Origin: Rhynchopus sp. YZ270_cl-10
Taxonomy: Eukaryota > Euglenozoa > Diplonemea > Diplonemida > Diplonemidae
NCBI GenBank assembly: GCA_964035575.1
Contig: OZ037901.1
Coordinates: 1,178,001 to 1,242,000 of the forward strand
DNA length: 64,000 nt
Direction of reading: 5' to 3'
A program made the translations under genes and the position numbers. Position 1 is the first letter of the stretch; the number at the start of each line of letters is the position of its first letter. Below, piece after piece: positions 1 through 64,000 of this stretch. The notes below the pieces were generated by a model that saw nothing but the letters and a program-made list of their open reading frames with translations, searched no databases and was not told where the DNA came from.

Positions 1-1600
1 TCCAAAGAGGTTTAAATGGCGTCGGATGTCTTTGTTGACGCTCTTCATACAGATTTTATGTTATGTACACAGAGCAATAGTGCGTGACACAGATGTGTGT
101 GCACGAGAGGCACATTCATCTTACAAGTTTTGTTTTGTTTTCTTTTTTTTTCCATAGATACATAGAGGGGAGAGAGGCTCTCATGATTTATCCCGTTAGG
201 CCTCACTCACCTTTTGACCATATATTTTCATTGTTGGATCTAAAAAAAAAATTGTAGTTTTTTTTTGAAAATGGCAAAACAAATGGAAGCCAAAAGAAAA
301 AAATGGTTCCTCCTCTCTCCTCCGTTCCGACCTTAGTGATTATTGTAGAGTACATAACTTCGAAACGTACCTTTTTTTTTGTGTTGAAGATGATCGTTTC
401 ATTGACAAAAACAAATAAAAGGTGCCCTTTTCATGAGTGTTTATTATTTTATTTGATGTGTTTGAAAGCCACCTCCGGTCTAACTCCTGCGTGAACAAAC
501 ATTTCCCTGTAGAGAAAATGGTAAATGTTTCCTGTGAGGGGTTTCTGTAAGGTGACCAACCCTAACTCCAAAAATACAACAAAAAAAGATTGATGAATAA
601 CCAATGTTCGCAACATTAAGTAATCCAATCGGGGTGGTTTCTTTAAGGGTGACTAAGCACGTTGAGGCTTAGGTTCATCTTATAAACTTTTCTTTTCTTC
701 TTGCGTCTTTATTGAAGTGATCTGTTGTCACTCTTTGGTGTGCCTGCGTCTGCAGAGACGGTGCATATCGTAGCTATCTTGGTGACTTCGCACCAAAAGA
801 GACTTAGGTCATCTTTCCCTTTTATTTCATGGGTACTTTGCAAAAAAAAATTCAAAAAAAACCTGTTGGCAAGGTAATGCAAAAAAACTTGGCTTGAATA
901 GTGTGGCTGAAAGGGGGTGTTATTTTTGTGCTATTTTCTGCTATTCTGGGCATCTGGGTTTTTTGGTGTGGCTGAAGGGTGGTGCTATTTTTGTGCTACT
1001 TTCTGCTATTGGGACCATTGAAGTTGTATTGCCAAACCACTTCTTGTCAAAACCAACATATTTTGATTATTTTGATTATTTTGCTTTTCATTTCGTTCAA
1101 GAAAAGAAAGTATATGAAATTATATTTTGATAGGTATTTTCTCTTTTGAAAGTTCTGGTGTATAATGAAATTAATGAAGATGTGTAGAGACATCTTTGTT
1201 TTCACGTTTTCCTCTCTTATTCATTCGTTCAGTTATAGATGGGGGCTTTTTACCACAAGACTCTTAGAGGTTCTTCTACGTACGATTGTGTTTGAAAGCA
1301 GGGTGTGTGTGGGTAGTTCCTTAGAGCGGAGCATTGCCCAAAGGTGTGTCGTTATGTGTTGAGGCTTTTTTTGTGCCATTTAACCTTAAACCAGCGTTTC
1401 GTTTGCCCCCACCTCCACACCTCGTCGCCCCCGATAGATTCCTAAATTATTTCAAAATGGAGAGCATCTACCCGACCTCTTGTCATATTGTTCCTATCCC
1501 TCGCCCCGTATGTACACCTTTTCATAAAACACCACAGACGAGAGCTTCTCTTTTTTAGCTCTCTTTTTCTCCCTTTCCCCCCTCTGGGAGGTGAGGTAAG
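1..1600. other. AT-rich intergenic region, no gene recognised
   Basis: I see no credible coding region here. The stretch is AT-rich with many T and A homopolymers. An imperfect local tandem duplication lies at about 900-1015, where two copies of a phrase around GTGTGGCTGAA followed by TTTTTGTGCTA occur about 65 nt apart. The last 250 nt are pyrimidine-rich, with AG dinucleotides at 1557-1558 and again just before the next gene, and probably serve as the splice-acceptor region of the RBR ligase gene. Confidence 0.6.
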
Positions 1601-4600
1601 ATGAGTCAGCAGCAGGGGGAGATGCAGCAGTTCTGGCACTCGAGTAGCGGTGCGAACAGAAGGACAGGACGTGGTCAGGCACGTGGCCAGGCAGGTGCCC
1701 TTGATGAGACGAATGAGAACGCGCAGGTGCTTCGTGAGCTGACAGGCAACTCGCTCTCCCTGCGTGCAGCGTGCAGGATGCTTGCGGTGAACGAGAACAG
1801 CGTCGAGCTTGCAGCGAACGCATTCTTCCAGCTGGACGACTCTGCTGTGGAGCGCCTCAACAGCGCAGAGGAGAGCCGCGACAGCGAAGACGACGGCCAC
1901 GAGGTCTTCGTGCCTGCCGAGGTTGCCCTTCTCCCCGAGGCGCTTACCTGGGCGAAGTACCAGCTCGAGTCGCTGGGCTGCCTCGCACGCTTCATCCCCA
2001 AACCACGTGGCCATGAAACCAACACAACAAAGTCCACCTTCACCTCTGCAACATACCTCAGTACGTTGCCCTGTGATAATGCTGCTGTCGAATCCTGCGA
2101 CAAGGTGCCTGAGGTTAGCATTGACACAGAGCTTGTGACCGCCCTGGTCAAGCGTGAGAAGGCGATACACAGCACAGGAGGCTTTGGGTTTGAGCACAAA
2201 GTGGCCTCGCTGATGACAGACCTGAAGCAGCTTGCGAGTGGGAAGCTTGCTGGGAGTGTGCAGCCGGAGCTGCCGAAGGAGGCTGTTGGGGAGGTGCCTG
2301 TGGAGGGTGTGGCAGAGCCTACACCGCAGCAGATGTACGACGCAGCGAAGTACCAGTACACAGTGGCGTTGAATGGCGATGAGTGGGCGTGTCCGCCGGC
2401 GGTGCTGAAGCTGCGGAACGAGCAGGCACGGAGCAGACTGCGGGTGCTTGTTGTGGACGACGCAGAGGAGAGTGTTGAAGGGTCGCATGAACCCTTGGTG
2501 CTTGCGGCGAACACTGCAGTGTCGAAGATGCGTGGCTTCGTGCGTTACGGCAAGGTGCCGCATCTGCAGGCGTACGTCTCTGTGCTGGAGGGCATGTTCC
2601 CCGACACAAAGGTGTTCCACACCACAGACGGCAACAAGCACACCTTCGTCGCATGCGGCATTGCAGCAGAGCTCTGCGCCAACTGGCTCAGCGGCACGCT
2701 CGTCTACAACGTGGGCATCGCACCACGCGTCTTCTCACAGACAGAAGGCCTCGCAGAACTCATGCAGGAAGTCCTCACCGAGGCTGGCTGCACCTTCTTC
2801 TTCCTCAGAAAGCACAGCGAGGGCTCTGTCATTGGTGTGCTGGGGCCGCAGCCTACCAGAGGCGAGGCTCTAGCCCTTATAGAATCCCATGAGCATGTGG
2901 GTGAGGTCATTCTGCGCATCCCACCCACGCTTGGGAAGCTGATGGTGAGCAAGACCGACGAGCTGAGGGAGCGCCTCGGCTGCAAGGTGCGTGTTGAGGG
3001 TGGTGGGCACGTCCGCGTCGCAGGCAAGGACGAGAGCCTAGCGGCGGCACGCGACGTGATTGCAAAGCTGGTGGTCTTCTTCAGCAGGGAGGTGCAGAAG
3101 AGCCGACTCCAGGACGTCTCTAAATCGCTTACAATCAACGCACTCAAGGTGCAGGTCAAAGTCAAGCTCCCAGAGAGAATGCGTGAACTGCTGTCCCAGC
3201 CGACCTCAGGCAACTGGAAGAATATGCTCAAGACAGGCCCCCTCAAGTTCATAGAGCCCAGCGTCGAAAGCAGCCAACGCAACGCAGCCATTGTGTGGGC
3301 AAGTGCTGACGCCGTGGCGAATGAGATCAAACAGCTTCTGGTGAAGGAGCACGTCATCGCTGAACCAGATGACTTCAACGTCGGTGCGGTGCCGTCGGAC
3401 ATCCGCGTAGGCGACGTCATCGAGCATGCAGAGGGCTGGCCTGCAGAGGGTGGACGTCCCAACCGCCTTATGATCCACGAGCTTGTGTCCGAGCAGCAAT
3501 CCTTCAAGCGTGCCACCGTGATCCGTGTCGAGCCCGGCATCCAGGAGGGTGGGCAGCACTTCCGCAGCGTGATGTCCGACTGGATTATGTGCTCGCTCGA
3601 CCCGACCCGTCCCGACCCAGGGCGGCCAAGCTGCGACATCCTTGTTGTGAAGTTCGAGCAGAAGGGGAAGCAGTTCTCGCAGAGCATCCCGTGTCCAGGT
3701 ACGAAGATGCTTGTGAAGGTGCAGTCGGACCGTGAGCCGCATGCCGTGCTGGACTGTGCGCGTGCGGTGCTGCGGATGTGGTATGCGTCTGAGGTGGATG
3801 AGACGCTCTTCGCGTGTTTGCTTACGGCAGTGTCGACGCTGGAGTGCGACAGTGCGCGCAGGAAGTGCACCGCCCTGGAGGCGTGCCGTCAGCGCTGCAA
3901 GGAGCTGGCGCAGGAGATCGACCGCGACCATGACCGCTTCGAGCAGATGCTGCAGCCACTCCCGCAGGGCAACCTCAGGGAGGAGCTCGCCTCGCACGGC
4001 AAGCGCGCCCACCAGGACCGCTCGCACTCATGCAGGATTGCGCTGTGGGAGCTGGGCATCCACATCAACAAGGCACGCGACGCATGCGAGCATGAGTCGC
4101 GCAGTGAGAAGTGGGACGTCTCCTGCCTGGAGGCTATCCAGCAGGTGTCCGCACACACAGAGGCGTACATCGACTACACCGCACCGCAGGAGCACGTTGT
4201 CATCAGCGGCAGCGAGCGCAACGTGCGCACTGCTGTGCGCCAGGTGAAGGACATCCTCGTGACAGGCGCGAAGGGGCTCGACGACCGCCACGAGGCAACG
4301 TTGTCGGCAGACGACGCAGAGAAGCTGCAGGAGAACCACGGCTTCCTGATGAAGTTCATCGCGCAGGAGACTGGGCTGAAGGAGGCGTGGATGGAGGGCA
4401 CGACCTTGATCCTTGTGGGCACTGCTGCGGGTGTGGAGCAGGCGCTGTCGTACATTGGCCGCTCAACTGCGCCACGTGGTGCAGAGGAAGTGTGCGAGGC
4501 GTGCCTCATGGACAGCTTTGGTGACGAGGAGGAGGACAACAAGATGACGGAGCTGCTTTGTGGGCACCGTGTGCACTACGGCTGCGGGGCGAAGGCGATG

Positions 4601-6101
4601 CTCGCGATCCACAGCATGAGCGCAGAGGAGGGCGCAGCGCGTGCACCGTGCAGATGCCCCGTCGCAAGCTGCGGACACACGCTCACGCCACATGAGTACT
4701 CTGCACTCTACGAAGGTTGCACAACATCGAAGGCAACCCTGCCCGCCCCAGTCGAGAACATCGGCAACATCGTCGCGCAGCTGGTGCACACCGAGGAGAT
4801 GAGCACGTGCCCCTCCTGCGACAAGTGGGTTGTGACGAGCAGCTACACAGAGCCGCTGTCGTGCACGCACTGTGGGTTCTCCTTCTGCGGGCAGCGCAAC
4901 GCACCGTGCGGCGGTGTGCCTCACTACTTCACGACATGCGACCAGTTTGTGCGTGCACGTGAACAGCACACCGGCACGACCGCTGTGGCGAAGGTGCTGC
5001 CCGACAACGTTGTCAACTGTGCAAAGTGCCCTGCGTGGATCCTGCGCGAAGACGACCTGGGCGACGAACGCTGCCGCTACATGAAGTGCCGGCAGTGCCG
5101 CTACGAGTTCTGCTGGCTCTGCCTCGGGCCTGCCCTGGACCACAGACACCACAACCCTTACAACCCTATGGAAAACGTTGAGTGCGACCCGCAGAACCGT
5201 GGCCAACGCCGTGAGCGTCTCTCCAAAGCGCACGAGGTCACGATGTGGAACGGCTACGTCTCCTGCGAGCGCTGCGGCGACACCTACGACAGCAGCTCCA
5301 CAGGCGCGCTCTACGGCTGCCTGCAGTGCCTCAACCGCTACGCCTGCGCGAAGTGTGCCCCCTCCGGCTGCACAAAGGACGCCGCACACGTCATGGCCGT
5401 GGTACCCACAGAGGAGCCCCCCACCAGGCTTGCGGAGGGTGCTGCCTGCCTCAGAGGACACTCCCTTGTCGACCAGGACGGCAACGGCAAGCTCAGCTGC
5501 GACAAATGCGGCAAGAACGGCGGGCCACCAAACTTCGTGGGGTGCACGTTGTGCAACTACCACATCTGCCGGCAGTGTCTTGAAGGGGCGAGGCCTGGTG
5601 GGGAGGTGCTTGGGGACAGAAGCCTGAGCGAGGTTGTCATCCCGAAGGAGGTATGGACACACACACACACACATACATTCAAATAGTTTACGTTTTGTAC
5701 ACATTCTGCACACACAACACAAACACACACCACAGTTTTGGAACGCCTTCCCCGACCTGCACAGCCTCCCACGCGAGGCCACTGGCCCTGTCGAGTCGAC
5801 CGAATCGGCAGAGGAGAAGAAAGTGAAGTCAACAATCATGAACTTCGTGTGGGGTATGTCGTCTGGGGGGTTAACAAAATAGTACGAACACCAACACACA
5901 ACAACAGGTCGCCTGCCAATGAGCATATCCCCGTTGCAAGCATCTCCAAAGTATGTTAAAAAAAGACACACATTTAATGGCTTCGTATCGTCTTGACAAC
6001 CTTTTTTTTGCATTTACAACCTGATTTATTTGAACTTTCTATTTAATTCATCTCCTCTTCACAGCCTGCTTGCGGCATTGCTTGGCCTTCATCGACAGTG
6101 A
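1601..6101 (+). CDS. RBR (RING-between-RING) E3 ubiquitin ligase with UBA-like and KH-like regions, 4 inferred exons
   Basis: This is a probable ubiquitin ligase of the RBR class, which passes ubiquitin from an E2 through a catalytic cysteine in RING2. Exon 1 (1601-5650) encodes 1,350 residues. A UBA-like helix set lies near residues 48-76 and KH-like folds near 435-490 and 850-890. RING1 is near 964-1035 (CEAC...CGHRVHYGC), the IBR near 1070-1115 and RING2 near 1139-1190. In RING2 the motif DERCRYMKCRQC places the expected catalytic Cys in ERC. Two further Cys/His clusters of ZZ or C1 type lie near 1221-1266 and 1285-1335. Exon 1 read alone ends in a Thr-His run coded by an intron. Splicing at GTATG sites gives exons 5736-5853, 5908-5950 and 6065-6101, all in frame, for about 1,415 residues. 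RBR identity is firm. The KH and UBA calls and the two last introns are less sure. An AATAAA lies at about 6205. Confidence 0.85.
5651..5735 (+). other. Inferred spliceosomal intron 1 of the RBR ligase gene
   Basis: It starts GTATGG after a GAG codon (phase 0) and ends CACCACAG. It is rich in CA repeats. Removing it replaces a Thr-His tail with an open frame beginning FWNAFPDLHSL. Confidence 0.7.
5854..5907 (+). other. Inferred intron 2 of the RBR ligase gene
   Basis: It starts GTATGTC and ends ACAACAG, 54 nt, phase 1. Without this splice the frame ends at a TAG at 5879-5881. Retention is therefore a possible alternative end for the protein. Confidence 0.5.
5951..6064 (+). other. Inferred intron 3 of the RBR ligase gene
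   Basis: It starts GTATGTTA and ends in a pyrimidine-rich stretch with CTTCACAG, 114 nt. The short last exon then encodes a leucine-rich end (NLLAALLGLHRQ) and a TGA stop at 6099-6101. Confidence 0.5.
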
Positions 6102-7058
6102 TCCTGATCCATCCGTAAATTTATTCTTTTTGGTGCATTTTTTTTTCCTCCAATTTTTGCAGCCCAAAGTATCGGTTTTGGTTTTGCTGTGCCTCCGCAC
6201 AGTCAATAAATAATGTTTTCTAATGTTCCTTTCTGTAGTCTCGCGTGGGTATTAGTTTATTAAAGTTAAAGCGGGGGGGGTTTTTTTTTCTTCGGACAGC
6301 ACACTCCGTCTCTCATTTGAGTGCACACTTTTGTGCAGTGCCGTGCGAGGTGTAGTTATAGGTGGGAGGCTTCAAACAAATAAAAATACCACTACTCTTA
6401 TCGTCGCTTTACTTATCCAATGATGGGGAGACGGCACCTGCCAATTTATTGGTCTGGCCCCCTCTGGGTCTTTAGGTTTTATTTTGATGGGTACAACGTA
6501 ACGAAGCCTTTTTGGCAACATGAAAGAGGTTGGCCCTCGATCTGTTGTGTCACAACCAATGCTGCTTTTTAGAAGGGGGAAAAAACGTAAAAAAAAGGGA
6601 AACCATGAGGGGGTGTCTTATCTTCAGTGCCTTGCGTTCGCCGATGAACAGAGAGGTGTTAGCCACTTACCTCTAATTTTTTTGTTTTTCCTAACAACTA
6701 GGGGGTGGTGTGTGTGTGTGTGTGTGTGTGTGTCTGTTGTCGACGTCTTTCCAACTTACTTTTATTTTGTTTATTATTCACAACCTTGCCAGTACCCTGC
6801 GTCCCCACCACTGTACGGTGAGGCGTTTGCACTGCTCGATTTCTATTTGTAATGTGAAACATAGGGCTCAATAGGGAAACGTTATTTGTCTATGAAAACA
6901 ACGAACGTTTTATTTTAGTTGGGAAAACAGGAATTGGAGAGAAAGTATGTCATCTTTTATTGTGTGATTATTGCTTGACCCTACTATAGAGCAGCAGCAA
7001 CTTCGTTAGTCTCCTTTGTTTGATTCTTGAGGTACAGGGCTTCGTATTTCCAAGTCAA

Positions 7059-7112
7059 GTTTTTGAAAACTTGGTTGTATTAGTGTAGCCACCCTAAAGT
7101 GTGATCCACTGC
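7059..7112 (-). repeat. Dispersed short repeat with A-rich tail, copy 1 (reverse)
   Basis: Read on the - strand this contains GGGTGGCTACACTAATACAA, then CCAAGTTTTCAAAAA. The same phrase recurs on the + strand near 16000-16036 and 41180-41245, and more diverged near 60715-60760 and 62660-62705. A shared body ending in an A run suggests a SINE or a retroposed 3' end. Confidence 0.6.
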
Positions 7113-7872
7113 ACTAAACATTTTTACGTCACAAATTTTTTTTCTTCACTCGTGCATTTGTATTGACTGACGTTCATCTGACAAAGATTTTGCTTTGTTC
7201 TGTCCGTTTTTCTATCCAAAAAAAACCCCCCCAAAAAACCCCCCCTTTTTTATTAGGTGCCTTCGTCCGCTCAGGCTTTTGAACCTTATTTCCCCCCTCA
7301 CCAAAGCTAACTGATGGTGGGGTACAATGGGCTGTGTGTGTGGCTTAACAGTGATACCCTTAAACGTGCATTTTTTTTATATGTTAGATTGAATAAAAAC
7401 AGTCGGGCTCGCCTGAGAAGTGGGGAAAAAAGAAAAAAACCCGATTTTTCGTAGCTTTTTTTTTTAGGTTTATGCAGGGTTCTGAGTTGTGTGAGTTTGT
7501 TCGGGCTTTATGGGGCTGATTCAGCTTTTTTTTAAATATTTTGTGACAAAGTTTTTTCCGCAACAAACAACTCAAAGAAGAATGTGTGTGTGGGAAGGGG
7601 AGGGGGGGCTTCGCTCTGATAAGGGGCAACCGATTCCTATTAGGGGGGAAAATAAAACTGTCTCTGTACCTCCTTTATCTACCATAGCAAACGCCTAATC
7701 CCGCCTCGCCTTTATTTTTACATTTTCCTTTATAAAAAGAAACCATGAGCAAAACTTAAACACCGTACTTTTTCCCCTGTTTTTCCCCCAACCGGACCCT
7801 ACATCACACAGGGTTGTGTTTGCAATGATCCCTGTTCATCTGGCTGATGAGTGGAAGCGGGAGCAGCACAAT

Positions 7873-7985
7873 ATCAGATGTAAACCACGAAATGGATTGT
7901 AGGACTGCATGGTTGGGGGTGTCCACCCCCACAGCCGGTCATACCAAAGGTACACTGTTCACGAGAGGGCTTTGTATTTCAACTC
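7873..7985 (+). repeat. Dispersed ~110-bp repeat, copy 1
   Basis: This is a diverged partner of 15622-15728. Shared landmarks in order are CAGATGTAAACCACGAAA, CATGGTTGGGG, a C-rich/G-rich hairpin, ACCAAAGGTACACTGT and CACGAGAGGGC. It lies about 90 nt upstream of the small 87-aa gene. It could be a small mobile element or a structured RNA. Nothing here decides between them. Confidence 0.6.
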
Positions 7986-8077
7986 TCCTTTTTTTTTCAT
8001 CCCCTCATTGACTTCATCACCAAGGTAGCATAGGCTTTTTATAAAAAGCCGCTGGGGAGAGAGGCGAAGCAAAAAAA

Positions 8078-8341
8078 ATGTCGGGTGAGAACTTAGCACC
8101 CGTGTCGGAGATGATCCGTAGTACCTTGGTGACGGTTGGGTACCCAGAGACGCTTGAGAAGGATCTGGAGTACTCGGGTGAGCTTCTGACCCGCGCTGTG
8201 CGTCGTTTGAAGAAGAAGGAGCCGAAGATCGACTTCCACAACGAACCGACGCACCCGGAGGAGCTGGGCAAGCAGATGCGCAGCAGTCTTATCATCAAGG
8301 CAGTGCATGAGCTCTCTCATAAATACGAGGACGGGCCGTAG
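8078..8341 (+). CDS. Small conserved-looking protein of unknown function, 87 aa
   Basis: A complete ATG-to-TAG frame of 87 residues. I do not recognise the family. The protein is hydrophilic and probably helical, with an acidic first half (EKDLEYSGELL), a basic centre (RAVRRLKKKEPK) and a mixed end. There is no signal peptide and no membrane segment. GC content and codon choice match the large genes nearby and contrast with the AT-rich flanks, which supports it as a real gene. A pyrimidine tract with AG at 8023-8024 lies 54 nt upstream, as for the other genes. Downstream it is followed at once by A-rich sequence. Confidence 0.65.
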   Translation: MSGENLAPVSEMIRSTLVTVGYPETLEKDLEYSGELLTRAVRRLKKKEPKIDFHNEPTHPEELGKQMRSSLIIKAVHELSHKYEDGP

Positions 8342-8699
8342 AAATAGAGAGAGGGAAAACGAAACTGCAGAACAAAAAAAAAAAAAAAAACAACAGAGCA
8401 AAATGCTGTTTGACTCAAAGAGGTTTTCCTCTTCACGGCCAGGTAGTCAGGTGGGAGCGTATTGCAGAAATATCAGCACAGAAATATTTATGATCCACTT
8501 TACGCACGAAAAATATTGTTTTGCAAGTGTTTATGATTCTACCAGATTTTGCTCTTTTGCTTTGATGTGCGCGTTTATTTCCTGAACTTCTCGATTTTCT
8601 TTGAAGGGTTGTGTGTGTGTTTTATGTCGTGAATTTTCGTAACCATCTTTCCCACTTTTTTTTATTTTGGATTTTTTTGTCGAACACAAAAAAATAACC

Positions 8700-8756
8700 G
8701 ACATTTTTTTCAAAAATCTGATTATAGATAGAGCCAAACAACACGTCTCCCCCTCT

Positions 8757-8793
<37 letters not shown>

Positions 8794-8847
8794 TTCCTTC
8801 TTTCTCCTTCTCCTCCTTCTCCTCCTCCTCCTTTTACACCCACACAG
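8700..8847 (+). promoter_or_regulatory. Long pyrimidine tract and AG: probable splice or trans-splice acceptor
   Basis: About 85 nt of nearly pure pyrimidine, including a (TC)n run at 8755-8789 and CTCCTT repeats, ends in ACACAG (AG at 8846-8847) 17 nt before the next ATG. It is the clearest example of the signal seen ahead of almost every gene in the window. Confidence 0.55.
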
Positions 8848-8863
8848 AATAAGGTAAATTATA

Positions 8864-9257
8864 ATGGTGAAGTTTCACATGGCGCCTGCCTGGGCCCCGG
8901 TGTTTATTTCCTTGGGGATGGTGATGACCTACCAGCTGGCGTATGCACCAGAGTCCCTTTTGTTCGGAAAGTACCTGCAGGCCTTGGTCGACTACTGCAA
9001 GACGCAGCCGACGTTGTTCCCGAACATCTTCAACGTTGCGTGCGTGCTGCATGTGTTGGAAGCGCTCTACGTATGCGTGCGTGCTGTGCGGAACGGTTCA
9101 AGTGCCAGAGGTATGCTAAATGAGGGGGGAAAAATGCTTCAAAAAAATGAACAAAATATAAACAGATGTGCTCTTGTGGACGGTGCAGACGCTGTGGTTA
9201 GGGTACCCATCAACGTCTCTGTTCCTCAACACACTCAGCAAGGCGAAGAAGGAATGA
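8864..9257 (+). CDS. TMEM254-like (DUF4499-type) small membrane protein, two exons
   Basis: Exon 1 (8864-9110) encodes 82 residues with two likely membrane segments, near residues 9-26 and 54-74. The order is a short N-terminus, a first hydrophobic helix, a YLQALVDYCKTQP loop, a second helix with HVLEALYVCVRA, and a basic end. After splicing a 55-nt GTATG-AG intron, exon 2 (9166-9257) continues with LLWTVQTLWLGYPS and ends in lysines (KAKKE). The result is about 112 residues, the usual size of TMEM254 proteins, whose QLLWFLQTFFFG segment exon 2 closely resembles. The unspliced frame would end in unrelated sequence to 9322 and is the poorer model. Function of the family is not established. Confidence 0.75.
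9111..9165 (+). other. Inferred intron of the TMEM254-like gene
   Basis: It starts GTATGC, ends AAACAG, 55 nt, phase 1. It is A-rich and stands out from the GC-rich exons. Splicing restores the third membrane segment and lysine tail expected of the family. Confidence 0.75.
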
Positions 9258-9717
9258 GCGGATATAGCTTCTGTAGGGGGGAAAAGGGCCGCCTGGTTAT
9301 GTTACTGTTAATCTGCTACTAAACCGTGTCCAGGCAGGTTCTTTGTTTTTTTCCCCTTCGCTTCTTTTAGTCTTTAGGTCTCACCAAACGTTTAGTGTTT
9401 TTTTTCTCTAGTAGGGGACTTTCCCCGCTTCTTTACTAAAGGTCTGCGAAAGATGTGGTAGCGTTTTCTCTTCCTTTTGGGAGTGGCTTGCCATGGAGAC
9501 ACCTAACCATTTTTTCCCCCGCAAAAAATTCAATTACTTTTTTTTTTGCGTCCGCATTCCCAAAAAAACAAACGTCCCACTTCTCTCTTTGCGAATCCCA
9601 TCCCCATTGGTACCATCCCATCCCCTCTCCAGTTTCCATTCCCCCCTTTTCTCTCTCTCTCTCTCCTTCTCTTAGTTCACCACAAAACAGGACAAACCAA
9701 ACAGCATCATGTAAACC
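9258..9717. other. Short intergenic region with pyrimidine tract
   Basis: AT-rich, then C/T-rich from about 9590, ending (CT)n and CTTAG at 9671-9675. AGs at 9674-9675 and in two CAG triplets just after are candidate acceptors for the channel gene. No gene is seen. Confidence 0.5.
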
Positions 9718-12700
9718 ATGTCCAAAGCACCACCCCGCGCAAAGTCTGATGAGGTTGTAGGTAGCGGAGTGTGGTTCAACCGCCCGTCTGCTGGCTTTGC
9801 AGACCTCCGGCATAGCCATGTGTTCCGTGTGTGCGGGAATCTTCGCGGGAAGTACAATATGTACGAACGCCCGCTGTACTGCATCGACGCGACAGGCCGC
9901 TTCCGCGTCACGCTCATCAAAATCGTCGACCACCCGACGTTCGACAAGTGCATCCTCGTTGCGATTCTCCTCAACGTGGTGATCGAGCTGCTCGACATCC
10001 CCTCCCTCAGTGCCTACGACTGGACACACCCTTTCACCGAATGGGGCGACCGCGTCTTCCTCACCCTCTTCGTAGTGGAGGCTGCAATGAAGACCTGTGC
10101 ATTAGGGTTTGTGCTGCACAAAAATGCGTATCTCCGGTCTGCGTGGAATGTAGGTGACTTCATGATCGTTCTGGTCGGTCTGTTTTCTCTGTTTGTGCAA
10201 GGGAATAATTTAGATGTGATCAGGTTGGTGCGTCTGATGCGTCCGCTTCGTGCGATCAGGAGGGTGCGCGGTATGCGGGTTTTGGTGAACACATTGATGC
10301 AGGCGCTGCCGATGATGGTTGACGTGCTGTGGCTTCTGCTGCTGGTGATGTACGTTTTCGCGGTGCTTGGCATTCAGATGTGGAAGGGGGTGCTGCACAA
10401 GCGCTGCTACTACTCAAGCTCCCCTGACGTATTCATGGTGGTCCCGAACGACACTGATGTATGCGGCAGTCGAGAATGCGCAGCAGTAAGTGGTCTCGAC
10501 GTAGTGTGCGAGATACGACGTGGTGTGGAGCAGACGACCATCCTCAACTTCGACTACATCTGGAATGCCATGCTTCTTGTGTTCAAAGTTGTCACGCTGG
10601 ACGACTGGCCCGCCGACATGGAGCAGATCCAAGACGCCTCAGGCAACACCGCGTGGCTCTACTTCGTGCTCCTCACACTCATAGGCGGGTACTTCTGTCT
10701 TAACCTTGTTCTCGCCATTCTCGCAGTCGTCTACACAGAAACGCAACGTGCGAAGCTCTCTGCTGTGCGCATCCGTGTTGTGCCGCAATGTGACCTACCC
10801 CCAACAGCCACCCACGCAGAAAAGGATATAATAAAATTAAAGGTGGAAGAGTGGCGGCGCGAAGTAGACGAACAGAACAGACTAGAAGGGCGGGCCTCAC
10901 GCAAAAAGCGGCAGAGTGTCAGCGCCACGAAGCTCCTAATGCACGCCTTCGCTTTCGGTCCGAAGAAGGACGACACCTTGAAGGAGATGGACCGCGTGGA
11001 GCAGGAGGAACGCCTTGACATGCAGCGCACTGCACAGGACAACACACGCTTCATTGCGGCAGAACAGCGGTGCACGACGTACACAGGGTTGCTGATGATG
11101 CATACTGTAGGTGCGTTGGCAGTACCGGACATATTCTTTCTTCCGCAAGAGTCCAATTCGGATGACTCCAGCCTCAGGGAGGAGGTGTCGTCAGAGTCGT
11201 CGTCGTCAGAAGATGAGCAGGAAGAGGAGGTGAAGGTGCGCAAGTTTTGGGCATTTCGCCGCCCATTTCGGAGAATCGCGAACAACAAATACTTCAACTA
11301 CATGATGCTGCTTATCACCGGAGTGAACGTTGTGATGATGGCCTGCGACCACCTCGGTGCCAGCGCCGACCTCCTTGCCCTCATCAACAACACAAACCTT
11401 GTCGCGTCGTGGTGCTTTCTCTATGAAATGATCTTTAAAATCATTGGTTTTGGGCCGCGAAAGTACTTCCGCGATGGCTACAACGTGATGGACTGTTTGC
11501 TTGTAGTGTTGTCCATACCGGAGATGTTTTCCCTTATTGGAAACCTTTCGTCGTTTGCAGCGTTTCGAGCGTTTCGCGGCTTCCGTTTAATGGTACGGAT
11601 CAAACCTCTACAGCAGACTGTGTCCGGCATAGCACGCTCTGTCGTCGCCGTCCTGTGGCTGCTGTTACTGATGTTGCTCATCATCTTCATATACGCCATG
11701 CTTGGTCTCTCGCTATTCCAAGCTACCCTCGGTGAAGATGACAGAGAAAACTTCCGTTCCCTCTGGGAAGCCGCGGTAACAGTCTTCGTCGTCATAACCG
11801 GCGACACCTGGGCAACAATCATGAAGAAGGCGATGGACAACAGCTCCTACGCGGCCGCGCTGTACTTCATTTCGCTCTTCTGCATCGGCAATTTGATGCT
11901 GACCAATTTGTTCATTGCGATTTTGATTGACCATTTTAAGGTGTCCGATGACAGCGAGGTGCCTGAGACTCATGCCACCACGAAGCCTGCACAGCTGAAG
12001 GCAACCATTGCGGATGCACCTCTCAAACGCAAGGGCGCGCAGTGGGATGAGAAGGCTGTGGTCGCGCCGAACCTAAAACGCAACGCAGTACGCTTTGAGG
12101 AGGAAGTCGAGATGGAGGAGATCTCTGACGACGACGAGAGCCGAGTTGCCTTGGAGGAGCCTGCCCTGCGACAGTTCAAACGCGAATGGGGGGGCGGGTG
12201 GCGTGTCTCCATCTCCACCAAGCACGACCGCCCCTACTGGTGGAACCGTGCCGTCACCGCACAACGCCTCTGGGTCTGCCCCCTCTCCACAAGCGATAAG
12301 CACCTTACAGAGGATGAGGCGCTGGAGCTGCATAAGTATCGTGCGCAAACGCAGCAGGCGCAGAAGTGTTTGGAGCAGATCTACGCAACGCCGTTTGCCT
12401 CGTTTTGTCCGTACCAGCCGCCGCCAGGGGAGTACAAACGACTGATGCAGAATTCGCTTGAGGCTGCGTTGCAGTTTCCAAACTCAGGGAACCTCCGTCT
12501 CTTTAAGGTATGCGCGACAGCACGCACACTGGAGTATTTGAAGACAGTGTGGATGGGTGATGCGCAGAAGAAGCGTATCTTCCTTCAGCACCTAGCCGAC
12601 GCGGGGGTGCTGTCGCCGTCGGTGAACCCGCCGTGGCTGAGCAACATCGTCGACGACGCCTTGATCCTGCGTGGTGCAGGCAACCCGTACGGCGCTGGGC

Positions 12701-15354
12701 GGGAGTCCTGCGCCACGTCTGACAGCGGCTTTGAGAGCTCGATGGAGACGGACGCAGAGGACCTGGACGCAAAGCTGTGGAAGGCATCGCATAGGTCGCT
12801 AGGGTTGTTCTCTAGGGAGAATGTGATCCGCAGGGCCCTCGCGCGTGTGGTGCTGCACAAACGCTTTGATGACGTGATCATTGTCATGATTCTCATCAAC
12901 GCTGTGTTCCTTGCGTTGGACGACTACTACGCAGAGGAGCGGCCAGGGGGCCGCAAGCTGCTGGAGGTCGCAAACAAGATCTTTATTGCGATCACGCTGA
13001 TGGAGACTGTGAGCAAGGTTATTGTGCTGGGTTTGGTGGGGAAGTGGTGCGAGCGCCACCCGGATGGGACGAGGGCGAGGAGCTACTTAGACTCGCTGTG
13101 GAACCGTGTGGACTTTGTGGTGGCAGTGTCGATGCTGGCGGACCTGATGGGTGTGCCCTTTGCGAACAAGCTGCGCTGTGCACGCACGCTGCGTCTGCTG
13201 GTGCGTCTGGAGGCGCTGCAGGTGGTGGTGCGTGCACTGCTGCGTGCTGCACCGCAGATCATCTACATCTGCATTGTGTGCCTCTTTGTGTGGATCGTCT
13301 TCGGCATCCTTGGCGTCCAGCTTTTCAAAGGCGAGTTCTACGGCTGCAACGACGCCACTGTCATAGACTACCACGCATGCATCGGCACCTACGCGGTGCT
13401 ACAGGTCACTGCCTTCGACTCAACAGCAACAGTGCAGGTACCCCGCGAGTGGTCGAACTACCGTGTGCACTTCGACAACCTGGCAATGTCGCTGTTGACG
13501 CTGTTCGAAGTCGCCGTAGTCGAGAATTGGGCGCCAATCATGTGGCGTGGTATTGACGGCAACCCGTACGGGACAGGGCCTGTCGTGAACGCACACCCGG
13601 TGCGTGCGTTGTTCTTCATCGGATTTGTCGTGGTGGGGAACTTCTTCTGCATCAACCTCTTCGTGGGGACGCTGATCAACAGGTTCAACAGCGATATGGA
13701 AACACTGCTGACACGCAGCCAGGCTAAGGACGCTGCGTACTACCGCCTGCTGTCGCTGTACCGCATGGACTACATCCCTGTGCGCCCGAAGAACCGCCTC
13801 CGCAACAAATGCTACGACCTCATCCATAAGGAGCACTTCGACGTCGCCATCCTGTGTCTCATCCTCCTCAACTGTGCTGTCCTCGGCACAGAGCGTTACA
13901 ACCAGGGCGACGATTGGACGATGTTCCTGACTGTGTCGGACTACCTCTTTGTCGTCATCTTCTCGTGCGAGGCGCTTGTCAAGATGCTTGCGCTAGGGCT
14001 GGCAGGCTACTTCCGTGAGTCGTGGAACCGTTTCGACTTTGTGTGTGTCGCGTCGTCCATCATCGGCATTGCCTTCCAAGGCGTCAACACAGGCGGCTTC
14101 CGTGTCATTCGTGTCGTGCGTGCCTTCCGCCTGCTGAAGCGTGCACGGCGTCTGGAGCTGCTGTTCCACACAATGCTGCGGTCGCTGCCGTCGCTAGGGA
14201 ACATCGTGCTGCTGATGTGCTACGTCTTCTTCAACTGGGGTGTCGTCGGCGTCGAGATGTTCAAGAACGTCAAGCAGAACCCCAAGCTCGGCTCGCACAG
14301 CAACTTCAGAACGCTCCCGGCAGCGGTGCTGGTGTTGTACCAGATTGGCACAACGGAGACGTGGACGAGTGTCATGGAGGGCACGTCGCTTGCTCCCCCA
14401 GAGTGTGAGCCTGCGCTGGACAACTGCGGGAAGAGTTGGGGGAACTACCCCTACTTTGTGTCGTACATGATTGTCGGGAGCTTTGTGTTCATGAACCTCT
14501 TCATCTTTGTTGTGTTGCACAACTTCGAGAACGACCGTCTTGACATCCAGGAGCAGCGCACAGACTCGCGTCGTGGCGAGGTGCACAGAGGCTTTGCGCT
14601 CCTCCGCAAGGCGTGGCTAGTGGAGACAGCGCGCCAGAGCAAGACAGACCGCATGGTGGGGCACACGAACCGCATCGACGTGTCTGCCTTTGTGGAGATC
14701 ATCCAGACCATCCCCGAGCCTGTGTGGAAGCGCCCTGTGCGCATGTTCCTCCGTACACCTGCCGCAGTCAAGTGGCTCAACTTGATCCGCAACATCCGTG
14801 GCCTGCCCGTCACCATCCCAGTGTACAAACCACGCAGGCAGGGTGCCGGCCACCAGCTCGAGTATGCAGATGTGCTGAAGGCGCTTTCAATGCATGTTGT
14901 AGGCCTGCGCAAGGAGGACGTGTATAGCACGCGTTCGATCCACGAGCAGGAGGAGGAGAGCAAGTCGTTCGACCTGCACCAGTACGTCGGTGCACAACGT
15001 CTGCTGCAGATCTGGCGCGAACGGCAGGCGGCGAGCGCAGAGCTGTTGAAACAGAAGCTCGAGAACATGCGCCAGGGTGGGAAGGTGAACTGGAACCGCC
15101 TTCGGTCTTCTGTTGTGAAAGACAAAGACAAGGACAAGGACGGGGCTTCGCTGCAAGGTGTGGACGTCGACGTGGATACGGATGCTGAGAGCGATACCTC
15201 GGCTACTGCGAACAACACAAAGAAACGACACAGATCCAAGCATCACACAGACGGCCTCGCAGCAGAGGGTGACGTCTCGAACAGCTCGGCAGAGGTGCAT
15301 TCCACACAAACGTCGCAACGCCGTAGTCACGCTGCAGGGTTTTTTGAATCTTAG
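9718..15354 (+). CDS. Four-domain voltage-gated cation channel alpha subunit (Cav/NALCN/Nav superfamily), 1,878 aa
   Basis: An intronless frame for a plasma-membrane or flagellar-type cation channel with four six-helix domains. S4 voltage sensors with arginines every third residue are clear: domain I near 165-185 (RLVRLMRPLRAIRRVRGMR), II near 620-640, III near 1155-1175, IV near 1458-1480 (FRVIRVVRAFRLLKRARR). The pore loops read TLDDW (about 293), TGDTW (about 694), VVENW (about 1269) and TTETW (about 1545), so the selectivity ring is D-D-E-E. Acidic rings are typical of Ca2+ channels. The II-III linker carries a WW-like module near 825-856 (GW...RPYWWN...W..P). After the last S6 there is a pre-IQ-like region and an IQ-like stretch near 1755 (AQRLLQIWRERQ), then a Lys/Asp run and a polar tail. 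The channel family is certain. Ion choice is inferred. Confidence 0.93.
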   Translation: MSKAPPRAKSDEVVGSGVWFNRPSAGFADLRHSHVFRVCGNLRGKYNMYERPLYCIDATGRFRVTLIKIVDHPTFDKCILVAILLNVVIELLDIPSLSAYDWTHPFTEWGDRVFLTLFVVEAAMKTCALGFVLHKNAYLRSAWNVGDFMIVLVGLFSLFVQGNNLDVIRLVRLMRPLRAIRRVRGMRVLVNTLMQALPMMVDVLWLLLLVMYVFAVLGIQMWKGVLHKRCYYSSSPDVFMVVPNDTDVCGSRECAAVSGLDVVCEIRRGVEQTTILNFDYIWNAMLLVFKVVTLDDWPADMEQIQDASGNTAWLYFVLLTLIGGYFCLNLVLAILAVVYTETQRAKLSAVRIRVVPQCDLPPTATHAEKDIIKLKVEEWRREVDEQNRLEGRASRKKRQSVSATKLLMHAFAFGPKKDDTLKEMDRVEQEERLDMQRTAQDNTRFIAAEQRCTTYTGLLMMHTVGALAVPDIFFLPQESNSDDSSLREEVSSESSSSEDEQEEEVKVRKFWAFRRPFRRIANNKYFNYMMLLITGVNVVMMACDHLGASADLLALINNTNLVASWCFLYEMIFKIIGFGPRKYFRDGYNVMDCLLVVLSIPEMFSLIGNLSSFAAFRAFRGFRLMVRIKPLQQTVSGIARSVVAVLWLLLLMLLIIFIYAMLGLSLFQATLGEDDRENFRSLWEAAVTVFVVITGDTWATIMKKAMDNSSYAAALYFISLFCIGNLMLTNLFIAILIDHFKVSDDSEVPETHATTKPAQLKATIADAPLKRKGAQWDEKAVVAPNLKRNAVRFEEEVEMEEISDDDESRVALEEPALRQFKREWGGGWRVSISTKHDRPYWWNRAVTAQRLWVCPLSTSDKHLTEDEALELHKYRAQTQQAQKCLEQIYATPFASFCPYQPPPGEYKRLMQNSLEAALQFPNSGNLRLFKVCATARTLEYLKTVWMGDAQKKRIFLQHLADAGVLSPSVNPPWLSNIVDDALILRGAGNPYGAGRESCATSDSGFESSMETDAEDLDAKLWKASHRSLGLFSRENVIRRALARVVLHKRFDDVIIVMILINAVFLALDDYYAEERPGGRKLLEVANKIFIAITLMETVSKVIVLGLVGKWCERHPDGTRARSYLDSLWNRVDFVVAVSMLADLMGVPFANKLRCARTLRLLVRLEALQVVVRALLRAAPQIIYICIVCLFVWIVFGILGVQLFKGEFYGCNDATVIDYHACIGTYAVLQVTAFDSTATVQVPREWSNYRVHFDNLAMSLLTLFEVAVVENWAPIMWRGIDGNPYGTGPVVNAHPVRALFFIGFVVVGNFFCINLFVGTLINRFNSDMETLLTRSQAKDAAYYRLLSLYRMDYIPVRPKNRLRNKCYDLIHKEHFDVAILCLILLNCAVLGTERYNQGDDWTMFLTVSDYLFVVIFSCEALVKMLALGLAGYFRESWNRFDFVCVASSIIGIAFQGVNTGGFRVIRVVRAFRLLKRARRLELLFHTMLRSLPSLGNIVLLMCYVFFNWGVVGVEMFKNVKQNPKLGSHSNFRTLPAAVLVLYQIGTTETWTSVMEGTSLAPPECEPALDNCGKSWGNYPYFVSYMIVGSFVFMNLFIFVVLHNFENDRLDIQEQRTDSRRGEVHRGFALLRKAWLVETARQSKTDRMVGHTNRIDVSAFVEIIQTIPEPVWKRPVRMFLRTPAAVKWLNLIRNIRGLPVTIPVYKPRRQGAGHQLEYADVLKALSMHVVGLRKEDVYSTRSIHEQEEESKSFDLHQYVGAQRLLQIWRERQAASAELLKQKLENMRQGGKVNWNRLRSSVVKDKDKDKDGASLQGVDVDVDTDAESDTSATANNTKKRHRSKHHTDGLAAEGDVSNSSAEVHSTQTSQRRSHAAGFFES

Positions 15355-15621
15355 AGTGTTTTATGAACTATTTCCCCTTTTGCCTGCACCCAGAGGTGTT
15401 CTGTTTCCTCTGTTAGCTATCCCTAAAGTAAAGGAATTTTGCGACACTTTTTTTTGTGTATTTTTTTTTTGTCATCAGCACCCACTCTGCATGACAACAA
15501 AACTGACAACTTGTGCACAACTATCTTCATTCACAAGTAAAAAAATATATGGGCAAACGGGAAAAAAAGCAGGCACGTTAGCTTTCACAGGGTTTTCTGA
15601 TTTCTACAAGATTTTTGTTTT

Positions 15622-15728
15622 TCAGATGTAAACCACGAAAGGTATGTTAAACTGCCATGGTTGGGGTGCAACCCCCGGTTATGTACCAAAGGTACACTGT
15701 CACAAGAGGGCGGTATTTCAAATCAACA
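15622..15728 (+). repeat. Dispersed ~110-bp repeat, copy 2
   Basis: Partner of 7873-7985, with the same ordered landmarks (CAGATGTAAACCACGAAA, CATGGTTGGGG, ACCAAAGGTACACTGT, CAAGAGGGC). Spacing between landmarks differs by a few bases, so the copies are old or fast-changing outside the landmarks. Confidence 0.6.
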
Positions 15729-15964
15729 TTTTTTCTTCTCCCAATGTGGTATTGTGTGCAGTCACGCATTTACGACGAACTGCTTTGACGTACCCAAACG
15801 GCGTCGTTAGATTTCTTGCGAGCCCCACTGTGTGAGGGTTTTCATTTTCATTTTTCCATTTCCATTTCTAAAGTGTTGTTTTATATATGTTTCTTCGTTG
15901 TTTTTGCGTTCGTCATTCCTTCAGCAGTATCAGTACGTCTATAATAGGTGGTCTTCTATTTAAC

Positions 15965-16036
15965 CAAAAACCCTGATGGATGTATAGTGGAGTTCATCCT
16001 CGGGTGTCTACACTAATACAACCAAGTTTTCAAAAA
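15965..16036 (+). repeat. Dispersed short repeat with A-rich tail, copy 2
   Basis: It contains TAGTGGAGTTCATCCTCGG, then TCTACACTAATACAACCAAG, and ends TTTTCAAAAAAA. The first part also appears at about 62655-62680, so the unit is longer than the phrase common to all copies. Confidence 0.6.
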
Positions 16037-16163
16037 AAGGGTGAATTAGGGCAGGATCCTAGTAGTGTTTTTCTTTCCCTCTCAACTCAATTTTATTGAC
16101 AACAACCTTTTTTCGTTACTTTCGTACATGATGCGATTTCAGGTATTCCACCCGATCTTATTT

Positions 16164-17155
16164 CAGAGTTTCCGCCAAGGTGTACCGGGGTGTACTTTGG
16201 TACACCCCAATATTTTTCCAGGAAAAAATTGGATTTTTACAGGGATTCGGGGTGTACCAAAGTACACCCCGAGAAAAATGGGGTTTTAAGAGGTTGTAGA
16301 TGACCCCCCGTGGTCATGTGACCCCACCGTGCAGAGCGTTTGGCTCGCTGTGTCAAAAGAAGTGGAAGAAAAGGGGGGAAAAATCTAGGGAAAAAAGAAA
16401 AAAAAAAAAGTAGCGTACCGTGCGCCTGCGGCGCTGTGTTGCTGACTATTTGATGTTGCTATATTATCATTGACACTTCTGTGTATTGCCCCTTTTTTAA
16501 AGGAGGCTTCGGTGCAAGCGACGAATGCATTCACTTTCTACTACATGTCCCAACGGGATCCCTCTCATCACTCTCACAAGACTCCTTACCTTTCCCCATT
16601 GTCTCCTTGATTCCGCTTCCACCTCCTCCTCCAGCCGAAGTGATGCCCGTATCGCCTCGTCAACCGTGGGAGGGGTCTCCTTCTTGACCAAGACAAGTCG
16701 GCTCTGCCGCAGCTTTGGCAACTTTTTGGGTTTTAGCACCAGCTTTGATAGCAACCATGTTAAACTTCACAGCTGGTTCGTTTGGAGGTCGGGGGTGGAA
16801 GCTTCACAAGGTAAAGGAGTCTTGTGAGAGGGTGATGGTATTTGCTTTTTTCATTGCATGGCGCTACACAGTGATTACAGTGCTGCAGAGATGCGCCACA
16901 TATCTGCAGCCCAGTGGAAGTGACACCCCAACCGGTAGTGAGCGTATCTCGCGCCTCCCCTTCTTCCCTTTCAACCCTTCCCAAAAAATTTTTTTGGAGC
17001 ACCCCCGCACGCTTCGCCTCTCTACCTGTGTCTGCCAGGGAGGCGCGCGCGAAGCGCGCGACGACCGCTTTTTCGGGGAGAAAAAAAATTTTTTGGGGGG
17101 TCATTTTCATGGTACACCCCAATTTCTGAAACCCCAAATCCTGGCGGAAACCCTG
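16164..17155. mobile_element. Non-autonomous DNA transposon with inverted ends and 5-bp target duplication
   Basis: The left end reads CAGAGTTTCCGCCAAGG and the right end, on the other strand, CAGGGTTTCCGCCAGGA. Both are followed inward by copies of a GGTGTACC/GGGGTGTAC motif. The element is bracketed by TATTT on both sides (16159-16163 and 17156-17160). The interior holds a perfect GGGGTGTACTTTGGTACACCCC-like palindrome, a CGCGCGCGAAGCGCGCG hairpin near 17045 and a short coding-like fragment on the - strand (16497-16754). No transposase is seen. Superfamily is not assigned. Confidence 0.7.
16497..16754 (-). pseudogene. Possible captured gene fragment with a UIM-like helix, inside the transposon
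   Basis: Within the inverted-repeat element, the - strand holds an 85-codon frame rich in charged helix-forming residues. The phrase DEAIRASLRLEEE resembles a ubiquitin-interacting motif (acidic run, then A..S). A neighbouring frame opens MVAIKAGAKTQK, so the segment may be a captured and decayed exon. Composition is richer in GC than the flanks. I cannot name the source gene. Confidence 0.25.
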
Positions 17156-17457
17156 TATTTTGTAAAAAAAAAATGTTTTTTTTTTCCACAGCGTCCACCT
17201 GATTTTGCGGTAAAATTTGCTGGAGTTTGGTAGGGCAGCTTGGTGGTATTAAAACATCACCAAAAAATGCAAAATCAGGTGGATTCCCCATTCTCTGATT
17301 AGAATGGATGAAAAAAGGTTTTTTTTTTATACCTTCAACCATAGTGCCGTGTGTGTGGACCGATTTAGAGTTTCCCCCCCACAGTTCCCACAGAGACTCA
17401 CTTTTTTTTTTTTTCTGTGTGGCGCAAAAAGGGATTTCCCCCCCCCCCCCCCCCCCC

Positions 17458-17479
17458 CCTAGGGGAGGGTCACTGCACG
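17458..17479. repeat. Left outer inverted repeat around the palindrome field
   Basis: TAGGGGAGGGTCACTGCACG here is the reverse complement of the right copy at about 25844-25864. The pair encloses both palindromes, so the 8.4-kb block is a third level of inverted structure. Each copy also abuts a long C run on its outer side. Confidence 0.65.
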
Positions 17480-20400
17480 CACGGCGGGGTCCGCACACCC
17501 CGAGGGTCCGTAAAACGGCATGTTAGGAGGGTCCCTCTTTACGGAGTGTCATTACGTACCCTAGGGTACGTAATTACGGACCCTAGGGTCCGTAATTACG
17601 TACCCTAGGGTACGTAATTACGTACCCTAGGGTCCGTAATTACGGAGCCTCCCAGGGAAAGGGACTCTCGAAAAATTTTTTTTGCCCCCGTTTAGGGCTA
17701 ATTTCGACGATTTGAGGCCATTAAAAGCAAAATTTGGCACTTTTGAGCATCTGTGGGGGTCTAAAACGCAGTTTAGAGTACCACAATTTTTAGTGGGTTT
17801 TACCGAAAACAAGTCAATTTTTGGTCCGAAAAAAAATTTTTTTTGACATCACAAAATTGCCCTTGGTGGGACTATGTGTCCTCAATGCTGGGCGAAAAAT
17901 GCAAATATAGCTATTTTTAACTTTCACACACAATTTTAACGGGTTTTACCTGTGTACCTGTGTACAGCTTATTTGTTGTGAAAGACATCTTCCACCATGC
18001 ATTGAGGAGGGTAAGACAGTGGTCGCAGTTTGTACTTGATAGCATTACAACATTTAACTTCTCCACGGGGGTCTTGGGCCGTTCACTCGGTTATACCTTG
18101 ACCAGCGGAAGAGGCCTTTTTGGTCTCTAGAATATCCGGTATTCCCGAACGGAGGCGCACTTTGTGTGTTACTACGACCTGGCAATTTCCAGCAGTAGGT
18201 TAAGTAATCTTTCTTGTAAATTGTTGGATCATTATCTCCTCAGTGCATGAATGCCCCACGTGACTGGACACTTTTGTGTTTGTCATGTGGAGCTGTGGTT
18301 GCTTTTTCACGACTTTTTTCCTTGTACACCAGTGTATCGTGTACCGGGGTACTGGGCCGAAAATACACCAGTACCCAGGTGCCTGGGTGCCCAGACACAC
18401 CTCTGTACCCAGAATCCAGTCTCCCACCCAGAAAACCTACTCATACACCAGAAAAGTGAAAATAGCTACTCGACCAGAAAAGTAGCTGGGAAAAGTTCAG
18501 AAAAAGCCAGAAAATTTCAACAAAATGCATTTTTAGGTTCTCGAAGACACTGGGTACTGGGTACTGGGTACTGGGTACTGGGTACTGGGTACTGGGTACT
18601 GGGTACTGGGTACTGGGTACTGGGTACTGGGTACTGGGTACTGGGTACTGGGTACTGGGTACTGGGTACTGGGTACTGGGTACTGGGTACTGGGTACTGG
18701 GTACTGGGTACTGGGTACTGGGTACTGGGTACTGGGTACTGGGTACTGGGTACTGGGTACTGGGTACTGGGTACTGGGTACTGGGTACTGGGTACTGGGT
18801 ACTGGGTACTGGGTACTGGGTACTGGGTACTGGGTACTGGGTACTGGGTACTGGGTACTGGGTACTGGGTACTGGGTACTGGGTACTGGGTACTGGGTAC
18901 TGGGTACTGGGTACTGGGTACTGGGTACTGGGTACTGGGTACTGGGTACTGGGTACTGGGTACTGGGTACTGGGTACTGGGTACTGGGTACTGGGTACTG
19001 GGTACTGGGTACTGGGTACTGGGTACTGGGTACTGGGTACTGGGTACTGGGTACTGGGTACTGGGTACTGGGTACTGGGTACTGGGTACTGGGTACTGGG
19101 TACTGGGTACTGGGTACTGGGTACTGGGTACTGGGTACTGGGTACTGGGTACTGGGTACTGGGTACTGGGTACTGGGTACTGGGTACTGGGCACCCAGAG
19201 AAAGCACCTTAAAAGCAGCGAAGGCGCAGGTTACGGGGAAGACAAGGTATGTAATTATGTTTAACTTTCAGTTACTAGTGAAGATTGAACAAAAAAATGC
19301 CGCATATTTCAACTTGTTCGTGTTTTCAACTCGAAATAAACGCGTAATGTTCACACTATTAAATAGCTATTTTTTTACGCACCAATCATTTTGTGTCACC
19401 TCATGACATGAAGGAGGAAATAGAAACAAAGCATTTTGAACACACTTGCGGTTCTGGGGACGAACCGCGCTGCAGAGCCACTCCTCAGGTCGAGGTGTGT
19501 GCGTTTCACCACAACCTCTCCCATGGGTTTTATCGTGTGATGAGTGTTACGTTTCTATTTGGTTCCACAGGCGCTCGTTACCTGCTTCACATAATTCACC
19601 TCGCTTCACTCGAACCATTTGTGCAGCAGGTCACTCTCTCGACCTGTAGCGTGGAAAAAATCTATCTTATTTCACGGCAATAAATAGCCTTTTTTATTAA
19701 CCTCACCTTTCCCGACTACTACGTTTGTATACCATAACTTAATCACACCCCACATTTACACTTATCACAGGATCGTGAAGTCTGAACTGCACCCGCGATT
19801 GCGATGAGAAGCTTCACCGCGGTCCGACATTCAACAACTCAAAATCTACCCGCATCAATCTATTCTGAGTTTGCGGACGAAGATCTGGGTGGAGGGGGGT
19901 GGGTACACTTAGTCAGTCACTGCTATAGCCATTAACCAAGGGAGCATAGCTAGTGCAAGAAATTCGACTTTGGAAACCTTCCGGAAAGTCTGTCCTCTGC
20001 TTGCGGAGGACTAGACACAAGAAAATATTGCGTTCCCCCAGAAAACCAGTGCACAATTTACACTCCTTGTGGGTGGTCTTGTTGCCTTTTTGGTCAACAG
20101 TAATTTTGGCCCAGGCATGCTCTTGAAGCATGACAATTTAGTGTGTATGGGGCAGGGTGTTGTTTTGTTCTGAATTCTCTTTGTTATAACATCTAAGTCA
20201 ATCGCGGGTGGTGGTTTGTGTAGCGTGAGGCACTCTTTTTAGCAAACTTCCTGCGGCTGCTAAAGTGTTATTTCTTCGGATTTAACAACGTACAGCGTAA
20301 CATAGTGGTTTAGCCTGGTCGACACAACCTTTGATAGCTATGGGATAACCAACCCCCTTCGACCCCTTGTGGGTTCACTGAACAAGCCCTAGTGGTAGTT

Positions 20401-21309
20401 AAACGCGATTGACATTTACATTCCTAAAGATGAAAGAACAAGACAACACTTCTGTACCCGCGCATCAAAATTGTGGAAAACTTTGCACCCCAAACACCCT
20501 CAACAACGCCCGCCAAAAGGCGCCCCTTGTTGCTGGGACTTGGTTCTCATTGATACACTGCACAGCAGGCATTCCTCTGAGTCCAACGCAGTTTGGCCTG
20601 TCTGCAGCGTTGCACCGAAGGTGCACGAAGACAGGGTCTGGTGGTAAATTTTGCGTCTCGCATTCCCTCAGGGAAGTTTAAAAACTCTTGAGCTCGGTTT
20701 GTTGTCAAAGACATATTCCACCATGTATTGAGGAGGGTAAGACAGTGTTCGCAGTTTGTACTTGATAGCATTACAACATTTAACTTCTCCACGGGGGTCT
20801 TGGGCCGTTCACTCGGTTATACCTTGACTACCGGAAGATATTCTTGAGGCCTTTTTGGTCTCTAGAATATCCGGTCTTCCCGAACGGAGGCACACTTTGT
20901 GTGTTACTACGACCTGGCAACTCCAGCAGTAGGTTAAGTAATCTTTCTTGTAAATTGTTGGATCATTATCTCCTCAGTGCATGGTGGAAGACGTCTTTGA
21001 CAACTAACCGAGCTCACGACTTTTTTCGGTATGTAACTTGGGATAGGCCCACATGATCATGGTCTATCATGTGGTACCTGTGTACCACTCGGTTTGCTCC
21101 CAGGGCTTTTCGACCAGCAGTCACACATCCAAACAGTGATTTCCCACCTTAGACCACGTAATTACGTACCCTAGGGTCCGTAATTACGGACCCTAGGGTA
21201 CGTAATTACGGACCCTAGGGTCCGTAATTACGGACCCGGGTCCGCACTTGAGGGTCCGTAATGAGGGTCCGTAAAATTTACGGACCCTCGGGTGTGTGGA
21301 CCCCGCCGT
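17480..21309. mobile_element. Left arm of a 7.2-kb palindrome: one copy of a TIR element
   Basis: The arm begins CACGGCGGGGTCCGCACACC and ends with the inverse of nearly the same sequence at the palindrome centre, so each arm looks like a complete element with terminal inverted repeats. Next to each end are runs of a self-complementary ~22-bp repeat around CCCTAGGG and TTACGTACC or TTACGGACC (about 17545-17645 and 21158-21235). Inside, 17981-18245 and 20700-20985 are direct repeats. Pieces of 19393-19590 and 19913-20680 recur elsewhere in the window. Only short frames are present. One on the - strand (19913-20131) has a Cys pair (KECKLC) vaguely like a BED finger, but I do not trust it. Confidence 0.75.
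18550..19192. repeat. (GGGTACT)n satellite, about 92 copies, left palindrome arm
   Basis: An almost perfect 7-bp tandem array of about 640 bp. Its mirror copy in the right arm (23406-23551) has only about 21 copies, which explains most of the length difference between the arms. All frames are open because 7 bp repeats give a 7-codon peptide period on both strands. These frames are not genes. Confidence 0.95.
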
Positions 21310-21375
21310 GCGGCGGGGTCCACACACCCGAGGGTCCGTAAATTTTACGGACCCTCTTTACGGACCCTCAAGTGC
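21240..21375. repeat. Palindrome centre
   Basis: The symmetry point lies at the TG at 21309-21310, between GACCCCGCCG and CGGCGGGGTC. Sequence to either side is complementary almost base for base for over 3 kb. There is essentially no spacer, which in living DNA is usually unstable and liable to cruciform extrusion. The left side has a few extra bases relative to the right (around 21250). Confidence 0.9.
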
Positions 21376-24300
21376 GGACCCGGGTCCGTAATTACGTACC
21401 CTAGGGTCCGTAATTACGGACCCTAGGGTACGTAATTACGTGGTCTAAGGTGGGAAATCACTGTTTGGATGTGTGACTGCTGGTCGAAAAGCCCTGGGAG
21501 CAAACCGAGTGGTACACAGGTACCACATGATAGACCATGATCATGTGGGCCTATCCCAAGTTACATACCGAAAAAAGTCGTGAGCTCGGTTAGTTGTCAA
21601 AGACGTCTTCCACCATGCACTGAGGAGATAATGATCCAACAATTTACAAGAAAGATTACTTAACCTACTGCTGGAAATTGCCAGGTCGTAGTAACACACA
21701 AAGTGTGCCTCCGTTCGGGAAGACCGGATATTCTAGAGACCAAAAAGGCCTCAAGAATATCTTCCGGTAGTCAAGGTATAACCGAATGAACGGCCCAAGA
21801 CCCCCGTGGAGAAGTTAAATGTTGTAATGCTATCAAGTAGAAACTGCGAACACTGTCTTACCCTCCTCAATACATGGTGGAATATTTCTTTGACAACAAA
21901 CCGAGCTCAAGAGTTTTTAAACTTCCCTGAGGGAATGCGAGACGCAAAATTTACCACCAGACCCTGTCTTCGTGCACCTTCGGTGCAACGCTGCAGACAG
22001 GCCAAACTGCGTTGGACTCAGAGGAATGCCTGCTGTGCAGTGTATCAATGAGAACCAAGTCCCAGCAACAAGGGGCGCCTTTTGGCGGGCGTTGTTGAGG
22101 GTGTTTGGGGTGCAAAGTTTTCCACAATTTTGATGCGCGGGTACAGAAGTGTTGTCTTGTTCTTTCATCTTTAGGAATGTAAATGTCAATCGCGTTTAAC
22201 GACCACTAGGGCTTGTTCAGTGAACCCACAAGGGGTCGAAGGGGGTTGGTTATCCCATAGCTATCAAAGGTTGTGTCGACCAGGCTAATCCACTATGTTA
22301 CGCTGTACGTTGTTAAATCCGAAGAAATAACACTTTAGCAGCCGCAGGAAGTTTGTTAAAAAGAGTGCCTCACGCTACACAAACCACCACCCGCGATTGA
22401 CTTAGATGTTATAACAAAGAGAATTCAGAACAAAACAACACCCTGCCCCATACACACTAAATTGTCATGCTTCAAGAGCATGCCTGGGCCAAAATTACTG
22501 TTGACCAAAAAGGCAACAAGACCACCCACAAGGAGTGTGAATTGTGCACTGGTTTTCTGGGGGAACGCAATATTTTCTTGTGTCTAGTCCTCCGCAAGCA
22601 GAGGACAGACTTTCCGGAAGGTTTCCAAAGTCGAATTTCTTGCACTAGCTATGCTCCCTTGGTCAATGGCTATAGCAGTGACTGACTAAGTGTACCCACC
22701 CCCCTCCACCCAGATCTTCGTCCGCAAACTCAGAATAGATTGATGCGGGTAGATTTTGAGTTGTTGAATGTCGGACCGCGGTGAAGCTTCTCATCGCAAT
22801 CGCGGGTGCAGTTCAGACTTCACGATCCTGTATAAGTGTAAATGTGGGGTGTGATTAAGTTATGGTATACAAACGTAGTAGTCGGGAAAGGTGAGGTTAA
22901 TAAAAAAGGCTATTTATTGCCGTGAAATAAGATAGATTTTTTCCACGCTACAGGTCGAGAGAGTGACCTGCTGCACAAATGGTTCGAGTGAAGCGAGGTG
23001 AATTATGTGAAGCGGTAACGAGCGCCTGTGGAACCAAATAGAAACGTAACACTCATCACACGATAAAACCCATGGGAGAGGTTGTGGTGAAACGCACACA
23101 CCTCGACCTGAGGAGTGGCTCTGCAGCGCGGTTCGTCCCCAGAACCGCAAGTGTGTTCAAAATGCTTTGTTTCTATTTCCTCCTTCATGTCATGAGGTGA
23201 CACAAAATGATTGGTGCGTAAAAAAATAGCTATTTAATAGTGTGAACATTACGCGTTTATTTCGAGTTGAAAACACGAACAAGTTGAAATATGCGGCATT
23301 TTTTTGTTCAATCTTCACTAGTAACTGAAAGTTAAACATAATTACATACCTTGTCTTCCCCGTAACCTGCGCCTTCGCTGCTTTTAAGGTGCTTTCTCTG
23401 GGTGCCCAGTACCCAGTACCCAGTACCCAGTACCCAGTACCCAGTACCCAGTACCCAGTACCCAGTACCCAGTACCCAGTACCCAGTACCCAGTACCCAG
23501 TACCCAGTACCCAGTACCCAGTACCCAGTACCCAGTACCCAGTACCCAGTGTCTTCGAGAACCTAAAAATGCGTTTTGTTGAAATTTTCTGGCTTTTTCT
23601 GAACTTTTCCCAGCTACTTTTCTGGTCGAGTAGCCGACTTTTCTGATCGAGTAGCTATTTTCACTTTTCTGGTGTATGAGTAGGTTTTCTGGGTGGGAGA
23701 CTGGATTCTGGGTACAGTGGTGTGTCTGGGCACCCAGGCACCTGGGTACTGGTGTATTTTCGGCCCAGGTACCCCGGTACACGGTACACTGGTGTACAAG
23801 GAAAAAAGTCGTGAAAAAGCAACCACAGCTCCACATGACAAACACAAAAGTGTCCAGTCACGTGGGGCATTCATGCACTGAGGAGATAATGATCCAACAA
23901 TTTACAAGAAAGATTACTTAACCTACTGCTGGAAATTGCCAGGTCGTAGTAACACACAAAGTGCGCCTCCGTTCGGGAATACCGGATATTCTGGAGACCA
24001 AAAAGGCCTCAAGAATATCTTCCGCTGGTCAAGGTATAACCGAGTGAACGGCCCAAGACCCCCGTGGAGAAGTTAAATGTTGTAATGCTATCAAGTACAA
24101 ACTGCGACCACTGTCTTACCCTCCTCAATGCATGGTGGAAGATGTCTTTCACAACAAATATCCTGTACACAGGTACACAGGTACACAGGTAAAACCCGTT
24201 AAAATTGTGTGTGAAAGTTAAAAATAGCTATATTTGCATTTTTCGCCCAGCATTGAGGACACATAGGCCCACCAAGGGCAATTTTGTGATGTCAAAAAAA

Positions 24301-24680
24301 ATTTTTTTTCGGCCCAAAAATTGACTTGTTTTCGGTAAAACCCACTAAAAATTGTGGTACTCTAAACTGCGTTTTAGACCCCCACAGATGCTCAAAAGTG
24401 CCAAATTTTGCTTTTAATGGCCTCAAATCGTCGAAATTAGCCCTAAACGGGGGCAAAAAAAATTTTTCGAGAGTCCCTTTCCCTGGGAGGCTCCGTAATT
24501 ACGTACCCTAGGGTCCGTAATTACGGACCCTAGGGTACGTAATTACGGACCCTAGGGTACGTAATTACGTACCCTAGGGTCCGTAATTACGTACCCTAGG
24601 GTACGTAATGACACTCCGTAAAGAGGGAGTGTCCTAACATGCCGTTTTACGGACCCTCGGGGTGTGCGGACCCCGCCGTG
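21310..24680. mobile_element. Right arm of the 7.2-kb palindrome: inverted copy of the TIR element
   Basis: This is the reverse complement of 17480-21309, with very few base differences outside the satellite. It ends ...GGTGTGCGGACCCCGCCGTG at 24680, mirroring the left start. It is about 460 bp shorter, mainly because of the reduced satellite, and has a small extra repeat near 23635. The near identity implies recent inversion-duplication or ongoing arm-to-arm conversion. Confidence 0.85.
23406..23551. repeat. (AGTACCC)n satellite, about 21 copies, right palindrome arm
   Basis: It is the mirror of the left-arm array at 18550-19192, contracted (or not expanded) to about 146 bp. Confidence 0.9.
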
Positions 24681-24685
24681 TGTAC

Positions 24686-25838
24686 TCGATAAATGCGATT
24701 TTTCCGATTTTGATCCTCAGAACCGCAGAAGTCCCCGAAAACCATACCAAACCACCTAGGGGACCCAAAAAACGCACCAGCGCCCCAGTTTTGACACAGA
24801 AACACTCAGATGATGCCTGAAATGCAATTTTTAAAAAATGCCTACAGAACTTGTACCTGCCCACCCCCGTAGATAGAGCAAATCACACATTCATCACGCC
24901 TCAGTGTGGGCCAGGGGCCAGAAAAGCCCCCAAAGCCACATATTTTCACCCCAGAACCTATCCCGAGGGGTACCCAGGCTGTTTCGGGGTGTTTAGAGGG
25001 ACTTGGTGGAACTTAGAACCATGTTTCAAAAAGGGTACAAGTACTGTGCCAAGGGTTTTCCCACCCTAAGGTATCTGAAGCCGTCAAAAAACGTGAAGTA
25101 GGCAATAAATCAAAAAATACCCCCTGAGGTCAAAAAAACCACACCATAGGCCCATTTGGACCCCAAAAATCGAATTCCGCCCGGTTTTGGGCACTTTTAA
25201 CCACTTCTGAGCGACTTTTTTGCGTTTTTTAAAAGTGACCACCAACTTGTACCTGCCCACCCCCCCTGTAGATAGAGCAACTCACACATCCATCACGCCT
25301 CAGTGTGAGCCAGGGGCCAGAAAAGCCCCCAAAGCCACATATTTTCACCCCAGAACCTATCCCGAGGGGTACCCAGGCTGTTTCGGGGTGATTAGAGGGA
25401 CTTGGTGGAACTTAGAACCATGTTTCAAAAGGGTACCAGTACTTGGTCCCTTGAGAGGGCAAACCCTTGGCACAGTACTTGTACCCTTTTTGAAACATGG
25501 TTCTAAGTTCCACCAAGTCCCTCTAAACACCCCGAAACAGCCTGGGTACCCCTCGGGATAGGTTCTGGGGTGAAAATATGTGGCTTTGGGGGCTTTTCTG
25601 GCCCCTGGCTCACACTGAGGCGTGATGGATGTGTGAGTTGCTCTATCTACGGGGGTGGGCAGGTACAAGTTCTGTAGGCACTCTTTTAAAATTGCATTTC
25701 AGGCATTATCTGAGTATTTCTGTGTCAAAACTGGGGCGCTGGTGCGTTTTTTGGGTCCCCTAGGTGGTTTGGTATAGTTTTCGGGGACTTCTGCGGTTCT
25801 GAGGATCAAAATCGGAAAAATCGCATTTATCGAGAGAT
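24686..25838. mobile_element. Second palindromic element with an extra internal copy
   Basis: The inverted arms are about 24686-25062 and 25463-25838. The ends read CTCGATAAATGCGATTTTTC and its inverse. Arms carry GTACCTGCCCACCCCCGTAG and GAACCATGTTTCAAAA as landmarks. A third, direct copy of part of the arm sits between them at about 25237-25432, so the segment was duplicated more than once. It directly abuts the 7.2-kb palindrome with only about 5 bp between. No coding frame is credible. Confidence 0.75.
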
Positions 25839-25843
25839 TTAAC

Positions 25844-25864
25844 GTGCAGTGACCCTCCCCTACC
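25844..25864. repeat. Right outer inverted repeat around the palindrome field
   Basis: CGTGCAGTGACCCTCCCCTA, the inverse of 17458-17479, followed outward by a C run. Confidence 0.65.
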
Positions 25865-26051
25865 CCCCCCCCCACAATTTCGACCCCCTTTTTTGGGTAT
25901 TATTTTAGTGTAGAACTAAAACAGAAGATCTCCCTCTTTCTCTTTCTCTTCTTCCTTCCCCCTTCTTTCCCTTCCCCCCCTTATCTACCCACTACAGGAC
26001 ACGAGGAAGTGCCCACACACACACACACACTACAACGCACCACAGCGAAAC
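25865..26051 (+). promoter_or_regulatory. Pyrimidine tract and AG ahead of the two-exon gene
   Basis: From about 25928 the sequence is C/T-rich (CTTCTTCCTTCCCCC) and ends ACTACAG with AG at 25996-25997. A CA-rich leader then runs 54 nt to the ATG at 26052. It is a likely splice or trans-splice acceptor. Confidence 0.5.
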
Positions 26052-29000
26052 ATGACGACACTTTCCTCCACAACCACACGACAGCCGCTCGTCGGCCTGG
26101 CGAAGAAGTCCCCAGCGTCCTCTGTACAGGTATGACAACAACACCAACCTTTCCCCTTTCTCCTTTCTCCTCACAATCAAACTTGTTTGAGCAGCTTTGC
26201 TGCGGATTGGGGGGTTCGGATAAAAAAGACATCAGTCCTATTCGTGGTCATTTACCCCCCCCCCCTTTGGGTCGGTGAACCGGAAATTTTGGAAATAAGG
26301 GGGTAAAATAGGGGGGGGGGGGGTAAATGAGGGGGTAGGGGGGGGGGGGTAAATTACCATGTTATGGGTTAGGTCATGTTTTTGGGTGGGAAGGGGGGAC
26401 TTTTTCATACACGGTGGGGTAAAATTTTGCACAACACAGTGTGACGACACATGCTCTCATGACAAATGTGTCATCTGAAAAAAATTCCTCACTTCCTTGC
26501 GACATCGCAAGCAGTCATGCATCATGGATCCACATCATCCACATCATCTTTCTGCCCGTGCCTGAACCATGACTGGTCAGGGATCACGGTGTTGCCTCAG
26601 ATTCCGTGAGGTGTCCCAAACGTATCGCCCACGCAGCACAAACGTACCCACCTGCACCCATCTACCTGCACACGTGATGTAAAACAGGGTGAAAGATTAT
26701 TTGCACTTTACCCCTTTCCTCATTTCGAGCTTGTCTCCAGCTTCAAATCAGACGAGTCCTACAGTCTCCGGATGTACGACCCGCTGAACACATCAGCCCC
26801 TCCCAGCAAACCATAAAACAAAACAGGTATGCGCTGCACTAAGTGAAACTATTACCCCATAATTACACGCCAGGTGGTGTTTTGCCACTCGTTCCCTGAA
26901 CCCCCTCGCTTCGCTCGTGGGTTTAGGTCACTCGTGACAAAACACCACCTGGCGTGTTGCGGCGATAATTACCCAAAAATTACCTGGTGGCTGGTACTTT
27001 ACCCCCCCAGGGGGGTAAAGTACCAGCCACAACAGGGTATTATAAGGGGGGGGGGGTAAATTACCATGTTATTTTGGCCTGAACCGTTTTTTTCTGAAAA
27101 AGGGGGTAAAATAAGGGGGGGGGGGGGGGGTAAATTTAGGGGGGGGGGTAAATGACCACGAATAGGACTGATACAAATAATAGCGACAATTCCTCTGACT
27201 GGTCTTTTTTATCTTTCCGGACCCCCTTTCTCCTTTCTCCTTTCTCCTTTCCCCCCTCCGCCACATACCACCACATCGCCACCTACCACCTACCACCTAC
27301 CACCCTACAGGATGAGACGCTCTCAGAAGGCGAAGGCGACGCACGTGAGAAGGTGCTCTCGCAACCCGAGAAGGTGCAGCTCCTCGCAGAGCGTCTTGGT
27401 CGTGAGGTGTGGCTGCCGCTGACGTGGAAGGAACGTCTCGTCTACATCGAGGAAGCGGCAGACGAGGAGATGGCACGCCACCCAAGCGAGTCGGGGGTAG
27501 GGAGCAACCATGAGAATGAAAGCCACAAAGCGTCTGTCAAGGAGGATGCGAAGGAAGACGCTGCGTCTGCACCGACGTCGCCGCTCAACGTTGCAGGCAG
27601 CGAGCGTTCCGCAAGCAACGGTGCGGAGGCTGCGGCAGACGCAACAGAGCACCCACCAGCACCTGCCTCGCACGTCTCCTCCCAACATGACACCACCGTC
27701 GTGCAGCGTGAGACCACACCCACACCCGAGCCTGTGTTCGCAGAGCCTGCACTGCCACCGCCACCACCGACACCGCCTGCACCGGTGGAGCAGCGTGAGG
27801 TGCGTGAGGCACAGAGCACGCCCCCAGCAGTACCCACACAGCCGCCGTCGTCGACGCCTAAGAAGCGGCATTCCATGCGTGCGAAGTCGCAGTCGCAGCG
27901 CGCAAAGGCAAAGGCGCTGCTGACACGCAAGACACTAGAGCTCAGCAGGTTGAACGAAGAGCTCGACGAGAAGCTGCAGAAGGAGACAAAGCGTGGCGTG
28001 CTCAAGACACTGCAGAGACGTTGTCCTCAGGTCGAGTACATGCGTGTGGTGGATGCGCACTGTACGCACCGCAAGAAGCGGCGCAAGCGTGTTGTCATCA
28101 TTGAACCGCACCAGATGGTTGTTGCGCACCCACATACTGGACAGCATTTACGGCAGATTGCGTTGGAAAAGCTATCCGGCATTGACTACCAGGATAAGGA
28201 GTACGGCCGCAGTGTCGTCATGCGCTTTGACGGTGAGGCGGATGCGGCTTTCGTGCAGGACGAAAAGCCGAACTGCGTGCTGGACATCGAGGACGACGAG
28301 CTGCTCAACACCACCGTCAAGATGGCGAGCACGATGCGTGAGAAGAAGGGCCTTCCGCCCAGGGAGATCGAGCCTGCCCTCTTCCCAATGTACAAAGAGC
28401 TGCTCATCACTGCGCAGACGGACCCTGCGCACGACCCTGAGGAGAACGCGTCGCAGGACCTCTCCGAGGAGCGTGGTGGGCTTGCGGAGTGGGAGGGGCA
28501 GATCAACCATCCCTCGAAGCCTAGCAACATGACACCGAACAACACAATCCGGTCGCTTGCGACGTTGGGCATCACGCAGACGGAGAGCAAGCATGTGCTA
28601 GAGGACCCGAAGCCTGCAGAGGAGCCAGACCAAGCCGCGTCTCTATCTGCACACTACCCCACGTCTGCGACGCAGCCGTACAGCCCCCCACAAAGCGCAG
28701 GTCTGCAGAGGCACAGCTCGCACGCAACGCACCCAACAGAGACCAAAGCCGTGCCTGCGAAGCCGACCACACCCTCCCTGCGCCACTCCACACACTACCA
28801 CCACAGCGTACCCAGCCCGCACAGCCCGCAGGACAGCATCACAAGAGACATGGTGCTCAGAGCTGCCCGCGCAGCGCACCAGGCCAAAGGCGGTGTCGGG
28901 CCGCCACCTGAGATTCTGGCAGAGGAACTCCTCAAGCGTGCGGACACAGACGAGCGGATACGAAGCCTACTGAGGCAGACGTCACCTGCACCGGGCGCGT

Positions 29001-29611
29001 CTGGATCGCCTGGTGGGCAGGCGCAGGTGCCAGGGGTGCAGGCGGTAACGAGCTTCATCACATCGTCGCCTTCTGGGATGGGACACAGCCATGTATCAGC
29101 GTCGCCTCAGGGAGCGGCAGCAGTCGCACGACCGCTGCCGGCACACACGTCTCCTCCGCTGGCTGCGAGGCAGAGTGTTGCGCAGGCTGCGTCTGCGGTG
29201 CTGGGGCAGAGCCCGCAGCAGAGCCCACAGCAAAGCCCCCCGCAGCAGCAACAACAGCAACATCAGCAGCAGCAGCAGACGCAGCAACAGCCGGAAGCGC
29301 AGTCCCCACGCGACGTAGGCGCACTCCTGAAGAGCCTCGAGCACGGCACCTCCTCCATGCCCACAGCAGAAGTCGACGCCCTCCGCGAACGCCTCCTCGC
29401 ACACTACACAAGCCTGCCCCCAGCAGAGCAGCAAGTCTTCGAGGCACGCATCCAGCAGATGCGTGCAGACAAGCGCCTGCGCGAGCAGGCATTATCCCCC
29501 ACGTCACGTGCACGTGTCCTGACACACAACATCGGGCAGTTCAACTTCCCTTTGCCTCAGGCGCGGACATACGACACAGTCCGCAGTGTCTCACCACACC
29601 GCCACAAATGA
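26052..29611 (+). CDS. Unknown basic protein with a PH- or TH1-like core and Q/P-rich tail, two exons, about 792 aa
   Basis: Exon 1 (26052-26129) encodes 26 residues (MTTLSSTTTRQPLVGLAKKS...). Exon 2 (27311-29611) continues in frame from DETLSEGEGD and ends TGA. An ATG at 27152 lies inside the intron and is rejected as a start. Residues about 30-80 are acidic and charged (WLPLTWKERLVYIEEAADEE). Residues 90-200 are low complexity. A basic helix (KRHSMRAKSQSQRAKAKALL...) precedes a compact region near 255-390 that looks like a beta-rich PH or myosin TH1 fold (RKKRRKRVVIIEPHQMVVAH). A Ser/Pro/Gln-rich region follows, with a polyQ tract near 665, then a conserved-looking helical end (DALRERLLAHYTSLPPAEQQ). 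I do not recognise the family. The fold guess is weak. The gene model is good. Confidence 0.75.
26130..27310 (+). other. Inferred 1,181-nt intron, enlarged by a transposon
   Basis: It begins GTATGAC and ends in a long CCTTTCTCC/CCACCTA pyrimidine-rich region and CCCTACAG. Without the 938-bp insertion it would be about 243 nt, closer to the other introns in the window. Confidence 0.75.
26233..27170. mobile_element. TIR element (MITE-like), 938 bp, inside the intron
   Basis: The ends are CAGTCCTATTCGTGGTCATT followed by TTACCCCCC, and the exact inverse on the right. AT flanks both sides, either as a 2-bp target duplication or as part of the repeat. Inside are nested inverted repeats: CCAGGTGGTGTTTTG near 26870 against its inverse near 26945, and runs of G9-14 next to TAAATTACCATGTTAT on both sides. 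No transposase is seen. Confidence 0.8.
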
Positions 29612-30224
29612 GCAGTCGCAGTACAGTTTTCAGCATATTTTTTTTTTGAACAGAAAATGAAAAAACCATACAATTTTAAAAAAGGAAAGGAACCAGAGTT
29701 CCTGTCCAACCTCTGTATCCCTTTGTTTTTAGCCCTAAACGGCGATAATTTGTGGACAGAACCTTTGTTGCCTTTATTGTGTCAATATAACGATACCTCT
29801 TACGACGCCTTTTGGAGCTGTGTGTTCACAAGACGTTGTTTCTGGAGGCAGTTGTGCCAACGTTGTTTTTTTGTAGCTATAGAGAAATTGGACTATGTCT
29901 GTGCACATTGTGAGGGCGCGTTCATAGTTCCAGTTTTCTTTTCTTTTTTTTTTTGAGTCGTTGTACTTTCTCTTCTTTCATCGGAAAGTGCATGAACCTA
30001 GGCTTTTCTAGAGGCAGGCTTTTTGTTTGAGTCTTTTTGCCGAGATGGACATCTTACGTATCAGCTTTTTGGGTAGGGTTGAGGAGGGGGGAGGACAACC
30101 TCCCCTTTCGCAAAATGTTTTTTTTTTTGTTTGTTTGTTTTTTGTTTGTATGAATATAAACCTCTCTCAGTGTGACTACACCCACCCACCACCCCCCACG
30201 CGCGTATGCTCTCCCTTTTTTCTT

Positions 30225-30430
30225 TGTCACCTCATGAAGGAGGAAATAGAAACAAAGCATTTTGAACACATTGGTTCTGGGGGACGAACCGCGCTTGCAG
30301 AGAGCCACTCCTCACCAAAAACAGGTCGGGGTGTTGTTGTGCGTTTCATTTCACCACAACCTTGTCATGGGTTTTATCGTTGTGATGGAGTGTTACGTTT
30401 CTATTTCGCAGATAGGAAGTGATGGGAAAA
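30225..30430 (+). repeat. Fragment of the palindrome-arm repeat family
   Basis: Starts CACCTCATGAAGGAGGAAAT and continues through AAGCATTTTGAACACA, GGACGAACCGCGCT and GAGTGTTACGTTTCTATTT. The same order lies at 19393-19565 in the left arm and, inverted, in the right arm. Small insertions and deletions separate it, so it is an older copy. Confidence 0.75.
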
Positions 30431-31670
30431 AAAATGTTTCTGCATCTATACCTTTGAAATTTATTAGCCTTCGGGCGACTTTGTGTACAGAACCCGTCCT
30501 CGGACAGGTGATTGTCGAAACTACAAAAAAATAATACTAAAAACTGTCTGAATGGGCGGCTACGCTAAATCAACAGGACATCAAAAACGAGAGAGAAGGC
30601 CGTGTTCGCCATTGTTTGCGAGAGACACACCCTAAGCTTCTCTTGCTGCCCCCCTCCTCCTTTTGTTAGATTTTTGTGAATCGCAGAGAGTCACAAATTC
30701 AATATTTTTTTTCAACAAAATTTTCTTCCTATTTTTGTACTGTCTTCTTTATTGAGGATGCTCATTTGAGGAGAGTGTCTTGCATTCAATTGTAAATGTG
30801 GTCATTAACGCGCTTCTTTCGTCATTTTGTTTGGGTACTCCTGCCTTTGAACCAGGCGTGTTGCACCACACTCCAAACTGAATCTTCCCCCCCTTTTTCT
30901 CCAATTTTTCTTTTCGATAAAATTGTGATTCGTTTTTTTTTTGCTTCAAATTAGATGTGAGGCAGTGAAAAAAAAAGGAATTTTCTACCGAACACTACTT
31001 TGCAATCCTCAGTACTGCACAGAAACAGAGACGCGATTCTGTGCAGGTCTGCAGTTTTTATCCTCAGAAATGAAATGCCAGTCTATTCTAGGGAATTAGT
31101 TGTTGAAATAATCAGTTGCTTTGTGACCATTTTGTGTTGTACCAATTTCCTTCACATGTCGTGTACCAACCACACTTTACTTTGTCCGGGTTTTGCTTCG
31201 AGAAACAGTTGTCGTGGGAAAGTCCAGTGTTCCGGGGGGGTACTTTTTTTTATGCGGTGTGCACGAGAGTCACATCTTCCAAGTTCCGTTTTCTTTTTGT
31301 ATTGTTTGTTAGTTTTTTTTTTTTACGCTATTTTTTTTTTGTGTTTTGCTCTTACCTCAGTGTCCATATTTGCTTCCCAGAGAGTGATCCCTCTTTTTCT
31401 TTTCTTTTCTATTTTTGTGCACGCATAGCAAGCGTAACCCTATTGAGTTCAGTTGTGCACGTTGTCATGGAGTGTTTTCCATGAACACAAAAAAAAAAAA
31501 AAAAAAAATGTTAAAATCCCCTTCATTTGCACAACCCTGTTCTCCTTGTTGGCTGCACGACAGGAAAGGACAAAAAAGAAGACAAACCTCTCTCCTCCAT
31601 CTTCTTTGCCGAAGCAAACAGAAAATGCAAAAGTAAAAAAAAATAATAATAATATCCCAGTTCCCCTCCC

Positions 31671-31792
31671 CCTCTCCCCCCTCTCCCCCCTCTCCCCCCT
31701 CTCCCCCCCTCTCCCCCCTCTCCCCCCTCTCTCCCCTCTCCCCCCTCTCCCCCCTCTCCCCCCTCTCCCCCCTCTCCCCCCTCTCCCCCCGT
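31671..31792. repeat. C/T-rich tandem tract, unit CTCTCCCCC
   Basis: About 120 bp of CCCTCTCCC-type units. It lies in the same position relative to the next start codon as a shorter CCCTCTGCCTCTGCC tract does before gene C (63290-63325), so it is probably an expanded acceptor pyrimidine tract. Confidence 0.8.
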
Positions 31793-31961
31793 TGGGCCAC
31801 ATCAAGGGTAGTGGGAGAACTGCCTCCACCCCCCAGGCATGTGTACCCTACGTGTTCACAAACAGTAACCCCCAGACATCCCTCCTTGTTATCAACGTTG
31901 CCACCTTTGCCCTCACATCCTCGCATCACCTACCACACTCCCAGGCCGACACAGACGCTTG

Positions 31962-32450
31962 ATGGCGCCTCGTGTGGCGGCCACCTTATATGTGGCGTGC
32001 CTGCTCTCTTGTGCAGTCGTCTGCGATGCAAAGACAAACTACTGGTTCAAAGCAACGCGGATGTTCCAGAAGTCCCGTGGAAACGATTTATTTGAATTAG
32101 GTAGAAGACTCCGCTTTGGTGGGGCACCTGCAGGTTGTAGGTGGCGTGAAGAAAGACTTAGGCTGCAATAAGTGCACGAGCGGAGGGAACTGCGACAGGA
32201 CATTCTCAATAGCCTCCTCTGGCACGCAGACAAAGAACCCGGACCTACCTTTTCAGGTCTACATGAAAGCATGGGAAACAGACAGAAGCGATTCAAACTG
32301 GTGTAACTACAAATCAAGTGTTGACGACGCACTGCGGGAGAAGACGTGTACCTTCGAAATGACCGACTATTCTATGGGCAACACACACACCGTGCGCTGC
32401 GACAAATCAGGGACGTTTCTGGAAACGCAATTCAGGTGCCATCTCCACCG
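31962..32450 (+). pseudogene. YWF-family pseudogene 1 (copy of the gene C start)
   Basis: It begins with the same signal peptide as gene C (MAPRVAATLYVACLLSCAVV) and the start of a YWF domain (NYWFKATRMFQKSRGND). Around 32090 a small indel relative to gene C changes frame. The rest of the domain then continues in another frame ([37 protein letters not shown]) to about 32430. The tryptophan pair and proline array that should follow are missing, and only a shred of the PTPAP linker remains. AG at 31943-31944 precedes the ATG, as in gene C. Nucleotide identity to gene C is very high, so the loss is recent. Confidence 0.8.
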
Positions 32451-32640
32451 ACACCAGCACCACAGACCCCTGCACGGCCTGTCACGACACAACACACCAA
32501 CAAAGCTATGCATATCCCACGCTTTCCCGTCCGCCTGGCCGAATTCTATTAATGGGTCGAAATGCTCACGGCTGAGAAAGCAACGGTTATATACCCGGAC
32601 TTTGCAAGACGAGAACCAAACATATGTCTCCCCTACTTGA

Positions 32641-33265
32641 AATTTTTTGTGGTGACTGAGCTTTTTGCGAGGCTTCGGTTCCTCATATTGCTTTTATGTT
32701 AGTTCGTGTTGTTGCCTTTTCGTCGGTTTTTCTTTTAATACTTGGTACCACTCCCATACAGTGCAACGAGGCTAAGTCTCCCTCGCTCAGTCCGGATAAA
32801 GAATACTCATGTGTGCTTTAACGTACGTATTCCTGAGTGCCTAGCCACGCCTCAGAATATATGTCCCAGCCAGGTCATTTTCTTCAGGCGTACTAGGCCT
32901 CGCTACATTGTGTATAGTCCTGTTCTCTTTCGCTCTGTCGGGCAGTGTGTGTCTTGGCCCCTTTATGGACCTGGTCCCGGTTGGTGCCTTTTTTACCATG
33001 GCAGCAGGGGTATGAGGTTAGTACGCCTGAAGAACGTGTGTCATTGGGACGGCGGATTGATACTAGTAATAAGTTAGTTTCTCTCTCTCTCTCTTTTTTT
33101 GAAAGATGTGTGCGCACAGTGATGCGTATTCATCTTTTCATGTTATCTTCGCATAAATCTATATCGCATCCCTGCTTTCATGCCTACCTTTTCAGCGGTA
33201 AAGAAGACTAGCACAAAGCTATGGTTCGTCTTGTCCAAAAGCTTTCTCTTCTTGTTTTGTTTTGT
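32641..33265. other. Intergenic, nothing recognised
   Basis: AT-rich sequence without a convincing coding frame, repeat or RNA gene. A (CT)n run occurs at about 33078-33095. Confidence 0.5.
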
Positions 33266-33429
33266 TTTAAATATACATAGCGCTCTAATTAGACTCCAAC
33301 TAGATAATTAGAGTCGGCAGTTAGAGTATAATTAGAGTCTTTAAAACTCTAACTGAACTCTAATACTCTAACTGGACTCTAATTAGACTCTAATTAGAGT
33401 CTTATAATAGGGTCAATAAGAGGGGCACA

Positions 33430-34125
33430 TCAACCAATGCTATAGCCATAAACCCAGGGAGCATAGCCAGTGCAAGAAATTCGATTTTGTAATCCAGAAC
33501 GTCTGTTTTCTGCTTGCAGAGGACTAGATACAAGAAAATATTGTTTGTTCCCCCAGAAAACCAGTGCACAATTCACACTGGTCTTGTTGCCTTTTTAGCA
33601 CAGGAATTTTGGCCCAGGGCATGATCACTTGAAGCATGGCACTTTAGTGTGCATGGGGTAGGGTGTTGTTTGTTATGAATTCTCTTTGTTATAACATCTA
33701 AGTCAATCGCGGGTGGTGGTTTAGCGCGAGGCTTGGATCTCTCCTGGGTTCATAAGTAGTTATTTCTGCGGATGAAATGAACGTATACTCATAGATTTCC
33801 CGTCGACACAACCTTTGATACTGGGATTATCCCCTTCGACCCCTTAGTGGTAGTTAAACTCGATTGACATTTACATTCCTAGAGATGAAAGAACAAGACA
33901 ACACTTCTGTACCCGCGCATCAAAATTGTGGAAAACTTTGCACCCCAAACATCCTCAATAACGCCCGCCAAAAGGCGCCCCTTGTTACTGGGAGTTGGTT
34001 CTCATGTTTGTTACCTGCACAGCAGGAATTCCTCTGAGTCCAACGCTGTTTGGCCTGTCTGCGGCATTGCACCCGATGGTGCACGAAGAGTTTTTGCGGT
34101 GTCGCATTCCCTCATGTGTGGGTCA
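33430..34125 (+). repeat. Palindrome-arm family fragment inside the inverted-repeat element
   Basis: Shared landmarks with 19913-20680 include GCTATAGCCAT, GGGAGCATAGC, AGAAAATATTG, CAGTGCACAATT, AAGTCAATCGCGGGTGGTGG and ACACTTCTGTACCCGCGCAT. There are several small deletions. It is older than the two palindrome arms are from each other. Confidence 0.75.
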
Positions 34126-34162
34126 CTCACACTTGAGGGCATGTGCCACTGCGGGTCCGGGT

Positions 34163-34372
34163 ACCCATAGCTGAGAATAAGCCGGGTCCCGAGTCCCGGG
34201 TACTAGGTACAGTAGGACTTGGACTAGGCCCCCACCCTCCCGCGACCGGGTCCCCGACCCGCTTTCAGGCGGACCCACAGCGCCTTCACATAGTTGTGTC
34301 CCAGTCCGGCTGAGAATAACCGGGTCCCGGGTCCCCAAGTCTTTTATTCTCAGCTATGTGGGCACCTGGACA
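34163..34372. repeat. GC-rich inverted repeat within the element
   Basis: CATAGCTGAGAATAA near 34167 is mirrored by TTATTCTCAGCTATG near 34343, with CGGGTCCCGGGT motifs inside. It is a separate small hairpin element or a fold-back remnant. Confidence 0.5.
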
Positions 34373-34747
34373 CCTGGGTCCTACAGAGGAACCTTAGGGG
34401 AACCAGTTCCTTAAGGCGTTTGCACCTACAAGAAGCCTGTTGTTTTACTCTAATTAGACTATAATTAGAGTGTAGTTAGAGTCTAATTATGCTCTAACTG
34501 CGCTCTAATTATAGTCTAATTGAAGAAAAGCGACTCTAATTATACTCTAACTGGACTCTAACTGACTTGACCCAAAATCCCAGACTCTAATTATACCCTA
34601 ACACTCTAATTGGAGCGCTATGTATATTTAAATTTTCATAAATAAAAACATAATTAGGCTGATTATCGCTCACACACCGATCATCACTGACCACGCACCG
34701 ATCAGCACCGATCACCACCGACCAAGCCCGGCGTCAATCAGCCTATA

Positions 34748-34859
34748 CAGGGCGTTCGCCCCGGGGCGAAAAATATTTTTTTTCGTTAAAAAAATCTTTT
34801 CCTGAAAAAATGACATTTTATTTCGCCCCAGGGCTTCGCCCCACCGGGGCGAAACCCTG
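34748..34859. mobile_element. 112-bp palindromic MITE with TA target duplication
   Basis: Ends are CAGGGCGTTCGCCCC and, inverted, CAGGGTTTCGCCCC. The element is bracketed by TA on each side (34746-34747 and 34860-34861). Inner hairpins CGCCCCGGGGCG and GCCCCACCGGGGC lie near the ends. A TA duplication and CAGGG ends fit a Tc1/mariner-type or similar transposase acting in trans. Confidence 0.65.
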
Positions 34860-34939
34860 TATAAATAAATAAATAAATAAAAAAAGGGGAAAAAAAAAAA
34901 AAAAAAAGAGAGAGAGAGATTTCTCCCCACCACCCTGTA

Positions 34940-35330
34940 GACCCCCCCGGAGGGGGGGTCGCAGAGGGGTGTCCACTGTACTCAAAATCATCCGCAAACC
35001 CGCCTGCCGTGAGAGGAAGTTTCCCCAGCACTCCCGCTCGCTCCTCAATCCTGCAGTCTGCTGAAGGTGCACCGTACCCCCTGTTATAGAAGGTGTCACT
35101 GCTCGTGTCAACTCTACCTTCAATGGCAGAGAGTTGAAAATAATCAAAATAAGGATGAAGTCTCATATGACGGATGCCTCTCTCTTGTACATCTGTTTGA
35201 TTAAACAACACAAAGAGACCCTCAGTGAGGGGGGATTGATGAAATTCTCCATCGTTTTGCTGGTTTTAGTATCAGGAAAGTTCAGCTGTAATATCACTTG
35301 TGCTGGGGAAGGGATCACGCGCAAATCGCA
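34940..35330 (-). pseudogene. Degraded coding remnant of unknown origin
   Basis: The - strand shows protein-like sequence with balanced composition, such as HPYFDYFQLSAIEGRVD and YGAPSADCRIEERAGVLGKL. It is broken, starts and stops without recognisable ends, and I cannot name the family. It lies between a MITE and gene A, so it is probably part of a dead mobile element. Confidence 0.3.
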
Positions 35331-35543
35331 ATTTTTTTTTGACCATTCACCCCACGAACTAACTTCTCTCCGGCGGGAAAAATTTTTTTGACCTATTTTA
35401 AGCACCAGTAAAAAAACGAAAATTTCGGGGTTTTTGGTATTTCGCCACGATCAGGAAAAAACGATGGCGATAGCGAACGCCCTGAGCCTATACAATTAAA
35501 AATCCGCTCTTCAAAAAATAAAAAAATAAAAGAAGCAGTGGCA

Positions 35544-35655
35544 GGGCACGTTCCTGTCTTGTATTCAACCAAAAAAAAATGCTTTGTTTTCTTTTCCAAA
35601 TCCCACCGCCCACCCACCTGACACACGTACACCCTGCAGGTCTGCACTACATACC
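35544..35655 (+). promoter_or_regulatory. Leader of gene A with acceptor AG, duplicated before gene B
   Basis: From GGCACGTTCCTGTCTTGTAT to the ATG the sequence is nearly identical to 44706-44818. It has a pyrimidine tract, CACCCTGCAG (AG at 35638-35639) and 16 nt to the ATG. An upstream in-frame ATG at 35584 lies before the AG and is rejected as a start because translation from 35656 gives a clean signal peptide. Confidence 0.6.
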
Positions 35656-38600
35656 ATGCTGCCTCGCGCTTTGGACACGGGGGGACATTTCTTATATGTC
35701 TTTCTTTTGTTGTCATGTGCCGTGATGTGCGACGCAAAATCTTTCTACTGGTTCAAAGCCACTGAGATGTACCAAAAGTCTCGCGGTCACGATTTTTTCG
35801 GTTCCGAGGACTACGCCGCAGTCGGGAACCTTAGGGTTGTTGATGGCAACTACCAAGACTTTGGCTGTGAAACGTGCACAAGCAGCGGCAACTGCCATGA
35901 CTCCTTCACCCGTGCATTATCATACACACAGTGGAAAGACGGAGCGCTCTCCTTCCAGGTGTACATGAAGGCCTGGGAATCAGACGCGCCCACTTCCTCA
36001 AATTGGTGCACCTACTCAAGTGTGTGGGGTGACGACGAGCTGAGGCAGAAGACCTGCACGTTCGACATGAAGGCGTACGCCAAAGCTACAACGCACACAG
36101 TGACATGCGACGACCGTGGGACGTTCATGACAGTGCAGTTCGGGTGGTGGCCCGATGTCACCACTCCAAGTCCACCGACTCCGTCACCACCAACACCAGC
36201 ACCGTGCACTCGCGACGTTGTGACCGTGGTCCAGTTCGCAGACAAGGATAACAGACAGCTCCCCGTGCCGCCCAGTGAGGAGACACTGTTTGGGGGTGCA
36301 GTTCAGGTTGACATGGACGTTATTATCAATGCATACACCAACTACGGGCGTTTTGTTGATATTGGGAGTGGCGTCAGCAGCGACAACTTTATTATTGGAC
36401 AGTACAAAACCACAGGGTATCTGTATGTCAGCAGCACTTGGACAACACCGAAGTTACGTGTGATCTACGAAACACAGCTGCCGTTGGGAGAGACGTTTCA
36501 TCTTCGGGTCATTTGCGTGCCCATTGACGACGCGACATCAACCTACTACGTGTACATCGACGACGTATTTGTCATGGAGGGGGTCAGTGAGGCACTCAGA
36601 TACGTAACTCGTTCGCAAGTCTTGATTGGCGTGAGCAGCTTCACCATCGCCGGAATACCCCATATAGACCTCGACGGCAGTGTCACGAACTGTGTCATGG
36701 TAATGTGCCCTGGGGATACACCAGCGACTATTCCGCCAGCAACAAACCCGCCACCGACTCATCCGCCAGCAACAAACCCGCCAGCGACTCAGGCGCCAGC
36801 AACAAACCCGCCAGCGACTCAGGCGCCAGCAACAAACCCGCCACCGACTCATCCGCCAGCAACAAACCCGCCAGCGACTCAGGCGCCAGCAACAAACCCG
36901 CCACCGACTCATCCGCCAGCAACAAACCCGCCACCGACTCATCCGCCAGCAACAAACCCGCCAGCGACTCAGGCGCCAGCAACAAACCCGCCACCGACTC
37001 ATCCGCCAGCAACAAACCCGCCAGCGACTCAGGCGCCAGCAACAAACCCGCCACCGACTCATCCGCCAGCAACAAACCCGCCAGCGACTCAGGCGCCAGC
37101 AACAGACCCGCCACCGACACCGTCACCACCCACGCCGTCGCCACCTACACCGAGTCCCCCGACTCCTTCACCACCGACGCCGTCTCCACCGACCCCGAGT
37201 CCACCGACTCCAAGTCCGCCGACTCCTTCACCACCTACACCGAGTCCACCTACACCGTCACCACCCACGCCGTCGCCACCTACACCGAGTCCCCCGACTC
37301 CTTCGCCACCGACGCCGTCTCCACCTACCCCGAGTCCACCGACACCAAGTCCGCCGACTCCTTCACCACCTACACCGAGTCCCCCGACACCGTCACCGCC
37401 AACACCTGCACCGCCGACACCGTCACCACCTACACCGAGTCCGCCGACTCCGTCACCACCGACTCCGTCACCGCCAACACCTGCACCACCGACACCGTCA
37501 CCACCCACGCCGTCGCCTCCTACACCGAGTCCGCCGACTCCGTCACCACCGACACCGTCACCGCCAACACCTGCACCACCGACACCGTCACCACCCACGT
37601 CTTCGCCACCTACACCGAGTCCCCCGACTCCGTCACCACCCACACCTGCACCACCAACTTCTTCACCACCGACACCTTCGCCACCGCCAGTAACAAACCC
37701 GCCAGCGACTAATCCGCCAGCACCAACTGCCGTGCCGTGCACTCGCGACGTTGTGACCGTGGTCCAGTTTGCAGACAAGGATGACAGACAGCTCCCCGTG
37801 CCGCCCAGTGAGGAGACGCTGTTTGGGGGTGCAGTTCAGGTTGACATGGACGTTATTATCAATGCATACACCAACTACGGGCGTTTTGTTGATATTGGGA
37901 GTGGCGTCAGCAGCGACAACTTTATTATTGGACAGTACAAAACCACAGGGTATCTGTATGTCAGCAGCACTTGGACAACACCGAAGTTACGTGTGATCTA
38001 CGAAACACAGCTGCCGTTGGGAGAGACGTTTCATCTTCGGGTCATTTGCGTGCCCATTGACGACGCGACATCAACCTACTACGTGTACATCGACGACGTA
38101 TTTGTCATGGAGGGGGTCAGTGAGGCACTCAGATACGTAACTCGTTCGCAAGTCTTGATTGGCGTGAGCAGCTTCACCATCGCCGGAATACCCCATATAG
38201 ACCTCGACGGCAGTGTCACGAACTGTGTCATGGTAATGTGTCCTGGGGATACACCAGCGACTATTCCGCCAGCAACAAACCCGCCACCGACACCGTCACC
38301 ACCTACACCAAGTCCACCGACTCCCAGTCCCCCGACTCCGTCACCACCTACACCAAGTCCACCAACTCCAAGTCCACCTACACCGTCTCCACCGACCCCG
38401 AGTCCACCGACTGCAAGTCCACCGACACCGTCTCCACCTACACCAAGTCCACCGACTCCTTCACCACCGACTCCATCCCCACCCACTCCGAGTCCACCTA
38501 CACCGTCACCACCTACCCCCTACTTGTACTATTGGTTCCAGGCGATTCGGTTCAGCCAAACAAATCGTGGCTCTGAACTTGGACCGGCAGAGTATACTAT

Positions 38601-40323
38601 GAGCGGAAGTCTGAGTACACTTGACGTCAATAAGTCATTTGATTGCATCACGTGTGAGAGTGACAACACGCCCTGCGTGACCAATGAGGTTCACGCAACC
38701 TCAGGAGCGGTGTACACAGGTAGGGAGTTGATACTGACAGTCAGCTTTGACGCTTGGGTTGATAACGCTGGTGACCGCTGCACTTACAATGCTGGGGAGC
38801 TCGACGGAGATAATGAGCGTGTTCGGAAGTCCTGCACGTTGGACATGCGTGACTGGAATCCCAGAAAATTATTCACGTACGTATGCTCTGGAGGTGATGC
38901 ATCAGTCGACGTGCAGTTCCGTTGGTGGCATGACAGCACGAGTGCGCCACCAACATCATCACCACCAACTGCTTCACCAGCGACACCGTCACCACCAACA
39001 CCGAGTCCCCCTACTCCGTCTCCACCGACTCCGTCACCGCCAACACCTGCACCACCGACACCGTCACCACCCACGCCGTCGCCTCCTACACCGAGTCCGC
39101 CGACTCCGTCACCACCGACTCCGTCACCGCCAACACCTGCACCACCGACACCGTCACCACCCACGCCGTCGCCTCCTACACCGAGTCCGCCGACTCCGTC
39201 ACCACCGACACCGTCACCGCCAACACCTGCACCACCGACACCGTCACCACCCACGTCTTCGCCACCTACACCGAGTCCCCCGACTCCGTCACCACCCACA
39301 CCTGCACCACCAACTTCTTCACCACCGACACCTTCGCCACCGCCAGTAACAAACCCGCCAGCGACTAATCCGCCAGCACCAACTGCCGTGCCGTGCACTC
39401 GCGACGTTGTGACCGTGGTCCAGTTTGCAGACAAGGATGACAGACAGCTCCCCGTGCCGCCCAGTGAGGAGACGCTGTTTGGGGGTGCAGTTCAGGTTGA
39501 CATGGACGTTATTATCAATGCATACACCAACTACGGGCGTTTTGTTGATATTGGGAGTGGCGTCAGCAGCGACAACTTTATTATTGGACAGTACAAAACC
39601 ACAGGGTATCTGTATGTCAGCAGCACTTGGACAACACCGAAGTTACGTGTGATCTACGAAACACAGCTGCCGTTGGGAGAGACGTTTCATCTTCGGGTCA
39701 TTTGCGTGCCCATTGACGACGCGACATCAACCTACTACGTGTACATCGACGACGTATTTGTCATGGAGGGGGTCAGTGAGGCACTCAGATACGTAACTCG
39801 TTCGCAAGTCTTGATTGGCGTGAGCAGCTTCACCATCGCCGGAATACCCCATATAGACCTCGACGGCAGTGTCACGAACTGTGTCATGGTAATGTGTCCT
39901 GGGGATACACCAGCACCACAGACCCCTGCACCGGATTTGATGTGTTCTGCGTTTTCGTGCCCTGTCAACTGGTCCCCGAAAGCGGGTAATGTTGCGTGCA
40001 GCAGCACACACCAACTCCAGGCTGATGTGTGCGGAGAAGTGTTTGCCTCCATCCAGGATGGCTCCACAGGGTCCGCAAGGTGCTGCTCTCACAATGGTGC
40101 AGACTGTGTCACCACAGACGCAGGAGGCAGCTGTTACGGAGATACACTCACCTACTCCCAGGCCATGGATGTGTGTGCACTTGACGGCCGTCGTCTCTGT
40201 ACCCTTGCCGAGTTGAAACAGTGCTGCGGTACAGGTTGCAATTATGACTATACCCACGTCTGGGTGTCCGACGTGGTACCCGTCAGTTACTGTGACAAGG
40301 AGACTTGCTGCGATCTTGCCTGA
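35656..40323 (+). CDS. Gene A: secreted modular protein, YWF-LamG-Pro/Thr arrays-Cys-rich end, about 1,555 aa
   Basis: A probable extracellular or cell-surface protein. The signal peptide spans residues 1-26 ([16 protein letters not shown]). The first YWF domain is near 27-170 ([15 protein letters not shown] ... FGWWPD) and the second near 955-1095 ([16 protein letters not shown] ... FRWWHD). Three LamG or concanavalin-like domains, about 170 residues each, start near 185, 694 and 1246 and are almost identical in protein and DNA. Linkers are a 10-residue [10 protein letters not shown] repeat (nt 36721-37110) and PPTPS or PPTPA arrays. The Cys-rich end is near 1427-1555, with [18 protein letters not shown] and closing ETCCDLA. 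There is no membrane anchor, so it is likely secreted or wall-bound. Proline-rich arrays suggest hydroxyproline-type glycosylation. Function is unknown. Repeated modules shared with gene B point to conversion. Confidence 0.85.
36211..36720 (+). repeat. LamG-like module 1 of gene A
   Basis: About 510 bp, beginning CTCGCGACGTTGTGACCGTG and ending in TGTGCCCTGGGGATACACC. It is nearly identical to 37740-38250 and 39393-39909, with one visible amino-acid change (DNR against DDR). Confidence 0.9.
36721..37110 (+). repeat. 30-bp tandem array coding [10 protein letters not shown] / [10 protein letters not shown]
   Basis: About 13 units of 30 bp with two alternating variants (CCACCGACTCAT and CCAGCGACTCAG). 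Variants are interspersed rather than grouped, which suggests repeated shuffling by unequal exchange. Confidence 0.9.
37740..38250 (+). repeat. LamG-like module 2 of gene A
   Basis: The second copy. Its upstream proline linker (37590-37735) also matches that before module 3 (39250-39390), so the duplicated block extends beyond the domain. Confidence 0.9.
39393..39909 (+). repeat. LamG-like module 3 of gene A
   Basis: The third near-identical copy, followed directly by the Cys-rich end domain. Confidence 0.9.
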
Positions 40324-40895
40324 AGACCCTTCTTCGACATGTGGGGATTACTGGAGGAACTCTGTGTATGAAATAGGCCTTTCGGGACCGTGAGTGGGCT
40401 GAGACCCCACCCCCACCTTTTATTATAAGATGTGTACATGTGACTCATATGCCTCTTGCATTTGTTCTTGAGGCGTTTGCACTTTAAACTTTTCATTTTT
40501 TCTCCCTCCTTTGCAATTGTCTTCCACCCTTTTCCCACTGTTCTCCACAACGTTGTGAATGTCAAGAATAATCAACTTTGGAAGGGGCTCGCTTCAGAAA
40601 ACATTTTCTGAGCCCGCAGCTGTTTTGTGTTGTTGGTTTTTTGGACTTTCATCTTTTTATGTTCTGTTTTCCCCCTTTTTTAATACTTTCCTCTGTTTTG
40701 TGCATTTTTACTTTAAAGTGTTCATAACTATTTCACCAGGACTACCTGTGTTGAAAATATTGCATTTTTGTTGTATCCTCTCAAGATAGAGGTGCCAGCG
40801 AATCCCAAGCAACTCTGGTGAGTTCTGGTGAGGAAGAGCAGAGAGCTCCTCCCGCACCGGGAATGGAACGCAAGAGTTGCCTTTTTTTTTCATTT
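40324..40895 (+). repeat. 3' flank of gene A, directly repeated after gene B
   Basis: It matches 54176-54740 over about 565 bp with few indels, starting with AGACCCTTCTTCGACATGTG. The match shows that the A and B genes were duplicated with their 3' ends. It should contain the 3' UTR and poly(A) site, but I see no obvious AATAAA. Confidence 0.85.
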
Positions 40896-41179
40896 TTTGC
40901 TTTGGTTTTGTTTTTCTGTTTTGTTCGAAATTGCCCCTGTGCTTTTTCTTTTTTTGATTTTTTGATTTGCTTTTATTTTATTTTTGCTGGAGAGGAACCC
41001 TTGCTCCTACTGATGAGATGCTGCCGGGGGTTCAGAGAACGTGGTATAGGAGCAGGCAGCTCGAAACCACAAAGTTTTGTTGTCAGCCCACGGCCTGCTA
41101 AGAGGACCCGTGCTACACAATTAGGGAAAGGTGTATGAGCTGTACCCTGTTTGTTCAGTTGCAAAAAAAAACAAAAAAA

Positions 41180-41245
41180 TAGTGGAGCACACTCTAGGGT
41201 GGCTACACTAATACAACCAAGTTTCCAAAAAAAAAAAAAAAAAAA
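41180..41245 (+). repeat. Dispersed short repeat with A-rich tail, copy 3
   Basis: TAGTGGAGCACACTCTAGGG, then TGGCTACACTAATACAACCA, and AGTTTCC with a run of about 20 A. This is the clearest poly(A)-like tail of the set. Confidence 0.65.
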
Positions 41246-41708
41246 AGACAAAACAAAGAGGCAGGCTTTTTTCTAAATCAGGTATTGATATTGGGGTTTT
41301 GAAAAAATAAAATGTGCGCACTTTATTTCCCGGCTATAAGGTCCCACCCAGCGCACTTTTTTACTCGGTAGAAGGTAGGTGGGTTTCTTAGGGATAAAGT
41401 GACCGAGAAAAAAAAATGGTGGTCGTCATGTCCTCAAACTGTCCAAAAACAACATTTTTGAAGAAAAAAATAACACAGTTCTATTTTTCCTCCGCCTGCA
41501 AGCTGGGACCCCTGGCAGACCCTGATTCCAGGGTGTCGCGAGTACCCCTTTTTGCCTTAGCAAAACACGTGTATCTTAAGGGTTCTACAGGGTTCTACAG
41601 GCAAAACGGGCGTTTTGGCCAAAAACTCGGTTCTTCAGGCAGGTAACCGGGTTTCCGGCTTGGGAAACGTGCCAGCGAGCTGTGAGAACCATGCATGGGC
41701 CACACACG

Positions 41709-42110
41709 GTACGAGTTGCAGCAGCCCACCGATGGTGGGCTGCGTTTGGTAACCACACGTTACGGTTAACGCGTGTATCGCATATACATAGCGTTGTGTG
41801 TATCGTATACGAAGACCGTTGTGTGCAACGCATGTGTAGACCGTTCCGTTATCAACCACACGAGCCTGCAAGAGTGTTTCCGCGGCGCTAGGACGCCGTT
41901 GTCGCTGCCCACCGAAGGTGGGCAGCGCTTGGTAACCACACGTTGCCGTTAACGCGTGTATCGCTTATACAGAGCGTTGTGTGTATCGTATACGAAGACC
42001 GTTGTGTGCAACGCATGTGTAGACCGTTTCGTTATCATAACCACACGAACCAGCGAAGTGTCACAGCGGCGCAGGTGTTGCGTACACGCGATGGCGTTAA
42101 ACCCGTAGCA
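41709..42110. repeat. Tandem duplication (183-bp period) with a covarying hairpin
   Basis: Two copies share TTAACGCGTGTATCGC, GTGTGTATCGTATACGAAGA and CAACGCATGTGTAGACCGTT. Each starts with a perfect 10-bp hairpin, at 41721-41743 and 41904-41926. One pair changes from A:T to T:A between copies with pairing kept. Confidence 0.75.
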
Positions 42111-42839
42111 TGCTTCACGTGCACACGAACCGGCGAAGTGTTTTCGAGACCGTCACCCTAAATTCAACTACTCAAAAAAATGTCCATTTTTCCAAAATGA
42201 CCCCACCACATGCCGGGATCGGCTCGGAAATGCGACAAAACGCACTTTCAGGGGGGGGGGGGACGCACTTTTTTTTGGGGGAAAATGCACAGGTATGTTG
42301 CGCACTTTTTTTACTATTGATTTTCGGTTTTTGGGAAATTTTGGACCCGATTTAGAAAAAAGCCTGCAAAGAGGAGACGACGCTGGTGGACAAAACTCCA
42401 TCTTTCGATTGAAAAGAATATCTTAATCATTTTTTGATTGGAAATGAGCAAGATAGGACAAAAATCTTGCGCTTCTTTTATTCAAACAGTTTTAATTCCC
42501 CGCCCCGTACCCAAAACGTAAACACGACTTTCAATCAGAAAAAAATAGTTTTTTCTCCTTTGTTCTTCCACATGCGCTGGTTTTTTGTATTTCGTCAATT
42601 TTTATCGAAACGCATCCCCTCATTTCGACAGCGAAACGTTTCCCCATGTATTGCACGGGAAACAATATGACAAACAGGTGCAGGGTGGTTCCGTGCATAT
42701 CATAGGGAAGATACAGTAAAGTGGGCTAGGTCTGTGGTACGTGAGGTAGGCATTTAGCTTCGATATATATCTATCTCAGCTGTTGGGTGGTGTTGCGGAG
42801 CAGCGTTGAGTGCACGACGTGACACTTTACGCGTAAAAA

Positions 42840-42912
42840 TAAAAGAGAGTAGAAACTTACCCTCATGTTTTTTTTTTGCAGATAAACACACATTTCGTTA
42901 AAAGGTCAAACC
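42840..42912 (+). promoter_or_regulatory. Leader and acceptor of GILT gene 1
   Basis: A T run and TTTGCAG (AG at 42880-42881) lie 31 nt before the ATG. The sequence after the AG is identical to that before GILT gene 2. Confidence 0.55.
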
Positions 42913-43542
42913 ATGCAGACCCTCCAGGCTGTTGTGTTGGCGTCCCTCGCGTTTGTGTCCGCCTCCGCCCAGGAGAAGACGAACGTGACTTGGTACACTG
43001 AGGCTATGTGACCCGGATGCCAGGAGTCCATGGACCCCGTGATGAAAGTGCTCAAGGGGGACGGGATTCTGACGATTATGAACTGGGACTACGTGCCGTA
43101 CGGGAACGCACGTAACGAGAGCGGTAGGATTGTGTGCCAGCACGGGAGGACTGAGTGCACTGGGAACATGGCTGAGGTGTGTGTGATGGACATTACCAAG
43201 TACGACGTGCTCACCTACATGACGTTCGCTGAGTGTGTCGAGAGCACCAACGAGAAGCTGACGGAACTGCAGAAGTGTGCCGAGAAGCAGAACCTTGACT
43301 GGTCCGCCATCCAGACCTGCATGTCTGGCAGCCAGGGGGCGAACCTCATCAACATTGCGGGGAAGAAGACTGAGAAGCAGAACATCCCTTACACCCCATA
43401 CTTCTTTGGCCACGGGAAAGAGATCAAGAACCCCAGCCACATCACCAAGATTGTATGCAACCTGTGGACAGGAACCAAGCCGGGATGCTGCAAAGACACG
43501 AACGACTCTCCGGCATTGAACATCACGCGTTCGTCCGCGTGA
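42913..43542 (+). CDS. GILT-type thiol reductase with in-frame TGA at the active site: probable selenoprotein (copy 1)
   Basis: GILT enzymes reduce disulfides in lysosomes or are secreted. The frame of 209 residues starts with a signal peptide (MQTLQAVVLASLAFVSASA). Codon 33 is TGA (43009-43011). The surrounding residues are YTEAM-TGA-PGCQESMDP, so TGA stands exactly at the first Cys of the family's CxxC redox centre. Downstream the frame is open for 176 codons with the GILT signature CQHGRTECTGNMAEVC (C-Q-H-G-x2-E-C-x2-N-x4-C) and later family cysteines. It ends at a normal TGA at 43540-43542. TGA is a stop for other genes here and Trp is TGG, so recoding as selenocysteine is the best reading. 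I did not find a convincing SECIS in the 3' flank. A spoiled gene is possible but unlikely. Confidence 0.85.
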
Positions 43543-43644
43543 AGGCCTCGTGGTGTTCACTGAAGGAAACTGTTGTTCCATGATAAAAAATGGCACATAA
43601 TGTGCAAATGAAGACAAGTGATTTTTTCCGTTTTTTGATTAAAT

Positions 43645-43710
43645 GGTGCTCCAGGGGGGGCCGATATTGACAGGTCGCTGACAGGTCGTTGACTCATTTC
43701 CTATAGCACC
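43645..43710. mobile_element. 66-bp MITE with 7-bp target duplication in the GILT 3' flank
   Basis: Ends are GGTGCT and AGCACC. ATTAAAT flanks both sides (43638-43644 and 43711-43717). The matching site after GILT gene 2 (about 61815) is empty and has a single ATTAAAT, which proves insertion after the duplication. Confidence 0.85.
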
Positions 43711-43715
43711 ATTAA

Positions 43716-43792
43716 ATGTTACATTTCTTGAGCTTTCTGGGGTGGCAGTCCTTTTTGCGAAGCGGCTTTTTTGGTGCACAGGCTTGTCCGAT
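43716..43792 (+). repeat. Direct repeat in the GILT-gene B spacer, first copy
   Basis: GTTACATTTCTTGAGC through TTTTTGCGAAGCGGCTTTT to GCACAGGCTTGTCCGAT. It occurs again at 44371-44446 in the same spacer and twice in the GILT 2 spacer (61822-61896 and 62207-62282). It marks an older internal duplication. Confidence 0.75.
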
Positions 43793-43935
43793 CCCCAAGA
43801 TCATGTGCAACCTGTGACACGAGCCAAGCCGGGATGCTGCACAGTCACGAACGACTCTCCGACACTGAACATCACGCGTTCGTCCGCGTGAACCCTCGGT
43901 GTTTACTCAAGGAAACTGTCGTTCCATGATAAACA
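43793..43935 (+). pseudogene. Diverged copy of the last ~40 codons and early 3' UTR of the GILT gene
   Basis: It matches GILT from the ATCACCAAG-like start through CAAGCCGGGATGCTGCA, ACGAACGACTCTCCG and the end (ACGCGTTCGTCCGCG then TGA), plus GGAAACTGT, GTTCCATGATAAA after the stop. The 5' part of the gene is absent. It may be a relic of an earlier GILT gene. The conserved post-stop segment is useful for judging what in the 3' UTR matters. Confidence 0.75.
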
Positions 43936-43964
43936 AATACCCAGTTTTTTCTTTTTTTTTTTTG

Positions 43965-44228
43965 CAACTGACGCGCTGGAGAGGCCCTGGCCAAACATGG
44001 CGTGTTAGGGGAAATATATTCGTCGCACAGATTTAGATCAGAGACCCCACCCGATATGTTTTTCATTTTACCTCTTTTGTGCTCCGCCACCGACACTCCC
44101 ATTTTCTGTACTTCAGGCAATAATCATATACCATCACACACTGACACAGTCCGCGTGTGCTGGAAACAATCAATTTTTTCAAAAAAAAACAAACGGTCGA
44201 GATCTGATCAAGCGAAACGGATATATTT
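43965..44228. other. About 265-bp insertion relative to the GILT 2 copy
   Basis: The GILT 2 flank runs straight from a T tract into ACACTTTCTTATCGTGGCG (about 62065), while here GCAACTGACGCGCTGG to GGATATATTTTT intervenes. The origin is not recognised. T runs at both edges hide any target duplication. Confidence 0.5.
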
Positions 44229-44705
44229 TTACACTTTCTTATCGTGGCGTGCTTTGCACCAATCACCTTTTATGGTGTGTGTGTGTTGTGCGGAGGCATT
44301 GCTGTTTGTGGATGCGTGTGGCATGTAGTGTACATATAAAGACAAATGTTTTGTCTGTTCTTTGGTGAAATGTTACATTTCTTGAGCTTTCTGGGTGGGG
44401 GTCCTTTTTGCGAAGCGGCTTTTCTGGTGCACAGGCTTGTCCGATAGCCACCTGCCCTGTAACGGAGCTGTGTGGCCGTGTCTGCATGCTTTTGTGAAGA
44501 CACAAACACTTTAGACGTTTTCTTGAAAAACGGATCGTTTGTTGCTCTGATGGGGAGGGTCTCTGCACCACCCCCTTTCATGCACACGGCGTGAGCAGTG
44601 AAGTTACAGACCACTGGCTTCCGGACTACACTGCGACCACTCATTAGTTGCACTCCCAGCCCCCCACCCTTTTTCCCCTTGCACAATAAACGTTATAAAA
44701 AGTCT

Positions 44706-44818
44706 GAGGGCACGTTCCTGTCTTGTATTCAACCAAAAAAAATGCTTTGTTTTCTTTTCCAAATCCCACCGCCCACCCACCTGACACACGTACACCCTGC
44801 AGGTCTGCACTACATACC
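44706..44818 (+). promoter_or_regulatory. Leader of gene B with acceptor AG
   Basis: Near identical to the gene A leader. AG is at 44801-44802, 16 nt before the ATG. CAATAAACGTTATAAAA at about 44683 just upstream is a likely poly(A) signal for the preceding transcription unit. Confidence 0.55.
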
Positions 44819-47800
44819 ATGCTGCCTCGCGCTTTGGACACGGGGGGACATTTCTTGTATGTCTTTCTTTTGTTGTCATGTGCCGTGATGTGCGACGCAA
44901 AATCTTTCTACTGGTTCAGAGCCATTGGAATGTACCAAAAGTCTCGCGGTCACGATTTTTTCGGTTCCGAGGACTACGCCGCAGTCGGGAACCTTAGCGT
45001 TGTTGATGGCACCTCCAAAGACTTTGGCTGTGAAGCGTGCACAAGCAACGGCGACTGCTCAAGCGCCTTCAGCCGTGCAGAGTTATACCACATAGAGTCG
45101 AAAGACGGAGCACTCTCCTTCCAGGTGTACATGAAGGCCTGGGAATCAGACGCTTTCTCTTCCTCATGCAGCTACTCAAACGGTGACGACGAGCTGAGGG
45201 AGAAGACCTGCACATTCGACATGAAGGCGTACGCCAAAGTTATACCGCACACAGTGACATGCGACGACCGTGGGACGTTCATGACAGTGCAGTTCAAGTG
45301 GTGGCCCGATGTCACCAACGCACCACCGACACCGTCACCACCAACACCAGCACCACAGACCCCTGCACCGGATTTGATGTGTTCTGCGTTTTCGTGCCCT
45401 GCCAACTGGTCCCCGAAAGCGGGTAATGTTGCGTGCAGTACCACACACCAGCTCCAGGCTGATGTGTGCGGAGGGACCTCCATCCAGGATGGCTCCACAG
45501 GGTCCGCAAGGTGCTGCTCTCACAATGGTGCAGACTGTGTCACCACAGACGCAGGAGGCAGCTGTTACGGAGATACACTCACCTACTCCCAGGCCATGGA
45601 CGTGTGTGCACTTGACGGCCGTCGTCTCTGCACCCTTGCTGAGTTGACACAGTGCTGCGGTACAGGTTGCAATTATGACTATACCAACGTCTGGGTGTCC
45701 GACGTGGTACCCGTCAGTTACTGTGACAAGGAGACTTGCTGCGATCTTAAACCAACCCCTGCGCCTCCGACACCTTCTCCGCCTACCCCATCGCCGCCAA
45801 CTCCCTCACCTCCGACACCGTCACCACCTACACCGAGTCCACCCACACCGTCACCACCGACTCCATTCCCACCCACTCCGTCACCGCCAACTCCGAGTCC
45901 ACCGACACCATCCCCACCTACTCCGTCACCACCGACTCCAATTCCACCTACACCGTCACCACCGACTCCTTCACCACCGACTCCGTCTCCACCGACTCCA
46001 TCCCCACCGACTCCGAGTCCACCTACACCGTCTCCACCGACTCCTTCACCACCGACTCCATCCCCACCGACTCCATCCCCACCGACTCCGAGTCCACCTA
46101 CACCGTCTCCACCGACTCCTTCACCACCGACTCCATCCCCACCGACTCCATCCCCACCGACTCCGTCACCACCAACTCCGAGTCCACCTACACCGTCTCC
46201 ACCTACTCCGTCACCACCGACTCCAATTCCACCTACACCGTCACCACCGACTCCGTCACCACCAACTCCGAGTCCACCGACACCATCCCCACCTACACCG
46301 TCACCACCGACACCGTCACCACCGACTCCGAGTCCACCTACACCGTCACCACCGACTCCTTCACCACCGACTCCGTCTCCACCGACTCCATCCCCACCTA
46401 CTCCATCCCCACCTACACCGTCTCCACCGACTCCTTCACCACCGACTCCATCCCCACCGACTCCGTCACCACCAACTCCGAGTCCACCTACACCGTCTCC
46501 ACCGACTCCTTCACCACCGACTCCATCCCCACCTACTCCGTCACCACCGACTCCAATTCCACCTACACCGTCACCACCGACTCCGTCACCACCAACTCCG
46601 AGTCCACCGACTCCATCCCCACCGACACCGTCACCACCGACTCCATCCCCACCGACTCCGTCACCACCAACTCCGAGTCCACCGACACCATCCCCACCTA
46701 CACCGTCACCACCGACACCGTCACCACCGACTCCGAGTCCACCTACACCGTCACCACCGACTCCTTCACCACCGACTCCGTCTCCACCGACTCCATCCCC
46801 ACCTACTCCATCCCCACCTACACCGTCTCCACCGACTCCTTCACCACCGACTCCATCCCCACCGACTCCGTCACCACCAACTCCGAGTCCACCTACACCG
46901 TCTCCACCGACTCCTTCACCACCGACTCCATCCCCACCTACTCCGTCACCACCGACTCCAATTCCACCTACACCGTCACCACCGACTCCGTCACCACCAA
47001 CTCCGAGTCCACCGACTCCATCCCCACCGACACCGTCACCACCGACTCCATCCCCACCGACTCCGTCACCACCAACTCCGAGTCCACCTACACCGTCTCC
47101 ACCGACTCCATCCCCACCGACTCCATCCCCACCTACACCGTCTCCACCGACTCCTTCACCACCGACTCCATCCCCACCTACTCCGTCACCACCGACTCCA
47201 ATTCCACCTACACCGTCACCACCGACTCCGTCACCACCAACTCCGAGTCCACCGACTCCATCCCCACCGACACCGTCACCACCGACTCCATCCCCACCGA
47301 CTCCGTCACCACCAACTCCGAGTCCACCTACACCGTCTCCACCGACTCCATCCCCACCGACTCCAATTCCACCTACACCGTCACCACCGACTCCGTCACC
47401 ACCAACTCCGAGTCCACCTACACCGTCTCCACCGACTCCATCCCCACCGACTCCATCCCCACCTACACCGTCTCCACCGACTCCATCCCCACCTACTCCG
47501 TCACCACCGACTCCAATTCCACCTACACCGTCACCACCGACTCCGTCACCACCAACTCCGAGTCCACCGACTCCATCCCCACCGACACCGTCACCACCGA
47601 CTCCATCCCCACCGACTCCGAGTCCACCTACACCGTCTCCACCGACTCCGTCACCACCGACTCCGTCACCACCAACTCCGAGTCCACCGACTCCATCCCC
47701 ACCGACACCTTCACCACCGACTCCATCCCCACCGACTCCGTCACCACCGACTCCAATTCCACCTACACCGTCACCACCGACTCCGTCACCACCAACTCCG

Positions 47801-50800
47801 AGTCCACCGACTCCATCCCCACCGACACCTTCACCACCGACTCCATCCCCACCGACTCCGTCACCACCGACTCCAATTCCACCTACACCGTCACCACCGA
47901 CTCCGTCACCACCAACTCCGAGTCCACCTACACCGTCTCCACCGACTCCATCCCCACCGACTCCGTCACCACCAACTCCGAGTCCACCTACACCGTCTCC
48001 ACCTACTCCGTCACCACCGACTCCAATTCCACCTACACCGTCACCACCGACTCCGTCACCACCAACTCCGAGTCCACCTACACCGTCTCCACCGACTCCA
48101 TCCCCACCGACTCCATCCCCACCTACACCGTCTCCACCGACTCCAATTCCACCTACACCGTCACCACCGACTCCGTCACCACCAACTCCGAGTCCACCGA
48201 CTCCATCCCCACCGACACCGTCACCACCGACTCCATCCCCACCGACTCCGAGTCCACCTACACCGTCTCCACCGACTCCGTCACCACCAACTCCGAGTCC
48301 ACCGACTCCATCCCCACCGACACCTTCACCACCGACTCCATCCCCACCGACTCCGTCACCACCAACTCCGAGTCCACCTACACCGTCTCCACCGACTCCA
48401 TCCCCACCGACTCCATCCCCACCTACACCGTCTCCACCGACTCCATCCCCACCTACTCCGTCACCACCGACTCCAATTCCACCTACACCGTCACCACCGA
48501 CTCCGTCACCACCAACTCCGAGTCCACCTACACCGTCTCCACCGACTCCATCCCCACCGACTCCATCCCCACCTACACCGTCTCCACCGACTCCATCCCC
48601 ACCTACTCCGTCACCACCGACTCCAATTCCACCTACACCGTCACCACCGACTCCGTCACCACCAACTCCGAGTCCACCGACTCCATCCCCACCGACACCG
48701 TCACCACCGACTCCATCCCCACCGACTCCGAGTCCACCTACACCGTCTCCACCGACTCCGTCACCACCAACTCCGAGTCCACCGACTCCATCCCCACCGA
48801 CACCGTCACCACCGACTCCATCCCCACCGACTCCGAGTCCACCTACACCGTCACCACCGACTCCGTCACCACCAACTCCGAGTCCACCTACACCGTCTCC
48901 ACCGACTCCATCCCCACCGACTCCATCCCCACCTACTCCGTCACCACCGACTCCAATTCCACCTACACCGTCACCACCGACTCCGTCACCACCAACTCCG
49001 AGTCCACCGACTCCATCCCCACCGACACCGTCACCACCGACTCCATCCCCACCGACTCCGAGTCCACCTACACCGTCTCCACCGACTCCGTCACCACCGA
49101 CTCCGTCACCACCAACTCCGAGTCCACCGACTCCATCCCCACCGACACCTTCACCACCGACTCCATCCCCACCGACTCCGTCACCACCGACTCCAATTCC
49201 ACCTACACCGTCACCACCGACTCCGTCACCACCAACTCCGAGTCCACCGACTCCATCCCCACCGACACCTTCACCACCGACTCCATCCCCACCGACTCCG
49301 TCACCACCGACTCCAATTCCACCTACACCGTCACCACCGACTCCGTCACCACCAACTCCGAGTCCACCTACACCGTCTCCACCGACTCCATCCCCACCGA
49401 CTCCGTCACCACCAACTCCGAGTCCACCTACACCGTCTCCACCTACTCCGTCACCACCGACTCCAATTCCACCTACACCGTCACCACCGACTCCGTCACC
49501 ACCAACTCCGAGTCCACCTACACCGTCTCCACCGACTCCATCCCCACCGACTCCATCCCCACCTACACCGTCTCCACCGACTCCAATTCCACCTACACCG
49601 TCACCACCGACTCCGTCACCACCAACTCCGAGTCCACCGACTCCATCCCCACCGACACCGTCACCACCGACTCCATCCCCACCGACTCCGAGTCCACCTA
49701 CACCGTCTCCACCGACTCCGTCACCACCAACTCCGAGTCCACCGACTCCATCCCCACCGACACCTTCACCACCGACTCCATCCCCACCGACTCCGTCACC
49801 ACCAACTCCGAGTCCACCTACACCGTCTCCACCGACTCCATCCCCACCGACTCCATCCCCACCTACACCGTCTCCACCGACTCCATCCCCACCTACTCCG
49901 TCACCACCGACTCCAATTCCACCTACACCGTCACCACCGACTCCGTCACCACCAACTCCGAGTCCACCTACACCGTCTCCACCGACTCCATCCCCACCGA
50001 CTCCATCCCCACCTACACCGTCTCCACCGACTCCATCCCCACCTACTCCGTCACCACCGACTCCAATTCCACCTACACCGTCACCACCGACTCCGTCACC
50101 ACCAACTCCGAGTCCACCGACTCCATCCCCACCGACACCGTCACCACCGACTCCATCCCCACCGACTCCGAGTCCACCTACACCGTCTCCACCGACTCCG
50201 TCACCACCAACTCCGAGTCCACCGACTCCATCCCCACCGACACCGTCACCACCGACTCCATCCCCACCGACTCCGAGTCCACCTACACCGTCACCACCGA
50301 CTCCGTCACCACCAACTCCGAGTCCACCTACACCGTCACCACCGACTCCGTCACCACCAACTCCGAGTCCACCGACTCCATCCCCACCGACACCGTCACC
50401 ACCGACTCCGAGTCCACCCACACCGTTACCACCAACTCCGAGTCCACCGACTCCATCCCCACCGACTCCATCCCCACCGACACCGAGTCCACCTACACCG
50501 TCACCACCGACTCGGTCACCACCGACTCCGTCTCCACCGACTCCGAGTCCACCCACACCGTCTCCACCGACTCCATCCCCACCGACACCGTCACCACCGA
50601 CTCCGAGTCCACCGACTCCATCCCCACCGACTCCATCCCCACCCACTCCAAGTCCACCTACACCGTCACCACCTACCCCCTACTTGTACTATTGGTTCCA
50701 GGCGATTCGGTTCAGCCAAACAAATCGTGGCTCTGAACTTGGACCGGCAGAGTATACTATGAGCGGAAGTCTGAGTACACTTGACGTCAATAAGTCATTT

Positions 50801-53800
50801 GATTGCATCACGTGTGAGAGTGACAACACGCCCTGCGTGACCAATGAGGTTCACGCAACCTCAGGAGCGGTGTACACAGGTAGGGAGTTGATACTGACAG
50901 TCAGCTTTGACGCTTGGGTTGATAACGCTGGTGACCGCTGCACTTACAATGCTGGGGAGCTCGACGGAGATAATGAGCGTGTTCGGAAGTCCTGCACGTT
51001 GGACATGCGTGACTGGAATCCCAGAAAATTATTCACGTACGTATGCTCTGGAGGTGATGCATCAGTCGACGTGCAGTTCCGTTGGTGGCATGACAGCACG
51101 AGTGCGCCACCAACATCATCACCACCAACTGCTTCACCAGCGACACCGTCACCACCCACGTCGTCGCCTCCTACACCGAGTCCACCGACACCGTCACCAG
51201 CGACACCAGCACCCACTGCTCTTTCGGAACACATTGCTGACTACCCCTGTAACGAAACCGTGCTGAATGTGTGGCCATTTATAGGTCCGGATTCCACTAA
51301 CTGTTTCGTGAACCCATGGTACTGCGCCAGGACGGGACTTGCATACGACGCGGAAGCATCAGGCCTTATTTCCGCACAAGAGAACGTCTTGGACTGCTCG
51401 GGACTGTGTCTTGCGGAGCCTACCTGTACAGCAGCGCTGTTGGATGTGTCAAGAATGACCTGCTACCTGCACTCAGACCTGTCGATGTGGACACTGGAGT
51501 ACAACCTTTACAATGGTTGGCAGAGGTATTCTGTGGAGAGAGTGTGCAGACCTACATCCGCACCGGACACTTCTGCACCACCGACTCCGTCACCACCGAC
51601 ACCAGCACCCACCGCTCTTTCGGAACACATTGCTGACTACCCCTGTAACGAAACCGTGCTGAATGTGTGGCCATTTATAGGTCCGGATCCCACTAACTGC
51701 TTCGTGAACCCATGGTACTGCGCCAGGACGGGACTTGCATACGATGCCGAAGCATCAGGACTTATTTCCGCACAAGAGAACGTCTTGGACTGCTCGGGAC
51801 TGTGTCTTGCGGAGCCTACCTGTACAGTTGCACTGCTCGATGCGTCAGGAGGGATCTGCTACCTGCACTCAGACCTGTCGATGTGGCCACTGGGGTACAA
51901 CCTTTACAATGGTTTTCAGAGGTATTCTGTAAAGAGAGTGTGCAGACCTACATCCGCACCGGACACTTCTGCACCACCGACACAGTCACCACCGACTCCA
52001 TCGCCACCTACACCGAGGCCACCTACACCTGCACCACCGACACATTCACCACCGACTACATCACCACCTACACCGTCACCGCCAACACCTGCGCCACCGA
52101 CACCGTCACCACCGTCACCAGCTCCCACCGCTCTTTCGGAACACATTGCTGACTACCCCTGTAACGAAACCGTGCTGAATGTGTGGCCATTTATAGGTCC
52201 GGATCCCACTAACTGCTTCGTGAACCCATGGTACTGCGCCAGGACGGGACTTGCATACGATGCCGAAGCATCAGGCCTTATTTCCGCACAAGAGAACGTC
52301 TTGGACTGCTCGGGACTGTGTCTTGCGGAGCCTACCTGTACAGTTGCACTGCTCGATGCGTCAGGAGGGATCTGCTACCTGCACTCAGACCTGTCGATGT
52401 GGCCACTGGGGTACAACCTTTACAATGGTTTTCAGAGATATTCTGTGGAGAGAGTGTGCAGACCTACATCCGCACCGGACACTTCTGCACCACCGACTCC
52501 GTCACCACCGACACCAGCACCCACTGCTCTTTCGGAACACATTGCTGACTACCCCTGTAACGAAACCGTGCTGAATGTGTGGCCATTTATAGGTCCGGAT
52601 CCCACTAACTGCTTCGTGAACCCATGGTACTGCGCCAGGACGGGACTTGCATACGATGCCGAAGCATCAGGCCTTATTTCCGCACAAGAGAACGTCTTGG
52701 ACTGCTCGGGACTGTGTCTTGCGGAGCCTACCTGTACAGTTGCACTGCTCGATGCGTCAGGAGGGATCTGCTACCTGCACTCAGACCTGTCGATGTGGCC
52801 ACTGGGGTACAACCTTTACAATGGTTTTCAGAGGTATTCTGTAAAGAGAGTGTGCAGACCTACATCCGCACCGGACACTTCTGCACCACCGACACAGTCA
52901 CCACCGACTCCATCGCCACCTACACCGAGTCCACCTACACCGTCGCCACCGACTCCGTCACCGCCAACTCCTGCGCCACCGACACCGTCACCACCGTCAC
53001 CAGCTCCCACCGCTCTTTCGGAACACATTGCTGACTACCCCTGTAACGAAACCGTGCTGAATGTGTGGCCATTTATAGGTCCCGATTCCACTAACTGCTC
53101 CGTGAACCCATGGTACTGCGCCAGGACTGGGCTTGCATACGACGCGGAAGCATCAGGCCTTATTTCCGCACAAAAGAGCTTGGACTGCTCGGGACTGTGT
53201 CTTGCGGAGCCTGCCTGCACAGCAGTGCTGTTGGATGCGTCAGGATCGACCTGCTACCTGCACTCAGACCTGTCGATGTGGACACTGGAGTACAACCTTT
53301 ATTACAATGGTTGGCAGAGGTATTCTGTGGAGAGAGTGTGCAGACCTACATCCGCACCGGCAACTTCTGCACCACCGACACCAGCACCCACTGCTCTTTC
53401 GGAACACATTGCTGACTACCCCTGTAACGAAACCGTGCTGAATGTGTGGCCGTTTATAGGTCCGGATTCCACTAACTGCTCCGTGAACCCATGGTACTGC
53501 GCCAGGACTGGGCTTGCATACGACGCGGAAGCATCAGGCCTTATTTCCGCACAAAAGAACTTGGACTGCTCGGGACTGTGTCTTGCGGAGCCTGCCTGCA
53601 CAGCAGTGCTGTTGGATGCGTCAGGATCGACCTGCTACCTGCACTCAGACCTGTCGATGTGGACACTGGAGTACAACCTTTATTACAATGGTTGGCAGAG
53701 GTATTCTGTGGAGAGAGTGTGCAGACCTACATCCGCACCGGACACTTCTGCACCACCGACACAGTCACCACAGACCCCTGCACCGGATTTGATGTGTTCT

Positions 53801-54175
53801 GCGTTTTCGTGCCCTGCCAACTGGTCCCCGAAAGCGGGTAATGTTGCGTGCAGCACCACACACCAGCTCCAGGCTGATGTGTGCGGTGCTGGAGGGACCT
53901 CCATCCAGGATGGCTCCACAGGGTCCGCAAGGTGCTGCTCTCACAATGGTGCAGACTGTGTCACCACAGACGCAGGAGGCAGCTGTTACGGAGATACACT
54001 CACCTACTCCCAGGCCATGGACGTGTGTGCACTTGACGGCCGTCGTCTCTGTACCCTTGCCGAGTTGACACAGTGCTGCGGTACAGGTTGCAATTATGAC
54101 TATACCAACGTCTGGGTGTCCGACGTGGTACCCGTCAGTTACTGTGACAAGGAGACTTGCTGCGATCTTGCCTGA
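44819..54175 (+). CDS. Gene B: giant secreted modular protein, two YWF domains, ~330 Pro-Thr-Ser pentapeptides, six Cys repeats, about 3,118 aa
   Basis: The start at 44819 gives the same signal peptide as gene A. Order: YWF domain near 28-165; Cys-rich domain near 186-312; PPTPS array near 312-1954; second YWF near 1954-2095, identical in DNA to that of gene A; six repeats of about 105 residues near 2134-2970 ([19 protein letters not shown] ... [14 protein letters not shown]); and a final Cys-rich domain near 2990-3118 ending ETCCDLA. The six repeats have a PAN/apple-like look (about six Cys, hydrophobic core), not a sure match. There is no membrane anchor. It is probably a cell-surface or matrix fibre with binding heads on a long stiff proline stalk. 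Two large frames overlapping the array, in another + frame and antisense, are artefacts of a 15-bp period. Confidence 0.85.
45752..50680 (+). repeat. 15-bp coding minisatellite (PPTPS array), about 4.9 kb
   Basis: About 328 units of CCACCGACTCCGTCA-type sequence with a few interruptions coding Ile, Phe, Leu or Arg. Higher-order duplications are visible. A block of 1,440 bp (96 units) from about 47490 recurs at about 48930, matching at every line compared until about 48890/50330. A shorter ~405-bp duplication lies near 46260-47080. Confidence 0.95.
51219..53760 (+). repeat. Six tandem Cys-rich modules of gene B
   Basis: Modules start near 51219, 51616, 52132, 52525, 53013 and 53394. Modules 2, 3 and 4 are nearly identical ([12 protein letters not shown]). 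Modules 5 and 6 pair with each other (QKSLDCSG / QKNLDCSG). Module 1 differs ([12 protein letters not shown]). Linkers after modules 2 and 4 are longer and similar, so a two-module block was duplicated. Confidence 0.9.
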
Positions 54176-54740
54176 AGACCCTTCTTCGACATGTGGGGAT
54201 TACTGGAGGAACTCTGTGTATGAAATAGGCTTTTCGGAACCGTGAGTGGGCTGAGACCCCACCCCCACCTTTTATTATAAGATGTGTACATGTGACTCAT
54301 ATGCCTCTTGCATTTGTTCTTGGGGCGTTTGGACTTTCATCTTCTCTCTCTTCCTCCCTCCTTTGCAATTGTCTTCCCCCTTTTCCCACTGTTCTCAACG
54401 TTGTGAATGTCAAGAATAATCAACTTTGGAAGGGGCTCGCTTCAGAAAACATTTTGTGAGCCCGCAGCTGTTTTGTGTTGTTGGTTTTTTGGACTTTCAT
54501 CTTTTTATGTTCTGTTTTCCCCCTTTTTTAATACTTTCCTCTGTTTTGTGCATTTTTACTTTAAAGTGTTCATAACTATTTCACCAGGACTACCTGTGTT
54601 GAAAATATTGCATTTTTGTTGTATCCTCTCAAGATAGAGGTGCCAGCGAATCCCAAGCAACTCTGGTGTGTTCTGGTGAGGAAGAGCAGAGAGCTCCTCC
54701 CGCACCGGGAATGGAACGCAAGAGTTGCCTTTTTTTTTTT
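54176..54740 (+). repeat. 3' flank of gene B, directly repeated from gene A
   Basis: The counterpart of 40324-40895. The match breaks at a T run near 54740 where the next insertion begins. Confidence 0.85.
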
Positions 54741-55079
54741 ATATTCCACAGTTAAATAAAGTATACGAAGGATTTGGCACTTTTAGCGTGATTCTTTTTA
54801 ATGATAATTTCACGCCGTGTTTTTTTCGCAAATAAAAGCCACGCTTATTGAACTTTATTTCACGTATTTTCACTTTTTTTCACTGCAATTCCTTCAGAGC
54901 GTGATTTTATTTTTGTTTTTTTCACGCTAAAACAGGGGTTTTTTTTGGCGATAACTTCACGCTAAATTTTGGCACATCCTGCACCACCACCCGCCTAAAA
55001 ATTGAAAATTTCGAAAAAATTTTGCCCTTTTCCCATTTTTTTTTTTTTGACACATGCAACATGCTGAAGGATGTAAGAC

Positions 55080-55460
55080 GCAAACGGTCCTCCGACAGGA
55101 GATGGACAAGCGCTACAGTGGTTTTGCTGAAGGACTGGCATTGTCGACACCGTACGTCCGTGAATGGGACCGCTATTTAAGGAATTCATTGGCAAGCCTG
55201 ACGGTATGCCCACGGAAGCCGACTTCGTTTCGTACATAGTGTATGTCCGTGACGATCTCACGTACAAATTGTCGTCGTAATGGACAGCGTTCAGTAAGCT
55301 GAGCAGCATACTGGTGAGGAAGTATGGGGTGCAACTGCAAGACCAGTTTCCGAGGCTCGTGCGTCTCTTGAAGCAATACCGACACGACAGTCCAACGCAC
55401 TCTGCACTCACGAAACAAGAAATCGACTCCTTCATTACCTATCAAGGCCAAGGACACACC
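55080..55460 (+). mobile_element. Fossil of a tyrosine-recombinase-like element (Crypton- or DIRS-type), broken
   Basis: The + strand shows short stretches resembling the N-terminal core-binding region of tyrosine recombinases (PTEADFVSYIVYVRDDL, LVRLLKQYRHDSPTHSALTK, then QEIDSFITY). The catalytic region is not seen. The copy is short and broken, with at least two breaks, and looks old. Crypton DNA transposons and DIRS-like retroelements both use such enzymes, and this fragment cannot decide between them. Confidence 0.4.
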
Positions 55461-56139
55461 ACCCCCTTTACTTCATTGTGAGGAAGGTGGTGGCTGGCAT
55501 GATATTCTGTGATGGGCGGGGATCTTCTGAATGTCTCGCTGTTGCACGACAGCCATTTCCCGCCTCCCGCTAGAACCCGAGGTGTCGGGACACTGAGGGT
55601 GGCGAGAGGTCGGGATGTAGCTTTGTGTACCGTTGAGGCAGCTTTCCGAACCCGACCACACGCTACGCGCTATGCGTACACGCGGTGTAGGCTACGTACT
55701 GTATGCGCTACATGCTATATGCCGTTGTTGTGTGTGTAAAAAACGTGAGTTGTGTGGTACTGCATGGGGTCACACGTGCACCACCCTGTGGCTCACACAT
55801 GGTTCTGCCACCCGAAATTGCGTATCCCACCCACATACCAGGGTATGGGCCCAGTTCACCAGTTTTTTGCAGGTTCCCAGCGAGCAAAAGCTAGCGGGAG
55901 GGTAGCAGGGCTGGAGGGACCCCCCAGTCTTTTTTAGCCTCCCTCCAGCCCCCTCAGGCCCGCCAGCCCCCCAGCTGGAGTCCCGCTAGCCTAGCTAGGG
56001 GTCCCGCGGGATTCCCGGTAGCGTTGGCGGGAGGGTAATGAGGGCTACCCGGAGGGACACATACTCGTTAGTTATTGCACAATAAATGAGTCACGCTAAA
56101 AGTGCCAAATCCTTTCGTATACTTTATTTAACGTGAAAT

Positions 56140-56325
56140 AAAATTACGTATTCAACGCCTTTTAGCGAATTTTTTTGCGATACTTCACTTATTTTTTTCC
56201 CAGGCTCGTGGATTCAATTTGCCTCGCTTCGCTCGGCAAATTAACTACCACTCGCCTGGGAAAAAAATGCGTGAAGTTATCGCAAAAAAAAACCACGCTA
56301 AAAGGCGTTGAATAAATAGTTATTT
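56140..56325. repeat. Fold-back element of about 185 bp
   Basis: ATTCAACGCCTTTTAGCG near 56149 is mirrored by CGCTAAAAGGCGTTGAAT near 56295. GCGATA..TTCAC is mirrored by GTGAAGTTATCGC. The loop holds CCAGGCTCGTGG / TCGCCTGGG and a TCGCTTCGCTCGG motif. Confidence 0.7.
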
Positions 56326-56560
56326 TTTTTGTTTTTCTGTTTTGTTCGAAATTGCTCTTGTGCTTTTTCTTCTTTGATTGGAAATGAACAAGATAAAGCA
56401 AAAAAGCTTGCGCTGCTTTTATCGAACAGTTTTAATTCCCCGCCCCGTACCCAAAACGTAAACACGACTTTCAATCAGAAAAAAATAGGGTTTTCTCCTT
56501 TGTTCTTCCACATGCGCTGGTTTTTTGCATTTCGTCAATTTTTATGAAACGCATCCCCTC
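56326..56560 (+). repeat. Copy of the 42430-42620 spacer
   Basis: Continues the gene A/gene B duplicated flank: GATTGGAAATGA, TTAATTCCCCGCCCCGTACC, CTTTGTTCTTCCACATGCGC and GAAACGCATCCCCTC. After that the two copies part, here into a transposon field. Confidence 0.8.
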
Positions 56561-57033
56561 TGGTACTATACGGGTACCTGTTCACAAATTGTCACATTGA
56601 TTCACAACTTTTTACAACAGTTCACAACGCCACTATGGTTTCCCCTTGTGAAGAGTTGTGTATGTGTTTACCTGGTGGGCATGGTGAAAAAAAATATTTT
56701 TCGTTGGCGAAGCTTTTAAACGCTGGCATTTGCATTTCCGGAATCCGTCCGGCCAGTGGTGGGGTCAATTTTCCGAAATGGACAAGTTCTCGTTTTTGGT
56801 CAATTTCCACACAGTACACAGTACAAAAAAAATCAAAATCAATTTGATTCACAACTTTTCACAAGTTTTCACAACAGTTCACACCGCAAGGGGAAAATGA
56901 CCACAAATTTGACTGAGAGAGGTCACCACGGGTTTGTATCAGTTGAAACGTGCCAAAAATGGCATTTTCGCGCGGAAAAATAACGGCGAGGAAAAAATCC
57001 CTTGAAAAAAAATGAACCGCCCGTATATAGTGT

Positions 57034-57405
57034 GTACTGTACTGTACTGTACTGTACTGTACTGTACTGTACTGTACTGTACTGTACTGTACTGTACTGT
57101 ACTGTACTGTACTGTACTGTACTGTACTGTACTGTACTGTACTGTACTGTACTGTACTGTACTGTACTGTACTGTACTGTACTGTACTGTACTGTACTGT
57201 ACTGTACTGTACTGTACTGTACTGTACTGTACTGTACTGTACTGTACTGTACTGTACTGTACTGTACTGTACTGTACTGTACTGTACTGTACTGTACTGT
57301 ACTGTACTGTACTGTACTGTACTGTACTGTACTGTACTGTACTGTACTGTACTGTACTGTACTGTACTGTACTGTACTGTACTGTACTGTACTGTACTGT
57401 ACTGT
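57034..57405. repeat. (TACTG)n pentamer microsatellite, about 74 copies
   Basis: A perfect 5-bp array of about 370 bp, bracketed by GTGTGTACTG and ACTGTGTGTA. Open frames across it on both strands are artefacts. Confidence 0.97.
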
Positions 57406-57547
57406 GTGTAATACGCAACTATACTGCACAGCCAAGTCAACACCGTCAGTTTGCTTTAGGAAATTCATTTTTCGTTTTTTTTTTTGGTCGCTACTTTTAT
57501 GTACCGTTTTTTCACCCACCCAACCGGACCCAACACAGCCCATCTAA

Positions 57548-57665
57548 ACCCACTTGGGGTCAATTATACCCAATTATACCCAATTATACCCAAGTACAGC
57601 CCAATTTTGCCCAATTACGCCCAATTACAGCCCAATTACACCCAATTACAACCAATTACACCCAG
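57548..57665. repeat. CCCAATTACA minisatellite, first tract
   Basis: Imperfect 9-12-bp units (CCCAATTATAC, CCCAATTACAG). A related shorter tract lies at 58765-58830, outside the right inverted repeat, so the unit has been copied. Confidence 0.8.
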
Positions 57666-58227
57666 TCACACCACTAGTACAACTCAGGTGTTTTTGAGGG
57701 GGGCTTACCAGGGGGTGACCTGTTTTGCTTGCTCACACGGTGGGGTCCAGCCTCTGAGCGGGTCAAACGGGATACTCAACTAGAGGGTGTGACGACACCC
57801 GCTTTTCGGGTGTGGCACCGAAAAGTGGGAACGCCTATGACGGGCGGGTTTTGGTAACCGGACAGGGGACTGCATGCCTTCCAGATATTTTGTGGCACTA
57901 CATGCCCACTCAGCCTTCTTCCTCACATACGTACATAGGTCATTTTTACCTTGTAAAATTGTAACACTGGTGGCATGCTTCCCAGCACACCAGCACATAG
58001 AAAACCGGTAAAAACACATGTGATCTGTGATAGTCAAAAGTACAAAATTCCTTCGCCAATGCATTATTTGGGTATTTGTTTTACCTGGAGAATATGGTCA
58101 GACCACTCTTCAGACCACCTGGCGTTTACCCCAATAATAACACTTTTTCATACTATTTTTTACCGTGGGGTTTGTGTATCGGTACAGGTAATGGTTTTCG
58201 GAAGTTGGCTTTGGCAATCAGGTTGTT

Positions 58228-58448
58228 TGTGTACTGTGTACTGTGTACTGTGTACTGTGTACTGTGTACTGTGTACTGTGTACTGTGTACTGTGTACTGT
58301 GTACTGTGTACTGTGTACTGTGTACTGTGTACTGTGTACTGTGTACTGTGTACTGTGTACTGTGTACTGTGTACTGTGTACTGTGTACTGTGTACTGTGT
58401 ACTGTGTACTGTGTACTGTGTACTGTGTACTGTGTACTGTGTACTGTG
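58228..58448. repeat. (TGTGTAC)n heptamer satellite, about 31 copies
   Basis: A perfect 7-bp array abutting the right inverted repeat. The left inverted repeat ends in two units of the same sequence (CACAGTACACAGTAC), so the array is an expansion of the repeat's own inner edge. Confidence 0.95.
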
Positions 58449-58540
58449 CGGAAATTGACCAAAAACGAGAACTTGTCCATTTCGTCAAATTGACCCCACC
58501 ACTGGCCGGACGGATTCCGAAAGTGCAAATGCCGCTGTTT

Positions 58541-59065
58541 AAAAGCAGCGGGTTTACGCAATTTCTTGCAGGTCAAATGGGGGAAACGGTACACGTGTCC
58601 TCCATTCTCGCATTATGTGCAGCATTTGTGACCACTCACCAAGGCATCTTTTTCATCGCCGTTTTCGATTTTATTGATTTGTAGGGAAACAGCACAGAAG
58701 TGGGGAAATTTGGGGGTGTGGGGACCGAAAAGCAAGTCAAAAGTGCAAAAAACGGCAAAAAACGGCATTTTTGCCCAATTTCACCCAATTACGCCCAATT
58801 ACAGCCCAATTACACCCAATTACAGCCCACCGACACCCGGAAAAAACGGTACACTTTTATGTTTTGGTTAGCAAGATCACTTGTACACAACCTGAGGGTA
58901 CGTGTGCGGTTGCCAGGTCTCGAAGCCCACCCGGGTGGCGAAAACCGAAAACAACAAAAAAAAGAGTATACCCCCCTTACCGTAGTACCTACGGAAGAAC
59001 CTCGGAGAATCGGTTTGGGTGGTCACACCAACTCATGTGTTTTTTTTTTTTTTTTGCAGATAAAC
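58541..59065. other. Spacer with minisatellite tract and GILT 2 acceptor remnant
   Basis: No gene. It ends in a T run and TTTGCAGATAAAC, the original acceptor of GILT gene 2, now separated from the gene by two insertions. Confidence 0.55.
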
Positions 59066-59694
59066 CCATGCTGTCCTCTAAATCGGATTTAGGATTCAGG
59101 ATTTTCTATAAGAAAATTTTATAAGAAAATTTTATTTTTGCCGGTGAAAAAATTTTCATATGGATATGGGGCAGTGTCTTTTTTAGGGGGGTCGGAATAA
59201 TTTCCTGGTAGAACAGTGGTTGTGAGTTACTGACCGCACCGTGAAATCCCAGGCTGTCCCCTAATTTTTTTTGCCTGCGGCGCCATTATTTTTTACTTTT
59301 TTGCTCCGCAAAAAAGGGTTCGTTGACTGACTCTATAGTGTTTGTTTACACCGTACTCTATTATTTTTTTGCCTGCGGCGCCATTTTGTGTTATTCCTTT
59401 TGCTCCGCAAAAGGAAAATAAAATACAGTTCCCTATGTTCCCAATGTCTTCGCTGGTCAGAACTGAAAAACATCTTGGGGGAAACACAAACTGACCCCAA
59501 AAATCTTGAAATCTGATTCTTGGATAAGGCACTGTGGTGGGGAGAAAAATGTGACCACCCCGCACTGCGGGCCTACAACAACAAAAAAAATATCTTCTCC
59601 TGTTGTGCGCGAAAAATTTTTTTTCTATAAGAAAATTTTGAGATTTAAAAATCAGAAAAATCCTGATTTCCCCCGGATTTAAGGACATGCTTGG
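59066..59694. mobile_element. TIR element E1, 629 bp, inserted in the left target copy of E2
   Basis: The left end CCATGCTGTCCTCTAAATC and right end (inverted CCAAGCATGTCCTTAAATCC) are imperfect inverted repeats followed by CAGGATTTT and CTATAAGAAAATTTT on both sides. ATAAAC flanks each side (59060-59065 and 59695-59700). The centre has two copies of GCCTGCGGCGCCATT with GCTCCGCAAAA. No gene. Confidence 0.65.
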
Positions 59695-60168
59695 ATAAAC
59701 CAGAGGTTTTTTTTGGGACCGGTTTTTTTGACCTTAGGGGGGGTGAGGTGTTTTTCGGGTTGCAAAATTTTTCGCGCGCTTCGCGCGCGAAGCCCCTGGA
59801 GAAGCTGGTTCGTGGGGGATTTTTGGAATCCGTCCGCGCTGTGGTGGGGTCAATTTGACGAAATGGACAAGTTCTTGGCTTTTGGTCAACATCAGTGTAA
59901 GGGCCAAGTGATCCTGCCGACTGAACAAGAAAAGGGGGAAACTGGGTCAAGGGCTGCCGCGCCGCAGGCGGAAATTTTTAGATACCGTCCACTTTTTTGA
60001 GTTAAGTACCCAGTACCATGTCATACAATTTACAGTAAGCTTGCGCCGCAGGCGCACGGTACGCTACTTTTATGATTTCGCCCCATCCTTTTTTCTCATT
60101 CCTCGTTGGGTTCTACGAGCTCCGTCCGTCAAATTCTAGGAAAACACGCCCACCCTCTAACTCCCTTA

Positions 60169-60738
60169 CAGTGCGGCGCTATATTACGGGGGCGCATAAT
60201 TATGGGTAACTCCAATATTTACCCATAATTATGCGCCCCGTAATATTGCGCACCCGTAATAAAACTTTTTTTTTTTTGATTTTTTTTCTCATAATCCATT
60301 GTGGATGACTTCACACATGTCACTCCTCCCAGGCGCACAGGTCGTCATCCTGACACTCTGCCACCTTGTCTCCTCTGCCACCGCAACTCCTCTTCGTGGC
60401 TTGCCCGGCACCCTCCAAGGACAGCAAACTGGCAATTTCCTCCCGTAGAAGCTTCCGGTTCGCCTTCTCTTCCTTCTCAGCAGACGTCCTGATAGTGAAG
60501 GCGGATGGCACATGAAGGATTCCCGGTGCTGGGGCAAGAGATCTGCCACACTGCCATAAAGTGCAACTGGGGAGCTTTCCTCGTCGATGTAACATTGATA
60601 ACTTCACCCAATCGTGTTGCCTCCTGCTTTTTATGTCACAATTGTTGAAATGTCCGCCACGGCGCGCAATACTTCTTTTGAGGTTTTCACGAGCACAGTG
60701 GAGCTTGCACAGGTGGCTACACTATTCCAACAATTTTT

Positions 60739-60774
<36 letters not shown>

Positions 60775-60883
60775 TGTTACGGGGGCGCATAATTATGGGT
60801 AAATCCAATTTTTACCCATAATTATGCGCCCCGTAATATTGCGCACCCGTAATATCGCGCCACCGTAATATCGCGCCGCACTG
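60169..60883. mobile_element. TIR element E3 (mariner-like MITE), 715 bp, TA target duplication
   Basis: Ends are CAGTGCGGCGC and GCGCCGCACTG, exactly inverse, bracketed by TA (60167-60168 and 60884-60885). Subterminal hairpins GCATAATTATGGGTAA...TTACCCATAATTATGC occur on both sides with repeated GTAATATCGCGCC-type units. A central 300-bp segment is GC-richer, and an A29 run sits at about 60742-60771. Confidence 0.8.
60310..60607 (-). pseudogene. Possible captured gene fragment inside E3
   Basis: The - strand has a charged frame with a helix-like phrase (SAEKEEKANRKLLREEIASL) and GC-rich composition unlike the element's ends. The direction of the A run downstream on the + strand does not match this frame. 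I cannot name a source gene, and the segment may be noncoding. Confidence 0.25.
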
Positions 60884-61089
60884 TAGATGGTTCTTGGGGC
60901 GCGAGAAAGGTATCGAGGGGAGAGTAAGAGAACACCATCAAGATTTTTTTTTTATTTTCCAAAAAAAATTTTTTATTTTCACCCCCCCAAAAGCCGGAAA
61001 AAAAATCGTGGGGGGGGGTTTCACCCCCCCCCCACCCCCCCGTAAAAAAACCTCTCAGATAAACACACATTTCGTTAAAAGGTCAAACC

Positions 61090-61719
61090 ATGCAGACCCT
61101 CCAGGCTGTTGTGTTGGCGTCCCTCGCGTTTGTGTCCGCCTCCGCCCAGGAGAAGACGAACGTGACTTGGTACACTGAGGCTATGTGACCCGGATGCCAG
61201 GAGTCCATGGACCCCGTGATGAAAGTGCTCAAGGGGGACGGGATTCTGACGATTATGAACTGGGACTACGTGCCGTACGGGAACGCACGTAACGAGAGCG
61301 GTAGGATTGTGTGCCAGCACGGGAGGACTGAGTGCACTGGGAACATGGCTGAGGTGTGTGTGATGGACATTACCAAGTACGACGTGCTCACCTACATGAC
61401 GTTCGCTGAGTGTGTCGAGAGCACCAACGAGAAGCTGACGGAACTGCAGAAGTGTGCCGAGAAGCAGAACCTTGACTGGTCCGCCATCCAGACCTGCATG
61501 TCTGGCAGCCAGGGGGCGAACCTCATCAACATTGCGGGGAAGAAGACTGAGAAGCAGAACATCCCTTACACCCCATACTTCTTTGGCCACGGGAAAGAGA
61601 TCAAGAACCCCAGCCACATCACCAAGATTGTATGCAACCTGTGGACAGGAACCAAGCCGGGATGCTGCAAAGACACGAACGACTCTCCGGCATTGAACAT
61701 CACGCGTTCGTCCGCGTGA
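61090..61719 (+). CDS. GILT-type thiol reductase with in-frame TGA at the active site: probable selenoprotein (copy 2)
   Basis: The predicted 209-residue protein is identical to copy 1 (42913-43542), with the TGA at codon 33 (61186-61188) in the same YTEAM-TGA-PGC context and the same CQHG...NMAEVC signature. The two copies also share the 3' flank for over 700 bp, apart from two insertions in copy 1, so the duplication is recent. The 5' flank differs: elements E1 and E2 lie between the old acceptor T run and the gene. The E2 target duplication leaves a CTCTCAG immediately before the shared leader, so an AG is still present at 61057-61058 but with a poorer pyrimidine tract. Expression could therefore be altered. 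That both copies keep the TGA is not independent evidence because they are so young. Confidence 0.83.
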
Positions 61720-61896
61720 AGGCCTCGTGGTGTTCACTGAAGGAAACTGTTGTTCCATGATAAAAAATGGCACATAATGTGCAAATGAAGACAAGTGATT
61801 TTTTCCGTTTTTGATTAAATGTTACATTTCTTGAGCTTTCTGGGGTGGCAGTCCTTTTTGCGAAGCGGCTTTTTTGGTGCACAGGCTTGTCCGATC

Positions 61897-62040
61897 CCCA
61901 AGATCATGTGCAACCTGTGACACGAGCCAAGCCGGGATGCTGCACAGTCACGAACGACTCTCCGACACTGAACATCACGCGTTCGTCCGCGTGAACCCTC
62001 GGTGTTTACTCAAGGAAACTGTCGTTCCATGATAAACAAA
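61897..62040 (+). pseudogene. Diverged GILT 3'-end relic, second copy
   Basis: The same relic as 43793-43935, duplicated with the GILT unit. The sequence appears identical to the first relic. Confidence 0.75.
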
Positions 62041-62199
62041 TACCCAGTTTTTTCTTTTTTTTTTTTACACTTTCTTATCGTGGCGTGCTTGCACCAATCA
62101 CCTTTTATGGTGTGTGTGTGTTGTGCGGAGGCATTGCTGTTTGTGGATGCGTGTGGCATGTAGTGTACATATAAAGACAAATGTTTTGTCTGTTCTTTG

Positions 62200-62650
62200 G
62201 TGAAATGTTACATTTCTTGAGCTTTCTGGGTGGGGGTCCTTTTTGCGAAGCGGCTTTTCTGGTGCACAGGCTTGTCCGATAGCCACCTGCCCTGTAACGG
62301 AGCTGTGTGGCCGTGTCTGCATGCTTTTGTGAAGACACAAACACTTTAGACGTTTTCTTGAAAAACGGATCGTTTGTTGCTCTGATGGGGAGGGTCTCTG
62401 CACCACCCCCTTTCATGCACACGGCGTGAGCAGTGATGTTACAGACCACTGGCTTCCGGACATACACTGCGACCACTCATCAGCTGCACACCCTTTTCCC
62501 CCTTGCACAATAAACGTTATAAAAAAGACACCCCCTCCCACCCTCCCTCCTCCGCCTTCTCATCGTTGCACTATCACCCCCCAGCCGTATCCCCACGCTT
62601 GCGTTGACGCTTCCAAGCGTTTCCCCACGTTTTCAATGCGAAGGGAAAAC
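62200..62650 (+). other. Shared 3' part of the GILT spacer and poly(A) signal
   Basis: It matches 44365-44700 up to CACAATAAACGTTATAAAA (about 62505), a likely poly(A) signal. After this the flanks of genes B and C differ. No gene. Confidence 0.6.
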
Positions 62651-62654
62651 ATTA

Positions 62655-62705
62655 TGTAGTGGAGCTCATCCTCGGGGTTTCTACACAAATGCAACCACAT
62701 TTTCT
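62655..62705 (+). repeat. Dispersed short repeat with A-rich tail, diverged copy
   Basis: TAGTGGAGCTCATCCTCGGG then TTTCTACACAAATGCAACCA and TTTTCTAAACAAA, close to copy 2 at 15965-16036. Confidence 0.55.
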
Positions 62706-63042
62706 AAACAAAGCAATAGTTCAGATGATGTGTCTGAAGGGGGGTGCGAAAAAGTGTGATAACGTGTGATACAGTGCTATTTTGTGCTATTTTGGGTTCG
62801 TCGGCCACACCATCAGAGGAGGGGAAGAGATAGAAGGAGCCACATCTATGTCATGTGCCTTACGTTTTCGTTTCGTGTCTATCGTGGAATGACTCTTTCG
62901 GGGCGCTATGGGTTCCTGTGGCTGGAACACACCTCTTTTGTGGCGGTGGTTGTGATAGAAAAGGTGCATATTCAAAACCCTTCAGAACCATCCTTTCATC
63001 AAATGCGTACGCACACATACACCCGCAGGTTTAAAGAGGAGT

Positions 63043-63215
63043 ATGCGCGCGCTTCTGCTGCTGGCGGTGTGTGTGCTGCAGTGCGATGCAATGATGTGGT
63101 TGGTTCAAGGCAACATATGCCTACCAAAGGAGTCGAGGTGGCGACTTCATTAATGAAGCAGATTACACCATGGCCGGCTCGCTCAGCGTGTCAGGCGAAG
63201 CCAGAACGACGCTTG
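63043..63215 (+). pseudogene. YWF-family pseudogene 2, 5' end only
   Basis: A signal-peptide start (MRALLLLAVCVLQCDA) after an AG at about 63027 is followed, one base out of frame, by a typical YWF opening (WFKATYAYQRSRGGDF then ADYTMAGSLSV). The frame change falls at the tryptophan. Homology stops near 63215, where the leader of gene C begins. It is a distinct subtype, closer in its ADYTMAGSLS phrase to the central YWF domains of genes A and B, and was cut short by the junction with gene C. Confidence 0.7.
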
Positions 63216-63352
63216 GGGAGAAGCAGACAAACCTCTCCTTCATCTTCTTTGCCGAAGCAAACAGCAACATGAAAAGTAAAAATAAATAACCCCCTCCCCC
63301 TGCCCCTCTGCCTCTGCCTCCCTACCACCCTCCCAGGACGACACAGACGCTT

Positions 63353-64000
63353 GATGGCGCCTCGTGTGGCGGCCACCTTATATGTGGCGTGCCTGCTCTC
63401 TTGTGCGGTTGTCTGCGATGCAAGGGCAAACTATTGGTTCAAAGCAACGAGGATGTACCAGAAGTCCCGTGGAAACGAAATAGGTAACGAAGAATACGCT
63501 TTGGTGGGGCACCTGCAGGTTGTAGGTGGCGTGAAGAAAGACTTAGGCTGCAATAAGTGCACGAGCGGAGGGAACTGCGACAGGACATTCTCAATAGCCT
63601 CCTCTGGCACGCAGACAAAGAACCCGGACCTACCTTTTCAGGTCTACATGAAAGCATGGGAAACAGACAGAAGCGATTCAAACTGGTGTAACTACAAATC
63701 AAGTGTTGACGACGCACTGCGGGAGAAGACGTGTACCTTCGAAATGACCGACTATTCTATGGGCAACACACACACCGTGCGCTGCGACAAATCAGGGACG
63801 TTTCTTGAAGCGCAATTCAGGTGGTGGCCCGACCCGACCCCCTCACCGCCGACGCCAGCTCCACCGACACCAGCACCACAAACCCCTGCACCGGATTTGA
63901 TGTGTTCTGCGTTTTCGTGCCCTGCCAACTGGTCCCCAAAAGCGGGTAATGTTGCGTGCAGCACCACACACCAGCTCCAGGCTGATGTGTGCGGAGGGAC
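63353..64000 (+). CDS. Gene C: secreted modular YWF protein, 5' part, runs off the window
   Basis: An open frame from ATG 63353 to the window end (216 codons, no stop). The signal peptide is MAPRVAATLYVACLLSCAVV, followed by ADARANYWF-type cleavage. The YWF domain covers about residues 26-160 (YWFKATRMYQKSRGNE ... FRWWPD). A short [11 protein letters not shown] linker then leads into the same Cys-rich domain as in gene B ([18 protein letters not shown]...). The layout matches gene B and predicts a proline array beyond the window. AG at 63335-63336 lies 16 nt before the ATG. It is the intact parent or sister of pseudogene 1. Confidence 0.85.

Follow-up and report, generated by a model that had tools for sequence, protein, structure and literature searches.

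In the genome of the diplonemid Rhynchopus sp. YZ270_cl-10, a TGA codon takes the place of the first active-site cysteine (CxxC) in 11 copies of a GILT-type thiol reductase gene, and this codon is very probably decoded as selenocysteine (Sec). Two copies lie in the window, the 64,000-nucleotide stretch of contig C69 that was analysed: copy 1 at 42913..43542 (+) and copy 2 at 61090..61719 (+), the latter located by a genome search with the Pfam GILT profile PF03227. The in-frame TGA is at 43009..43011 (+) in copy 1 and at 61186..61188 (+) in copy 2.

GILT identity, genome copies and cysteine paralogues

Copy 1 is a frame of 209 codons (209 residues) that ends in TGA and contains one interior TGA (1/209), at codon 33. 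Codon 36 (43018..43020, +) is TGC, such that the CxxC active site is present as UxxC, with codon 36 as its putative resolving cysteine. An earlier, sequence-only reading of this DNA had described a GILT frame interrupted solely by the TGA at codon 33, had placed that TGA at the first active-site cysteine and had noted the GILT signature in frame, and all three observations agree with the searches reported here. The read-through product matched PF03227 over profile positions 1–106 of 107 (E 1e-20, 74.5 bits) and mouse GILT (PDB 6nwx) at E 1.4e-19. In the alignment to 6nwx, codons 33 and 36 stand opposite the first and second cysteines of the mouse CGAC motif, and the translation contains CQHGRTECTGNMAEVC, of the form CQHGxxECxxNxxExC, which we take to be the GILT signature. 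A structure model of copy 1, made with Cys substituted for Sec and nine sequences in the alignment, had a mean pLDDT of 79.9, with a strand at residues 23–28 and a helix at residues 34–48 that begins just past residue 33. Foldseek matches of this model in the PDB were headed by mouse GILT (6nwx, E 6.6e-11), followed by DsbA-type oxidoreductases, pointing to a thioredoxin fold. Copy 1 and 6nwx share 29% identity over 187 columns (TM 0.70–0.76), and their CQHG regions and later cysteines align; they differ at the first active-site position, which is Cys in the mouse protein and UGA in Sec-GILT. On all features tested, the copy 1 enzyme is a GILT. Residues 1–19 (42913..42969, +; MQTLQAVVLASLAFVSASA) form a likely signal peptide, as judged by eye, and the product is likely a secreted or lysosomal UxxC thiol reductase.

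The whole genome (152.4 Mb, 126 contigs) was searched with PF03227, and all 38 first-look candidates were scored; none of 14 control genomes gave a match. Of the 17 match rows returned, 11 contain a single interior TGA and six are free of stops, the latter corresponding to five loci (the one on C19 was matched in two pieces). The TGA is at the identical codon in 11/11 interrupted copies and UxxC is kept in all, the residues after the TGA being P-G-C in ten copies and P-A-C in one (L017, on C59). Since 11 loci carry one TGA each, always at the same codon, the TGA in copy 1 is not a chance event. The copies form a group A of seven (two on C69, four on C52 and one on C59 near 556 kb), a group B of two (C48, and C52 near 609 kb) and a group C of two (C28, and C59 near 268 kb). 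Groups A and B end in TGA and group C in TAG. A T-run followed by AG, a possible cis- or trans-splice acceptor, was observed at 42868..42881 (+), 31 nt 5' of the copy 1 ATG; diplonemids trans-splice. A T-rich stretch with AG was also found 5' of the ATG in the second group A copy and in the group B copy compared, was missing in the two group C copies compared, and occurs shortly 5' of the ATG of the SPS2 gene (L024) as well, as expected of splice acceptors.

All five stop-free GILT loci of the genome have Cys at the TGA position. The sequence-only reading had asked whether relatives carry unrelated residues at codon 33; among the same-genome paralogues, the residue there is Cys instead. The paralogue on C19 reads ESLCPFCKE (CPFC), and those on C13 (three loci) and C50 read ESYCPCSGT, that is, CPCS with no CxxC. 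The C19 protein is 37% identical to Sec-GILT and shares with it VP[WY]GNA and IVCQHG..ECTGN, but has CPFC where Sec-GILT has UPGC. Three transcriptome proteins (P0004–P0006, 52–58% identity) start downstream of the TGA position; these starts would fit a UGA in the relatives concerned, without showing one.

Decoding of the in-frame TGA

The genome proved to contain key components of the Sec machinery that the sequence-only reading had proposed as a check: tRNA-Sec (anticodon TCA), eEFSec and SPS2, and SepSecS in addition. eEFSec is encoded by an ORF on C18 with GTP_EFTU, euk_SelB_III (PF21208, E 6.7e-27) and eEFSec_4th (PF21131, E 1.4e-11) domains. Among the best 120 of its 2595 relatives, the closest named one was from Diplonema papillatum (63% identity); further entries among these 120 had 60–81% identity, one had 100%, and the next ones had 49% and lower. 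SepSecS was found on C92 (E 2.1e-109). SPS2, located on C41 with 142.8 bits (cut-off 125), has an in-frame TGA in the context FTGLKG-TGA-GCKIPQ, and 3/5 matches to GPx (PF00255) have one TGA, in the context NVAS[KEA]-TGA-G[LY]T; in both genes this is presumably the known Sec site of the family. Three of five Sep15/SelM family matches also have one TGA, counted wherever placed. No TGA was found in any of the five genome matches to MsrA, a protein described as widely Sec-containing in algae in the accessible text of PMC7539508, and SelW/SelT-type Rdx (PF10262) gave one weak genome match, without TGA. With tRNA-Sec, eEFSec, SepSecS and TGA-bearing SPS2 and three GPx genes all present, Sec decoding in this organism is well supported. 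Going by titles and the starts of abstracts, none of the papers listed in literature searches dealt with selenocysteine in diplonemids.

If the TGA were a true stop, the ATG at codon 40 would start a protein of 170 residues that lacks both the signal peptide and CxxC, or else the copies would be pseudogenes. Two database predictions, P0002 (marked as the window's own) and P0003 (source ENA), are indeed 170-residue proteins starting at codon 40; since the database copies found start past the TGA, gene predictions hide Sec-GILT. The part of the gene after the TGA nevertheless behaves as coding sequence: between copy 1 and the group C copy L007, residue identity there is 80.7%, with dN 0.118, dS 0.480 and dN/dS ~0.25, and the reading frame downstream of the TGA is under purifying selection. 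The part that a start at codon 40 would largely discard is more conserved still, with 3/53 codons changed between these two copies in the first 53 (TGA included) and 63/157 in the remainder. The pseudogene variant was rejected on the conserved frame, TGA and UxxC in 11/11 copies together with dN/dS, and the presence of Sec machinery also argues against termination, which makes a true stop highly improbable. A single TGA within an otherwise open frame might equally be read as an ordinary amino acid, through a changed code or through read-through with Trp or Cys. Groups A and B of these very genes, however, use TGA as their terminal stop, the other TGA-bearing genes belong to the known selenoprotein families SPS2 and GPx, and the tRNA with the TCA anticodon is tRNA-Sec by Rfam, so that this reading has scarcely any probability left; the earlier judgement that a changed code was unlikely holds on the same grounds. 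The identification of a selenoprotein thiol reductase, likewise made from the letters, gains support from the Sec machinery, the Cys paralogues and the purifying selection after the TGA.

Under Sec decoding, the ribosome would meet UGA at codon 33 of the Sec-GILT mRNA, and a SECIS element in the 3' UTR (best candidate 44489–44557) would recruit eEFSec carrying Sec-tRNA together with a protein of the SBP2 type. The UGA at codon 33 would then be decoded as Sec, with translation still ending at the TGA of codon 210. In the enzyme, the selenolate of U33 would be expected to attack the substrate disulphide and C36 to resolve the mixed selenenylsulphide, as Cys does in ordinary GILT.

At 42913–43119, comparison with L007 and L008 showed few synonymous changes in the first 53 codons, yet the 5' UTRs compared share nothing obvious. 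The conservation of these codons would reflect either a nucleotide-level element around the UGA or a conversion tract. A stem-loop redefinition element right after the UGA was considered and dropped, as folding just 3' of the UGA is not special (z -0.8); folding of the first 207 nt of the gene gave z -0.7.

The conserved 3' UTR block

An 89-nt block occurs 11 times in the genome at 98–100% identity. Ten of the 11 blocks lie 3' of a Sec-GILT gene on the same strand, with a GUGA 864–1485 nt past the TGA (1153 nt in L017). The stretch from GUGA to UGAUGG is invariant at 59/60 positions across all 11 blocks, and the remainder of the 3' UTR diverges widely in group C. The block contains the candidate SECIS elements of copy 1 (44489..44557, +; from the conserved block and its fold) and copy 2 (62324..62392, +; from the conserved block). 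The free-energy fold of the 70-nt core of copy 1 consists of helix I (44489–44493/44553–44557, +), a 4x4 loop in which GUGA (44494–44497, +) faces GAUG (44549–44552, +), helix II (44498–44507/44537–44548, +; ten pairs, two bulges) and an apical helix (44516–44521/44527–44532, +). We presume that the GUGA/GAUG loop could form U-U, G-A and A-G pairs as in the SECIS quartet.

There is a somewhat better than even chance that 44489–44557, the best SECIS candidate for copy 1, is the element in question. The competing explanation, that the block is some other 3' UTR element (for localisation, stability or a small RNA) and that the true SECIS lies elsewhere in the 3' UTR, falls a little short of an even chance. 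It draws on the apex of the hairpin, as a canonical SECIS has an unpaired apical AA and the candidate has none, and on the energetics: folding of the block is no better than that of shuffled sequences (z +1.0, on a stretch shifted by three bases), and the free-energy minimum in L007 and L008 is another fold than that of copy 1. It also draws on the Rfam SECIS model RF00031, which had no match genome-wide at E <= 10 (133 of 1764 candidates scored), nor any at 42000–46000 of the window or at six loci, GPx and SPS2 among them; little can be concluded from this negative, as the model misses the GPx and SPS2 genes too. Against it, the invariant stretch from GUGA to UGAUGG is bounded as a SECIS core should be, and helix I is kept in L007 through changes of U-G to U-A, U-A to U-G and C-G to U-A, although two of its pairs are lost in L008 and one in L003 and covariation in the block, which would have favoured the SECIS reading, was not significant (99/500 shuffles, six distinct rows). 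An architecture rule for the candidate, drawn up post hoc, was satisfied by 8/3000 mononucleotide shuffles, and no rival hairpin was common to all copies among the best scan matches (in the set of 11 copies and in that of five). Custom SECIS scans requiring the AA gave matches only at a level equalled on the opposite strand. A hairpin of the form AUGA...AAA...UGA (-24 kcal/mol) was observed 3' of the C39 GPx gene (L045) and looks like an ordinary SECIS; the strictest custom filter missed it, which shows that these scans are insensitive.

One block, located on C52 near 1,144,803 (L046, 4804–4900), has no GILT match directly upstream and is thus an orphan. Conversely, the Sec-GILT locus L001 (C52:1108993–1112298) has lost its block by deletion, the UTR being continuous across the gap. 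The block-less L001 and the orphan block are natural test cases for the function of the block. A degenerate repeat derived from the 3' end of the gene itself was observed in the 3' UTR at about 43797–43935 and in the equivalent place after copy 2; it is present in group A copies except L001 and missing from groups B and C. Beyond the 3' UTR elements of copy 1, a very long frame occupies 44819–54172 (3118 residues from 44819); its product matched PAN, at E 3.6e-20 over the full protein, and also MANEC, with no single stretch passing alone.

Known Sec-GILT proteins and the number of tRNA-Sec genes

Whether Sec-GILT had been described before was left as a question by the sequence-only reading; it had, in PMC2398784 and PMC7539508, and the family itself is thus known. 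As far as the accessible text of PMC2398784 goes, Sec-GILT was reported in 2008 from the Global Ocean Sampling survey as three sequences from unknown organisms, with a SECIS predicted in one, and no organism with Sec-GILT was then known. Those sequences share with the present ones a GILT homologue with Sec and a eukaryotic origin; here, in contrast, a single assembled genome that also encodes Sec machinery carries 11 full-length genes, and the candidate SECIS is non-canonical. Sec-GILT was listed for algae in 2020 (PMC7539508), whereas the present organism is a diplonemid, a group without mention in the accessible part of that source. What is unusual here is the copy number, the departure of the candidate SECIS from the canonical form and the set of 43 tRNA-Sec genes described below. 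With intact Sec-GILT genes and Cys paralogues in one assembled genome, alongside the main factors for decoding, Sec/Cys exchange in a lysosomal-type reductase becomes testable.

tRNA-Sec genes were located by a genome search with RF01852, which scored 53 of 14,786 first-look candidates. The gathering score of 47 was exceeded by 43 matches of 73.9 bits each and by one of 60.9 bits (C18), and nine further matches fell below this cut-off. In the control genomes, a score of 47 was reached in 5/14, and 14/14 had matches below it. Five of the nine sub-cut-off loci were inspected: four were tRNA-Ser in mixed tRNA arrays and the fifth (C55) received no tRNA call by ARAGORN. All tRNA-Sec loci scanned have the anticodon TCA. 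The 43 genes (on C5, C7, C17, C36, C42, C53, C60, C75 and C93; loci L009–L016, L050–L053, L055 and L058–L078) have identical bodies, with G73 and a T-run immediately 3' in 43/43. Their flanks all differ when 100 nt on either side are combined, with 41 distinct upstream flanks, and some of the genes are in 447-nt-spaced repeats. From the identical bodies, G73 with terminator and distinct flanks, it follows that the genes are not a single locus duplicated by the assembly, and that they have not decayed.

A survey of ~10,000 genomes gives at most four tRNA-Sec genes per eukaryotic genome, with compensating changes as its criterion, and one diatom with eleven predictions, nine of them undisrupted (PMC5330540, accessible text). 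If expressed, the 43 genes would be far above the survey's top of four per genome and would supply unusually much Sec-tRNA. Tentatively, and with more doubt than confidence, it may be proposed that a diplonemid lineage scaled up Sec decoding, with functional tRNA-Sec genes numbering 43 or more and with 11 Sec-GILT genes recoded by a variant SECIS (a GUGA/UGAU core without apical AA); this would suggest that a disulphide reductase based on selenium is secreted in large amounts. A large tRNA copy number may be general in this genome, some tRNAs being in dense arrays. To our knowledge, Sec is held to be absent in land plants. A count of 68 tRNA-Sec genes in 22 species, named in land plants in the accessible text of PMC7678280, was given no weight for that reason. 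Dense mixed tRNA arrays were observed on C1, C2 and C6 (L023 and L079–L081) and are alike across several contigs.
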